Source: Halichondria panicea (taxonomy: Eukaryota; Porifera; Demospongiae; Suberitida; Halichondriidae). From it: a stretch of DNA of 64,000 bases. The stretch is from assembly GCF_963675165.1 (NCBI RefSeq), contig NC_087380.1:3711803-3775802 (forward strand), read 5' to 3'. Positions within the stretch are counted from its first letter, which is position 1. Every line of letters begins with the position of its first letter. Position numbers and translations under genes: made by a program. Positions 1-64,000 of this stretch are shown piece by piece. The notes under the pieces were generated by a model. It saw only the letters and a list, made by a program, of their open reading frames with translations, made no database searches and was not told where the DNA came from.

Positions 1-41
1 GCATGCATGTGTGTGTGTGGTAACATTGACTCTCAGCGTAC

Positions 42-2729
42 CTGGGTCCCTCATGTAGTGGATCTCGTCAAATATCACCCATCCCACTTCTCGCATAACC
101 TGAGAGTGGTCGGTAGGAACATACATAATAATACACATGTTTCAGTCTCACTATTCGTATTGAAAACACCGAGGGTGCTGGTGCCTCGGTGGATGTGCCA
201 AACATAAAGCTATATACTAGCTATATTGCTAATACACTCAGCTGATGAACATTTTTGCATTAATTTTATTGCATGGAGGGAATCACAGGGAAACTCAAAT
301 AGTGGGAAATAATTGATCATGATCGCTGCTAAAAAGGATGCTGCATCAGTAGAGCCTTGCAGCTCTCTTCTCACCCTTGCAGCTACAAGTAGCTAGTGTT
401 CTAGTGCAGAGCTAACTACTAAGTAGAGTAGCAACACTCCATGGACAAGTTTGCTACGCACTCTTCTGAAATGGCTCCAATGGCATTCCAAGTGAGTAAA
501 ACTAGGTATAACTCGAGAACGAAGCATTATTTTGCAAATCTATTTTGCAAATCTACAAATTAAAATCCAAGAAAACATGACTACTGTATACCTCGCTAGT
601 GCATGCGCACCTAGGCATAATGAAAATCACAGAAATTTAATACACAGAGTGACATCCAATAAAAGTACCTAATAGATGCAGAACTATAACATGTACCCCA
701 GCATACCTCAGACCCTCGGTAGAGCATACTTCTCAGAATCTAAGGGTGAGATTGCATCCATTAGAAAAAGTGACATAAGCATTGTATTTTGCACGTACCT
801 CTGTCGTCATGACGATGCACGATGCACTGGGGTTGATGGTGACGTCGCCAGTCATTAGCCCAACGTCTTTGAACAGTTCCTGCATCTCCCGATACTTCTG
901 ATTGCTCAGGGCCTGCAGGAATAACATCATTGTATGAAAACTCGAAAGCAATCACAGATCACTAAACCATCAATCATTTCCCTTAAGCCTAACTCTTATA
1001 TGTATGAGCACTCAAATTTAGCTAACAAAACAGGCCCATAATGTATATATCTCCATGCACAGAATCTAGGAATAACTTGCTTGTAAACGATACACAATGT
1101 AAATATCATTCTTGGTGTGTCTAGCTGTACATAATCTGGGTCTCAATAAGTACCTTGATGGGTGTGGTGTAGATGACCCTCTGTGTGTCCTTGAGCGAGA
1201 GAGCAATGGCGTACTCTGCCACCACTGTCTTCCCCGCTGAGGTGTGTGCCGACACCAACACTGACTGGTAGTTCTCGATGCATCGCAGCGCCTCCTTCTG
1301 GAATGGATCCAGTACGAACGGGTACTCCTATGGGAAGGGGGAGGGGGAGGAGTTAAACAGTGGATCATAGCATAGGCACAATCACTTCCATATAAAAAAA
1401 TTGGACCGAAAATTTAAATGGCCTGACGTAATTTAGTCTGAAGCTACGGTAATTGAAGCTACGGTAATAAGTACAAGCCTTCATCATAAAGCACTATGAA
1501 GACTATGATTATAATCGGAGCCGGCCGGCCACCGCTGTGACTATTGACAACTAAGCACTAAAACTCGAGTATTGTATTACTAGGATATTTTGCTGGTGAA
1601 AAACCTTTGCGAACGAGCCAAATCAGCAGAAAAATTGACCGCTTTTGCAATCTAACTATTGCGTTCTAGCAAGGATCGCATGTAATTATATCAAAGTGAT
1701 CAACGCTCACATAATTTTCATTCTCGCAAATATTTTAGTAATATGGTACGTGAATCTGCACACACGTGCCCTAACCCTCACCTTTGCTGGAGTGGCAGAC
1801 ATTGGTTTCAATGGCTGGTATTCATAAATGGGAGGCACAGCAACCTGTACAGTACACACAAACAGATGAAGGAATTATTGTTTTGGCAAGTTTAGCACCA
1901 CACATCACTCTGTTATTAAATATACTGAAGTTTACGTATCATAGTATGCTAATGTCCCTTTTACACAACAGCTTAATTGTTGTATGCTTCTAAGAGAGAC
2001 AGCTAGTTTGAAGATGGTTGCAACACTGTTAGCACTTACCTGATGTGTACAGAGCAGTCCTTCTAGGGTGTCCACGGTGACTATCTGAGCCTGCTCTGAG
2101 AACAAGGGGGCCTTCTTCTGGGGTACAGGGAGTGCATCCAACCTGGGAGGAGGGGGAGTAGTCAATTAATACAGACCATTACGAGATACGATATACAAAT
2201 TCAGATACACTACAGACCAATAAAACCAGAAAAAATTTGGTTTTTTTGACTTCACACATTTAGGTTGGAGGCTTAAGAATTACGTCTTGTTAATGTGCAA
2301 GCTCTTGCACTAATGCTTATGAAATCTACCGTAAGACCTCGATTTAAAGGGACACACAAAAAAAGAACACATAATTATGGTGAGCACTATAAATTTATGT
2401 GGGCAAAGTATCGAAATGTCGCATATTTTAATAGAGTGTCGCCTTCTTTACACGGTAGATTAGTAGAAAGTGTACTACTGCAATTCACAATGTAAGTTAA
2501 TTATATTATTACAACCATAGTCCTACATTTCTTCCTCTTGTGAATCCTCGATCACATCATCGGCAGAAGCATTTGAGGGGCCAGCTTCACTGCCCTCCAT
2601 CACTTTAGCCTTCTTGCTAGTATCACCGCTCTTCACATTGTCTCCTCTTGATCTCTTCTTAATTTTAGGCTCCTTGGGCTCTGATGTCTCCTCAAAAACG
2701 TTGAATAAGTCGTCAGAAAACATAGCCAT
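42..2729 (-). CDS. MTREX: MTR4-type exosome RNA helicase, 5' exons (partial)
   Basis: Ski2-like DExH RNA helicase that feeds RNAs to the nuclear exosome (family knowledge). Seven coding exons join without a frame break: 2527-2729, 2040-2142, 1782-1844, 1154-1327, 799-912, 707-739 and 42-99, all with GT/AG borders, giving about 249 residues. Seen: an N-terminus starting [14 protein letters not shown] and an acidic/basic linker, then a [12 protein letters not shown] motif, Walker [10 protein letters not shown], a [15 protein letters not shown] block, [10 protein letters not shown], and the DEIH box ([12 protein letters not shown]) in the last exon. The gene continues beyond the left edge. ATG at 2729 was preferred because the family N-terminus begins here, although the frame is open further upstream; ATG at 2723 is also possible. 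Intron 1 carries a MITE (2329-2455) and intron 6 carries a dispersed repeat copy. No lesions were seen. Confidence 0.95.
245..621 (-). repeat. Dispersed repeat family R1, copy 1
   Basis: This copy shares blocks such as GCAGCTCTCTTCTCACCCTT, the GCAGAGCTAACTACTAAGTA region, ATGGCATTCCAAGTGAG and TACCTCGCTAGTGCATGCGC with copies at 12191-12700, 49470-49885 and 52880-54390. It sits in an MTR4 intron. No protein is encoded; it looks like a non-autonomous element. Confidence 0.75.
2329..2455. mobile_element. TA-flanked MITE in MTR4 intron 1
   Basis: A 127-bp segment starts CCGTAAGACC and ends in CGG, with TA on both sides. Only the outer bases pair well, so this is a weak member of the CCGTA-end MITE group found repeatedly in this window. 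Confidence 0.4.
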
Positions 2730-2904
2730 CTTGATCAATTTCACCCACGTGGCTTTGTTTTTTGTTCGCTGATTCAGCACAATTGTGCACTTTGTGACTC
2801 TGCCCACATGGTCAACTCACTATAAATCTATGGTCAACTCCAGCTCAACTCTCTCTCTCTCTCTCTAGCTCCGAGCTCTGTGCTCTGCGATCCCTCCATC
2901 AAGC
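2730..2904. promoter_or_regulatory. Divergent promoter region between MTR4 and ORC2
   Basis: The 175 bp between the two start codons must hold the 5' ends of both head-to-head genes. It contains a TATAAAT-like string near 2820 and a short CT microsatellite near 2852-2869. The assignment is positional; no transcription start can be read from sequence. Confidence 0.6.
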
Positions 2905-5900
2905 ATGCCAAGAGCTAGACAAGCAAGAAAGGCTCCAGCAAAGTCGAAGACAGAAGAAAGCCCAGCACCAGTAGATCTAGATACATCTATCCCAAAGCGA
3001 CCTAAACTTCTGAGCTCAGGCAGCCCCAAGGATGAAGTGACCACCCCTACTAAGATAGTGGGCTCCAGGATGAGCCGAGCCAAACATAGCGGACTGCTGG
3101 CTAAAGATCAGGAGCCAAGGTAGAGACTTCTGATGCTGTTTTTTAATCGTTTAATGCACATCAATGTGTCATCCCACTACCCTCCTCCCCCCCATCCCCA
3201 GGATGGGTCGGGCTTATGGAACTCCGTTTGCGACAAAATTCAGGCAGAATGTGATAGGCGTGTGCATCCAATATAAAATCGATTTTTGAAGATCGATTTT
3301 TAATAATCGATTTTTTACAGTTGATTTTTGATTTACACGTGAACGATCTTTGACAATCGATCTGATAATCGATTTTTGAAATTTGATAATCGATTATTGA
3401 AATTCGATTTTTGATTTTTGATAATCGATTTTTAATAATCGATTATTGAAATTCGATTTTTGATAATCGATTTTAGAACTGCTCTGTGAAGGTGGGCTGG
3501 GGGGGCCCCTGTCTAAAGCTGTATCACGTGATACTATCCTTAGAGAAATTTTGCATTGAAGATGAAGCCACTATTCAATCATGACTTCTATTCTATCTGG
3601 AATCACCAAACTCTTTCTCAGCTCTTTCTCTAAGCACACACAAGATGGCCAAATAAAACAGTGCTGGCGAGAAAGCATGCAAAAATGGGTGCACGAAGAA
3701 ACAAAATAAGTAGCAACTGAACAGTTCTAAAATTAATGATTTTTACTGTGACTTATGGCTCTCCTTTTTAATGGATCCAAAAAACAATAAAGTTTCGCTC
3801 TTGCGTTATAGTCTATCATGTGAGATAGCTAACCAAGCCAAGCTTTGATTCCAGGCCGCGGAGAAGGAGTTTGTGCATGTTCTGAGTTTCAAGGGCGGCC
3901 TAACTGTAGCCTTGAATCCATTTTAATCGGCCTGGATTCGAGGCTAGTATCAATCAATTGGGATTTTTAAAAATCGATTATCAAAAATCGAATTTCAAAA
4001 ATCGATTATCAGATCGATTGTCAAAGATCGTTCACGTGTAAATCGAAAATCAACTGTAAAAAATCGATTATTAAAAATCGATCTTCAAAAATCGATTTTA
4101 TATTGGATGCACACGCCTATCACATTCTGCCTGAATTTTGTCGCAAACGGCGTTCCATACGGGCTAACATGGGGGATTTGACCATACCCTAGGTCAATTT
4201 CCCCTTGGTGGGGGAGGATTCTATTCAAATCCTCCATTTTGCCCCAGTCAACACTTTGAGTCCCAAGCAATTGCACTCATCAATTATAAAAGAAGTCTTG
4301 GCTAGGCTATGTGCAAGGCAAGGTCAAATCCCCCAGTACGGGGCCAAAATTTCAGATCAAATTTGTCCCCCTTGTGTCGGGAGGGGGGGAGTGAGGCAAC
4401 ACATTAGATCTAGAGATAGGAACAGAATAAGTATCGAAATAGAAATAATGCGCCCCAAAAAAATTATGTTTGCGAGACTACTGTACACAAAACAAATGTA
4501 TAATATAAGCAAAAATTAATGTCGAAGGGCGATATACCGTATAGCGGGAAATGTTCGTGAGGTGCAAAATTTCGCGTTTTAGGGCAGACAGTTAACGTGG
4601 AAAATTTAAACTAGGATAAACTCCCACGCACCAGTATTTTACATACAAAGCTATTGGTGGGTGTGGTTTCCTGGCATTGAAATGCGAACCTATGAACATT
4701 TTTGCTGAGAGCTCTGGAGCCAAATAGCGGAAAAAATTTCACCCGCGAAAATTTCCCGCTATACGGTATGTTACTCAATCATATCGCAATATATATATTA
4801 TGTTACTCAATTGTTGAGCAATAATTAATTTACTGGCCACATCTAGCAAGCTATGTGAGTTTTAGTATAAATACTTACCCTTGTCACCAACAGATCTGCC
4901 GTAAGCAAGCTCCTTATGAACACTCAGTCGCTCGCTCTCCTCACCTCTCCAGCGAATGAAGACGACATCACTCGATCCAAAATAGCCATGTCCGGCAAAA
5001 AGATGTACTCCTTCACCTCTCAGGCACAGATGGGAAAGAAAGGACTCACACCAAAATTGAAAGTGAGATTCGAAGATGAAAGTCGAGTGGACTCCCCTAC
5101 CGTTTCCAATGGTCATACTACCTCACTGATTGCGGCACATGAAGGAATACAGTGCAATCAGAGAGTAAAAAAGAGTGTCCTAGTGGCCAGAAGGAGTGAA
5201 TCGGATGTAAGCTCACCCAAAAAAGAAATGGACATTGTCAAAAAGAAAACCCCAGTGCGAACGCTTAGATCCAAGAAACAAAAAGCCTTAGAATCGAGTT
5301 CTGACGAAGAAGATGTATCAAAAACTAAGGCTCCGGCTAGACAGAAGTCCAAGAGGCAAAAACCTTTGGATACAAGCTCATCTGAAGAGGAGGCAGAGAT
5401 TAAAGAAACGAAGAAAATTCCCCTTCGAGTCACGCGGAGTTCCAAGAAGCTTGTGTCAGATTCCGAAAGTGAAGCTTCAGAATTAAGTGAAGACGAAGAA
5501 TTAGCAGCTCTTGCAGCCAAGCTGAATCGAGGGGAGGTCATTGGTCCAGCTGATGAGAATACATTGGAAGACTATTTCACTTCCCATTCTAGTAAAGCCG
5601 GTATGACTTCAGATCACACACTAGCAAAACTCGCTTGCCCCAAAATGGACCAGCGTTCTGTCCAAAATGCACTGGAAGCAACTTCCTCGACCTATAGAGA
5701 AGATTCGCAAGCACTTTACAAAGAATATACTTATCTATCTCCCTACTGGCTCCATGTACTGGCCAATGGATACAATGTGTTGCTGTATGGATTGGGCTCT
5801 AAGAAACGACTTTTGGATGATTTTCGAAACAAGCATTTGCAGACGTCTTGTCATTTTGTTGTCAACGGATTTTTTCCCGGTCTGACCATGAAACAAATTC

Positions 5901-6604
5901 TGAATACTCTCAGTTCAGATTTGCTCAAACATTCTGGATCGTTCAAAAGTCTGGTTGATCAAGTGACTTTTATTTGCAACGAGCTTGAAGACAGGAAGAA
6001 AGCCACTCCCGACCGAGGCCCTCCAAAGAAACTCTTTATCATAGTCCACAATATTGATGGTCCCATGCTTCGAGGAGGCAATGCTCAAACAGTGCTGAGT
6101 CTACTAGCACAATCACCAGCCATTCATATGTTAGCCTCCATCGATCACATCAATGCTCCACTAAACTGGGACCAGAGAAAACTCTCTAAGTTTAACTGGC
6201 TTTGGCACGATGCCACAACGTACGAATTCTACCGTGATGAAACGTCTTACGAGAACTCTCTCTTAGTGCAACAAAGTGGTAGTCTGGCTCTCAGCTCTCT
6301 GACGCACGTAGTTAAGAGTCTGACACCAAACGCTAGAGGCATCTTCGAACTATTGGTCAAATACCAGCTGGAACACAAGAGTGACCAGGGAGGGGTGTAT
6401 CTCGGTATGTCTTTCCACGATTGTTACCTCAAGTGTCGCGAGAAGTTTTTGGTCAATAGTGATATGACGTTGAGGGCTCAGTTGACAGAATTCAAAGATC
6501 ACAAATTGGTGCGATCAAGAAAAGGACAGGACGGAGTTGACTATCTTTTCATCCCCATTGACAGTGGCATACTCACAGAGTTCTTAGAACAACAAAAAGA
6601 TTGA
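2905..6604 (+). CDS. ORC2: Origin recognition complex subunit 2
   Basis: ORC2 is a subunit of the complex that marks replication origins. Two coding exons, 2905-3119 and 4894-6604, join in phase (AG+A) across a 1.8-kb intron to give about 641 residues, a little longer than vertebrate ORC2. The first ~280 residues are a charged, disordered tail with repeated SSSDEE/SSSEEE acidic clusters between lysine-rich stretches. The conserved AAA+-like domain follows, with YWLHVLANGYNVLLYGLGSK (the degenerate P-loop seen in ORC2), VVNGFFPG, the IVHNIDGPMLR Walker-B-like strand and LASIDHINAPLNWD. The C-terminal winged helix contains FHDCYLKCREKFLVNSD. The intron holds a fold-back transposon (3215-4159) and a MITE (4537-4766). 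An AATAAA lies near 6858. Confidence 0.96.
3215..4159. mobile_element. Fold-back element with ATCGATT-rich arms
   Basis: A 945-bp element in the ORC2 intron. Its two ends (TATGGAAC.. and ..GTTCCATA) are long inverted repeats: the left arm to about 3475 and the right arm from about 3960. Both arms carry many degenerate AATCGATTTTT units. The 6-bp string CGGGCT flanks both sides (3209-3214 and 4160-4165), consistent with a target duplication. The centre includes one end of the 53-kb family (CCTGGATTCGAGGCTAG near 3930). No coding potential seen. Confidence 0.8.
4537..4766. mobile_element. TA-flanked MITE, CCGTATAGCGGG ends
   Basis: Perfect terminal inverted repeats (CCGTATAGCGGGAAAT) flanked by TA on each side, in the ORC2 intron. 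It is related to the copy at 8176-8362. No open frame of note. Confidence 0.75.
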
Positions 6605-6889
6605 TATTATACATATAACTATCGACACTAATATTGTCATTCAATGAGGTCTATTATTTCTTTTTAATTAATAAGGTCTATTATATATTTCTTTTTACAG
6701 TTTTAAGACAATAATCATTACGATTGATGAAGTCGATGTATACACCAACAGTGAATTATTATAAAAATTTGATACAGTATATACGTAATTAATAATTAAT
6801 GCATGCAGGAGGAACGTAACAGTCACGTACACGTATGAATTATAATTATAGTACAGCAATAAATAAATTGAAGTACATGCATATAGTTG
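6605..6889. other. Convergent intergenic region ORC2/SIRT6
   Basis: 285 bp between the ORC2 and SIRT6 stop codons. It is AT-rich, with an AATAAA near 6858 usable by ORC2. It must hold both 3' ends; no other gene is visible. Confidence 0.6.
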
Positions 6890-9800
6890 CTATAACGGTG
6901 GCACAGGTTTCGGTATATCAATGTTTAGTTTGTTCATTAATTTGTCTAAGATATCATCTACATAGCTGTGAATAATCAGGTCAGCTTGTTTGTCCTGTGA
7001 AGGAAAGAAAGAACAAGTCACCTTGAGCTGCATGCTATACGGTTTGGTATACAATATGTAGTAAGTGTTCATGAGCCAGAAGTACAGTATAATATGTATG
7101 GTATGTAGTGGTGGCATGGAGAGACAAAAAGATGGAGACAGACCCCAATGGAGTATCTCTCTTATGCGCTCTTGCTTACTATATAAAAGACAAAAAACGG
7201 GCTATTATTATAATTACTGTATTTACTTGATTAAACGCCCGGGCGTTTATTTCCTAGCAGCATCTATAGAGGGGGCGTTTAAACGAGATGGGCGCTTATT
7301 CGAAACGGGCGTTTATTGTTTTGTCTACTTCAAACTATTGCTCATCAGCAGTTATTATGCTCTTTTTGGCTGCTGCCACAGCTCTCAGCTTCAATCTTAA
7401 GTCGTAGGAGTGGTGTTACTCCCTCTGTGTCCTCTCTGCCATCATAACTATTTATTCTATGCTGCCATTGTTTCAGCTGGTTCCACGAGCTAATTCAGCT
7501 CCACCCACAGTGTCACGCCCCATACATGCGATTATTTAAGAGGGGTGTTTATTGACAAAGACAGCTTTTACCATGGGCGTTTAAACGAGATGGGCGTTTA
7601 ATCAAGGAGGGCGTTTAATCAAGTAAATACGGTATACGTAACGTATGTATGTATGTGTTACTGGAAACTCCACAGTACACTTACAGTCTAGCTTCTGCTT
7701 GTACTCACATATTGTGTTGACTGAAGATTGCAGATGACTAGTTTCCCATTCTTATGTTTCTTGGCCAATAGAGGAATTTTTCCAGCTGGCAGGATCTGCA
7801 GTGTTGTCCCAAGGCAAATACACAGGTCTGCTTGCCTGAAAGAAGAAGTGCTTTCGTATCAGTTAACAGCAGAGTACATATACATGTGTAGAAAAACTAC
7901 ATGTAGGGACGCTGCAAAAATATTATACTCACACTGTAATCGTGCCTCACAAATTTCTTACAATACAGCTAGTGGCTTCAACCCATATTACACAGATAGA
8001 CAATGACATCAGCTTGTACCTTGAGTGTAGTTCAGCTCTTTGTAGCTCCTCCACTGGTAGCTCATCTTCCCAGTCCAGAACAGTGTCTCTCAGCTTGCCT
8101 CTGGGGAAGTAGGTTTTTTATTATGATTTGTATATCACAGTGACTAAATGGAGTGTATGTACTGAATACTGAATACCGTAAGGCGGGTTATTTTTGTATG
8201 GTGGAAATTTTCGTATATTTCGTATTGAAGAGCATCATATGAAAATTATAACTACTATTCTACCTGCAATAGATTCAACGTCACTATATACATGTATATT
8301 ACAATATTTAAATGGGTCGTTCGTACGAAAATTTGCACCAATAAAAATTACCCGCTATACGGTACTTAATTAAAGCACTTGTACAGTAGGTTTGATTTTG
8401 AGATCTTTACCAAATGGTAAAAACCTGTATACTGCATGGTGTACGTGTTTTGCTTTTACCATAGTATACCTGCATCTTCCTCTAGCTCCTCCCACTAAAC
8501 ATGTGTTTCCTGTTCTCCTCAGTCCAACAGTCTTCACCGGCCTCTCCCTCACAAATTCTCTGAAAGATGATGTTACGTACTACATTCATTACACAAAATA
8601 TTATACATGTAACCGTGAATTAAGACGGCCAAAAACGTAACACAGGGCCCACCCACACCTTTAGACCATGGCTAACTACAAGTACATGTACCTGCACTTG
8701 TAGAGTCGATGCTAACTGTGCAGCAAACATTGGCCGTTCGTTTTTAACAACTAAGTACTACAATAATTATAATTATACAGTATATACCATGACAAGAGTA
8801 CAATACATGCATCCCAAACGTGTCAACCAACCAACACGTTTCTGTTATAGTGTACATTGCTATGAGCTACAACTCACCTGCCACATTTCTCACACTTCTC
8901 CATGAACATGTTTCCATGGAGCTCACATAGCTGCTCTCTGGGCAGTCCTGACTTGAGGTGGAGGCCATCCACATTCTGACTCACAATCTGAAGAATTAAC
9001 CAATTGCTGTACAATCGCACTAAAACTGAGAGCCCATGCAGCTTAAATTTCACTGTGAAACTTAGTGGTTACCGTAAGCATTCCAATTATAGAACCAGCC
9101 TCGGTTAGGACGCCCTTTTTTATAACGCCCATATACTCAAATCTTTTTTTTTGTACATTGTTTCTATAAAAATAATTATTTTTTACTGGTTCTATAATTA
9201 GAACGTTTACGGTACCCTATTTTACAGCCATTGTGATAAACTCCTAACTTGAATTACAGCAGCTTTTAGGGGAAATACAAACAACCCTATAATTAGACAC
9301 ACCTGTTTGACGATACCAGAGGTGGCTAGTGCAGTGAGGGCCCTGTGAGTGAGGGTAGGCTGGGCTTCCTCAAACTGTACGCTTGTCTCTACCTTCCTAC
9401 CTTTCTTCTCCAGTGTCCACACTCCTTTAGGACCACGGAAGTCGGGGATACCTGTCACAGGGAGGAGCATAAACCGGAAAGCAAACATCTAAAGCAAAGG
9501 GCATCATACAATAAGATTTTGGAGTATAATTTGTAGCATACATGTACGTAAATTCACACTAAATGCACGAATGCTCTGTAACTAATCTGCACTGCACCAG
9601 AGATTGTAAGCCTGGCCAGCCCACTTCAGCTAGGGATTTCCCCATCCAAGAGCACCTGAGCTACAGGGGTTTTACAAGTACTTATTGCTACAAGCCACAC
9701 GTCAACTAGGGGGTTTCCAAATATAACAAATCCTTAGAGGCTGTAAAAGTTCTCGATCCCCGTAGATATATTCAATTTTTGTACTGACCTTACGTACCTG

Positions 9801-10063
9801 CTGCGGTGCTGATTCCAGCTCCTGTGTGGACGACTATGTGCTCAGCAGCCACCACCATCTCGTGCAGGAGGCAAATCTTTTCTTCTAACTTCTCCACAGT
9901 GTCAAAAGTCTGCATTCAATTATAGTCTAGATCTAGTATGTTATATAGTGTAGTGTACAGAGTCAGTGTGTATTTAAATTACATATAGATCTAGTACCTC
10001 AGGTTGTCCACATTTTCCTTTGTTTTCATACTCAGAGAGCCTTGATGCGTAGTCAACAGACAT
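6890..10063 (-). CDS. SIRT6: SIRT6-type NAD-dependent protein deacylase
   Basis: Nuclear class IV sirtuin acting on histone H3 acetyl-lysines (family knowledge). Eight exons: 9998-10063, 9798-9909, 9303-9451, 8878-8987, 8470-8559, 8020-8100, 7709-7835 and 6890-6994. Together they give 840 nt, exactly 279 codons plus TAG, with every splice phase matching. Seen: N-terminus [22 protein letters not shown] motif HTGAGIST followed by [19 protein letters not shown], catalytic His in ELHGNMF, zinc cysteines CEKC plus two later cysteines in the [11 protein letters not shown] region, [17 protein letters not shown] and NLQST. The long basic tail of vertebrate SIRT6 is absent: the protein ends at PKPVPPL. 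Three MITEs sit in its introns. The frame is open upstream of the Met (see 10064-10423). Confidence 0.96.
7217..7632. mobile_element. TA-flanked MITE in SIRT6 intron 7
   Basis: Inverted ends (C/T)GTATTTACTTGATTAA.. with subterminal GGGCGTTTA repeats in both orientations, TA on each side, 416 bp. Non-coding. Confidence 0.75.
8176..8362. mobile_element. TA-flanked MITE in SIRT6 intron 5
   Basis: Ends CCGTA(A/T)(A/G)GCGGGT and its complement, TA flanks, 187 bp. It belongs to the same group as 4537-4766. Confidence 0.7.
9072..9212. mobile_element. TA-flanked MITE in SIRT6 intron 3
   Basis: 141 bp with ends CCGTAA(G/A)C and inner paired TTATAGAACCAG, TA on both sides. Non-coding. Confidence 0.65.
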
Positions 10064-10423
10064 CTTGGTGCTTGTGTCTGTTTTACTGTTTGTATAGATG
10101 AAACCATAGAAACTTTTTTGATGGCAGTACAGAAAAATAGGTAAAGTGTCATCTCTGATGAAACAAGGTTGAAGGGCGTGGTCTCCAGTCTGAGCATGCT
10201 GTCTAGATCTCTGCTTGCTTATAAATAGCGCTTCTGGACAGTGGATCTGTAGCTGTAGTACTGAAGACTCGACTACCAGTACAGTGAGTCTGGGAATCGA
10301 ATATGGCTGCATGGGAAGTTCAGCTTTTTTGTTTCTACGTGGTCCCACACTTTGCACGTGCACTTCTTGAAGTTGTGCATCATAGGCGCGCAGACTTTGT
10401 GTGAGTTGATCTGCAAATGCCAA
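10064..10423 (-). other. Open frame directly upstream of and in frame with SIRT6
   Basis: The SIRT6 frame stays open for about 120 codons upstream of its conserved Met, up to an ATG at 10423 (MAFADQLTQSLRAY...). The stretch has no similarity I recognise. A possible splice acceptor (TTTGCAG) lies at about 10412. It may be 5' leader sequence, an alternative N-terminal extension, or an exon of another gene. Confidence 0.35.
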
Positions 10424-10490
10424 TACAGTACAGTGTAGTTACTTTACCTTCTTGTACTAGAATATATAATATTAGACATGTAGATCTAAT

Positions 10491-11715
10491 CATAGATAGT
10501 AGAGGGAAGGGATTGGAAACATCTCAGGTGACCAATGTATTTCCCTAGAGAATTCTGACACCATGCGTGTTGCATTCCGCAAGTATTGATTGCGATTGAT
10601 TGCGAGACAGCTGCAAAGACAAAAGAGAAGAAACTGAAGAAAACTCCAGTAAGCACTGGCAGAGCTAGTATGTATGTACATTATCCATAGTAAATGTATG
10701 GTTTACATCATTTACCTAATTTATTTGATCATCAGAGGTCCATGTAGCACTATTTTACACCTATTTAGCTGGGAATTTGAAGGTATGAAACTTTGTGGGG
10801 GGATATCTTGAGCTAGGAAGTAGCCATGGTTGCTTGAGAGTGATCACAGTGTAGAGGAAGCATTGAAATATGCCTTAGGCATAGCTAAGTTGAGAATTAG
10901 GCTGTTTATTTTTTAATATTAACATAAAAGTGTGAAAAGAAGAATTCGTAAGTACGTTTGTTTGCGGGGGAGTTGCTGGTTAACAATACATTGTACATCA
11001 CTATTGTTCAGGTCTACATATTGCCTATAATGATCCCGATGTGCCTTGAGAAAAGTTTTTCCTTGCTAACCTGTATAGTTTTGGAAATATGCTAATTCAA
11101 ACTTACCCGTAAATTGCTTTCCCAGGGTACTCAGAACATCTGAGGATCTGCCAAGACCCTTTGGAAAAGTTTGGCATGCCAATGACAGAGGGAAGGGACA
11201 CTGTTATTCATTACGATTGGTCGTGCAAAAGCTGTGTAGTGACCAGATGACGGAAATACACCACTACCTAAATGTCGTCAGACTTACAAAATTATGTTTT
11301 ATGTTTGTAAACATCATCATTTCTCCATGCATCCTTTGTGATTGTGTGTATCATAATGTTAAGAAATATAAGTATGCATTCTATAATTATGGTCATGAGC
11401 TGTGCCTAGCGCCTAGTACTATACTTTTTTTTGTGGGTGCGCATGTCTTGTTCTTTGAAGGTTTGTTAAGGTATTTATAATAGGATGTGTAATTCTTCAA
11501 TGCAACAGAGAAAAGTCTCTTTCTGATGTACAGCAACCAAAGAAACTAGTTCAGATCTATGTATGTAGTAGCTAGTAGCTACAGTGGGCCAGAGACAGCT
11601 AGCTGTTCACTCTCTTTTGGCCCCAATTAAATTAACTTCCTGTCTATTTCCGGTGCGACACGCATGGGCCGCGTGAAATCCCTGTGTTTCCAATCCCTTC
11701 CCTCTACTATCTATG
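10491..11715. mobile_element. Non-autonomous TIR element with 7-bp target duplication
   Basis: 1,225 bp bounded by inverted repeats beginning CATAGATAGTAGAGGGAAGG. ATCTAAT is duplicated exactly at 10484-10490 and 11716-11722. The interior holds no protein I can identify (only short frames). It is related to 53618-54113, which has similar ends and also a 7-bp duplication. Confidence 0.85.
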
Positions 11716-11781
11716 ATCTAATCTAGTATTATCATCATGATTGAACTTTTGTAGCTATTACAGATTTTAATATGTATAACT

Positions 11782-12130
11782 GCATGACGTACAGTGCAAC
11801 TGGCAGCAGCCTCACTGCCAACTACCCGCACTGACCGTACTGGAGAGATTGTCTCGTTCTCTGATGTTAGACCAGGTGGTCTTCCTCTCATTCCTCTACG
11901 TACGTCCCTGGGTTTGCTACACCATAGGAGGCACTACTGGTGTAGAGTGGCAGCTCCCTGATGGGACTACAGTCGTAACAGGATGAAATGTTGCAGTTGG
12001 ACGAATTGATCACCAGAGTTCTTACTGAAGGTGTTGTTTTGACTCGTGGTCCCACACACAACAGTCCTGATGGAGAACATTGACACTGACCGGTACTACA
12101 CAGAAGGAGGCTGTGCATGTGTCACATCTT
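11782..12130 (+). pseudogene. Ig-like receptor domain relic
   Basis: Reading the plus strand gives VCYTIGGTTGVEWQLPDGTT followed, in another frame, by GVVLTRGPTHNSPDGEH and a cysteine-containing tail. This pattern resembles the Ig-like ectodomain modules of sponge receptor kinases. Stops and at least two frame changes interrupt it, and no splice sites rescue the frame. Recognition is from motif memory only. Confidence 0.45.
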
Positions 12131-12190
12131 AATTCAGTGAGTAATGCATGACTACCATATAGCGTGAAATTTTCGAGGGGATTAATTAAC

Positions 12191-12700
12191 TTATGCCTCG
12201 ATGCACATACATGTAGCCTATAGACCAGCCGTTTGTTCCGTTCTGAAAGAACGCCTGGTAAAGTTCCAATGTACAACTCGTCTAGCTGAGTCAGCGTTTT
12301 ACAGCATCATAATGATATTTATGGGTAATACACCTTGTGGGGGAAATTATCGGTCCAAGAAATTCCTGGACCAATTAGACAAGTTGTACATTGGAACTTG
12401 ACCAGGCGTTCTTTCAGATAACGAACGACTGGTCTCGATGCTACGGTGCGCATGCGCAAGCGAGGTATACGGTAGTGTGTTTGTGTTGCTACTCTACTTA
12501 GTAGTTAGCTCTGCACTAGAACGCTACCTATTGGTAGCTGCAAGGGTGAGAAGAGAGCTGTTAGGCTCTGCTGATGGCAGCCTTAACTTTAGGCTTGAAC
12601 TTTTGGCATCGATCGTTTTTCACAACAATCATGGTCGATCATTACCCACTCTTTGGGTTTGCATGCAGCAAATGAAAAAATGTTCATCATGTGTATAAAA
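12191..12700 (+). repeat. Dispersed repeat family R1, copy 2 (interrupted)
   Basis: Begins TTATGCCTCG and resumes after a MITE insertion with GTGCGCATGCGCAAGCGAGG, then CTACTTAGTAGTTAGCTCTG and a tail ending near TGGTCGATCATTACCCACTC. The middle is deleted relative to the copy at 52.9 kb. Confidence 0.75.
12222..12435. mobile_element. Hairpin MITE inside R1 copy 2
   Basis: About 63-bp inverted arms starting AGACCAG(C/T)CGTT and including AAGAACGCCTGGT and TTCCAATGTACAA. CTCGATGC occurs on both sides (12197-12204, 12434-12441), but about 18 extra bases lie on the left, so the exact left border is uncertain. Confidence 0.7.
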
Positions 12701-13532
12701 TTAAGCTATTACCGTACTCTACCGAGATTACGCCGAATTTATTGTTTTTTCGCGCTTTTCTTTTCCTGGCAATCCTAGCAACGTTCACATTGCAAATGTT
12801 TTTAGTTTTGATATAATTATTCTATATTAATTATTAACGTGTGCTTTGACTCTAGCTATGGATCACGTGACTGGGGGCAGTTGTTTGATGTAGACCGTGA
12901 TTAGCTGGGGGTCCCAACTGGTCCCAAAGCTAAGTAGGATATCATTATGTTGGGACCCCCAAAGAAATAGTAGTGTACACCGACCGTATATAGTAGTAAA
13001 CCATGAGGACATAATTATATGCACATAACAAACACCTCAAAAACGTATACATGCGTGAGTTGCACATAGGAGGGTGAACCTTGGGATGGGCGACAAGAGT
13101 CCAGTGCCATGAGGTCGGCAGTGTAGGGATATAATTGGTCCCAAGCGATGCGTGGGGGGGGATGGGTGTGGGTAATTTGTAGTGGCTTCGTTGGAGCCGT
13201 CGCACTGTTGTGGTGGAGATTTTATCTACTAAAGTCGATTAGCGTTGAGTTTATAAAGTTGACATAACTTTGTCATACTAACTTTACTTACATTTAAAGA
13301 CATGCTTCTGTCTATAAGCTTCAACCAGCTAAAAGTTAGCATGTAGTAGTCCCAGGCATATCTGTCCAGGCCATATTGACGTTGAGCTCAACGCAAATAG
13401 ACTTTAATTAATGAACAAATTATAACCTGATATAGCGTAAGTGATTAAATATAGCCATCACACACAAAGGGTAATAAATGTACCTATCTAGCCAACACCC
13501 GACTAGGGTACAACCAGTTTGATGGTATGTGT
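12701..13532. other. Intergenic stretch without a recognised gene
   Basis: Holds a short inverted pair (GGGGGTCCCAAC .. GTTGGGACCCCC, 12909-12962) that could form a small hairpin element. I see nothing else I can name. Confidence 0.5.
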
Positions 13533-14930
13533 TCAGTACATCCTGTGGGCCTCAGTACCGGTGGGGGGGGGGGGGGGGGGGGTTGAGGTTGGAAGGGTGA
13601 GTTTTGACTCAAATACTGGCTTGATTGAATACGTTTGCCTTGGGGAACGTGGTCTGTTATAATAGTTGGGGTTTCTCTGAGGGCACCTGCTTACCGGGCG
13701 GTTGCCCTGGCAACTCTGGCAGCACTTCTGTGCCTTTTTGCCTGTGCAGCGACCATGATTGAAATTGGCGCATACCTTGTCCTTTCTGCTAGCGGGTTGG
13801 TTGGGTAATTGCAGAGGGAAACCATTCGAATGTTGGGGGGTTTGGGTTGCACGGGCAGTGCGCAGAGGTGTGGTCATCCTGCCATGGAAGCAGAATCTGC
13901 AGCGAGGGATGGTTTTCGCTCTGCCTGTGAACGCCTCGCTGTAGAGCGTGGTGTCGGTTTGGGACCAGTTAAGGTATCTTCTAACGAGGGCTTTACGACG
14001 GTATTGCTTGTTGTAAGCAACCCAGGACCCAGGTTTGTAGTTCCGTTCAGCCCAAACAATGGTGGCTAGGTATGCAAAGAACTCTGGGGCTTTGTCCGGG
14101 AACCGACTGGCGAGTGTCCCAGCCATGAGGGCGTATCGCTCCACCCACTGTGATATGTCCAAGATGGGAGGAGGGCTCGTGTGGGGCCTGCCTGGGGAGG
14201 GATCGTGACTGTCGTCTTTCGTTATTTCAGCCATATCAACAAACTCTAGATCAACATTTTTTTTTACGATCTTGGCGGGGAGCAGTGCTGCCGGGTTGAA
14301 CGGCCGAGCCCGAGTAATCAGTGGGGGCTGACTTGCTGCTTGGCTGGCTGCACTGGCCAGAAGATTGAGCCCTGATGGTGGTATCAGAGGGAGGGTTGGA
14401 CATGCATGGGTAGGTTGTATTTATTTACTTTACAGTGTCACGTGGCTGTTGGGTGACCCATTTGGGTCGCCGCGAGCCGGACAACGTGAGGTGGGTGGTT
14501 GGGGTTGCCCGTCACCGTGCACCTGTTTGGAGGGGAGGGAGATGCTGGGCCGACTGGTTTGGGTCGCCGGGATCGCTGCCCGGTCGGTGACCGGTTTGGG
14601 TCACCGGGATTGTGCCTGGGGTAACCCGGCGGACCATCTAAACTAGGGGGGTTATCCCCTTGATAATTTGTATACCTTCAGGCCCAGTGGGGGGGGGTGG
14701 GGGCCGGTGGTATGGGAGGATCTCCCTCAGTCGGCCTGGTAGGCTGGACCGTCGGATTGGCCAATAGCCAAGCCATCTGGGCCTCTGAAAACTGGCGTCG
14801 CCATGAGGATTCGGCAGGATCAAGTCTCAGAAAATCAGAGTACGGGGACAGCTCCTTGAGTTCTGGAAGAGCATGTGCGAAAGAGCATGCGCCAGACTTC
14901 TATGGCTCCCCGTGACACGCCCCCGCGATA
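13533..14930 (-). pseudogene. Retroelement gag-like relic (DIRS-like or related)
   Basis: Read on the minus strand: PELKELSPYSDFLRLDPAES near 14870, a broken middle, then from about 14400 an open frame through KKNVDLEFVDMAE, DISQWVERYALMAGTLASRF, VAYNKQYRRKALVRRYLNWS, EAFTGRAKTIPRC and a cysteine knuckle region (VCANFNHGRCTGKKAQ..CC..C). This is the layout of gag-like proteins of sponge/cnidarian retroelements (inference from memory). At least one break occurs at the G run near 14690 and there are stops near 14410-14640. No polymerase follows; the 3' end runs into a poly-G tract. Confidence 0.6.
13562..13582. repeat. Poly-G tract
   Basis: An uninterrupted run of about 20 G in the tail of the gag-like relic. 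It encodes the proline run on the minus strand and is a likely slippage or assembly-error site. Confidence 0.9.
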
Positions 14931-15734
14931 CAGCAGGAGCGTATCAGCTAGGACTACCGTCACCAGTCCATTAACTACGTTTAACCTACCCTTAAACTAC
15001 ATGCTCATTTACATGCTCATTGTGTTAAAAAGTGGTGAATGTTATAACATATTTAGTATTGTATACATGACTGAATCACATGCAGCTATATATACATGAC
15101 TATAATAATGATCACTTCAATGTATGAAAGAACAATTAAGTATGGGACTAGTTATTATATTCAGTAGAAAAATAATGTGAAGAGTTGCATGTCCTTCATC
15201 TGTTGTCTTGATTAAAAGTACATGTCAACAGTTTTGTGCTCTCTCTCTCTACCTAGTTCTTTTTTGCCATTTTTTCAAGTATTTTACCCATGTCTTTACA
15301 CTTGATTTATTCGTGTGGGGCACCACTTTCTTCACACACACACACATGATTTTTTTTGTTAGTTAAACGTGCCAACAGTTTTACCGACTCCGTCAATGGT
15401 TTTCTCATGCAGTTTTTGTTTGCTCCAAGCCCATCAACAGCTGTTTTAGCAATCCTATTCAGGTGCTACATATATATATTATGTAAATCACAACTAATGT
15501 TACGACCTGGCCGACTGTGCACATTTATGAACCTTGACCTACAGTTGCACTACGAGACGGGAGATTGGTGGGTACTGAGAGGAGAATTCAGACTGCTCAT
15601 GGAGGAGGAGCTACGGTCGCAAATCACACCCAAACTAATTACATAAAACACAGCTCGACCTTGGTTTCCCGCTTTGCTCTCCTACTGCATGTACTTGCGA
15701 GTTGCTTTCTTCGGTTTATCCTCTTGAGAGACTA
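14931..15734. other. Stretch without a recognised gene
   Basis: Contains a CT run near 15239, a CA run near 15336 and a plus frame at 15356-15646 of 96 codons that resembles nothing I know. No supported gene. Confidence 0.4.
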
Positions 15735-16055
15735 TAAAGAATGACTAGGAACATCAACGTGTTGTACTTTTTTCACTCTTTTTTGCAGAGTTAGTCTCTT
15801 CGTTGCTATCTTGTTAATGTCGAACCGACTGGAGCAGCAGTGCATGGGCATCCTTGGTTGCGTTGAAGGAGGCCAGAGCTGAGTCGTTCCATGTGAGTGT
15901 TTAGGTTTGGCTGATGAAATGAGGGAGTGCATGCAGTGGTTGCATAAGGAAAATGATGGTAAAAGTTCACAAGTCCAATGAAGCGCCGGAGTTTGCGTTG
16001 AGATTGAGGTTGTGGAAATTCACAAACAGCTTGCACTTTGTCTGGGAGAGAGGTG
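15735..16055 (-). pseudogene. Gypsy-type LTR retrotransposon pol fragment
   Basis: The minus strand encodes PDKVQAVCEFPQPQSQRKL then RRFIGLVNFYHHF, the junction between reverse transcriptase and RNase H typical of Ty3/Gypsy pol, followed by a degraded tail that includes ERLSSGLLQRNQG. It is short and truncated on both sides. No LTRs were found. Confidence 0.7.
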
Positions 16056-16303
16056 ATAAAAGTATCATTGACTCTAATGCTATATACCGGGCATTAGGTT
16101 TCTGCAACAACATTCTATCAAGATTGGTCTCAGGATCAACATTCGTCTTTGGAACCGACAATGTTTCTGATATCACTGCAGGGTCTTGAACGTTGTGGAA
16201 CTCGCCGCCAGGCAAATGATCAATTAGTAACCGTTCAATGGTTAAAACAAAACTTTTAAACGATAGTTGGAGAATTTCTTGCACAGCATCATGTTTGCAA
16301 GTA
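16056..16303 (-). pseudogene. Fragment of a mobile-element protein of unknown family
   Basis: The minus strand reads DHLPGGEFHNVQDP, ISETLSVPKTNVDPE and KPNARYIALESMIL, joined to the Gypsy fragment at about 16055. I remember a metazoan repeat-encoded family with this block but cannot name it. It is broken at both ends. Confidence 0.4.
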
Positions 16304-16662
16304 TACACTGTAAAAAATGGGGTGTTACGATGACACCAAATCAGGGTGTCATTGAACTGTGTGAATTTGACACCATATAAGGGTGTCAATTTTTTGACAC
16401 CCTTATCAAGTGTCAGTGTGACACCTTCTCCGAGTGTTACCCATGACACCTCTAGGAGTCTCTACATGCACCCCTCTCATAAGTCTAGCTACTATAGCTG
16501 CATGCATGTGCACACATCACATTAAACACCAATGTACAAGAAACAATAATATTGTGACCAAGATACAAGTACATGTATTAAGTCAGTAAAGTCAGTTAAG
16601 AGTTTCTCGAATCAAACTATCAGCTAGGGTGGTAACACAAAGTGATGGCTTCTGAGAAGCCT

Positions 16663-17540
16663 TCATTTCATAAACATAATTCTCCAAAAAGACCATAAAG
16701 TGCAAAATGATGGAGGGAAGGTGATATTGTAAATATAATATGCGGAGTGAACTGCAACCGAAAGGGACGGCATATGAAACACATTGTCCTTCTCAACAAT
16801 TAACTTAAAGATGCTGACACTGCTCAACTCATCTCCGAATGAGAGAACCACTGGCTCATTGGTTTGGACCTCATCAAGACTGTCCTCTAAGTCCACACTC
16901 TCCCCCTAAAACAGAGGATAACAATTATGTTTGCTGGTCTATACTTAACAAGTTCGTCTTCCACAATTACACACAGTTCAATTAAGATCTGTCAAAGTGC
17001 CAACAACTTACCAGGTAAAACGTAATGAAGGACTTATTTTCCTTTCCCCTTGACTGGAGCAGAGCAAGCAAAATCTTGATTACATATGCCGTGGTACAAT
17101 CTGCATAAATTTACACACATGTATACGTAAAGTTAAACTGTTTCTTAAAGCCAAGCATGCATAATTATGGTATACAAGAAAACTGTAGCTATATATTATA
17201 GCCACAAATTATGTACTAGAAATGCACCTTCACTCTTAACCCCAATTGAAGAATACTCAGACAGGAGACCCTTTACTGTCTTCCTCTATTTCCCTGGCAG
17301 TGAAACTCAGCACTTGCTGTTGTACTTTGTCCCATCTGGTAGTAATAGCCGATTCACTGCTGCCAGTCAGGAAGCAAAGTTTGCTGAGCATCTAAAATTC
17401 AAAGGAAGCCACGTCTTGTCACACACATCCATGCATATATGCATTTTATGATTGAGCGTCGGTGCATGAACACTTACAATTTTGTGTTCTCGTAGACATG
17501 GGAAAACTTCCAGGACTTTAACTACTTTGGGGAAATCTTT
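16663..17540 (-). CDS. SAMD3-like transposon protein, C-terminal exons
   Basis: Four exon-like blocks read on the minus strand: FPKVVKVLEVFPCLREHK (about 17490-17540); a block with FLTGSSESAITTRW and REIEEDSKGSLSEYSS (about 17223-17400); ILLALLQSRGKENKSFITFY (about 17013-17085, donor GTAAGT); and 16663-16905, with GESVDLEDSLDEVQ, EPVVLSFGDELSSV and FPPSFCTLW before the stop. They correspond in order to the C-terminal half of the protein in 29136-31500. The N-terminal exons (PB1-like, central domain) are missing here. Function is unknown. It is named by resemblance to SAMD3-like repeat proteins; family membership is from memory. Confidence 0.55.
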
Positions 17541-17934
17541 GGTAATCCACTTCTGCCTTTGCCCCCTCGTTTTTTTTTTTTAGTGTGAAACCTACACCAA
17601 TATTGGTGGGAAAATACACCAGAAAAAGTGGGAAGTTCACACCCACTTACATAATTACACTACTTTTACATGCATAATTATACACTTTCAATCTTCTCAT
17701 TTGGGTGACAATATTATTCACAACACATCAGAGAGCAGCACAAAATATAATTATGGCTTGGATCGAGATGAATGTCTACTCAAATGTAACGTTCTGTAAC
17801 GATGAAATCAGGTGTTTGACAGAAGTAGGTATTTTCACGGATGAGCCAAAAGAATGTATTCATAAGCATTTTGGCAACCCTGTGGGTATTGAATGTTAAA
17901 CATGTAGAAGGCACTAACGAGGATTGTGGGTAAC

Positions 17935-18300
17935 GGAAAGAGGTGCTTCACACACAATGGATCTGTCCACCACAAGAAACGCCTGTACTTCTTCGCCTTC
18001 AGTTTCGGTCAGGGCAATATACGGGGGCTTCTGTCCTTTCTTGATCATTTCCGGCAGGGAGGAACTCTGTAGTAAGGCCTTGGTATGTGCAGCTGTGGCT
18101 TATGCCCTTTCTTGGGTTGGTCAAGAAGACCTCATACTGAAACTGAAGTAAGAGGAGGCTCTCATCCACATTGTGTCTCTCAGCTGCGGTAACAAAAAAT
18201 AGCGATTTCCTAATCAGTGTGATCTGATCGAGGAATGTGAGCCATTCTTCTATTGACCCAGCGTGGTTAATCTGCTTGCAAAGATAGTATGGTAAGAATG
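17935..18300 (-). pseudogene. Second SAMD3-like C-terminal fragment
   Basis: The minus strand reads LPEMIKKGQKPPYIAL and EEVQAFLVVDRSIVCE, clearly parallel to EDIKKRQKSPYVVL and QEVQAFLIVDKTLICE at 29.4 kb. Upstream, in another frame, lies ATFLPYYLCKQINHAGSIEE. This is a duplicated tail domain next to the exons at 16663-17540, so two related copies are fused or nested here. Confidence 0.5.
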
Positions 18301-18585
18301 TGGCAGCAAAAGACCTGATGAAAAAACAATTGCTGCTGACTATACAGTGTACTCATCGAATAGCGGACCTGGGTTAGAGTCACTCTTGCTCGGTATCTAA
18401 TTAATAGAGCAGAACATGAACACGAAATGTGTTCATATAATCGTTAGGCACTGCATGCCCCTCTGGTATACCCTGCAGAACTCAGCTGGCTAAGCACATG
18501 CATGTAGCTGAAGTATATATATAGTCCTTGCAGCTAGCTATTCATCAAAGCACCTGCACCACTATAATGCTACTGCAAAATTGAT

Positions 18586-18900
18586 GATGGACCAGGTGTC
18601 GAATTTTCAAAGGCTAGAGGCATTAAAACAGATTTCATTGGTAACAGTCAGACCGATATACATCAGAAAGAATTGCGTGGAGAGCTTGAACTTGTATATA
18701 CTATCCCAATCAACAATTGTGTTTACCGGGAAATGCTCATGTCACCTGTGTATAAAGAGAATTTACGACGACTGGTGGTGGACGAGGCTCATTGTGTGAC
18801 AACATGGTGAGATGAATTTAGAACTACATTTGCTGAAATTGGAACACTTCAAAGCTTAGTCACGTAAATGTTATGGCCCTCACAGCAACTGCAACACTAT
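18586..18900 (+). pseudogene. RecQ-type DNA helicase relic
   Basis: The plus strand gives NSQTDIHQKELRGELELVYT, PINNCVYREMLMSPVYKENL then RRLVVDEAHCVTTW (the DEAH box), a TGA stop, DEFRTTFAEIGTLQSLV, another stop, and MALTATAT (motif III). This matches the motif Ia to III region of RecQ helicases. The missing flanks and two in-frame stops mark a dead fragment, probably carried by a transposon. Confidence 0.7.
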
Positions 18901-18904
18901 GGTA

Positions 18905-19829
18905 CAGCATAAATACACAGTAATACATTAGCTGGACGTTGTATCAGAGGTCGTCGCTCATCACACCATGTCTGGATCTCTATGTCATGGTCTTCAGTGA
19001 TCATTTCGATAATGTTCATTGTCCCTTGGTAGGACATTCATATCCTCAATGGTGGACGAAAGTTAATGTGAGCTAAATATAATTATAAAGCAGCCAGTAC
19101 ACTGTATAATTATAGTCACCAGTTTTGCTGTTCCACATCATCACAGTACTAGGCACATTCACTGGCTTGCAAAAGCACAGATGCAAGAAAACAGAGCATA
19201 AGAACTTTGTTTGTGGGTGCCATCCTTTAAAGTGTGAGCATTTTTTTGCAACTCAAGGCTAACAGTTTCCCAACTAAAATGCTTCACTGCTTCACAAGAT
19301 CTGTAAGGATCGAGTCATGATTATCTGAGCATAATTATTGTGGTTAGTTCCTATTTTATTTTCCTGGACAACTGAGACAACACATTCTTTTACTTTGAAG
19401 GCGAACTGATAAACTGAGAATAAATTGACGTGAAACCCTTGCGAGTAACATTTTTAATAACTCTTTTCCTTAATGGAGTGTTAACTCTGAATTTCCGTGT
19501 ATATTTCTTTTATGCTACATGGACCTACATATGTATACAAGTATAAATTAGTAGGCTGATCAACCAAATAGATATAACCTCGAGATGTTGATTGTTAGTT
19601 TCTGAAACTGGAACTGGATGTCTCTGATGTGGGCCCTCCACACTCGGACTGAGTTGCCTCATCACTATGACACTCCTCCTGGACAACATCATAATTATTT
19701 TCATCACACTGTTAGCTGTTAGCGCATATACGCCTTTAAACTAATAACCTGCTGAATTTCGGTCTGCCCTGACTGGCTTGACATCTGAGTGTTGGGATGG
19801 CTAGCTCCAAGCATAGCAGTAGAAACAGA
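18905..19829. other. Repeat-rich stretch without a recognised gene
   Basis: Only short frames. It may contain decayed parts of the elements on either side. Nothing I can support. Confidence 0.35.
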
Positions 19830-20160
19830 GCAAACACTCTTGCTTCGGGGACAGCTGAATGATCTAGAGTCTTTTTTGATCCAGGTCTAATCAAGGCTAG
19901 AGAAGACGTCCAATACTTCAGCTCTTAGAGACAGCTCACAGTTTCTAATGTTAACCAATGTCTTATTGCAACTATGACAAATAAATGCTGATGGATCGTT
20001 TGCAACTGAGAGGAGGGCATCAGCATTATCTTTGATAACATCCCTGACAATTGTACAGCCACTTTCATACAGTTTCTTCCTCCTGCGATGGTCTTTTTAG
20101 GAAGGAGTGACTTGCAGAGACAACAGAGTGAGGTTGGTAGTTGAGGCTCCATCTGAGGCC
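19830..20160 (-). pseudogene. N-terminal zinc-finger exon relic
   Basis: Starts MEPQLPTSLCCLCKSLLPKK, then after a frame change reads KKLYESGCTIVRDVIKDN and ICHSCNKTLVNIRNCE. This gives two CxxC pairs plus an intermediate Cys, a treble-clef arrangement like that at the N-terminus of several repeat-encoded metazoan proteins. A one-base frame break near 20090 and a stop near 19880 show decay. Confidence 0.4.
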
Positions 20161-20484
20161 TTCTATTTCTTTGTTAGGTCTTAGACTAAACTGCAGTCTG
20201 TACTGTCATGTATTAAATGTATATAGCGACGATCAAGTACGAGTACTTGACAACTATTGATCAATCACGGTATAAGGTAATATGCATCACGTGCCTTCTG
20301 ACGTCACAATCATTACTATCGACAATCGTGTGACATGTTTGTGGTAATCAATCACAAGAAGTTCCTCATCAGAGCTGAGAGTTGTCCCCACAAGGTAGCA
20401 ACCTGTATGAAGAAAACAATACCATGTGAAGAAAATTCATTGTTAAATACTCTAACTTACATCAGGAGTGCTCCTGCAATTGGC

Positions 20485-21090
20485 TTAGAGAGTGCTGTCG
20501 TAGAGGGTAAACCTTCCTACAGGGACACAAGTGTACCATGTTTGAGATTTGAGTTGGACATTTTCGAGGGGACGGACGTAAAACAAGTTGGTTTCGATAG
20601 CTTTTCTAGGAAGCTTACTGATGTACAGGTCCAGTAGGTAGCAATGGCATCTTTCTCCAGCTTCATGAACTGCTGCTATGAAGACAGTTTTGTTCTGCAG
20701 TTTTAACTGGCCTAGTCCACCTGCACGGTTTTTGGATGCATTCTCGGTGTATCTGTAGCCTCCGATTTCTCTTTTCAACTGGGATAGTTTAAGTTCACGA
20801 TGCTTGTTTCCTCCTCTTAGGCAAAAACTTTTGCCATTTGAAAAGAATACAGCACGTTGAAGTGATACAGGGTCTTGCACACCCAATGCTCCAGATTACC
20901 AAAGTTGCTGCTCTTCTTCCTTCGAAAATGGCTTTGCTGTTTTCTTCTCCGATCCAATACCTTCCTTCCTCAATGTTCTGAACACAGAGTGCATGTTGTT
21001 CTGAAGAGTGACAAATTCGGCATTGTTTCTTGCAGATATTAAGACCAGAAAACTGTTGAATAGATGAACTTGAGCTCCAGAGCCATACAC
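20485..21090 (-). pseudogene. Tyrosine-recombinase (DUF3504-like) N-terminal copy
   Basis: The minus strand reads NAEFVTLQNNMHSVFRTLRK and FSKEEEQQLW, an in-frame TAA, then DPVSLQRAVFF, GKSFCLRGGNKHRELKLSQL, GYRYTENASKNR and HCYLLDLYISKLP to FYVRPLENV and WYTCVPVG. This is the N-terminal and middle part of the Crypton-related family found in ZMYM/QRICH/KCTD1-type proteins. The C-terminal catalytic His-x-x-Arg region is missing. Inactive because of the stop and truncation. Confidence 0.75.
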
Positions 21091-21750
21091 TCGCCTTGAA
21101 GGCAGGTTCCAGGTGATTTTTCCTGACTCACAGAGGGTCTTTCATAAACACGGAGAGCCTTCAAACTTCTATGCCCAGATTTCTCTGCAATTAGCTTCTC
21201 AGGAACACCTTTGTTGAACATTCGTGTGACAGCAGTGGCCCGTAACGAGTGATTGGTGTAGTGAACAGTCACACCAGATTCAGCAGTAATTTCGGACATA
21301 AATGTCTTCAGCTTGTTGACTCCCACACGGCTCTTACAGTACCATGGTTTACCAGCAGTATAGGTATTTTGTCCAGTGGTCTGAGGTAGAAGGCAGAAAT
21401 GTCTGGAGGGGATTTTGATCAAGTAGTCGAATTACACTGAAAACTTTGCCTATAGCATAAACACGAACAGATATATTCGTTGCATTGATGTCCTTGAATC
21501 TGTGTTGATTATTTTTGGAAATAAACTCTTGATATTCGTAGTAGACTTCATCTGAATACACAGAAATGTCAGATGGGACACGTTTGATTTGATTGACTTG
21601 AATATCATGATGCTCCTCGCAGGACAAATTGGAGGCCAACAGAATAAAGCACACATACCTTGTCATTTTTGATCTAATGCAACCAGTGGGTGTACTTTTT
21701 GACATGTACCGCAAACTTAGGCTTTTGGTTGTGCAACATATCCGCAAGAC
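21091..21750 (-). pseudogene. Tyrosine-recombinase (DUF3504-like) C-terminal copy
   Basis: The minus strand reads DEVYYEYQEFISKNN and NISVRVYAIGKVF, a frame change near 21420, then PWYCKSRVGVNKLKTFMSEI, VTVHYTNHSLRATAVTRMFN, the LIAEKSGHRSLKALRVYERP block and a truncated tail. HSLRAT and GHRS are the conserved H-x-x-R and G-H-x-S boxes, and the Tyr in RVYER is the expected nucleophile position. It precedes the N-terminal copy (20485-21090) in reading direction, so the two are tandem remnants of two insertions, not one gene. Confidence 0.75.
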
Positions 21751-21754
21751 CTTT

Positions 21755-23590
21755 CAGGAGACAAAGAGTGAGGCATCAGGAGACTGAAAGGCAATATTCT
21801 TGAGCGATAACTTAGAAGAAAATCCACTTGCTTTTAGCACATGTATCAGCTCAGTGTCAGCACCACTTTCAAGTAACCAGTCATCAAAACTTTGGCTCTC
21901 TTCCATGCTTCATAACATTCAAGGTGAAACAACCATTAACTTTTAAGTATTAAACTGACCGTAATAATATTAACCATAGAACTACATGCAGAGCTCAGAT
22001 TATAGCTATGTGTCTGGATAATAATTTTGACCTTTTAAATAAAAACTTATCGATAGATTTTTTTGCTGGTTTATCAATCGATTTTTTGCATCTCTGAATT
22101 TTATCGACCAATTTTTTGCATGTATGACAGGATTGCATTGATCGATATTCTGTTGACTTGTTGCCCATAATTTGTGCCATACAGACAAGACACAGACTTT
22201 GAGGCCACAGGAAAGACACGTGTACACAGACACTCTTGAGGCCACAGGCACACCTGCAGTAAAAACTTGTGATAATAAACCTTGCTCGGTCACAATAAAC
22301 ATGAAGACGAACAACTTCGAAACTACCTTTGTATTTCTTAATGTTTTAACCCGAGGCGCGCCGCGGCGCCACAGGTTATAGTAGTCGGTCAGTCTGTCTA
22401 TCTGTCTGTGTATTCTGAGTCTACTCACCTGGATGCGATAGCACTGTGTTTATGCCATGGATAGCCTCAACACAACAAGGTAGTAGTTTTAAATTTAGCA
22501 GATTTTGATGTTAAAGCTTCGTTGTCGAATAAAAGCGAGCAAAAGCTAAAAGTCTTGATGGCAGCTAGCTATTAAACTACACACGGCCTTTATTCGAGGC
22601 ACCCTATGTATTTACAGCTGAAGTGATCCCGTACCAAGAACACTGGAAAAGGGTCGCTAAATAGAAAGCTTGAGTACTAGGCCTACTCCAGGAGCCATAC
22701 TTTGAGACTCCAAGCTTCTTTGCTGTGATCCACAGTGCATATAACTATGTACCACTAAAAACTCAACATCTGTTTTATTGCTCCTGAGGCTGAGTTGCTG
22801 TGCATGCTAGACAGCTCAGTCATACATCACTACATGCACTGCATTATATTGGTTTCTTAATCATGTCACCAGCCCGCCGAGGGTTTGCACTTTAGTGCTC
22901 TAGTTATGATATTAACAATTTTGACCAATCCATGCCTATATCCATAGCTGGCCGGCCATGCAGCTCAGTCTCAGCTATGATCTCAGAGTTACTAGCTAAA
23001 TAGGGCTGGTGACTGATCATATGAATGAAGTGCATCAAATTAAACTCAAACGCTTCCGCTCGCCTACCACTTCAGACGTGGTGGCCATCTGATCTTTGGA
23101 GTGGCCATCTCTTTGGAATACTTGTGCTGGATGTGTCTTGTAATCAGACTAGGTGATCCTCCTCGAAGAAAGGGATATCAGACAATCACACGAGCTACTA
23201 GTACAACAAAATTTTCTTTCAACGTCGCTGTTTAGAAGAAGTTTACTGAGATCTTTAACATTGGAAAGAGGAATGTCTGATAGTGAGGAGAAATTAATTT
23301 ACTTTAAATGTGCACGTAGTGCAAACTGGATTAAAGACTTGTTTTGACTATCAATATCAATTTTTATTTGTCGACGTCTGGCTGTCTTGTTACGTTGTCA
23401 AATACGATCTTATATCCAGGTATGATACTGGAATCTTTGCTGCAGGTGATTCAGATTCGAAATGGACTTCTTTGTGTTCTGATTCGGCAATACTTGAAAC
23501 CAATTATACGTCTGAATGGACATAGGATCAGTCTGGTTTGCAATAGAATCGTCATATATAATGGTTCTTTGGTACTATCTTTTGCGACAA
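21755..23590. other. Long non-coding stretch
   Basis: Holds a cluster of TTATCGA(T/C) + GATTTTTTTGC-like units (22045-22150), a direct repeat of TTGAGGCCACAG (about 22198 and 22232), and short frames only. No supported gene. Confidence 0.45.
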
Positions 23591-23594
23591 TGTA

Positions 23595-24555
23595 GGGTTT
23601 ATTTTTACTTTGCTATCTTCTGGAGTTGGTCTCTTTGTTAGGGGATGCTTTGCTGCTATGAACTTCGTAGGCCTATGCTACTAGCCCTGACTGAGCCAAT
23701 AATTATTATTTGGCCTTCTAACCAACTCCATCTTCTTGCCCTGTGCCTACTTAGTATTCATGCCAAGTTTCATATTTTTTTAGGCGTCATATGATCCACG
23801 TTAAGTGGCCTTGAAGCAACTCGACCATGTGATCTCTGAGGTGGCTGATGTGTTCCTGGAATTTGTTCACGTTCCACCCCATCAGGCCTCTGAACGATTC
23901 GTAAACCCGAGCGCCTGTGAAGTCAAATGTGTGCGGCACTTCGGCTTTGCACCACCAAAGAAAATCATGACGTCGTCCACCCACTTTTTCAGTGATAGGG
24001 CCTTGTCAGCATCAGTAGCACCCATCACGATTGCTGGCTCCAGCAAGGCTGTGGTGGGCAGCATGGCAATGACAGCCAGCTGAGCGTCGGACACAAAGGT
24101 TATTGTGACATCAGGGTCCTCATCTTCAGGAAACAGTATAGGCTCAGAGGATTTGTCCACTGGCGGCTTGTCCACTGCCTGGTTGGGCGATGAAGGGCTC
24201 GTTTGGATACTGGTCTGACAAGGGTCATATATGACAATGTTTGACAGTATAAATACGAATGGTGGAGCTATACGGTCGAGCATTTGAGTATACGTACTTG
24301 TCCAGGACCTCCACGTACCTCAACTCTTGTCCAGGACCTCGCAAGTTAATGGAGTCGTGTTATTGTCAATATGAAACTTACTGAGTAGCCATAAGGCAAA
24401 AAGATGGAGATGGTTAGAAGGCCAAATAATAATTATTGGGTCAGCCAAGGTTAGTGGCATGCATATATATAGGTACACCAAATTATAGCAGCAGAGCATC
24501 CCCTGACAAGGAGACCAACTCCAGAAGATATAGCCAAGCAAAACTATAGCCATAA
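23595..24555. mobile_element. Element with ~190-bp inverted ends
   Basis: The left arm (about 23595-23790) and right arm (about 24365-24555) are inverted copies sharing CTTCTGGAGTTGGTCTC, AATAATTATTATTTGGCCTT and AAGTTTCATATT. Between them the minus strand carries an open frame of 133 codons (23882-24283), including KKWVDDVMIFFGGAKPKC, that continues in another frame to about 23800. I do not recognise it. No clean target duplication was seen. Confidence 0.65.
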
Positions 24556-25373
24556 CTCTGCAGCATGCGCATAGGGAGGACCCTTACCTACTTTTGCGAT
24601 TCTTGTATGTTAGGGTTAGGGTTAGGGTTAGGGGGTTAGGGTTAGAAATGCTCACCCAACGCCGAAAACAAGAATCGCAACCAATAATTTTGGAGCTGCA
24701 AGGAGCAATTACAGGGTTCGTACAAGTATTTTTTACAAATGACGCATTCAAGGAACTTGACAAGGGAGGTGAGAAAAGAGAAATTGCGCTCTACTGTTTC
24801 AACCTTTTTTTAAACTAAGTTCAGCGTATACACAATCGTTTTGCTGCTGGTTCCACAGATTCATCATCTCTACTAATTTCAACTTTCTCTTTTACTTAAT
24901 CCATTATTGGACAGGCCAGAATATTTTTCTAAAGATTTCTAAAGATTCTTTGGATGACGCCAATATTTTTCTCGTCAACTTCCAAAAGTTGATAGTACAA
25001 TTAGCTGCGTTATCTAACAGTTGATAGCATTTACAGTCTAGTAAAATTACTTCAAAACCAACAGTATTATAGACACCAAGTTTGCAATTGAGGAGGGTGA
25101 ACAATCCACATGCAGGGTCTAACAATACTTGGGTATAGTGGTCACGATTTCATAGGACATCTTCCGTTCCAGAGGTTGACAGCCCGTTTAGTATTGCTTA
25201 AGCTCACAAGGGAAATAGTTTTATTGAACTTATATTAGCATTCCTCAGTTTAATGAGAACTTTGAGCCTCTGTGTGAACTTGGCTGAGTTGAACTTACTG
25301 AGTTGAACCTGAATGTGATTGAGACGGTCTATAGGAGATGTATACGATCTAAATGGAAACAATGGCTTCTCTG
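24556..25373. other. Intergenic stretch with an interstitial telomeric repeat
   Basis: Contains the TTAGGG array at 24609-24647 and otherwise short frames. No supported gene. Confidence 0.45.
24609..24647 (+). repeat. Interstitial TTAGGG repeats
   Basis: About six units of the metazoan telomere motif with one expanded G run. A second, shorter block in the opposite orientation (CTAACCCTAACCCTAAC) lies at about 61620. Short internal arrays commonly mark repaired breaks or old fusions. Confidence 0.85.
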
Positions 25374-26411
25374 TTACAATCTCATCTCCGTGAACTTCAT
25401 AGTAGAGTAGTTTGGATCTCTTTGCGACTGGCTGAAGTTTCCTGAAGAACCAGGAAATATCGCTTGATTATCATTATTAAATAAATGGAGGATGGTTCCA
25501 GGCGAAATAAAGAAGATATCCAACTTGAGGGTTTCAGGACAATAGCGGGATGAGTGCCCATCCAGTAATAGTAACAGTGGTCGAGCAGCAGGTGCATACC
25601 GCAGAAAGTGGCATTTAAACCACCGGCAGAAGAGATGCTGGTTCATCCACCCGGAGTCACTCAGCCCATAAACTGAGCCTGGTATTTCTCCAACAGCTAA
25701 ACTTGGGGGCATTGTTTTTCGGGGCCAGACAATCCCACCTGCACTGACACAGCCTACAACTGTTATTTGAGCTTTATTGCCAGATGACACTGAGCAAGGG
25801 TTTTTTTCTCCACGGACAAAAACACCTTTTAGGGGCTTTGGGTCGAGAGGAAATCCTGATTCATCCATGTTGAAGATTAATGCGGCATCGTTAGTTAAGC
25901 CGTATTTCATCAAGATCTGTTCCAGCAAAGAATAGTAGAACTTCAAACTCTCTGGAGACGGTGCTTTTGCACGAGAAATAAAGAGAGAGGTTGCCATCTT
26001 CAATGTTAGAATGGTGTGGCGCCTACAAAAGCCTTGCCACCATCCATTTGATAGGTCATAAGGTATAAGGATTCGTTTGGTCACTACCTTCTGAGCCATT
26101 GCCAATACATCTTGTCGTGATTTTAGGTAGCCAATTTCACAACATTCAATGACAAATGACACTAGTTCTTCCTCTTCTTCTTCTGTTAATATAGTTGGAT
26201 GTCCACTTTTAGCACCAGGCAACACCCTCCCTATTTTGTGATCAAATAAAGTGGATTTAGGGATGCCGTACATTTGAGCAGCTTTACTCAAAGTCATTCC
26301 ACTGAATATTGCCTCAAGCGCAGTTCTCATTTTTCGTTCATCCCAATTGACTCTGTAATGTGCAGGCCTTGTCGATCTGGGTTTTGAGTGGGCAGGAACT
26401 GTATCAGGCAC
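25374..26411 (-). pseudogene. Pogo/Tigger-type DDE transposase, 3' damaged
   Basis: 345 codons. An HTH_psq-like region (SKAAQMYGIPKSTLFDH, residues ~42-58) and a CENP-B-like middle precede the DDE domain, with the first catalytic Asp in FNMDESGFPLDPKP (D183) and the second in LLLLDGHSSRY (D284). Compared with the copy at 46-47 kb, a short stretch is missing after SAGGIVW. The frame changes after residue ~300 (FFISPGTILH), so the third acidic residue and the C-terminus are lost. Probably inactive. Confidence 0.85.
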
Positions 26412-26414
26412 TGC

Positions 26415-27235
26415 TATACTAGCAAAAATCCGATCTCTAAATGGTCGATACTGCCGTTTAGACGGTGCTGGTGAAAAGAAGAGACATTATGATCAGATTA
26501 CAAAATTGCACATGTGGCCAAAAAATGGCGTTGCACATGTGGCCAACGTAGAGCATGCGCAGACTTAGATTTACTGACATACGTCATAAATATTTTTATG
26601 CAGCTATCACGTGGCTCAACTTATAATTTTTACACATCATGGAGCCTGTCAGTATATGGACGACATAAAAGCCATGATTATGGCTGTACAGAGAGATTTC
26701 TGCTGAATTGAAGCAACAATGCCCTCGGATTTTCAGCTCAAAGTGTAAGGAGATATGTTTCAAAAAAATAACCTAAAGGAAATATGCCAGGAGGACAAGA
26801 AGTTGTTGATGAATCAAGCGTATGGAATAAGTGTGCATGAATTAAGCTAATATGTGCAAGCTAATTATCCCAAGACTGGTCCACATATATGTGACAGGCC
26901 TAGAAAAGACATGCAGAGCAAACTTGTATTTAACATCAAATAAAGCAGTGTTTAATAATTGTCGTTGGATTAATCCGTCAAAATACGCCATCCTCGAATC
27001 AACTATTCTAATCATGACGAATCTAGTAAATTATAGTTGTTGTGCACTTTGTAATTGTTGTCCATCACAGTCGTATCATTTAATGTATAGATTAATTATA
27101 CAATCAAATTTTTACTGTACAAGTTATTTCTTTCCTTTTTTATGACAGCTAGGTAAAGCCAAATTTGCCTTTTAGAGCTTTCTTTATCTTGAGGCATGAC
27201 ATATGGAACCACTCTACCAACACTGTCACATCCAC
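26415..27235. other. Stretch without a recognised gene
   Basis: A 14-bp direct repeat, GCACATGTGGCCAA, occurs at about 26507 and 26534. The rest shows only short frames. Confidence 0.4.
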
Positions 27236-27239
27236 CACA

Positions 27240-28760
27240 TCCATGCACCTTCAGCATTCCGACTGTCTACTTCCTGAGTTTCTGTACTTACAGTGACATC
27301 TAGTGTAGCATGACTTCAGCTTCGATACTTGATGGGGCTCCTTAGAGAACCACTTTCCAATCATTTCAGGTAGTATACCAACTTTCACAAATTCGACAGC
27401 TTTGTGTAGGGTGATGGTTATGAACGACTCATGAAGAGAGATTCGTTGTACTATAGCAACTCGTCCTCTCTCCACACAACAAAGTCACCGAACATAATTT
27501 AATTTGGGCTTGAACAAAGTAACGTATGGTAAACATCTAAGCACAAATGACCATTGCTATATCGTTAAAGAAAACATTCAGATTCTTTCGCTTTTTCTTT
27601 ATCAGCATAAGAAAAAGGGCCATTTAATTTCTAGAACACCGTTTCCACAACACATGCACTTTATCACACCATCAGGTGATGCACCCATGAATGGAAACTT
27701 CGAATTAACAATTAGCCCACTTTTCGGTTAAACAAAAATTGGTATGTTTTTGACACTCTTGCATTCTGCACGCATCATAAGCAATTTGTTCATGATCACA
27801 ACCCCAACGTGTGAGCATTTTTTGGGTAACATAAATCAAAGATTTTGATGGTTGAGTTACATCAGTACAAACAGCTGGCCTTAATCGTGAAGCAGTTACA
27901 CATCTAGGTCTTTATTGACTGGCTGAACCACACTTTAGATACTGCCTGCTCTATATAGTATGCAGCTCAATATTGTTTCAGTCAAACTGTACTGCTCGTA
28001 TGGTTTCAGATTTGTTTAACAATTGCAGAAAGTTAATTCCGCGAATCATACAGGCTCGACAAGGGTTCGGGTAATACACCTGTATAGAGCTTAATGGTGT
28101 ATATATACACATCGCAATAGCCAGGTTGGAGCGATAACACTACAGCTTTACCTGCTTCAGAAATACCTTTGTAAAAGCAACCAAGTTCTTCAGAACTATA
28201 GGGGATCAACAATATCTTTTAAGTTTTCATTAATTTGGTAGTGCTACAGCTCGGCTCCATTTCTTTTTCTTCTCTTTAAATCAGATGCTGTAAAATCAAT
28301 ACTAGAATATTACACAGCCTGAAACGTAGGTAGAAGCCACAAACATGGCAATGAGGTGCAGGATAATGACTTCTTGTGCTTCTAAGAAGTGCTGCTACAT
28401 GTGAACACACCTCCCTAGGCCTGCCATGCATGTACAATGCCCAAGCAACACACAACCCGCTTTTTCAATCCAACACTTAACAGGAATAGCAGGTCCTTGT
28501 GAATGGCGAACATGGATGAATGGCGAACATGGATTCTGAGCCTGGGATGGGAACAGCTTTTACATCACCTATATACCCAACCATTTGCATAATAATTGCA
28601 GGCTGTTAAACTTTTGCCGTAAGCTTTCATGCTTTCACCGATATACTCGCTAGTGGTAGATGTCTGGATACTCCACCTCAGGCCACTTGTCCCATGGATA
28701 TGCAGTTGTTGATTCATCAAAGCGAATAAGTAGGGATCCTATAAGTCCTCCAAGTTTGAA
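27240..28760 (-). pseudogene. SWIM zinc finger plus YqaJ-type recombinase relic
   Basis: Read 5'-3' on the minus strand: AYPWDKWPEVEYPDIYH (about 28700), the SWIM-like GHCTCMAGLG motif (about 28440), VTASRLRPAVCTDVTQPSKS and TRWGCDHEQIAYD (about 27890-27800), PFMGASPDGVIKCMCCGNG then VLEIKWPF (about 27700-27610), and a C-terminal block with FGDFVVWREDELL and VEFVKVGILPEMIGKWF (about 27480-27340). The order matches metazoan YqaJ-family exonuclease/recombinase proteins with an N-terminal SWIM finger. Catalytic D (SPDG) and E-x-K (EIK) are still visible, but repeated frame changes and stops make it a relic. Confidence 0.7.
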
Positions 28761-29135
28761 ATCATCAAAAATCAAGTACTGTACTAAACTTCTTTTTTTT
28801 ATATCTTTGCTGTGCTATAAAGTTTTACAGAAAAGATTTGAGAGTGTGTGGTAAGCGTGATCACCATAGATGGCATTTCTTTGCATGGCCACAAATAGCT
28901 TTTGCCACTCACTATACTGTTGCTATTAACGGCTGTTAGCTTAAAACCACGCCCCGTGCATACACTGCAAAAACGATGGTGTGGTGTGAAACAGTTGTCT
29001 CAATAGTCCCACCACATATGGTGGGCATTTCCCACCGAGAAAACAAAGTGGGGATATCCCACTGTCACATGGTGTGAAAATCCCACCAACTTATGATTTT
29101 CACAATTGCATGTCAAGCAACAACACATCCAATAT

Positions 29136-31500
29136 TTACATATTACACAAACAAAAATAACTAGCTAAGCCTGACTCTGAAGTGAAGCAATGAAGTGATT
29201 CACAGAAGGTGGTAGTTTCTTTATATCCTAGTAATGCATGTTCTAGAAAGGAATAAACGTTATGACATCCTGGCGTATACTGGATGTGGAATGAGAAGAA
29301 GGAAGACATCAGATACAGTGGGATGGATTGAATTGAGGTACATTCGCATATTAAGGTTTTATCCACAATAAGGAATGCTTGCACTTCTTGGTCCTCACCA
29401 GTTAGCACAACATACGGCGACTTTTGCCTCTTCTTGATGTCTTCAAGCAGCTCTGCGTGATTATATAAATGGGGTAATTCAACATTAATTTTACAGAAAC
29501 ATGTTTGCGATGTAAGTAAATTGTTAGTAGCGGATACACGGTTATTATACAAGCAATAACATACCTGACATGGAACCAACAGCTTATGATGGTCTGGCTT
29601 GCTTCTACTATCAGCCAAGAGAAACGGAAGTATTGTCAGAGCCAGTAGAGAGTCATTCCAACCTAAATTTAGTGGGTGAGCGAAAGTCAAATATAAATTG
29701 CGTACACACAAAAGATTATGGTATTAATAGTCTGCTTAAAATAACTATACATCCACATACTGATTACAAAATACATCACATAATAATTATACACACAGCA
29801 CAACACACCTAACGATGAGGCCATTTCAATGACGGCAACAAGTCTTCTCTTTCCATTAGTACTCTCAAAATTGCCCTGAGCAATGATTCGAGGCACCCAT
29901 TTGTCAATCCAATTAGATTAAACGTCACAATAATTCCTGAGATTCGCTCTAGTTCTCGCAACAACTGCATAAATAATTATAGATGATGGTTGAGCATAAC
30001 GTAGAGCTTATAATTATGTACAAGCTCTACTAAGTGACAGACATGATTAGATACCTGTTGACTCTCCTGAAGAAAGGGGAAATTCGAAAATATTGTAATA
30101 AGATCCATCCCTTTCATTATGTCTCGTCTACGCAGCGCAAATGATAGGCCCATCAGTTGTTCTATCACTGCAGCATTTCGGGAAGCCTTGCCCCACTCAG
30201 CACAGAGCACACGATTGTGCCGCTCGTATGGTGCCTCATCTTCTCCAGGTGGTATGAGAGGGGGTTGGAAAGAGTCGCTCCGATGAGCACCAGGAAGTTT
30301 GTTGAAAACTTTTCGGCTGCCACTGCTGCCATTCTCACCGGATTCACTTTGTGCAGTTCGCTTCTTTTGGTTAAAGTCCTTAAACCGGTCGATTAAAGTT
30401 TGCACAATGCCACCCTATTCAACAAGAATACGATTTGTAAATTCAGCCATTGTGACACACAAAGAAACTCACATATGATGTTTCCATTCCTTTAGCAGCA
30501 AGAAAGGGATGCTTCTCTATGATTTGCCGAGCAATACTAACGTAGTCGTCATGGGATGGGGACTTCTTATACTGGTACATTGCATGTGCAATTGTCGTGT
30601 ATAAATTGGCTCGCGCAACACCAGTCATTTTTTTGGCAGCCAAGCAAGCCTCAACGTCAGGTCGATAGTTTTTAGGAAAGTGAAAAGGATCAGGCAAAGG
30701 TGTATCTTCTTGTTTTATACGCTTTACAAGACTTGGCAGTGGTATCATAGTATATTCTTCTTTTCGCAAACTATCGTCAGCTCTCGCTTCATCAACGCTA
30801 ATGGTGTCATTAGAACTGTCTTTAGTGAAGCACATTCGCTTTCGTTTCAACTTAAAGGGATTATCATCGTCGGATATTCGGATTCGCTGTTTATAACTGC
30901 AAATAAATTAATAAAGAACAATCAACTTGTCATTTTTAACTTACATGGTGTTCGCTTACATAGTGTTCGAACAGGAGTGTTCGTAACAGGAGTGTTCGTA
31001 ACAGGAGTGCTTGTAACAGGAGTGTATACATCTAAAACGCATAATTATATTAATATAACAATAATAAATAAATAAACATCTGTGCCTGCATGCCTCCACT
31101 AACCTCAACTGGACTACTTTCCATGCTGTTAGTAGATCTATTTCCCACTTCCATCTACATGATTGTACATAGACAATTTGATTTGAGTTTGTATCAATAT
31201 TAACAAGCTCACCTCGTGGACATCCTCCGTAGAACATCTCGAGACATCTGTCAACAAAGGAGATACAACAACCTTTAATTTATCTTTGTGTTCAATTGTG
31301 GCATCTTCATCCAGATCTATGTACTGTTCCCACTCGGGATCAAAGCGTTGAAATGTGATAGAGAGTTTCACATTTTTTGTGTAATCAAAACACTTCATAA
31401 ACGTCCGCTTTAAAAAGGAAATATCACTTTCCCCATTATCTTCAGGAATGCTTATGGGTTTATTCCTGTCAATGTAGGACAGCAGTACTCGTCTTGCCAT
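29136..31500 (-). CDS. PB1-like / SAMD3-like protein encoded by a TIR element
   Basis: About eight exons. The first (31500 to about 31213) encodes MARRVLLSYIDRNKPISIPE.., a PB1-like ubiquitin fold, and ends at a GTGAGC donor. Small exons follow near 31095-31130 and 30970-31030; the latter encodes four TPVT(N/S) repeats from a 15-bp tandem unit. The exon at about 30475-30897 carries DPFHFPKNYRPDVEACL and IIEKHPFLAAKGMETS. The exon at about 30060-30405 carries DRFKDFNQKKR, ERHNRVLCAEWGKASRN and FALRRRDIMKGMDL. Blocks near 29820-29960 (SNWIDKWVPRIIAQGN, apparent frame change) and 29575-29680 (NDSLLALTILPFLLADS) precede the last exon (about 29170-29455: EDIKKRQKSPYVVL, VQAFLIVDKTLICE). Cellular role unknown. 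One likely indel near 29930 may disable it. Confidence 0.6.
30968..31028. repeat. 15-bp coding tandem repeat
   Basis: Four units of GTAACAGGAGTGTTC-type sequence (minus strand ACTCCTGTTACGAAC) encode the TPVTN repeats of the SAMD3-like protein. Confidence 0.85.
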
Positions 31501-31784
31501 AATAGTCGAATCTAGCTAGCTAGCTATAGCTCAGTTAGATCTACACGTGTACATTTGGTGTTCTTAAATTAGAATGTATAATAATTGAGCATGCGCATCA
31601 TAATAATTAGTTATTTGAATGGTGTTAATTGTCTGTGTATTAATTTTATTTCCCACCACTTTGTAAGTGGTATGCCCCCACCAGAAAGTGGGAGTTCCCC
31701 ACCAAAATGCCGATGGTGGGAAGTCACACCATAGGTGGGAAAATAAATTGGTGGGATAATTCCACCGCAGTTTTTACAGTGTAA

Positions 31785-33205
31785 CCTATACAAATTCAAA
31801 GTTCCTTACAATCGGAATGAATCAAATGCAGCTGCATGACACATCATCATGCAGTGCAGAAAAATCTTCTAGTTCACCGTATATAGTACCTTTTTCTTTT
31901 TCTTTTTCTTTCTTTTTCTTTTACCCGATGATCAGTTGTCAAAACCATCTCTGGATACCCAGTATAGGGATGACTATATACAATCAAAAATCAAAGTACT
32001 GTACTAAACTTCTTTTGCATAATACTCGGGGAAATTTTGGAATGTATTTTATCTTTCTTGTTTTTTTCGACGGGTGTTTCCAATCAGTTCGTCTTGAAAA
32101 CGTTAAGAAATTAATGCCACTAAAGCTCTGTACTGTACAATATAAATTTTTTCATGATTTTACCGATACATATCGAATATAAAACAGGAATGTAAATTTC
32201 AAGCAGAAGTGCTCCTTTTCACCACTATCGGATTATGTTCAATAAAGACTGCTCCCTGCCTAAACCTGACTGGGTCGATACATTAACATAATTATGGTAG
32301 CCAAAGCACGTTTTCTCGGAATGGAGTGAAACTTTGTAGGAGCAGGATCTTTACATCATTATACGTATATTGCACCGATTGGCAAACCCTGAATCAAAGT
32401 TAAGAACTCGTCCTTTACGAGTTCATTGATGTTTTTAAGTTTTTAAGAGTCGTAAGTATAACAGAGAAGTCGAGTTATTCCCCTCGTGAGAGTCATAATG
32501 GCTTTGATCTCGGCAGCTGATGTATCTTTCCTTAAGGAAGCACTCTCCTACCTCAGCCGGGATGATAGATGATTGGATTTGCTGTGCTCCTCGGATAGCG
32601 TTTTGGTAGTGTTGTTTTTCCTAATTTTAACCCAAAGATACATCAAGCACCACCTTATGGAACAATGGAATGGGACAATGTAATGAGAGAGATCACCCGT
32701 GCCTTACTATCTATGTCGAGTGGATTATTCAAATCCATTAGCAAGACATAATTCCTATAGAGAAGTCACATATACTGAATGGAGTGAAACTTTGTAGGAG
32801 CATGCAGGCAAGTAGGATCTTTACATCATTATAGTTACGTGTTGCATCGATTGGCAAACCCTGAATCACAGTGAAGAACTCGTCCTTTACGAGTTTGTTG
32901 GTTAGTTTTAGTTTTTAGTTTTAATGAGTCGTAAGTATAACAGAGAATTCCCCTCGTGAGAGTCATAATGGCTTTGCATGGATCTCGGCAGCTGATGTAT
33001 CTTTACCTTGATAGCATTTGGTCAGTGTGGTTTTCCTAATTTTGACCCAAATATACAAGCACCACCTTATGGAGCAATGGAAGAGCAAGACATAATTCTT
33101 GGACGACAGCTTGGCTACTGTGACAGTACATTATAGAGTGCGGTAGGGCAGTATTATAGAGCAGAGCGGGGAAGTAAGCAATATGGATGGGGGCAGGGCA
33201 GGACT
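31785..33205. repeat. Non-coding region with a direct duplication
   Basis: About 32319-32671 and 32777-33081 are direct copies. Shared strings include GAATGGAGTGAAACTTTGTA, GAACTCGTCCTTTACGAGTT, CCCCTCGTGAGAGTCATAAT and CAAGCACCACCTTATGGA. A pyrimidine-rich CTTTTT run lies at 31889-31921. Part of 31980-32040 also resembles 28770-28800. No gene seen. Confidence 0.75.
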
Positions 33206-33208
33206 CAC

Positions 33209-33314
33209 GGTGATGAGGCTGCTGCTCGAGATTGGAAAGCCGTTCGTTGAAGGTCGCCAGGTCGGTGGGTGTGTCCTCCAGTGTAGGGGAGATGGAGCCG
33301 GATGGAGAAGACAT
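33209..33314 (-). CDS. Possible orphan first coding exon
   Basis: An ATG at 33314 opens MSSPSGSISPTLEDTPTDLA to NERLSNLEQQPHH and ends at a good GTGAGT donor (33208). No matching downstream exon was recognised on the minus strand, so it may belong to a decayed element (gag-like N-termini often look like this) or to a gene interrupted by repeats. Confidence 0.25.
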
Positions 33315-33399
33315 ACTTATAAACTCAAGGCGATAGCTATAATCAAGCACGAGGTGGTAGAGATAATTGCAGATGCTGGGCAGCAGTAGGTAGGGCAAG

Positions 33400-34030
33400 C
33401 GGAGTACCTCGATTAACCTTGTTTAACTACCTTAAATATTATTGCAATTGTACATGCATGTGTAGATGACCATCCCTCTACTATCGATATATGATAATAA
33501 TTATAGCCACAGAAATAATTGCCAAAAAATATAGAGGACTAGAAATATGTCATAATTAATACGTCTGAAATGTTAGTTTAATGCATGCTATAAGTGTACT
33601 AGAACTTTGGGACACTATAACACATGTTTATCTATGAGCTAGTTAGCTTGTACAGTGCTATATAGCTGGTGATATCCATCTGGAAGGACTCTCTGGGCAT
33701 GCTGTTGTTACCTTGTCTGATCATGCTGAGAGAATGTGAGACATAGATGGAACTGTAACATAATAGTATGATATAGATCCAGTTAGGGTTGCCTGCTTTC
33801 CTGCGCATAGAGTTCTGCTGTTGACCTCAAAAGCGCATGCGCTAATAATCCAGTTTCTACGGTACTTAGATTCCAATTTTGACACTGATTACCATATGTC
33901 GGGTTTCAAATGCAAGGTGACACTGATATTGTGTTTAAAACATTCGGTATCTATGGTTATAGTGTCCCTCATCCCTCGAGCTTTGGGACACTATAACACA
34001 TAGCCCATTAATAATTATGGTGAGTAGTTG
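33400..34030. other. Stretch without a recognised gene
   Basis: Contains two copies of TTTGGGACACTATAACACAT (33605 and 33980), about 375 bp apart, suggesting a small element between them. No coding signal. Confidence 0.45.
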
Positions 34031-34033
34031 TAC

Positions 34034-35445
34034 TTACTTATATCTCAAGATTATAAGATATTGTGCTGATGCATGTATGCTGGCATCTACCCGCGACCAG
34101 TCCACTTTGCCAGATTCAGCTGCTTCTTGACGGTATGCCTGGTCATATATAACCCAGGATGGCCACCTGAACTTTTGGCTCAGTTTGCCCATGGAGGCCG
34201 TGTACATTAGCATTGATGTTGCTCTTTCGGTGTAATAGTGTACATAGCCGTGTACACCGAGAAACACTGTGTTGATGTCTGGTATTAGCTGTTTAGTCTG
34301 CTGGAAGTCTGTTTCGTGCAGCAAAAGTATCTTGCCCTCCAACGAGTTGGGCATTACTTTGCTACGCTCTTTTGCTGGAGGCAACTCAGTTAGGTCGATG
34401 CATTCATTTGCCAATATACTTTCCAGCAGCCATCGTTTCACTGCTGGTAGCCCTGGTGCTATTAAGCAGTTGACTGTTGAGCTTTTTGGTGATGGTGATG
34501 ACCGCACTGGCCCTACGCTTGGCAGCTCGCTGGCCTCTGCTATTGCCTCTCTTGTCACCGTCAGGTGAGCCAGTGAATGAGCTGCCGGTAGCTCACCAAG
34601 CCTCCCTCTGCCTGCAGTGGGTTAGACCCTGGGTATCCCTACAACTCACCCTGACCCTTGCTTTGACCTTGGTCGACATACACAAATACCCACCATGATT
34701 TCTGCCATGCCATAAACCCTTGCCTTCTACCCTTGGTCGTATGACTTTAATATACACCCAACGCCTTCTCCTGCCTTCTGCCATTGGTCTTTGGTCGTAT
34801 GACCCTTAATATACGCACAAAGCCTTTTCCTTGATCAAATGACCCTTGCCTTTATGACCCTTAATATACATACAAAGCTTTTTCCTTGGTCGAATGACCC
34901 TTGCCTTCTGCTGGTTAATATGCATCCAACCTACACAAAGCCTTTTCTTTGCACCTTCGCCCTCTGCTATCATTATGACTCTTGGTCGAATGATAAATTA
35001 TACTGGTCGAATGACCCTGTTGACATACACACAAAGCTTCTCCCATGACTTCAAAGCCTGCTTTTGCCCTCCTGCTTTTTGAGGTGTATCCGACCTGTAC
35101 CTATGATACTAAGTAAGCTTGCTGCATCATGCGGCCTTTGCCCTTGGCCCTATTGCTCCTATTGCTTCTACTTACTGGCAGCAAAGGATCACATTCATAA
35201 GAATGGAGAGTGGGGTCCTAGCTACTGGCAGAAGGGTACCCACCTGCTATTGGTCCTGCTGGGACCGTTGTGGGGATAGTTCTACCAGCAATCAGTCTAG
35301 CATCCAGAGAGGCCACAACCCTTGGGAGGGCCGTCGCTATTGCTGCCTCCACAGCATTAGTGACCAACGTCTGCATCATGGTGGCTGTTGTTGCTCCTGA
35401 TCCAGATGGGGTTGTTGTAGCCATTCCCGCTGCCACAGTGGTCAC
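34034..35445 (-). pseudogene. Retroelement gag-like relic with internal tandem repeats
   Basis: The N-terminal part (35445-35218) reads MMQTLVTNAVEAAIATALPR and SLDARLIAGRTIPTTVP. The C-terminal part (34558-34034) reads APGLPAVKRWLLESILANEC, IDLTELPPAKERSK, QTKQLIPDINTVF, KLSQKFRWPSWVIYDQAYRQ and EAAESGKVDWSRVDASIHA. I know this pattern from gag-like proteins of cnidarian and sponge retroelements. Between the two parts, 34660-35060 is occupied by degenerate tandem repeats that replace the middle of the protein. No polymerase follows downstream. Confidence 0.6.
34660..35065. repeat. Degenerate tandem array
   Basis: Repeated blocks of the type CTTGGTCG(A/T)ATGACCC, TTAATAT(A/G)C(A/G) and CACAAAGC(C/T)TTT recur every 50-70 bp, interrupting the gag-like relic. 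Confidence 0.75.
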
Positions 35446-35784
35446 CGTCGCCGTGGTTGGGTCTGTTATGACATTCTCTTGGATATGTCAGAGAAAAGAA
35501 ACAGTTATCGAGCACAGTATGCACAGATGCACAATGCAGCTACTGACCAATGCGCATATGTGCTATCCCCACGTTCCTAATGCCTGGTCGTGCGCATGCG
35601 TGGCCAAACCCCACCCCCTGCCTCTCAACCAGCTCGCATGTTGTTAACTCCGTTTAATGACATTAATAATAATAATAATTATGGTCTCAGGACAATACAA
35701 TGAGTGTAAAGCTGAAGGCTAATCTGAAACTAGTCAGATTGCCCATGTGAGATAGATTAGAAATGTTATACAAGAACAAGCGTT

Positions 35785-36211
35785 TCACAAAGAAACACTA
35801 ATGACCATTGTGGAGCATTTACTGCAGGTGAAAGAACATAGAATTATTGTAGGGGTCAGAGTGGGTTGTGTTGCGATTTGAGGGAGCAAAAGGGTTGAAG
35901 ACTCTGACGTCCATCTGGGTTCTCTCACGTCTGCCTCCCCAGAGACCACTGGCAGCAACATCAAGCCTAGCACCTATGGTGGTATTTGCGCTTCTCCCGG
36001 ACATGGTCTCTGTGGTGGTCTCCTGAAGCTCTGGTTCGATTTGCACATCATTGCATACTTCAGTTAAGAGTCTCGCTGTTAAATCTCTTATTTCATTGTG
36101 ACGCAGGGAAGGAAACCCACCGCGTGGGCAAGAGAGTATATGATCCACAACAAACGCGGCGCCACAGGCACAGTGTGTGTGAGGATCTTGATAGGTGTAG
36201 CGTAGGGCCAT
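35785..36211 (-). pseudogene. Retroelement C-terminal domain relic
   Basis: The minus strand reads MALRYTYQDPHTHCACGAAF, DHILSCPRGGFPSLRHNEIR, DLTARLLTEVCNDVQIEPEL, SANTTIGARLDVAASGLWGG and MDVRVFNPFAPSNR. This is the conserved cysteine-bearing tail found after reverse transcriptases in a group of cnidarian/sponge retroelements (from memory). The C-terminal end is truncated. It lies upstream of the gag-like relic on the same strand, so they are parts of different insertions. Confidence 0.6.
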
Positions 36212-36576
36212 GGCATCAACAAAGGCACCCTTGTGGAGACAGAAGCCATATTCCTTGATTGGCAGTGAGGTCAGCTAGCTTGAGGCACCTGTCACCGAGC
36301 GGATCCTTCTATAGGTAGGATAGCTATACCAGGTAGCTTATCACAAAAAAATCAACAACAACACACAAAATACAGGCATACAGAGTTCTAGTTCCACACG
36401 AGGTCTCTCACAAAACTCATCATAAAAACTAAGCTGGCATTACGTTTAAACGTAAGGTAAATATATCTATCTAACAAATACATCTATCAAAACGATCAAC
36501 ACACACACACACAGTGTTCCAGTCTCTTACATACCTTCTCCAGCGTAAAACTAGGAAAAGTAGTTTGACGCAGAAT

Positions 36577-37210
36577 TTACTCTCGACCAGGCATCAGCAT
36601 TTCCATTGGCTTAATCCTCCATCGGGGAAACCAGCGTCGATATAAGATACCCTTCTTTCTGAAGAAACCACAATTCGACGTGGCTGTCCTTACATCCTCC
36701 AGGGTCTTATCTTTCTCTTTCAGCTCTTGGGCGGACATCTCAAGACAGTGTTTCTCTTCACTCCCGTCCTTTTGTCGGTACTCTCGACGTTGAGTTTGCT
36801 CCTCACTCCGAGTGTACTTGACATCCTCTTGGGTTTCCACACTCCCCTTCTCGTCCGAGGCTTCTAGTTCCTCCTGAGCTGCTCTGACTTCCGCCTGTCC
36901 ATGGCCAACTAACTTGGTTGCCACCAGCATCGGCAGTGCTGGCATATCTGTACCCTTTAGCATAGACATTGGCAGGGTCTTCGAAACCGCTGCTTCTACT
37001 TCATGAGTTCGACACTCGGGCTAGTGGGTATACTACCGTGTCCCCGTGGGCACAGCAGATGGCAATAGAGTCACCTTCGATCACTTTGTTCGCTGGCACT
37101 AGGTCCTGTCTGACCATCGTCTTCGTGCAGCCAGTATCCAAACACACATCGGATACTGTTCGCCCTTTAATCCTTCCTTCCTGGAAAACATTATGTCCGC
37201 TAACTTAAAG
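36577..37210 (-). pseudogene. Retropepsin region of an LTR-type retroelement
   Basis: The minus strand reads GRTVSDVCLDTGCTKTMVRQ (aspartic protease motif as DTGC), DSIAICCAHGDTVVYPLARV, then after a frame change AAVSKTLPMSMLKGTDMPAL and a long charged Glu/Lys linker. The layout fits the protease and the start of the linker before reverse transcriptase in Gypsy-like pol. Frameshifted and truncated. No LTR seen. Confidence 0.6.
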
Positions 37211-37214
37211 GAGT

Positions 37215-37970
37215 ACATGCATCAATGGCAGTTTTGTTTAAAAATTAAAAATGTTAGTACATAATTTCAGCTCACAACAAAAGTACCAAAAAATTACATT
37301 GATTGTGGTGTAGTGAATACTCAGAAATATTATGTTGTTAAGAAACTCATAAGTGACAATTTTCTATAACAGACCCTGTCTAACAAGTGGTAGTTAATTT
37401 TGCTATAATATCATAGCAAAGACCCACATGTGAAGCTTTGTCCAGCTGCAGTCATTCCTGAGTGGGCTTATTTTAGGAAACTTTACACTTTAAATTTTTT
37501 AACTCTCCGCCTCCCTGGATTAAACGTATACTGGGGACCCACACTTTACTTTGTTGCGCAAACGAAGGATCCATACTTTACTTTGTTGGCCAACAAAAGG
37601 CCCACGTGTGATACCTTAGTTAAAAAGGCCCTGTAGTATAGGAAACTGAAGACCCATAGTCATTATACACAGGAAATTAATCATGTAAGTATCACAATCC
37701 AACATTACAATGGACACATAGCTGAATCCTAACCTTAAAGCCATACGTATAACGGGGTGTAACAATACTAAGATATGAACTTAATTAAGCAATGTTGCAG
37801 GTAGCCGATAAATAGCACTTAAGCAGTATCAGTTTCAGGTAGCAGTGATGCTACTTTCCGATAAATAGCTTGCTGGTTATCTTGAGACGGCACAATAGAT
37901 ACTATATTCCTCCTCAGAGTAACGGCTGTGTACCATATTAGTTCTGTATAATTATATAGGGATGCAAAAT
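37215..37970. other. Stretch without a recognised gene
   Basis: Contains a repeated TTTACTTTGTTG(C/G)C motif (37547 and 37573) and weak similarity between 37800-37830 and 37835-37870 (GATAAATAGC, GGTAGC). No supported gene. Confidence 0.4.
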
Positions 37971-37973
37971 AAA

Positions 37974-39001
37974 TTAATAGCAAGGTATACTAAAAATACC
38001 ATACGTACTTTTCTCATTCCCACTAGTAATATCTAGCACCGTAGACCCAGCCACACACAAGTGAGAAATGAGATATTCATAAAGACAGGTTGAGTCGCCA
38101 TCTACAAAGTTTAGTCTGTGGTCATTGGGTGGATAGTCTAGTATCTCCTTGGCTGAAGCGTCTACTGCCGGTGTGAAAAAAGCAACAACTACAGCCTCCA
38201 CGCAGGGGGGTAAGGTATGTAGTGGTGCTTACAAAATTAAATAATTGTACTGTATGTACGTACCTTTTGCTATGCTGGTGTCAGCAAAAAATAGCACTTC
38301 AGCTGTCCCAAAAGCACGCCTCCATATGTTCAGTGTTGTCTGTTGGGCGTCAACAGGACGTGGCAACTACATACATGTAACAACCTAAAAAGGCATTGAT
38401 CTCTTTTATGGTGTATGCGACACTCCATATTCTCACTATTTGACGTGATAACCAGCTGGGACCCTTGAAAAGTTTCTGATTACATTTCCCGAAATTTCAG
38501 TACTTTCTGTTACCAAATCATTCACTGAGGCACCATTGACGATAATACTGGAAGCTGATGGCAAAAATTTTCGGAATTATTTTTTGAATGTCAATGCCAA
38601 GAAATCGATTCAGCTGGTCGTCAGTGGAAAAAGCGGGAAATTTATCAACAGCTTGATCCCATGACTCAACATTTTTCAAATGCTGTTTTCAGAGCTACTT
38701 TCTGCTTCAATTGACTAACAGCAGTCTGCAGCTTGGTCAGAGAACATTTTGCAAATGCTGTTTTCAGAGTTACTTTCTGCTTCAATTGACTAACAGCAGT
38801 CTGCAGCTTGGTCAGAGAGGTTTCTCCAGCTATCACTTTTTGCAGTAGCAAACACTGATCGCTAATTGGCAGAGTTTGAATAAGTGCCAAGTAGTTCTGC
38901 TTAAATTCGGGCTTCTGTAATAGTGTCGACATTCTTAGCTTTTGTGCCTTTAGCTTTGACTGCTCTAACAGGTCCATTACCTGAACTACCAGGTCCCACA
39001 C
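37974..39001 (-). pseudogene. Repeat-encoded protein with methyltransferase-like tail
   Basis: The first block (39001-38666) reads MWDLVVQVMDLLEQSKLKAQ, LLQKPEFKQNYLALIQTLP and SLTKLQTAVSQLKQK twice. The middle (38660-38280) decays through SWDQAVDKFPAFSTDDQLNR and AQQTTLNIWRRAFGTAEVLF. The last block (38201-37974) reads AKEILDYPPNDHRLNFVDGD and VAGSTVLDITSGNE, which resembles the SAM-binding strand of DNA-methyltransferase-like proteins (consensus D-x-x-x-G-x-G is not preserved). Stops and frame changes are frequent. The methyltransferase assignment is tentative. Confidence 0.45.
38671..38820. repeat. 75-bp tandem duplication in coding sequence
   Basis: Two near-identical copies with period 75 bp (both contain CTTCAATTGACTAACAGCAG), in frame, duplicating 25 residues (LTKLQTAVSQLKQKV.. 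twice). Their near identity shows the duplication is recent. Confidence 0.9.
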
Positions 39002-39116
39002 TTGCTTACGTAAGCTGGCTTGAGAGAATACATTATCCTTATGTGTGTGGGATATATCCTGTAAGGTATATGTAACTTATTATCTACTCATTTCCTATGT
39101 TCTTATGGTTTCAAAA

Positions 39117-39512
39117 TAGAGTAAAGTCGCCGAACTCCGTCAGATATCAAAGTGCGTCAGGTAAAAGGGCGTGTAGTGCACGAACAAAACAAGATAGATT
39201 CAAACTAATTACACACACTAACAGATGGCCATGGGACTACTATCCAGCGAAAACTTGGATAGGCCAAGTCGCTTCCCGTCCGAGCAGTGATCACTTGAAA
39301 AAACTACCAAATAATTCGATTTGCGCCAGAACGTACTGATCCCCGTTTCTGCCAAACTACACAGCTAGAGCTAACTGACCTGAGTACAATCTAGATAGAG
39401 TGCAGTACAGAGTGGAGCAATTTCCAGAATCAGGCAACCCCTGCAAAGCGGAGCTACACTTGTTCTTTGTGAGGGTTGTAAAGTGCTGAGTCAGCAATAC
39501 TCCGGTTATAAG
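39117..39512 (+). repeat. Left arm of a ~395-bp inverted repeat pair
   Basis: Matches 48053-48452 in reverse complement with only scattered differences. Shared blocks include GTCGCCGAACTCCGTCAGA, ACTAACAGATGGCCATGGGA and GTAAAGTGCTGAGTCAGCAA. The outer edges are TAGAGTAA(A)G on both sides. No clear longer target duplication. Confidence 0.9.
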
Positions 39513-39801
39513 CCTCAACCCACACACTCCTGTGCGTTAATTTTTATTATTGCACAAAACCATAACAAAATTAATATTCAGCAAAAGTTAAACTGTATCT
39601 ATAGAAGCTGTCCAGACTTCAAAACTATGCAGCAACTGAGGTTCATCCTGTAAAATCATAAAACAATAAAGCTGAGTTAAGGTGTGTGTATAAATTTATC
39701 TTTCCGATGGCACTTCCACATTTCTTTTTACTTCTAGTCACGCGTTGCAAGTCAACAGTCGATTTCACCTCTGTTAAGGAGGGAATGTAAATCAGATATG
39801 T

Positions 39802-42533
39802 TTAAAAAATACTTTCTTTTTGTTTTGTTTCTATGGCCGGACGCTCTGAGGTAGCCTGGACATCTTGGGGGCTACTGGACTCTGTATAATACGCATGGAT
39901 ACAAGTGTGTGTGTGTGGGTGAATAAATTCATTCTTACTGTTCCGCGTTTTTTTCTACATGTACGTTTCAAATGGACAGGCACCTTCACCTCTGTTAAGG
40001 AGGGGATGTAAAAACAGGTATGTCCGAAAATAAACTCTTACCTGTTTCTGTGGCCGGACGTTCTGAGGTACATGTAGCCTGGACATCTTTGGGGCTACTG
40101 GACTCTGATACTTTTGATTCTGTATAATACGCATTGTGTGGGTGGGTGAAGAAATTCATTCTTACTGACGACGACAGTTCCATGTTTCTTTCTACATGTA
40201 CGTTTCAAGTGGACAGGCACCTTCACCTCTGTTAAGGAGGGGATGTAAAAACAGGTATGTCCGAAAATAAACTCTTACCTGTTTCTGTGGCCGGACGTTG
40301 TGAGGTACATGTAGCCTGGACATCTTGGGGGCTACTGGACTCTGATACTTTTGATTCTGTATAATACATATGGATACAAGTGTGTGTGTGTGTGTGGGTG
40401 GGTGAATAAATTCATTCTTACTGACGGCAGTCCCAAGGTTATTTTCAGCTTGAGTCTTAAACCTTGAGCCGGACTCTCTGTCTCTAAAGTAGGTGAACAT
40501 GTTGGGTTGCACATTAATTACAGTGTATATTGGTGTAAATTTCACTCACTTGGGTATGACACGAGAGGTTTCGTTTCAGTCGCCTTTTGCTCACCTGAAG
40601 GATAATGGGGGCATTATTACAAGAATATAACAATTTCTATACATATATATATATACACACGATGTAATGTAAGGTACCACGGTTTATGGTCATACTTTAT
40701 ACATGGACATGTACAACGTCATGCTTCTGAATCAGTTGCACACAAACATTATTTACACATACATACAATTCACTTACAACTGGGACATATCCATACAGTG
40801 GCCTCAAACTCGAACACATCATTTGGCACATCAACACAGCCAGGGTGAAACCACTCCAGACAAACATCACAGCTAGCCATTGGTTTAACCTCCGGACCTC
40901 GACACACACAATATAATTATGTCAAAACAAACCGACTTTATCACTCTTCGTCTGCTTTCCAACGCTTTTCTCGGAACTTTAGGAAAAGAAAATATTTCTT
41001 CCTTCTCAAAACATTCTAAAAGATGCGCTCGCATTTTGTCCTGTACCACCTTTTGGGTAAATGGATCTATGTCACAGCACAAATCATATGCCATTGATAT
41101 GGCAAAGAGGCCACAGTCAGCTCTACCAACTTGTGGGGTAACCCCAATCACATTAATAGTGATACTTGAGTACATGCTGTTTAGTGACCTGGTGGTACAA
41201 CAAGCTACCGTGCCGCCCTCATAAGGGATGGTATACATTGAGTCGAAAAGTTCAACTTCATTTCCAACACTGAATTTATTGGACAAACACGCCCAGTGTC
41301 CTGGTGCGATGAAAATGACTTGAACAAAATCTTGAGGAATTGAATTCCACTTATGCTTAGTGGCCAAATAGTGGGTGTCTTGTAGGCCATTTTGAAGTGG
41401 AAATTTTTTGCAGAAAAGGGTATTTGCTGCCGAGATGTGGTTAGCAGTCAATAGTCTACCATTACTCAGAATTTCTCTCTCAGCCATTGACAATCGCAGC
41501 TTGTGGACCCAGTTAGTAAATCTAGAAGTTATGATCATCTCTGAGTTATATACGCAAACTATACAAGTACTTTATAGCTAGAGCTATAATAATTATGTAG
41601 ATATAGCATGAGAATCCTCGTGTAATATATACAGGCACAAGCCTGAGGGCGAGTTGCCTGCATGTTGCACACAACACGAGGATTCTCATGCTATATGTGT
41701 TTCATATTACGACGTTATGCCTCGAGGCACTACCATGTATATAACACGGAAGGGACTGTATGATTTTTATTACACCCTTGTTACCATGACAATGTGATAT
41801 AAAGGATTCTAATCACCTACACATGTACTTGCATTTTGTTTCTACTATTTCCATAATTAATTTAGCCAATTTCTTATAATGGGATGTACACGTATTTACA
41901 AGGGATGAATATTATCATACCTTTAGCTTTGCTTCTTACTTGAGAACATGAATTGTCGTCGACAGATATCTTAACCTCTGTTAAGGAGGGAATGTAAAAT
42001 CATGATGTAATGTCGAAAATAAACTCTCACCTGTTTCTGTGGCCGGACGCTCCGATGAAGCTTGGAAATCTTGTGGGCTAGTGGGCAATTCTGACTCTGC
42101 AACAGGCATGGTTAGTACAACGAGTGTGTGTGTGGGTGTATAAATTCATCCTTACTGACAGTAGTCTCAAAACGCAAGTTGACAGGCGTCTCTACCTCTG
42201 TTAAAGAGGGAATGTAAAATCATGGTGTAATGTCTAAAATAAACTCTTACCCATTTCTGTGGACGGACGCTCCGATGAAGCTTGGAAATCTTGTGGGCTA
42301 GTGGGCAGTTCTGACTCTACAACAGGCATGGTTAGCACGAGTGTGTGTGTGGGTGTATAAATTCATCCTTACTGACAGTAGTCTCAAAACGCAAGTTGAC
42401 AGGCATCTCTACCTCTGTTAAAGAGGGAATGTAAAATCATGGTGTAATGTCCAAAATAAACTCTTACCCGTTTCTGTGGACGGACGCTCCGATGAAGCTT
42501 GGAAATCTTGGAGGCTAGTGGGCAGTTTTGACT
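39802..42533 (-). CDS. Ulp1-type cysteine protease with PHD finger and exon arrays
   Basis: The main exon (41538-40778) encodes a C48/Ulp1 protease domain: GHWACLSN with catalytic His81, LFDSMY with Asp99, TPQVGRADCG with the oxyanion Gln136 and nucleophile Cys142. A PHD finger follows (CVCRGPEVKP..CDVCLEWFHPGC..WICPS), completed to CPSC by the next exon (40594-40550). Protease and PHD are out of frame by one TG unit in a TGTGTGTG run at about 40905, so the copy may be broken. Small exons surround it with matching phases: upstream 42468-42533, 42373-42414, 42251-42316, 42156-42197, 42031-42096 and 41940-41977; downstream 40422-40481, 40279-40356, 40166-40228, 40042-40119 and last 39802-39881 with stop. 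The start codon upstream of 42533 was not identified. Ulp1 enzymes remove SUMO and PHD fingers read histone tails (family knowledge). Confidence 0.7.
39802..42533 (-). repeat. Alternating A/B exon array around the Ulp1 exon
   Basis: Type A exons encode E-V-(K/E)-(V/T/M)-P-V-(H/N)-L-(K/R) peptides; type B exons encode SSSPKDVQATCTSERPATET or LPTSPQDFQASSERPATET variants. Nearly all begin with 2 nt and end with 1 nt of a codon (phase 1-1), so they can be added or lost without shifting the frame. The surrounding intron pieces are duplicated too (GATGTAAAA.., GGTGTATAAATTCAT..), giving units of about 200 bp: three A/B pairs upstream and about three downstream of the protease exon. The last downstream A copy (about 39943-39991) has lost its phase. 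Confidence 0.75.
41605..41693. repeat. Small perfect-arm hairpin
   Basis: TAGCATGAGAATCCTCGTGT and its exact complement are separated by about 45 bp, in the gap upstream of the Ulp1 exon. Probably a tiny MITE. Confidence 0.8.
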
Positions 42534-42808
42534 CTGGACATGGTTGATACAACAAGCGTGTACATGTACATGTATGTTTAAGTTGAAACCCTGAATATCA
42601 CCCAAGTTGTCTGGACATAATTATATGTGCGTGTGCATGGGAAACGACATTATCACTATACAAGTACTTACTGTACATGTACACGAGATCATACCCAATG
42701 TAGACTTATAATCTATAAATGCATATTGTTGTTAATTGTGTTGTATTTGCAGATCATAATATACAGTACTTGTAGGTACACTGTAAACATGTACAGCTAG
42801 TGCACTAT

Positions 42809-45451
42809 CAGGGTGTCATACAGGATTTTGAAATAGGGGGGGGAAATCTGCGTGGCGGCGCTCGAGTACGGCACGCAGGGGGGTCCGGGGGCATGCTCCC
42901 CTAGAAATTGTTTGTGCTCTTGAGGTGAATTCTGGTGGGATTTTGGGGGTTTTAAATGGGTGTCAAAATGTGGTTTGTGGGTTTGTATTTTTCTATGTGC
43001 ATAAGTCAACAAAACATGCCATGTGCTCTTAAAAGTATACTCTTAAAGCTTAGACTTTGACCAAGACATGGATATTAGGAACTATTTATCTAATTCTCGT
43101 AAGAGATCACATAAAGAAGTTGCAAGTGACAGTGACAGTGACAGTGACAGTACTAGTGATAATGAAAGTGTAATGCCTGATCCCCGGTGTACCCAGCCTG
43201 CTCAGCTAGTACAATCGAAATCTGATAAGAAAAAGGCCTATAAGTCTAAGTTAACATACCGGCAACAATGGAAACTAAAATATTCCTGGATAGACTGCGC
43301 TAACGCAGAAATGGGTATGTTCTGTGTTATTTGTAAAAAGTATGGCAAACCACCTGGTAATGCCCGTGGAGCATGGACAACACGAGGAATTACAGATTGG
43401 AACCATGCGACTGAAATGCTTAAGCTGCACAATGATTCCAAATGGCACAAAGATGCAGCCATAACAGCCCAGATGGCACAACAGTCAGATCTAAGTGTAT
43501 TAGAGCTCCAAAATGCTGCGAGTGCCAGAGACACAAAGGAAAGAAAGAAGAAAAATCAAGCAATTATATTGAAACTTCTTTGTTCTATTTACTTTTTGAT
43601 TAAACATCGTATCCCCCACACCACTACTTTTAATGATTTGTTAGCTCTTCAAGTTGCAAATGGTGATGAACAACTAGCACATCACCTTGAACAATCCCCT
43701 GGAAATGCAATGTATACATCTAAGTTTTCGCTGACATCGCTAATAGAGGCCATTGCTACGTGGTTACGCCGAAAACTGTTGAAAAGTTTGAGAGAGAGCC
43801 CTTTTTTCTCTATTTTAGCAGATGAATGTGAAGACATCAGCACTCAAGAAGAGCTTTCGATTTGCTGCCGATGGATTGTAGACGGTCAAGCAGAGGAGCA
43901 CTTCATATCAGTCTTGCACGTTCTTGCTTGTGACGCTGAAACCATCACTGAGGCAATCGAGTCTTTCATTGCTTCAAGTGATCTTCAGTACCGAAAATTG
44001 GTTGGACAGGGTTATGATGGAGCTGCTGTATTTTCAGGATGCAGAAGTGGAGTACAAGTAAGAATGCGCACTCATGCTGCTCATGCTGTGCACGTTCACT
44101 GTGCATGCCATAGGCTACAGCTTGCAAGCATACAAGCAGCTAAGACTGTTCCAGAAATACAAAAAGTCTTTGGCATGATGGGTAACATATGGAAGTTGTT
44201 CTATTATTCCCCAAAGAAAATGCAAGCACTGAAAGAAGTACAAGCTGTTCTTGGATTGCCGGAATTGAAGGTGGTGAAACCAAGTGATACCCGTTGGCTT
44301 TCACACGAGCGATGTATGCGAGCAATTCGCAAAGAGCTGCCTGCTCTTATAACTACACTGCAACAGCTGTATGAGACAACAGGTGATGCGGAAGCTTTTG
44401 GCTTAAGTACACTTCTCTCTTGTTTTACTGGAGTAGCCAGTATCTGCTTTCTTTCCTACGTCCTTGACACTCTGGCAAAAATGATGTTGCCATGCAAAGG
44501 AAGGTGACTGACTTTAGCAAGTTAAAAATCATGTTGCAATTCACACGTGACGAGCTAAAGTCATTAAAGAGTGACACAGCTGATTGGTGTTGCATAACTA
44601 CATCTATGTTAGCTTCGCTGGAGACAGAGTATGGAATCGACATTGGAAGACACAGAACTGCATCTCCTCGATCAAAATTTGCAAAGATTAGCAGCATTGA
44701 AGAATACCTGTCACTCATTGGAATTCCTTACATTGACACTCTGCTAGGAAATATTGAGAGTCGGTTCTCAGATGGTGTGGTTAAATTGCTGGTTGCTACA
44801 TCTATTTTCAATCCTTCTCAACTACCAGCAGAAGGATTTTTATCTTCCTATGGTCTGCAAGAAATTAAGGAACTAGCTGACTTCTATGGCAATGCCGCTT
44901 CTGTAGAACATTGTGGTGAAACATATACATCACCACCCCTACTCGATCGAGAAGAACTGGTTTCTGAATGGAAATTTTTTAGGCGAGCTCTATGCAAAGA
45001 GAAAGAACTATTTGTACGTACTAATCAGACAACTCCTAGTATACAAGAGTTGTTGACATCAATGCAAGCATGTGACGCATACAAGGGTATCTTCCCAGAA
45101 ACCTTCAAGCTATTGTTATCATTTTGTCAATACCAGTTGGCACAGCAACAGTGGAGAGATCTTTTAGTCAGATGAAAATGATCAAGACGCGGTTGAGGAA
45201 CCGGTTGTCTGATATGAATTTGTGTCGATTAATGTTGATAGCTGTGGAGGGGCCAGAACAGAGCAGTGTGCCATTTGAAGAGATACTAGATGTTTTTAAA
45301 GAAAAAAACAGACGTATTGAACTTTAGTTATTTCTGTCCATTTTGCATATAATTATACATTTTCTCTGGTTAACTGGATGAAAAAAAGGGGGGGAGAAAT
45401 TTGAGCTAGGGGGGGGGGATATCCCCCCTTTCCCCCCTGTATGACACCCTG
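42809..45451 (+). mobile_element. hAT element inserted in the RING gene
   Basis: The ends CAGGGTGTCATACAGG and CCTGTATGACACCCTG are exact inverted repeats. ACTAT is duplicated at 42804-42808 and 45452-45456 (5 bp). It carries a transposase in plus orientation. Its right border falls inside the last exon of the minus-strand RING gene. A short derivative lies at 61656-62083. Confidence 0.88.
43068..45327 (+). pseudogene. hAT transposase (ZNF862-like), two frameshifts
   Basis: Three consecutive open frames, 43068-44507, 44492-45175 and 45124-45327, lie in three different phases. The first has an acidic (SD)n stretch, a TTF/BED-like zinc finger (FCVICKKYGKPPG..H..H), SPFFSILADECEDIS with the first catalytic Asp, and GYDGAAVFSG with the second; HVHCACHRLQLA follows. 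The second covers the insertion domain. The third holds the C-terminal dimerisation motif VPVGTATVERSFSQMK and TRLRNRLSD. Both breaks are short, so the element decayed recently. Confidence 0.88.
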
Positions 45452-45455
45452 ACTA

Positions 45456-47535
45456 TTAATGAGGTATCGGTCAATTCAAGATGAACTTTGCACTCAAAGC
45501 ATTTCTTCATCCTCTTGGAGCATTCTACAAAACAAATACATGTAATAGTGTTCCACGAATATTATGTTCTGTAATTTACAGCGGGTATATTATATTTTTA
45601 TTAGCTGTATTGTACCTCTGCAGAAAGAATGGCCACACGGTTTAATTGCAAAAACACGTCCTGGTTTTGAGTCATCACACATGAGGCACTGTATCGCAAA
45701 ACTTTTCACAGGTTTCTGGATATAAAAAAATGTATAATAATAAATTATAGAATGAATACATCATAATTCAGCTGACCTTGCAACCTTTGCACACATTCCA
45801 CAAAGAACGGAATGATTACATGGCTTGAAAGTAATAACACCACATACGAAACATTGCACTTGGGCAGACTTAGAGGCTATATATATAAAAAAGACAAAAT
45901 AATAGTGACAGTCATACGGTAAGTGTATATGTACATGTACACATGAAAATAAAATGACAGAACAAGTACACATGTACAAAATTGGCTTACGTTTAGTGAT
46001 TCCCTTTGGTGCTTGTTTTTTCCCCTGGTCAGATGTTTCATCACACTTCAAGCCTACACTAGCATGACTCGAGATAACTCGGTTAGCAATTGTGTACAAT
46101 GGCACAGTTTTTAGCTTTGGTGTAGGTAGATCAGCTACGTTACGCAGTGCTTTGGGAGGTTGTGGAACACAAAAGGTTGGAGAGGCCAGGAGACGTAAAT
46201 CAGATGAAGACATCATGTTATCATGTAGAAACAGCATACCGTTTGAAAGGTGTGAACGTCACATTAGGAACAACATTGTCTCTAGGTTTCCTAGCCCCAG
46301 GGAAACGAATTGCTGCTCGGTCTAGTGGGTATATGCCTGTAATCGCAAATCCTGTGGCAATATTAGAGGCAGTCATAGACTCTATCCATGCTTTCGAAAA
46401 TAGTCGAACAAAGTTGTATGTATTGATTACTTGACCTGGATGAGATACTAAGTAATCGTGGCACACTAGTTTCCAATTAAAGGCCCAAATACACCTTTTG
46501 TCTAATGGTTGACTCAAATGCGTTGTGTTTGGGGGTAGTGTGAATAGGATCACTTCATTCTCGGTAGCCAGTTTGATGGTATCTGTACAGTAGTGTGAAC
46601 TGTGGCCATCTAATAACAGCAAGAGTGGTCGGCTTGCAGGAGCGTATTGAAGAAATATCTTTCGGAACCATGAATTGAATTAAAACACTGTTCATCCAGC
46701 CTTTGTCCGATAAACCATACTCAGTTCCTGGTAGTTCTCCGATGGTCAAATCAGGAGACAGAGTTTTTCGTCTCCATGTTATGTATGGAGGTAGGCTCTG
46801 ACCTGCAGCACTGACACAAGCAGCAATTGATACTTGAGATTTGGAGCCACTCGACACACAATATGGGTTCTTTGATCCACAACAATTAACAGTTTTGATA
46901 GGTTTCGGATTCAAAGGAAAACCCGACTCATCCATATTATAGATAAGACCATGCAGGATAATCACAAAGGCCAGTTTCTTTCAACGTATGCTCCAAAATA
47001 TCAAAGTAATTGTCCATTGCAGCTGTTGATGAGGCACTTGCTCGAGCAAGGGATAGGGTAGATGGTGTTCGTAACGAAAGAACCTCATAATGCCGAGCAA
47101 TGAACCTGGTCCACCACCCCTTGTCACTGTTTTCTCGCGATCGACTTCTTTTTGTGTGAGCATGCGGGACACAATGTCAAATACTTCATGTCTCGTTTTT
47201 GCGTAGCCAATGTCTGCACACTGGCACAGGAATTCCTCTTCTTCACGAGTAAACAGTAACGTAGGTGCACCAGCCTTGGCACCTGGGAGCACATCTCCGT
47301 GGATGTGGTCATTTAACGTGCTACGTGGTATGCCATAAACGATAGATGCTGACATGCCCTGCAGATTGACAGGCTTCACGCATGCTGATCTCAGTCCAGT
47401 TACGATAGGTTGTTCTAGCAGTCGATTCGTTTGTTGGTGAGCGTGTATAGTAGACCTTGAAACTCGGTCCCTCAAAGGACTGTGGTGCTGCAAACTTGGG
47501 AGCATGTAGTTTCTGCATGTATACAAGAGGCACAT
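45456..47535 (-). pseudogene. Pogo transposase joined to RING zinc-finger exons
   Basis: Pogo part (47535-45991): SASIVYGIPRSTLNDHIHGD (HTH), YNMDESGFPLNPKPIKTV, LLLLDGHSSHY and NTTHLSQPLDKRCIWAFNW, covering all three acidic residues, but frame changes near 47000, 46660 and 46210 break it. The C-terminal pogo exon ends at 45991 in phase 1 and splices in phase to 45785-45876 (CFVCGVITFKPCNHSVLCGM), then 45616-45715 (CLMCDDSKPGRVF, KPCGHSFCR) and the exon starting at 45524 (ECSKRMKKCFECKVHLEL). Together the cysteines and histidines form a C3HC4 RING preceded by a RING-like CxxC/CxH cluster. The last exon is cut by the hAT insertion about one codon before its original TAG. Likely role if ever active: transposase with ubiquitin-ligase activity (inference). 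Confidence 0.75.
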
Positions 47536-48052
47536 AAATATAAGCTAACATGCAACTATCATGAAGCTACTGTACAGCTAATTTTCGGGGTCAAAATATT
47601 CGTGGTTCAGCAATATTTAGTCAGTACCATAGTTGATGTAATTATAGCGCCACCATAAAGTGAAAACTGAGCTATATAGACCACATGGATGAACGAATTT
47701 TGGGGGTTCTAAAGATCTTGGATTCGGAAGTGGAATTAATTTTGTTGGCACTGTATTACATCAACTATGGTAGTGGTTAATCTTTTCGTGGTTGCTGCTT
47801 GCAGGTAGGCAAGGTCGCTTCATTCATGGCTAAAATATAAAGACGAAAACCACCCGCTATACGATATTTTAATGCAGCAAAAATTCTTGGTTCAGTGCAG
47901 TATGGTGCTAAAATTAGAGTCAGTGGCACCTTTATAAGACCACACACATCATTAGATTCGAATCAGTATTCTGGCTCATGTGTGCATGTGGTCAGATCAG
48001 AGATTATGTAAGATAAATTATAGGCCTATAGCTATAAGCGCTATAATATTAG
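47536..48052. other. Non-coding stretch with a small inverted element
   Basis: ACCATAGTTGATGTAATTAT (about 47627) and its complement near 47768 border a ~145-bp MITE-like unit. No coding signal. Confidence 0.55.
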
Positions 48053-48452
48053 CGCTTATAGCTGGAGTATTGCTGACTCAGCACTTTACAACCCTCACAA
48101 AGAAACGAGTGTAGCTCCGTTTTGCAGGGTTGCCTGATTCTGGGAATTGCTCCACTCTGTACTGCACTCTATCTACATTGTATTCAGCTTGTGTCAGTTA
48201 GCTCTAGCTGTGTAGTTTGACAGGAACGGGGATCGGTACGTTCTGGCGCAAATCGAATTATTTAGTAGTTTTTTCAAGTGATCACTGCTCGGACTGGAAG
48301 CGACTTGGCCTATCCAAGTTTCCTTGGATACTAGTCCCATGGCCATCTGTTAGTGTGTGTAATTAGTTTGTATCTATCTTGCTTTGTTGTGCACTACACG
48401 CCCTTTTACCTGACACACTTTGATGTCTGACGGAGTTCGGCGACTTACTCTA
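48053..48452 (-). repeat. Right arm of a ~395-bp inverted repeat pair
   Basis: Reverse-complement partner of 39117-39512. The inner border ends in GCTTATAGCTGGAGTATT. Together they enclose 9.3 kb with the Ulp1/PHD gene, the hAT insertion and the pogo-RING gene. Confidence 0.9.
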
Positions 48453-48829
48453 GCTGTTATGTGCATTTGTAAGTAGTATACAAGCTGACAAACGCATTTT
48501 CTTTTGTGCTCCTGAGTATTAAGTTAATAGCCATCTCGCAAAAGGTTTTCTAATCTTGCGACTGGGCTGGGGTTTCCGATCTATGTCATTCAGTGCATAA
48601 TTATAGTCTGGAGTGACAAGCTTCTACTGTATCCGGTCACCCTTGGGACCCATGCAGCTTGGCCGGAATAGCGAGGTGGCTGTATCTCAGGAAATAGCCG
48701 CGGCTTAAAAACGACCTTACCTCGAATCTAATGACTACTTTTGCGGTTCTTATCTCGAGGATAATGAATCATTCTTTAAGTGTAATCCAATTTTATTTGC
48801 TAAACCACTGTCAAAACGTCACCGTACTC

Positions 48830-49450
48830 CGTGACTCTCCTTTGGTGAGATCGGCCTCCCCGAAAGGAAGTAAGAAGAGTTCATAAAGAGTGAGAATTTT
48901 TGGAATTTCATCAGCACACATTTTTGAGAATTAAAAGAGAGATTCCATTTGTTGCTCCACTCATTCAGCCATTGTAGTTCTATTGTATGAGGTTGATTTC
49001 ATTTGATAAGAGCATTTGGTGTCATCTGCAAAGATATGAATACTAGAGAAGTTAGGTAGATCATTGATATAGACCAGGAAAAAGCATATTGGCCCAAGGA
49101 TACTGAGTTTGAAGAGAAGTTCCTCATGGGGTACTCGATCAAATGCTTTTTGGAAATCAAGATAAAAATTATATTGTGTCATGCTGGCATCTTTTTTCTA
49201 GGGACTCTTCAACGCATGACAAACAAGGTTGCAGACATGAGTGGTCTCTCAGGAATCCAAATTGATTGATTGGCCATGCAATGAACCCAAGCACCTTACC
49301 ATAATAGCATATACTTCTACAATTCTTTCAAGAACTTTAGAGATCGAGCATAGAAGGGAGATTGGTCTGTAGTTTAAATAAGGCTTTTGTCTCCAGACTT
49401 AAATATTGGGATAATACAATGTAATTTCCACTCCTTGGGAGCTTGCAGCT
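48830..49450 (-). pseudogene. LINE reverse transcriptase relic
   Basis: The minus strand reads LHCIIPIFKSGDKS, NYRPISLLCSISKVLERI, NQFGFLRDHS, FYLDFQKAFDRVPHEELLFK, ILGPICFFLVYINDLPNF and HIFADDTK. These are RT motifs in the order typical of non-LTR elements (the YADD-type box appears as FADD). The core between KL and ILGP is deleted, and several stops and frame changes occur. Confidence 0.85.
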
Positions 49451-49469
49451 AGCCAGGCTCATTTTATAA

Positions 49470-49777
49470 TGGCTTCAAATGGCTGCAAGTCAGCAGAGCC
49501 TTGCAGCTCTCTTCTCACTCTTGCAGCTACCAATAGCTAGCGTTCTAGTACAGAGCTAACTGCTAAGTAAAGTAGCAATACTCGGTGAACAAGTTTTACT
49601 ACGGACTCTTCTGAAAAGGCTGCAATGGCATTCCAAGTAAGCAAAACTAGAAAACATGAAAAACTACATAACTCAAGAACGAAGCTTTATTTTGCCAATC
49701 CACAAATACGAATCCAAGAAAACATGACTAGTAGCCTATTGAACTTTTACTTGCACTTCGTTGATCCTTGAGCAGTC

Positions 49778-49839
<62 letters not shown>

Positions 49840-49885
49840 CCGGCACTAACGTATATACCTCGCTTGCGCATGCGCACCGAGGCAT
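49470..49885 (-). repeat. Dispersed repeat family R1, copy 3
   Basis: Complete-looking copy in minus orientation: GCAGCTCTCTTCTCACTCTT, CAGAGCTAACTGCTAAGTAA, ATGGCATTCCAAGTAAGC, then the CA microsatellite and TACCTCGCTTGCGCATGCGC. Confidence 0.8.
49778..49836. repeat. (CA)n microsatellite
   Basis: About 28 uninterrupted CA units inside R1 copy 3; the other copies have only short GT stretches here. Confidence 0.95.
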
Positions 49886-49889
49886 AAAA

Positions 49890-50540
49890 ACTTCCTCCAT
49901 TTCTTTAGTAACATGAATTGTTGACAATTAAGATATTGGCCACATAAAGTGGTGTATGTCACTATTACTCCCCAGTCAACAACACTGTGTCTGAAAGAAG
50001 AAAAGACAATATTATGTGGTCAATTATGGCTTCATTTATGCTTTATGTGGTTGACAAGTATGCCAGGGACTTCTTATAATTATTATATTATGACGCGAGG
50101 CCACACCAATCTATCCTATCATCTAACCATATTTCCTTGTTTGTAATGTGCTAAGTTGATATAACGTGTATGTTTGACATAATAATGGCAATGTTTTGTA
50201 CATTGGCAGGACGATACAGAATCTGCGTAGTAAAACGCTTCATCATCTAGCGCTTTTCATGACCATGAACTCATAGTTCACTTGAAGAGACAGCTTTGCA
50301 TGTGTCATGTCACGTGACCATTTGATGGGTGGAGTTGACTGAAAACTGCTTGTCTAAAAAATACACCTCTATATTATTACAAAACGCACCTCCTAAAAAA
50401 TTGCGTCACCTATTTTTTCAAAAAGCACATCTGTAAAAAAAACCGGCACCATGCACGGTGCACCTCGGGTTAATAATCGTGTGATTATGTGCAAGCACTA
50501 ACAGTGGTTCTGTTGTGTGGGGAGTATTATACGAGGTAGT
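49890..50540. other. Stretch without a recognised gene
   Basis: Contains GCACCTCCTAAAAAATTGCG-like AAAAA(A/G)GCAC(C/A)TC repeats (50350-50460). No coding signal. Confidence 0.4.
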
Positions 50541-50871
50541 CAATCTACAACCTCTATGTTCAGTTCACCATCCAATTCCCTGACTCTGGTTTCCTGTAGG
50601 AGATACAACCATAGAACTAAAGGTATATGCATGCAGTGGGCTGCACCATGTGATGGTGTGCAGTGTAGGCAGCCTCTCAATACACAGGCCTCCACTGTAT
50701 ACATGCATGCAATGCACTCTACCCCACCCACCCCACACTTACTCCCCCCCCATGGCCACCCACACACATACACATGCACTCCCACACACTATAGAGTTGG
50801 AGTCTCTCCTGCCCGCATGCGTACGACCTGACCTACCAGCACTGGACCCAGAGGCAGAGGAAGTGGATTGA
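50541..50871 (+). pseudogene. DnaJ-A type chaperone, C-terminal fragment
   Basis: Two exon-like pieces: one around 50541-50598 reading YVQFTIQFPDSGFL, and one from about 50794 reading ELESLLP and LDPEAEEVD followed by TGA. The pair resembles the end of type I (DNAJA) co-chaperones, where FPENGFL is followed by a LLP motif and an acidic tail. No J domain or zinc finger was found upstream, so this is either the last exons of a gene interrupted by repeats or a dead fragment. Confidence 0.4.
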
Positions 50872-51130
50872 TAGAGAGTGAGGGGACGAGGGGAGTGGGC
50901 GGGGCACAGAAGGTGGGCGCTCTCTACAGTGACACCCTTAGGTCTATATTCACCACTTTATTGTATTTATGGACTGATTTTGTGTGCTTACTGCTATTAA
51001 ATTGTTCGTATAATGTTATTGTGAACGGTAATATTGATTAGCATGAGATCATAATAGGATAGTGCAAAGAGATATTACGAAAGCCAAAGCCAAAAAGTCC
51101 ATAAAAAGAAGGTACTTTCACATTTATAGT

Positions 51131-52430
51131 TAAAAGGGTGCTATTTTGTTCAGTTTCACCATCACCTGTGCCATGCTGGGTCGATGGCTGGGCTCTCTCT
51201 TAGTGCAGTGGAGTATCAGCTCGTACACTGCCTCTGTACTTGAAAAATCATGTCTCGATAATGTTCAGTACAAGGGAATCGACTAGCGGTCACCTCACAG
51301 AGGACAATACCGTAGCTGTACACATCAATCTTGACAGACTGTTTCAGAGGGGGAGTGAGAAGATCAAAGGCTTGAGGGATGACTTCAGGAGGAGGGGAGT
51401 AGATTATGGCCCCCTCTCCTATCGTATGAGCATGCTGCAGGAAGTTGGCTGAGCCGACGTCAGATACCTTCCCCTTCCACTGGTGGTTGGACATTCGCTG
51501 GAGGAGGACGTTTGGGGCACTTACATCACGGTGGATGATGGGATCGTAGCGCTGGTGCAGGTAGTCCAGAGCTAAGGCAATGTCCATGAAGATCGAGAGA
51601 CGGTTTCCTGGGTCCAGTTGATTTCTCTCGTACGCTTGTCGGAGATTCATGTCCAAAAGCTCGGTGATGATGAGAGGAGGGGATCGATTCTCTCGGTTTT
51701 GATCATTAAAAATAGCACCAATGAATTGCACGAGGTTTGGGTGTCGCACTTCAGCCAATAGCCTCATTTCTCTCTCCATTTTCTCAATGTGAATTGGGTA
51801 GGCAATTTTTTCATGTAGTCGCTTGATAGCCACGCTCACTGTTCCCTCCAGCACCTCCCCCCACCCTCCTTCGCCAATCCTCCTGCCAATTAACACTCTG
51901 TTGGCTAGAATCCTCCACACCTCTGTTTTGTGTGCGGCCAACTCTTTTGTCTTGCCTTCTAACTCACTCACTAGAGCTGTGATTCGAGCAGACAAGTCAG
52001 CTTCTCTTCTGTTGGCCTCAGCCAATTCACGATCTTTCACTCGTAAAAGTAATTGTGTAGCTTGCTCTCTTTGCTCTGCCAGCTGTGCTCTTTCCTCCGC
52101 ATCTCCATGACGACGGTTAGCCTCAATCAAATGTTGATTTTTTCTAGCCAATTCATGATCTTTCTCTTGCAATTGTAGTTGGTGGCGATGTTCTGTGTCG
52201 TGCTCTCTCTGCTCTGCTGGTCGTAACTGTTGTTCCAGATCTAGAGCCCTCACCCGGCTGGTCTCACTGATTGATGAGGCATGAGCAGTTGCTCGTCTAA
52301 TCTTCTTCTCACTCAGTCACTGGGCGGAGCCTCTAGTGTCGTTGTGGGCCACATTCATGAGAGCCCACTTCCCAGCCGAGGTTTCAGCAACAGACGCTGA
52401 GGGTCCAGTCAACTCTGCATGTAGGGAGGG
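51131..52430 (-). pseudogene. Coiled-coil TKL-type protein kinase, damaged
   Basis: An upstream exon (about 52415-52325: ELTGPSASVAETSAGKWALM) runs to an in-frame TGA, after which the frame is open to 51216. A heptad-rich coiled coil (EQQLRPAEQREHDTEH.., about 100 residues) precedes the kinase: GEGGWGEV glycine loop, VAIK lysine, RHPNLVQFIGA, HRDVSAPNVLL catalytic loop, DVG in place of DFG, SPPPE in place of APE, and KIDVYSYGIVLCE. A frameshift at about 51225 removes the last helix, which continues in another frame as AVYELILHC and PSHRPSMAQVM to a TAA at 51131. The family layout is typical of large sponge TKL expansions (memory). With one stop and one frameshift it is probably a pseudogene, though sequencing error is possible. 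Confidence 0.7.
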
Positions 52431-52434
52431 ATTT

Positions 52435-52880
52435 AAGGAACAAATGTAACAGTATACGCCTTTGACACATGTATTGTGTGTACGCAGAGGAGGTTGGTCA
52501 CATTCCAACGAAAGAATGTGCGTGCACGGAGAAAAAAGAAAAGTACACGGAAACCTACAGAGACAAGTATGAAAAGTAGCTATCCTAGCTAAAGCTAAAA
52601 GGCTGCAAACGATTGTAGCACTCTAGCAAATGATGCTAACAATACCCAGTCACATTACAGTGGCGGATGCATGAAATGTAAAAGGGTGGTTCCTGAAGGA
52701 CAATGAGCCCGAAGGGTGAATTGTCTCCCCGCGCAGTTACGCCCACTTCCGGTCTAACCTCCGCCCATTTCTGGTCACGTGAGAGCCCTGTACTCCTGAG
52801 CAGGCTGCAGTAGAGTTAGAGGAAAAACTTGAGACTGTGCTGATATTACATCCTGCTGTGACTCTGAGCCTATTATTATG
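52435..52880. other. Stretch without a recognised gene
   Basis: Short frames only. CCCACTTCCGGTC and GGTCACGTGA strings (about 52742-52782) look like proximal promoter motifs, but no gene start can be assigned. Confidence 0.35.
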
Positions 52881-53171
52881 CCTTGGTGCGCATGCGCAAG
52901 CGAGGTATACGGTAGTGTGTTTGTGTGTCTGTATGTCTGTGTATCTGTGTGTGTGTAGACTGCTACAGCTGCTCAAGGATGAATCAAGTGCAAGTAAGAG
53001 TTTCTATAGGCTTCTAGTCATGTTTACTTGGATTTTAATTCGTGGATTTGCAAAATAATGCTTTGTTCTCGAGTTATGCTTACTTGGAATGCCATTGCAA
53101 CCTTTTCAGAAGAGCACGTAGCCAAACTTGTTTTCCGAATGTTACTACTCTACTTAGTAGTTAGCTCTGTA

Positions 53172-54220
53172 CTAGCCTCGAGACCAGGCTGATTAAAATA
53201 CAGCCTGGTCTCTATTGCATGGGTGATAGTGCACATGCATGCGCGAACTGAATTACCCAGAATCTGGGTAACTCGTTATACTTTAGTAAACGTTTGTAAA
53301 ATTATACCGTAAACTAGTTTGTTTACTAGTTTCTTTCCGTATTAATTTTAACAAATACTTGTCTCCTGTGAAGCTGTGGCTTATGCTCTCTATTGCGTTG
53401 TCGAGAAGACTTGCTGGCTAGCTGTGGCCCTCTATGATGTTGTCGAGAAGGCTTGCACACTAGTCTGAAGCCAGAAGAAGCTCTCATTTGTACAGAAACC
53501 AAATCACGACCATCCAACCATCATAGAGGTAGACTCTTCTGGTTTCAGACTAGTTTGTAAGCCTTCTCGACAACACCATGTATAGAGTGCCACAGCTAGC
53601 TAGCTAGGCTATAAAACCATAGATTGAAGAGAGAGGGATAGGAAACGGAGTGGTGCACGTGATGATTTTACATTGAATCTGCAGTGGAGCCTCGAAAATT
53701 ATCCGCGCTACGCCCTATGAAAGAGGCTATTAAGCACACTTTTGCCGGGTAACTCCCAAAGCTGTGTTTCCTCGAGACATAATCTCTTTCAGCAACTTAA
53801 AACACGCCTAGTCCATGAGCCACGTGTAGTACTTGCTAATGACTGACCGACTTTCATAAAGTTATATGTTCCCAAGGCTGTTTTAGAGCTATTGGAACAT
53901 GTAACGTGTAAGCGTGCTGGTTATGACTACTACAATAGGTATAGACCTTGAAATATAAGTGAGTTGCACGGACTAAGCACAGTTACTTGTAGTTTATTAT
54001 GCACTGAGTGTAGAAATAGATATTGTTGTGATGGCCTCGATTAAACCGCAGCGTAGCGCGGATGTTACTCGAGATACCAACCGTTTCCTATCCCTCTAAC
54101 TCTTCAATCTATGATAAAACTTAGTAGATAGTACGTGGGCGTGTATGGACCACGCCTATGATTAATTACACATGCAATAGATACCAGGCCGTATTTTAAT
54201 CGGCCTGGATTCGAGGCTAG
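53172..54220. mobile_element. TIR element, 7-bp target duplication, inside R1
   Basis: About 50-bp inverted ends start CTAGCCTCGA(G/A)(A/T)CCAGGC. CTCTGTA is duplicated at 53165-53171 and 54221-54227, which restores the intact R1 sequence when removed. It itself contains the element at 53618-54113. An isolated end of this family is at about 3923-3948. Confidence 0.85.
53618..54113. mobile_element. Innermost TIR element, 7-bp target duplication
   Basis: 496 bp. The inverted ends CATAGATTGAAGAG.. and GGGATAGGAAACGG resemble those of 10491-11715. ATAAAAC is duplicated at 53611-53617 and 54114-54120. Non-coding. Confidence 0.85.
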
Positions 54221-54390
54221 CTCTGTACTAGAATGCTAGCTATTGGTAGCTGCAAGAATGAGAAGAGAGCTGCAAGGCTCTAGGCAGCCTAGCCATTAAT
54301 TTTAGACTTGAACTTTTGGCATCAATCGCTTTTAACAACAATCATGGTCGATCATTACCCACTCTTTAAGTTTGCATGCGTATAGGATAT

Positions 54391-56325
54391 ACCACACCTA
54401 AGAGGAGGATATATAGGGTGCATATCCTCCGAGTAGGTGTGGCATATCTGACTTATACCACGTGACCGCAGCACTATAAAAGGACCTCCCCTAGCAACAA
54501 TTCAATCCACTGCAAAAAAGAACAAGACTATGCCCGATTTTGCAGCCGTCAAAGAGCTAGTTGAGCAACATGTTGACTCCTACAGATGCTCAAGAGCTTC
54601 CTTGGTCCAAGCGTTGACCATTCGACGTCCCCTACTGGAGTTGCAAGCTCTTCTTGGATAAAATGTATCTAAACCGAGCCCATGGACCCATGGAAGCTTA
54701 GCCATCTTGTTGGAGAGCACCTTCCGTGTTTCTGCCGTCACTTTGAGTCTTAGTACTGTCAAGCATGGCTCTTTTCTCTTTGCTTACTTTCTTCAACAAA
54801 TGAAAAAACTAAAAACAACTTGAAAAACTGTGCATGCCTGGGGCTGTATGCTAATATTCTATATATCCTACAGCTGCTGACCAATGAGATCAATTAGTGG
54901 TGACGTAAGTGTGGTATAATTGTAATTATTGGACTCTGCTATTAGTAGCTTTAGCTTTGGCATCTCCACCGAGGCATCAGCACCCGCGGTGCTTTTTGTT
55001 TTAGTTTTTGTATATTGTTTTAGTGTCTGCTGCATTTGAAACTTTATTTGCTTTGAGATTGGCATTAGCTACAACACTTGGTCTCTTCAATGTTTAAAGT
55101 CTTCTCCTCATTTCGTTGCTCATAATAATAAATCATAGAAGCTAGAGCTAGCTAGTCTGGTCTGGCTGAATGACCACATGATATCGAAAATTCCCATCTC
55201 TGTTCAGGGAGCTTCCCTCAATTTTGCTGTTTAATATTGCATCATTATTTGCAAAGCGATCCAGTTGAGAAAGACTGAAAAGCTGCCACTGGATTTAGCT
55301 ATATAGCTTCTGTTCATTCTAGCAGGTATTTACCTTACTACATCTATTAATTCATGACTGTAAATGACTGTAGCTTGCTAAAAATCAATCCGAGCAAAAG
55401 GGGGATTCCTTTGCTCCCTTGGATCTCCCCCTGGATCCGCCACTGCACTAAATATATATAAAGTGAATAGCATATAGTCGAAGCAATGAGCTAGAAACTA
55501 AGTTAATCACTTGTTACAGCACTTTCCTTGGTTCTTTGACTTCTGTCTTAATGTAGCACCTGTCTTAATGTAGCATGCAGGTATAGCGATTTACACTACT
55601 ACTATAATCATAAACTACAGGCCAGAGGAGATACGACACTCGGTTAAGCTCACGTGGCTGTTATTTCTTGATTGAAGGCAAGAAAGACAAAGAAGTCGTT
55701 AAAAAATGCATTCCAATGACGACATTCAGCTGGGACATTCAGCTAGGCAAATAAGCACCATATATATAGTTTAGAGCATAAAACTCAGTGAATTTGTTGC
55801 TGGCTAGTAGCTATAGAGTTTTACAAGTAGAAATTAGATTTGTTGTATAAGAACCAAGGCTTAGATGTTGGCGGTGATCCTATCCTGAATGCAGGCACAG
55901 AATACTTACTCTAAAACAGAATTACAATAACAAAATCTAAGTGGTGGTTGAAATTGGTTGAAAAGCTAATTCACATCAGCATAAGCCCAACCGTGACAAT
56001 CAACCAGCCTGATCCAAGTGTATTTCTTGAAAGATACATGCCAAACTATATCCACTATCAAAGTACATATAGTCTTGAATGATATTCATACAAGATACAT
56101 AATCCTTTTGGCTGGTCATGTGACTGTCGTACCTCCTCTGCTAACACGAAATGTAATACAAGAGAGATAACATGAGATAATGACAAAAGTGCTGACCCGG
56201 CAGGTTGAAGAAAGTTGAAGGCGAATTCGAGGCCAAACACTAGCATGTTTCGCCGCGGTTTAAATCATGACCAACCTCTTCTGGTGTGTACGTGTCTATG
56301 GCTGCATGTACTAGTAGCTGCTCAC
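54391..56325. other. Long stretch without a recognised gene
   Basis: Starts with an inverted pair (GGATATACCACACCTA .. GTAGGTGTGGCATATC, 54397-54450). A 42-codon plus frame at 54531 (MPDFAAVKELVEQHVDSYRC..) and a 60-codon minus frame at 54762 resemble nothing I know. The remainder is AT-rich with short frames. Confidence 0.4.
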
Positions 56326-57212
56326 CAAATCTCAGTATGGTGGTCTCAGCAAGGTCATTTCCCCCCCACTCCCGATGGCCTTCAAACACGAGGACCTCCG
56401 TGAGTCCTGGTCCCAGACTGGTGGCAGTGATGGAGTGGTAGTAGCGTGGTGTCATTGACTCAGGAGGTGTCACCTGGAGGTAAAAGTTCTGTTCGACGTG
56501 TATACTGTATAGTCACATAACATAATAGCCTCCTAAAGTTTCAATTAAGACTTGTAAACGTATGCCACGCTGCACCGACAGTTCATAATCAATTGCCAGT
56601 GTGGATGGGGTATACACAGTATACACGCAGCACACACAATAAAATGTTATCCATACGCATGTATATAATTTATGTTACAACTAAAGTGTTACAACTATAG
56701 CAGCCTCACGTGAAACAGCAGTTGTGCATTGTATCATGGTATCAATGCTGCAGGTTATATTGTAGGTCTAAACCACCATCCTCACCTCCGTCCACTTGCC
56801 AGTGTCAACATCAAACATCCACATGTCCCCTAATGTATTGTTGCCATTATCCACTCCTCCGTACACCAGTATAGTTGAGGGTGGTCCTGGTCATAGTTGA
56901 GACAACAAGTAACATGGCCTGACCTCCCCACTGGCCATGCACTGGCCATGGCTTTCCCTGTACTGGCTTCACCTTAATTAGTCACCTCCTACACACAGTG
57001 AACACACAGTATTGTGCATTTCAATGTGGCGGTACTATAATTCCAACTCACCATGGTCCTGAAGTCAAACAGGTAGACATCATTGACCCTACCACCACGG
57101 CCAGGTTGTTTCCCTCCAAAGAGGACTGCCCTGTGCTGGTCCACCATAGTGAAGGTGAAGCTACTACAGGGAGGAGGTCTCTCTCCTTTGAGCACAGGGG
57201 ACGACCAGACAC
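56326..57212 (-). pseudogene. Kelch-repeat gene, three exons, frameshifted
   Basis: Exons with GT/AG borders: 57052-57212 (SSFTFTMVDQHRAVLFGGKQ, RVNDVYLFDFRTM), 56786-56972 (KPVQGKPWPV, then RSGHVTCCLNYDQDHPQ, then ILVYGGVDNGNNTLGDMW and DVDTGKWTE) and 56326-56473 (VTPPESMTPRYYHSITATSL, LTEVLVFEGHREWGGNDLAE). Each block contains kelch strands (hydrophobic..GG..W). The middle exon is broken twice: an 11-bp tandem duplication (ATGGCCAGTGC repeated) shifts the frame, and a second shift follows HPQ. N- and C-terminal exons beyond these were not found. Kelch propellers bind protein partners (family knowledge). Confidence 0.65.
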
Positions 57213-57324
57213 CTGAAAGTTGGGGTGGGGTAATTAGAGAATGGTACAATGTTACACCATCCTTGAATGATATGAAAGCAAGAGACCAATTCGTTGCCTA
57301 TAATGGTTGTAGGCAACTTTGTGC

Positions 57325-57870
57325 GTGCGTAGCGCGAGGGACTGGCAAACTGCCTATCAGTCACTCGTCTCAGCTGCAACGAGCATTGCAGCCTATCAGA
57401 TTGCTCAACGTCATATTAGCCCGTAATTTTAACAGCACATACACTTCAGGGGATTCAGTGCATTCCATAGCAGCTAAATCTCATAGCAAAATATAACCGT
57501 ATTATCTATAATAATATTCATGTTTAGTAGTGTCATACAATCTATTACACTTCCGCTGAGACGAGTGACTGATAGGCAGTTTGCCAGTCGCTCGCGCTCG
57601 GGCGGCTGTCGCCGCCAGTCTACAGTAAAGTTATGTAGCTCGAGTTATGGCTAGTTTGACCTAGACTGGCGGCGACAGCCCCTCGCGTAGCGCGAGGGAC
57701 TGGCAAACTGTCTATCAGTCACTCGTCTCAGCTGCAACGAGCATTGCAGCCTATCAGATTGCTCAACGTCATATTAGCCCTGTTATTGTAACCGCACTTA
57801 CACTTCAGGGGATTCAGTGCATTCCATAGTAGCTAAATCCTCATAGCAAAATTTAACCACATTATCTATA
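57325..57870. repeat. Inverted/direct repeat cassette
   Basis: Two direct copies of about 190 bp (57325-57520 and 57685-57870; shared GACTGGCAAACTG(C/T)CTATCA and ACTTCAGGGGATTCAGTGCA) flank an inverted piece at 57549-57620, in which GACTGGCGGCGACAG pairs with its complement near 57620. It abuts the stop of the transposase gene and could be an element end. Confidence 0.75.
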
Positions 57871-57906
57871 ACGATATTCTAGTAATAATGGAAAAAACAA
57901 CAGCAA

Positions 57907-60900
57907 TTAGTTTCTACAAAATGTACAGGCCCAGGGAACTACAACTTGTGTGGTTTCCCTGCAACAGTGCTTATGGAACCAGGCTTTACAGTTTTTGCAC
58001 TTCACCATCGATTGTTTATCTTTGGGTTCTCGACATAAACAAGCAATTTCAACCTGCTTTGAAAATTTAACCCTGTTTCGGCACCTACGAATTCCTGTGC
58101 TAAATGTGGTAAGCTTGCAGTCTTCAAGGCACCTGGCAAGATGAGATCGAATAGAAACTGTGTTGCCAAATTTCTGGATACATGGATCTCTATGGCAGCA
58201 GAGTTCGAAAGCGATAGCAATCGCAAGCACACCACAGTCTGATCCATTTGACTGCCTCTGAACATCCATCATATTGATGGATAGTGTGGGCGTTGAACAG
58301 GAGACAAGGCTACATACAACCCGTACGGTGATATTCGAAGGTCTAGCAAATATCGTGTCATACACATTCACCGTACCTTCGTCACAGCCCACATTCGATA
58401 CAACACACCAGTGACTGTTACCAACAATGATAATTTGCACAAAGATCTGATCCTTGTGACAATCGAAGGCCTGACGCTGTGCAAGCGTAGGTGGTTGCAA
58501 TCCCTCCATCAAAGGAGAGTGCTGTAGCATTAATAGCTGAGCAGCAGTGATGACCCTGTCATTGAGCCAACCACAAGAAGATACTACCTCTTCCTTTTCT
58601 GCGATGGTTAATTTGTATAAACAGTTCTCCATCCATACTTTTTCACTTGTAGCAGCTGTGGTAGGGCCATCATCTTCGGAAATGTCTACAACGACAGGTT
58701 TGGGAATGACACACTTGCACTTAGCAAGGCAGGCAGCTTCAAGGGCGGCAGCAGCCAAAGAGATTTTTGGAGAAGTGCGCCAATTCCCTAGTGAAAGGCT
58801 GTGGTTACTGTCACTCAAAGAAATTGTCAACACTTCTGGGGAATAGCTTGCGTTAAGAATACCACCGCCACAATACAACCGAAAAAGATTGCCTACTTTT
58901 TTAGCAATCCGACAGAGAAGGTGTTGCTCTCCAAAACGACTGCTGTGAAGATAAACGTACATGCCAACCTCTAGCCTGTCCGTCTTGTCTAGATTACTGC
59001 CAAGTAGATTACCACAATCTGTGTTCACACCCGATGGCGGTTCGTTGATGTGGGGTTGTGTTGCATTGGTTCGATCGTTGATTTGTGGTTCGGGTTGTGG
59101 TTCGGGTTGCGCTGCATTGGTTCGATCGTTGATGTGTGGTTCGCTGATGTGTTTGTGAGCTGTTGTCAAAGTATTGCAATTGCATTCACTGACATGCTCG
59201 TCTGGAATCTCATGGTCACTATGTGCATCACCATCAGAAGTGACAAAATTATGCTCATCTGGGACACCATCGTAACACTCTACGTCTGAGTCATCACTAT
59301 CAGTAGTGACAACATCATGCTCGTCTGGGACACCGTCGTAACACTCTATGTCTGAGTCATCACCATCAGGAGTGCCGTATGTGTCACGTCCATGTTGGTC
59401 TGTCCAGAGAATGCGTTGCTGTCGATCTATCACTCTTAGCTTCTTCAGCTGCACTCGTCGTTTTTTGGTCTTTTCTGTTTTGACTCCGTCAAGTACTTTC
59501 TTCCTCTGTTGATTTTGCTTGGACAACACCTCTTGTACACCTTCGTACAATGGTAGATTCAGTTTTTTGTAGAGCTCGGTTTTCCAGTGATAGTCAGCCC
59601 CCTGTTGTTGATACTCGTGTGTCATGTTGGCTTGCAATAGGCCGAGGTTGGTTGAGACAATGTAATGGAGCCTCTCTAAGAATACGTGCTTTTGTCTAAA
59701 TCGTATCAGAACACTGTGTGAACTCTCGAGCCAATTGGAGTGGCCACGCTTCAGGATGGGGTGGACTAGCTTGTCGGCCATTTTTGTTCTCGTCAGGCAC
59801 TCAATTTTGTATGCTAGTAGGTGAAAGGGGCAACGTAATACCTCTTTCGTACGATACAGTTTCCCTTCACACTCGTGGTGATTTTTATCGGCACACTCGC
59901 CGCAGTTACATAGTGTAAGGGGGTGAAAGTCACACTGTCGAGCAACCACTCCGTCAGATTCGAACTCGCATTCTTTACAGGTGGTTAGATAGTGTTTTTC
60001 ACATGTTTGTTCTTCCTCCCATTGGTGCTCATCCTGTACGTGGTGTGTTAGATGACTGAGTCGTCTTGAGAAGTCAGAGGCAGACTCGCAGGTCGACAGT
60101 ATGGTGGAGAAGCTATTTCTCGAACGCTGGCAGAACACGTCTGTCAGACATCCGCATCCTGCCTTACAATTTTTGGATTTGCAGTGACACTCGACATTAA
60201 CAACTTCTGGAAAAAATTTTTTCTCCCTGTCTTGTAGTGCGGCAGTGAACTTCTTTTGCTTGCCTCGAACCATCAGTAGCTTGAGGTGAGACTTTGCAGC
60301 ATGACCTCCGCACAACATGATTTTGGCACCGGGAAACACTTCTAAGACACGTTTGCTCGAAGAAGAGTCGCCATCTTGCCAGTGGACTTCAATGTTCAAA
60401 CCCTCTGTGCGTGCCACATTCATCAATTGTGTTGCACTGTACCCTTCAGTTGACTTAGATGTGCCTTTGTACAGCGGTTCTTCGATGATGTGGTCTCGGC
60501 CTTTTTGGCACAGATGTATAAAATATAGCAGTGCTCCGTTGAAGTAGTTTCGTATGGTGAATGTGGAATTTTTGCTAAAGAAACCACGCGTGTGCCAGAC
60601 ACCATCGGCAGTAGTAACAGCTCGTGTCCATGATCCGAGTTGTTCCTGGCTCATGTTTTTCATTCTTTCTTTCTCTCTTGAGCACATTTCCTCGACCATT
60701 TCCTCCACTACAGGGTGCATATCCCTTATAGTTTGCATAAATGTCGGAAAGGACACTGCCGCCATGCCAAGGATATCAAGCACCTTCCTGTATGTTGCAT
60801 GTGTGCATCCTGCTGTAATGAAGGCCACCTGTAGTGCCCTGCTGAGTTTGCTCTGTCTGGTTGTGGGGTGATCCGGAAGAATGGCACTGTCAAAAGTATA

Positions 60901-61188
60901 ATACTTTGAGCATCTCTTGCATCTATAGATTATTCGTGCCGCTCCTCCCATTTGCTGAGTTCTCGCTTCAACAGGAATAAGCCCTCCACGGCAGCCCGTT
61001 CTTTTGCAGCCTCTGCTGACCTTTTGAATGAAGCTGTCCACCTGTCGCATCTCTGCGATTGTGCAATTGTTTGGAATATCTGGTAAAGCGGGCAGCTTGA
61101 TTTTAAACTGTCGTAGTGGTGTTGGAAAGTACTCCGATTCTCTGTCTGACCCGGTATCGGTATCGGTATCGGTTGAAGTCATCAATAC
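57907..61188 (-). CDS. Mutator-like transposase fused to Ulp1 protease and PHD finger
   Basis: A single open frame of about 1,091 codons from ATG at 61182 (position numbers below count the preceding TTG as 1). Layout: acidic TDTDTD start; an N-terminal zinc ribbon-like CX4C..CX2C (60-92); transposase core with TTADGVWHTRGFFSKN (Asp194), HWQDGDSSS (Asp271/273) and RGHSNWLESSH (Glu487); a cysteine-rich insert between them (ECHCKSKNCKAGCGC at 332-346, then CKEC, CNCGEC); a low-complexity linker with two YDGVPDEH repeats (600-725); a C48/Ulp1 domain (CGWLND 871, His925 in SHWCVV, Asp943 in VYDT, Cys984 in SDCGVLA); and a PHD finger (CLCREPKDKQ..CKNC..WFHKHCC..CTFC, 1049-1090). The frame is intact. 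An acceptor (TCAATCAG) at 61189 makes it a possible 3' exon of the acidic exons at 62141-63906 (all phase 0). It would act in the nucleus; the transposase family name is from memory. Confidence 0.85.
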   Translation of the reverse strand, partial: VLMTSTDTDTDTGSDRESEYFPTPLRQFKIKLPALPDIPNNCTIAEMRQVDSFIQKVSRGCKRTGCRGGLIPVEARTQQMGGAARIIYRCKRCSKYYTFDSAILPDHPTTRQSKLSRALQVAFITAGCTHATYRKVLDILGMAAVSFPTFMQTIRDMHPVVEEMVEEMCSREKERMKNMSQEQLGSWTRAVTTADGVWHTRGFFSKNSTFTIRNYFNGALLYFIHLCQKGRDHIIEEPLYKGTSKSTEGYSATQLMNVARTEGLNIEVHWQDGDSSSSKRVLEVFPGAKIMLCGGHAAKSHLKLLMVRGKQKKFTAALQDREKKFFPEVVNVECHCKSKNCKAGCGCLTDVFCQRSRNSFSTILSTCESASDFSRRLSHLTHHVQDEHQWEEEQTCEKHYLTTCKECEFESDGVVARQCDFHPLTLCNCGECADKNHHECEGKLYRTKEVLRCPFHLLAYKIECLTRTKMADKLVHPILKRGHSNWLESSHSVLIRFRQKHVFLERLHYIVSTNLGLLQANMTHEYQQQGADYHWKTELYKKLNLPLYEGVQEVLSKQNQQRKKVLDGVKTEKTKKRRVQLKKLRVIDRQQRILWTDQHGRDTYGTPDGDDSDIECYDGVPDEHDVVTTDSDDSDVECYDGVPDEHNFVTSDGDAHSDHEIPDEHVSECNCNTLTTAHKHISEPHINDRTNAAQPEPQPEPQINDRTNATQPHINEPPSGVNTDCGNLLGSNLDKTDRLEVGMYVYLHSSRFGEQHLLCRIAKKVGNLFRLYCGGGILNASYSPEVLTISLSDSNHSLSLGNWRTSPKISLAAAALEAACLAKCKCVIPKPVVVDISEDDGPTTAATSEKVWMENCLYKLTIAEKEEVVSSCGWLNDRVITAAQLLMLQHSPLMEGLQPPTLAQRQAFDCHKDQIFVQIIIVGNSHWCVVSNVGCDEGTVNVYDTIFARPSNITVRVVCSLVSCSTPTLSINMMDVQRQSNGSDCGVLAIAIAFELCCHRDPCIQKFGNTVSIRSHLARCLEDCKLTTFSTGIRRCRNRVKFSKQVEIACLCREPKDKQSMVKCKNCKAWFHKHCCRETTQVVVPWACTFCRN

Positions 61189-62140
61189 CTGATTGAAAGT
61201 ACATATAGAAGAATAGTAAGTGTACTTAAAAATGTGTCATAAAAAAGGTGTCCCATTGTTGGTCGACTAGCCCTTTGCGTGGCCTATGCATTTGCTTACC
61301 TTTGTTTCATACTGACGTGTATACTGACGTGTTCTTTTTGGTGTATACACAGGTTTTGAGCTATACGGTTCTGTGAGCCTTTCCGGTCCCGTGTTTGCGC
61401 ATCCCTGAGAGGTAATGTACATATACGTGTTTATATGGTGCTTTTATATATGTATAATTATACATGTAGCTGGCACGTTGCTTTATATTGGCGTACACTG
61501 GTAAATCTGCTAGCATGCATAATTGTTGCTAAAAAGGATGTCTATATAAATTAATGGCTGCTGCTCTCATAAAACAGTGCAGTTAAAGTGCAGAAGTAAC
61601 TAGAGTAGCAACACTCTATCTAACCCTAACCCTAACTCTTATATTCGAGTAAGCCCAGGGTGCCATACAGCGGGGAAGGGAGGATATCCCCCTGGCTCCA
61701 TTTTTCCCCTTTCTATCATACATTTAGATGTATGATTGTATATATGGACAAAAATACTAGCACTGTCACTGTCACTGTCATCTACGTGATCTCTTACGAG
61801 ACAATTAAATAGTCCATATCTAAATTATAGGTCAAGGTCTAAGAGCACATGGTATGTTTTGCTGACTCATGCACATAGAAAAATATAAACTCAATTTTAA
61901 CACCCATCCATTTAGAATCGGACCCCCCATTTAAAATACGAAAGGCAACCCCAAAACCCACCAGAATTTACCCAAAAAATTCTGAGGGAGCATTCCCCCA
62001 GATCTTCTTAGGCGACGGTGCACTTTGCGCACCGCCACATTTCCCCCTCCTACATGTACTTCAAAATCCTGTATATCACCCTGACTAAGCCAGTTTCTAC
62101 AGTATGATTTGTTGTTTAATTATATCTGGCGTTATCTTAC
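61189..62140. other. Gap or intron between acidic exons and transposase frame
   Basis: Holds a partial R1 remnant (ATTGTTGCTAAAAAGGATG, TAGAGTAGCAACACTC; about 61520-61615), CCCTAA repeats (about 61620) and the hAT derivative at 61656-62083. No coding sequence. Confidence 0.6.
61656..62083 (-). mobile_element. Internally deleted derivative of the hAT element
   Basis: The ends CAGGGTG(C/T)(C/A)ATACAG match those at 42809-45451. Inside, only the 5' part of the transposase (including CACTGTCACTGTCACTGTC, complement of its (SD)n codons, and the leader) remains, in reverse orientation. The flanks AGTAAGCC (61648-61655) and ACTAAGCC (62084-62091) match at 7 of 8 positions. Confidence 0.8.
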
Positions 62141-63906
62141 CTCTGCTCCCTGCATTTTGTGCAGGCTTGGTTTGGGTGTGACTTGAATGCTTTGTCTTGG
62201 AGTTGATTGTAAATCGGACTCCTGTTGCTCCTAAGCAAGAGTGAATAACATCAAATTTGCCTGGACTGTACATGATGTGCTGCATTTATCTATGTGAGTA
62301 CATACACGTAGTAAATGTGTATAATATTATATATAATAGGATCGTTTACTCAGCTTGTGTTGTTTACCTTCTCCAGATCAGTGGCGTCTTTTTGAGAGAG
62401 GCTGTCGTCAATTTCCTCCTCCTGAAAGTCAAAGTAATGGTTGCATGTACATGTATGGTGTTTGCTGATTAGTTTAGGATTACCCTATACAACAACATAA
62501 TTATATTACATAATTATTGTCTGTACAATTATATGCAACCCTGTTGTGTATATGTATTTGTAATCCTACAAAGATACACTTGAGTTTCATACTGTGATTA
62601 CAAATGTTCTTGCACCTGTTTCAGGCAAGAATCTTCATCTGAATCTTCATATGGAGTGAGGCTGTGGGTAGGACTCTGCGACAGGAGGTCAAAGGCACTC
62701 TCCTCCTGGGTAACACATTGCACTATTCGATAGCATACGTACGTACTACACTAGTACACGTTGCCAATGTGTGCATAACCACATTATCTTTAAGTCTAGA
62801 CCTGTATAATTATAGTCTCGTCGCCAAGCCAATTTTTTGAGAAATAGGCCTGAGATAGATTGTATCTGGGCATGTCTATGTGTAAAACATGCTCCTATTA
62901 ATTGAGTAAGTCATTGCAATCACATGACATGTACGTGGAATACGATTCGTTCTAATTTTCTGTAAAGATGCACGTAACTTTCATACTGTGATTTATTTAC
63001 CTGTTTCAGGTCAGAATCCTCCTCTGAACTGAGGCTGTGGTTAGAACTCGGCCACGGGTCGAAGGCACTCTCCTGTGAAGGTGAGTAAGTCCTTGCAATT
63101 ACATGACATGTACGATCCGTTTTAAATTTCTATGTATACCGTATATGTGACAGGCGGGGAAATCAATATAATTATAAGTATCTACAGTCCTTCTACTACC
63201 TCTCTGTAAAATCTGATGCCCTCAAATAAAACAGCCCATATTCAGTGCAATAGAGCTACTCGTATAACCTCAGTTAAATTTGAGGCTACATGAGGTATAT
63301 ACGTATAGTGCTTTTATGAAAGATTTTCTCATGGCAGAATTTGAGTTTGTGCAGGTGAAAATTACTTACGATGACCAAGTACATACCAACAAATGCTGTG
63401 ACGTTAATCCCTAGTACATGTACATGTATAATAGTTGTGTGTGCTACAGGGTTAGGACTGAAAGATTGATTCAATTTGAATTGTAAAGGGTTGAGGTGTT
63501 AGTAAACGCCTCTCTCGAATTGTATACCGTAAACGTTGAAATTTTCGACGGGTGTTTAATTTCGTTTTTTTGTCCTTGGACTCAACGCACGAAATTAAAT
63601 ATATACGTGGGTGTACGTGTACGTGGTAGCCACACCTATGTTAATATAACGGACGAAAATTTATGCGCACGAAATTTAAGAATTGTGGGCCTAGTGCAGA
63701 AAGTGCGAAATTTTGATGCGTCGAAAATTTCAACGTTTACGGTAGCTTACTCTGCCAGCAAAATGAAACATTTAGTAGCCAGCAGCCTCTGATCAAGCAT
63801 ATACTGCACAAGACTTTTATACCCTGATTGCATAATTTACCTGTTTCAGGTCAGAATCCTCCTCTGAACTGAGGTTGTGGTTAGAACTCTGCGACCGACC
63901 CTCCTC
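62141..63906 (-). CDS. Acidic repeated exons (possible N-terminus of the transposase gene)
   Basis: Five exons with good borders, all phase 0: 63841-63906, 63001-63072, 62616-62705, 62368-62421 and 62141-62230. The first three share the peptide S-(N/T)-H-(S/N)-L-(S/T)-x-x-E-(D/E)-D-S-D-x(2-4)-LKQ and the intron-border sequence ACCTGTTTCAGG, so they are tandem exon duplicates. The last encodes EQQESDLQSTPRQSIQV.. and ends at GTAAGA. The next in-phase acceptor downstream is at 61189, leading into the transposase-Ulp1-PHD frame. The beginning lies beyond the right edge. No known domain. Confidence 0.6.
63527..63742. mobile_element. TA-flanked MITE, CCGTAAACGTTGAAATTTTC ends
   Basis: Near-perfect inverted ends of about 25 bp with TA on both sides, 216 bp, in an intron of the acidic-exon gene. 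Same CCGTA terminal group as the MITEs at 4.5-9.2 kb. Confidence 0.75.
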
Positions 63907-64000
63907 CTGTGAAGGTGATTAATTAGTAATTGCAATTAGTGTGGGTGTATTCTAGCATACTACATGCGTACACTGTGGTTGTGCTTTGTTGTAACCATCA

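Follow-up and report, generated by a model that had tools for sequence, protein, structure and literature searches.

A gene on the minus strand of the window combines a DDE transposase, a Ulp1-type protease and a PHD finger in one open reading frame (57907-61236, 1109 aa from stop to stop). The window is the whole stretch of DNA analyzed, 64,000 nt of Halichondria panicea NC_087380.1 (positions 3,711,803-3,775,802 of the forward strand, GCF_963675165.1). We favor, and hold to be probable, the explanation that this gene belongs to a large Mutator-like DNA transposon, a candidate member of the MULE/Rehavkus type, and that the gene product would dock through its PHD finger and strip SUMO with its protease. 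The original prediction had described a transposase core, a Ulp1 triad and a C4HC3 PHD finger in a single intact frame, and this is borne out by the reading frame, Pfam, conservation and Foldseek. The features of the locus, all on the minus strand except the last, are as follows.

63841-63906: exon E1, phase 0, acidic, member of the duplicate family
63001-63072: exon E2, phase 0, acidic, member of the duplicate family
62616-62705: exon E3, phase 0, acidic, member of the duplicate family
62368-62421: exon E4, phase 0, acidic
62141-62230: exon E5, phase 0
61300-61404: exon E6, phase 0, peptide GCANTGPERL...QYETK, 97% in copy C2a
57907-61188: last, long coding exon, with transposase, linker, Ulp1 and PHD; ATG at 61182, acceptor AG just 5′ of 61188
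59698-60621: RNase H-like DDE core (conservation, strand and helix order in the structure model, Foldseek)
60604-60606, 60373-60375 and 59725-59727: core residues D193, D270 and E486, to which C291 and H294 are added
58978-59388: acidic linker of low model confidence, 32 D/E and 3 K/R over its main part
58813-58965: small beta-rich domain N-terminal to the protease, residues 740-790 (structure model; conserved positions in alignment A1)
58669-58695: SUMO-interaction-like motif VVVDISEDD, residues 830-838 (pattern match)
58120-58638: Ulp1/C48 protease domain with H924, D942, Q977 and C983 (Pfam, conservation, Foldseek)
57913-58047: PHD finger (C4HC3) with invariant Trp1068 (Pfam, best matches, conservation)
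57327-57879 (no strand assigned): inverted and direct repeats, beginning about 5 bp past the match edge at 57884

Mutator-like transposases carry a DDE triad with a C..H motif between the second D and the E. The profile search placed the N-terminal part of the window protein inside transposases, the opposite of the outcome that the original prediction had named as telling against it, with a match to Pfam PF20700 (Mutator) at E 8.9e-13 and 48.3 bits, above the cut-off of 26.5. Of 83 proteins, only 3, including the annotated protein of this locus (P0001), matched PF20700 at E ≤ 0.01, and this was counted against the favored explanation; the precomputed annotation of four more of the 83 contains it. 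In an alignment of 24 rows (A1), consisting of the window protein and 23 rows picked for length from the 83 proteins, D193, D270, C291 and E486 are invariant, and H294 is present in 23 rows with a gap in the remaining one. The predicted model arranges its strands and helices in an order consistent with an RNase H-like DDE core, and the best structural match of the core by Foldseek was ISCth4 (PDB 6xg8, E 5.6e-6), which we take to be a bacterial transposase of the IS256 family. The two cores are alike in fold, whereas to our knowledge ISCth4 has no C-terminal protease or PHD finger. Taken together, the assignment of the N-terminal half to the Mutator/IS256-like transposase family is supported. 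Kolobok, Zisupton/KDZ and Ginger were considered as names for the window protein and dropped on the strength of its Pfam matches and its fold; in the Pfam search the window protein had no rve or H2C2 match at E ≤ 1, and the Gypsy-type integrase core of Ginger1 was not found.

The Pfam matches of the C-terminal domains, which had been predicted, were obtained, but both fall under the curated cut-offs (C48, E 0.006, 16.9 bits against 20.7; PHD, E 0.0018, 18.7 bits against 24), so the C48 reading is carried by conservation and by Foldseek, and the PHD reading by conservation. H924, D942, Q977 and C983 (H-D-Q-C) are invariant in all 24 aligned rows, while P0083, a relative outside these rows, has Asn at the position of the Asp. 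The triad residues are those originally named as His925, Asp943 and Cys984; counted from the Met at 61182 as residue 1, each of these numbers should be lower by one. The fold of the C-terminus resembles that of yeast Ulp1 (1euv, Ulp1-Smt3, E 9.5e-6, TMt 0.60); Den1-Nedd8, XopD and OtDUB also match the protease fold, so the preference for SUMO is putative. The PHD Trp (W1068) and His are present in 24/24 rows, and a PHD finger was matched at E ≤ 0.01 in 51 of the 83 proteins. The best matches of this finger, which has low confidence in the structure model, are weak (Dido1, PHF2 and Spp1, E 0.004-0.009). H3K4me3 is the ligand of the PHD fingers of Dido1, PHF2 and Spp1. Residue 1047, just before the first Cys, is Ala in the window protein and His in 20 of the 24 rows, which leaves the aromatic cage apparently incomplete. 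The invariant Trp and the weak matches only hint at histone reading.

N-terminal to the protease, the acidic linker contains a 66-nt tandem repeat at 59226-59374; the linker of copy C2a is about 121 residues longer and carries zinc-knuckle-like motifs in a stretch that the window copy lacks. The SUMO-interaction-like pattern is post hoc, as it was composed after alignment A1 was seen. Of 88 proteins, 51 had a scorable segment, and in 36 of these the pattern lies ahead of Ulp1, compared to a mean of 11.7 and a maximum of 19 in 500 shuffles and a mean of 3.9 and a maximum of 9 in random segments of the same proteins. Among the 36 matches, at least two (P0022, P0037) fall outside the aligned motif, and another two (P0039, P0063) come from doubtful segments. 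Outside the family, the pattern was found in 3 of 8 Ulp1 loci (L047, L049, L053); of the others, L048, L052 and L056 show VIDV or IDLT, and L054 and L055 also do not match. In L054 and L055 the frame opens just 5′ of the match. L049 and L053 seem to form one family, and likewise L048 and L056. Scattered matches in 4 of 5 relatives with an OTU domain indicate that the pattern is not restricted to Ulp1. The motif adjoining Ulp1 offers a hint, and only a hint, of a SUMO-linked role.

Upstream of the long exon, the original prediction had placed five phase-0 exons; the phase holds for all of them, but there are six in the window, the one at 61404-61300 having been missed. Each of E1 to E6 is flanked by AG and GT and has a length divisible by 3, and outside the window the NCBI model has four more coding exons (64006-65162). 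When these ten upstream exons and the long exon are spliced GT-AG in phase 0, the product equals P0001 letter for letter, which also confirms the predicted phase-0 acceptor before the long exon. P0001 is isoform X2 of LOC135335416, a 1336-aa NCBI predicted gene model for Halichondria panicea, which unites the acidic exons with the transposase. E1 to E3 are duplicates, as had been noticed (77% over 48 nt; two of these 95% over 61 nt), and E1 to E4 contain 28 D/E vs 6 K/R. The number of array exons differs among copies, with 4 in the window copy, 4 in C2a, about 5 in C11a, 3 in C11b and 1 in the internally deleted C14, so the proposed extendable acidic N-terminus fits. The array probably serves as a flexible tail open to phosphorylation and not as a catalytic part.

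Copies at 96-97% amino acid identity were found on contigs C2 and C14, with stops in the C14 pieces; the C2 copy (C2a) is 97% identical and its frame is open. Between the window copy and C2a, dN was 0.013 and dS 0.031, for a dN/dS of approximately 0.4 (NG86) or 0.6 (YN00). The proposed search for other copies yielded copies, but not the ends of the element. Mutator-like elements have TIRs and a target-site duplication of 8-11 bp. No element ends, TIR or TSD were found for the window copy in comparisons with C2a, C14, C17 and C15, which likewise counts against the favored explanation; its match to C2a and C14 stops at 57884, 23 bp beyond the stop codon. The shared 3′ edge ...CCATGATTTGC was rejected as a TIR; its last ~50 bp start a dispersed repeat of ~600 bp that continues past the edge. 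The palindrome AACCTACC...GGTAGGTT (9-bp center in other copies), at the window copy's own 5′ match edge, was examined as a possible pair of termini flanking a TSD. This reading is not supported, because the window copy retains the 9 bp but the upstream DNA is unrelated. In a sister family, one locus (C3) matches a TIR of ~80 bp at each of its ends, and no clear 9-bp TSD was seen by eye at the sister-family ends that were read; this TIR has no match in the stretch of the window copy, and the window as a whole offers only a chance match of 13 bp. Two minisatellite arrays (units of ~47-49 bp, 14 copies) are located 5′ of the gene.

Two other explanations of the locus were weighed, and both are improbable. 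LOC135335416 could be a host gene that was domesticated from a transposase and is kept for a chromatin function, which has a small chance of being correct. The intact frame and the NCBI gene model (isoform X2) would fit this, as would the 3′ match to other copies that stops near the stop codon and the absence of the zinc-knuckle linker; the open frame of the C2 copy at 97% argues against it, as do the dS of 0.03 to C2a, which makes the locus young, and a dN/dS that indicates weak constraint. It is slightly less probable still that the acidic exons come from a separate transcript and that gene prediction alone joined them to the transposase. The exon link does rest on the gene model, and the NCBI first exon N1 was found complete only in the window copy. 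However, the peptides of E1 to E7 recur at 95-100% identity in the C2 copy, with the splice contexts and frame of seven exons kept; the 24 matches of a 151-aa array segment (N4 to E5) were all located at loci that also have transposase matches; and P0042, a protein of the sister family, starts with a related N-terminus.

Five relatives carry OTU in place of Ulp1. The first core tree included the 71 of 83 proteins that had enough core, 29 of these with neither protease recognized. For the second tree, 73 rows were labelled by a looser pattern, the 28 unlabelled were dropped and 45 were kept (39 Ulp1, 6 OTU), and a single clade of OTU-type relatives was rejected (p-AU 3e-83, computed after the first tree was seen); three label changes may correspond to one gain and two losses, with P0048 labelled OTU from its linker alone and the long branch of P0080 as a caveat. 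The cores of the Ulp1-type P0026 and the OTU-type P0082 are 56% identical. Pfam PHD (PHD or PHD-1st_NSD) is found in 3 of the 5 OTU-type proteins and in none of the other 2, and the PHD finger of P0082 matches ING4 (E 1.7e-19). Ulp1-PHD is also present on P-element-type and integrase-type transposases of the Halichondria panicea genome.

Under the favored explanation of a Mutator-like transposon, the PHD finger would dock the transposase on active chromatin marked by H3K4me3, and the SUMO-interaction motif and Ulp1 would then remove SUMO from nearby proteins, which may be silencing factors, repair factors or the transposase itself. The removal of SUMO would let excision or integration go ahead. 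As the original prediction had proposed from the sequence, the window protein may cleave SUMO, read histones, and choose or open target chromatin. The exchange of Ulp1 for OTU in some relatives hints that stripping tags from chromatin helps such elements move. An idea of SUMO or ubiquitin removal in transposition was put forward by Bao et al. 2010 (PMC2836005), who also discussed the activation of repair factors. That discussion favors another explanation, in which the only targets that the protease activates or stabilizes are the transposase or proteins partnering it during repair, as was suggested for Ginger1, with no role in chromatin; we regard this as possible but rather unlikely. It would accommodate the alternation of Ulp1 and OTU on related DDE cores and the two OTU-type proteins without a Pfam PHD, which indicate that not every protein has a chromatin reader, but the PHD finger in 51/83 proteins and in 3/5 of the OTU type points to chromatin and not to repair alone.

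A broader reading, advanced tentatively and with somewhat less than even confidence, is that the reader and deconjugating protease (SIM-Ulp1-PHD or PHD and OTU) form a portable accessory cassette, repeatedly acquired and exchanged by unrelated DNA transposases of Mutator-like, P-element-like and integrase-like types. Because SUMO-type and ubiquitin-type proteases alternate within one transposase family, selection under this reading would favor the stripping of ubiquitin-like tags locally, where chromatin is active; this would be a step that eukaryotic transposons have in common, serving to counter silencing or to gain access to targets. Related Ulp1/OTU pairs (e.g., P0026 and P0082) allow domain-swap tests of SUMO and ubiquitin removal in transposition. 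The locus also provides a sponge example, in which growth of the exon array is a source of variation in the N-terminus of a transposase.

In comparison with known systems, the combination of transposase, Ulp1 and PHD finger is not new, and the novelty implied by the original prediction is not supported, since it is already in print: Ulp1 was reported in Mutator transposons of hydra and lancelet, and the Ulp1 and PHD domains of Mutator and Ginger1 were aligned (Fig. 1e legend; Bao et al. 2010, PMC2836005). These transposons, likened here by description and not by sequence, share the Mutator-type transposase with a C-terminal Ulp1, whereas the acidic exon array, the SIM-like motif and the OTU exchange within a Mutator-type family are on the sponge side and are unmentioned for them in the cited passages of PMC2836005. 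Plant MULEs of Arabidopsis, maize, melon and rice, also likened by description only, share the MULE transposase and Ulp1, but a PHD finger is not stated for them in the part of that paper cited here. Ginger1 shares the choice of OTU or Ulp1 at its C-terminus, with a PHD finger in one tabulated family; its core is a Gypsy-type integrase, in contrast to the Mutator-type core of the window protein (PMC2836005). Rehavkus, for which arthropods and annelids are the hosts named, has a MULE-like transposase with a PHD finger, a 9-bp TSD, TIRs of 26-400 bp and a minisatellite before the 3′ TIR (PMC6446971). The window gene resembles it in the MULE-like transposase, the PHD finger within the transposase protein and the presence of minisatellites, but here these lie 5′ of the gene and not before a 3′ TIR; words beginning with Ulp1, C48, SUMO or peptidase are absent from the text of PMC6446971. 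In searches of the open-licence literature in PMC, no mention was found of either an OTU domain within a Mutator-type transposase or a SUMO-interaction motif next to Ulp1. What is added here are the relatives with OTU in place of Ulp1, the post hoc SIM-like motif, and Ulp1-PHD on transposases of the P-element and integrase types.

The minus strand of the window carries a stop-free frame of 1109 codons at 57907-61236, which is contained at 100% identity in LOC135335416 isoform X2 of Halichondria panicea (NCBI, 1336 aa). Residues are numbered from the methionine at 61182. Pfam matched residues 69-359 to the Mutator-like transposase family PF20700 (E 8.9e-13); Peptidase_C48 (E 0.006) and PHD (E 0.0018) also matched, but below their cut-offs. 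A protein search yielded 83 proteins, the window's own included and many of them fragments, from which 23 long relatives were picked by length and aligned with the window protein (alignment A1). The DDE residues D193, D270 and E486, together with C291, and the Ulp1 residues H924, D942, Q977 and C983 were identical in all 24 rows, as was Trp1068, and the PHD ligands were kept in 23 or 24 of them. In P0083, a relative outside A1, Asn replaces the Ulp1 Asp.

In an AlphaFold2 model (mean pLDDT 69.7, the linker and PHD finger being poor), strands and helices follow one another as in an RNase H fold, and the acidic triad lies where expected. Using Foldseek, the best solved structure for the transposase core was that of ISCth4 (5.6e-6, TMt 0.51, rmsd 9.5), which we take to be an IS256-family transposase related to Mutator, and the best for the C-terminus was yeast Ulp1 with Smt3 (9.5e-6, TMt 0.60); Den1-Nedd8 and XopD likewise matched the C-terminal fold. 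The PHD finger weakly resembles those of Dido1, PHF2 and Spp1 (E 0.004-0.009). The original prediction of one intact frame with a transposase, an Ulp1-type protease and a PHD finger is borne out by the frame, Pfam, the conserved residues and the fold, and the profile search placed the N-terminal half within a transposase family. The protein is almost certainly a Mutator-like transposase with an Ulp1-type protease and a PHD finger.

The NCBI protein of this copy (P0001), when mapped to the DNA, gave 11 coding exons that translate to precisely its sequence; all are multiples of three, with AG/GT borders except where the coding sequence starts and stops.

Coding exons of the gene
Inside the window, minus strand: seven, namely E1-E6 followed by E7, the long exon that begins at 61188
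Past the window end, 64006-65162, minus strand: four, N1-N4

The five upstream exons and the acceptor at 61189 had been predicted correctly, the exon at 61404-61300 had been overlooked, and the proposed duplication holds, with E1-E3 being diverged duplicates. The copy on contig C2 keeps all seven exons in the same splice contexts, with peptides 95-100% identical. Exons of the E1-E3 type number four in the window's own copy, including one upstream of those in the NCBI model, four in C2a (the copy on C2), three in C11b and approximately five in C11a (one of the C11a exons has a broken start), and one in the internally deleted C14 copy. A genome-wide search with a 151-aa array query (N4 to E5) found 24 places, some matching the N4 exon only, and all were at loci with a transposase match. 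Acidic residues outnumber basic ones by 28 to 6 in E1-E4 and by 49 to 26 across the N-terminus of 243 aa as a whole. Because the copies keep the exons and the array matches sit at transposase loci, the acidic exon array, as a predicted gene model, most likely belongs to the gene of the transposon itself. The E1-E2 intron also holds a short element (63525-63744) with 26-bp perfect inverted repeats, and C2a is continuous across this site.

The genome searched comprises 131 Mb, with the window at C4:3711803-3775802. The C2 copy is 97% identical to the window's own over 1047 aligned codons (dN 0.013, dS 0.031), which implies recent movement or duplication of the family. Compared with C2a, the own copy is without about 121 linker residues bearing zinc-knuckle-like CxCG...H...C motifs, which are present in the A1 consensus too; its linker has acidic 22-aa repeats. 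Its match to C2a and C14 ends at 57884, 23 bp beyond the stop codon, where an inverted-repeat cluster starts. On the upstream side, the match to other copies continues, interrupted by gaps, to about 7 kb past the window, through two minisatellites with 47-49 bp units. Comparison with other genomic copies found no TIRs and no TSD for the own copy. One locus of a sister family, whose core pieces are 41-50% identical, has terminus matches of about 80 bp at both ends (C3:4064660 and C3:4077229, about 12.6 kb apart), with no clear TSD at these ends.

Sister-element copies at C2:3.32 Mb (L022) and C2:8.60 Mb (L023) are approximately 100% identical across 15 kb, with a 226-bp stretch in one only. A segment of about 820 bp beside the shared 3' edge is inverted between C2a and C14 (L011/L012 and L013/L014). 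Elsewhere in the window are a DUF4371 frame (43047-44507, plus strand, 1.2e-11), presumably like those of hAT-type transposase relatives; a stretch that matched HTH_psq (4.6e-10) and, more weakly, DDE_1 and HTH_Tnp_Tc5 (25374-26486, minus), which we take to be a Pogo/Tigger-like transposase piece; a single-frame ORC2-like gene (4871-6604, plus, PF04084 3.6e-79); and a protein kinase-like frame (51216-52316, minus, PF00069 3.3e-25).

Among the 83 proteins, Pfam at E<=0.01 identified OTU in 3, C48 in 39 and PHD in 51, and two more OTU-type transposases, P0084 and P0085, came from a search directed at OTU, which brings their number to five.

Relatives that have OTU where the window transposase has Ulp1
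P0052, P0080, P0082, P0084, P0085

A PHD-type finger was found in P0052, P0082 and P0084 (that of P0082 is ING-type, 1.7e-19 to ING4), and none in P0080 or P0085 at E<=0.1 (Pfam). The finger comes after the protease in the Ulp1 type and before it in the OTU type. In a core tree of 45 rows, from which 28 unlabelled rows had been dropped, the OTU rows occupy three places, the long branch P0080 being uncertain, and P0082, P0084 and P0085 adjoin the Ulp1-type P0026 (SH-aLRT 99). The three apparent changes of protease could stem from a single gain and two losses. A single clade of all six OTU rows, the sixth (P0048) called from its linker alone, was rejected on this tree (p-AU 3.3e-83). The OTU-directed search also returned three Pif1-helicase proteins (P0086-P0088), and precomputed Pfam annotation lists OTU for two of these.

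The last 260 aa of the window protein matched at least 147 genomic places, many of them short. Three loci were examined further, two of which carry other transposases.

Ulp1 and PHD with other transposases
L047, 62-3505, minus strand: P-element-type transposase, Ulp1 and PHD in one 1148-aa frame
L048, 1-2268, and L051, 250-1072, minus strand: integrase-type (Ginger1-like) pieces, then Ulp1 and PHD

L047 matched PF12017 (E 1.5e-5), C48 (2e-6) and, below its cut-off, PHD (4e-4), with the finger nearest to ING2 (2.1e-5). At L048/L051 the upstream pieces matched H2C2 (1.3e-15) and, below its cut-off, rve (0.0019), and the last frame matched C48 (0.004) and PHD (0.002); judged by these domains, the locus fits Ginger1. 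The third locus, L049, matched C48 (0.006) and PHD (9e-8) only. DDE transposases recur in combination with a ubiquitin-like type of cysteine protease, often with a PHD finger added. The window also holds a second Ulp1-like frame (40885-41571, minus; 32% identity to the first Ulp1 part, HW...DCG pattern) with no Pfam match at E<=0.1; by eye, Cys-rich PHD-like residues seem to come next in another frame below about 40880.

A SUMO-interaction-like pattern (a hydrophobic core and then residues that are acidic or Ser, composed after viewing the sequences) lies directly N-terminal to Ulp1 in 36 of 51 scorable proteins, a few of these matches sitting off the motif itself, compared to a shuffled mean of 11.7; outside the transposase family it was found at only 3 of 8 loci. 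The motif is VVVDISEDD in the window protein, and VIDLTED or IVISSASEEEN elsewhere. The PHD fingers of Dido1, PHF2 and Spp1 bind H3K4me3. The window finger may dock the transposase on this mark, the motif may bind SUMO, and Ulp1 would locally remove SUMO, or the OTU type ubiquitin, either from the transposase itself or from proteins involved in silencing or repair. We consider this mechanism less likely than not; what speaks for it most strongly is that SUMO-type and ubiquitin-type proteases alternate on related cores, both here and in Ginger1. Overall, the original interpretation is partly supported, and what most merits specialist attention is the protease exchange, together with the acidic exon array.

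The supposed novelty of the combination did not hold. Mutator transposons that encode Ulp1 are reported from hydra, lancelet and plants by Bao, Kapitonov and Jurka 2010 (PMC2836005), and the legend of Fig. 1e in that paper describes an alignment of Ulp1 and PHD domains from Ginger1 and Mutator transposases, so we count a transposase with both domains as already known. Rehavkus has a PHD finger, a 9-bp TSD and a minisatellite, as described in PMC6446971. As stated in PMC2836005, Helitrons with OTU are known, and roles of these proteases in transposition and repair have been suggested. According to the same source, Ginger1 transposases each carry OTU or Ulp1, with one carrying neither, and this alternation is as seen on the cores related to the window transposase.
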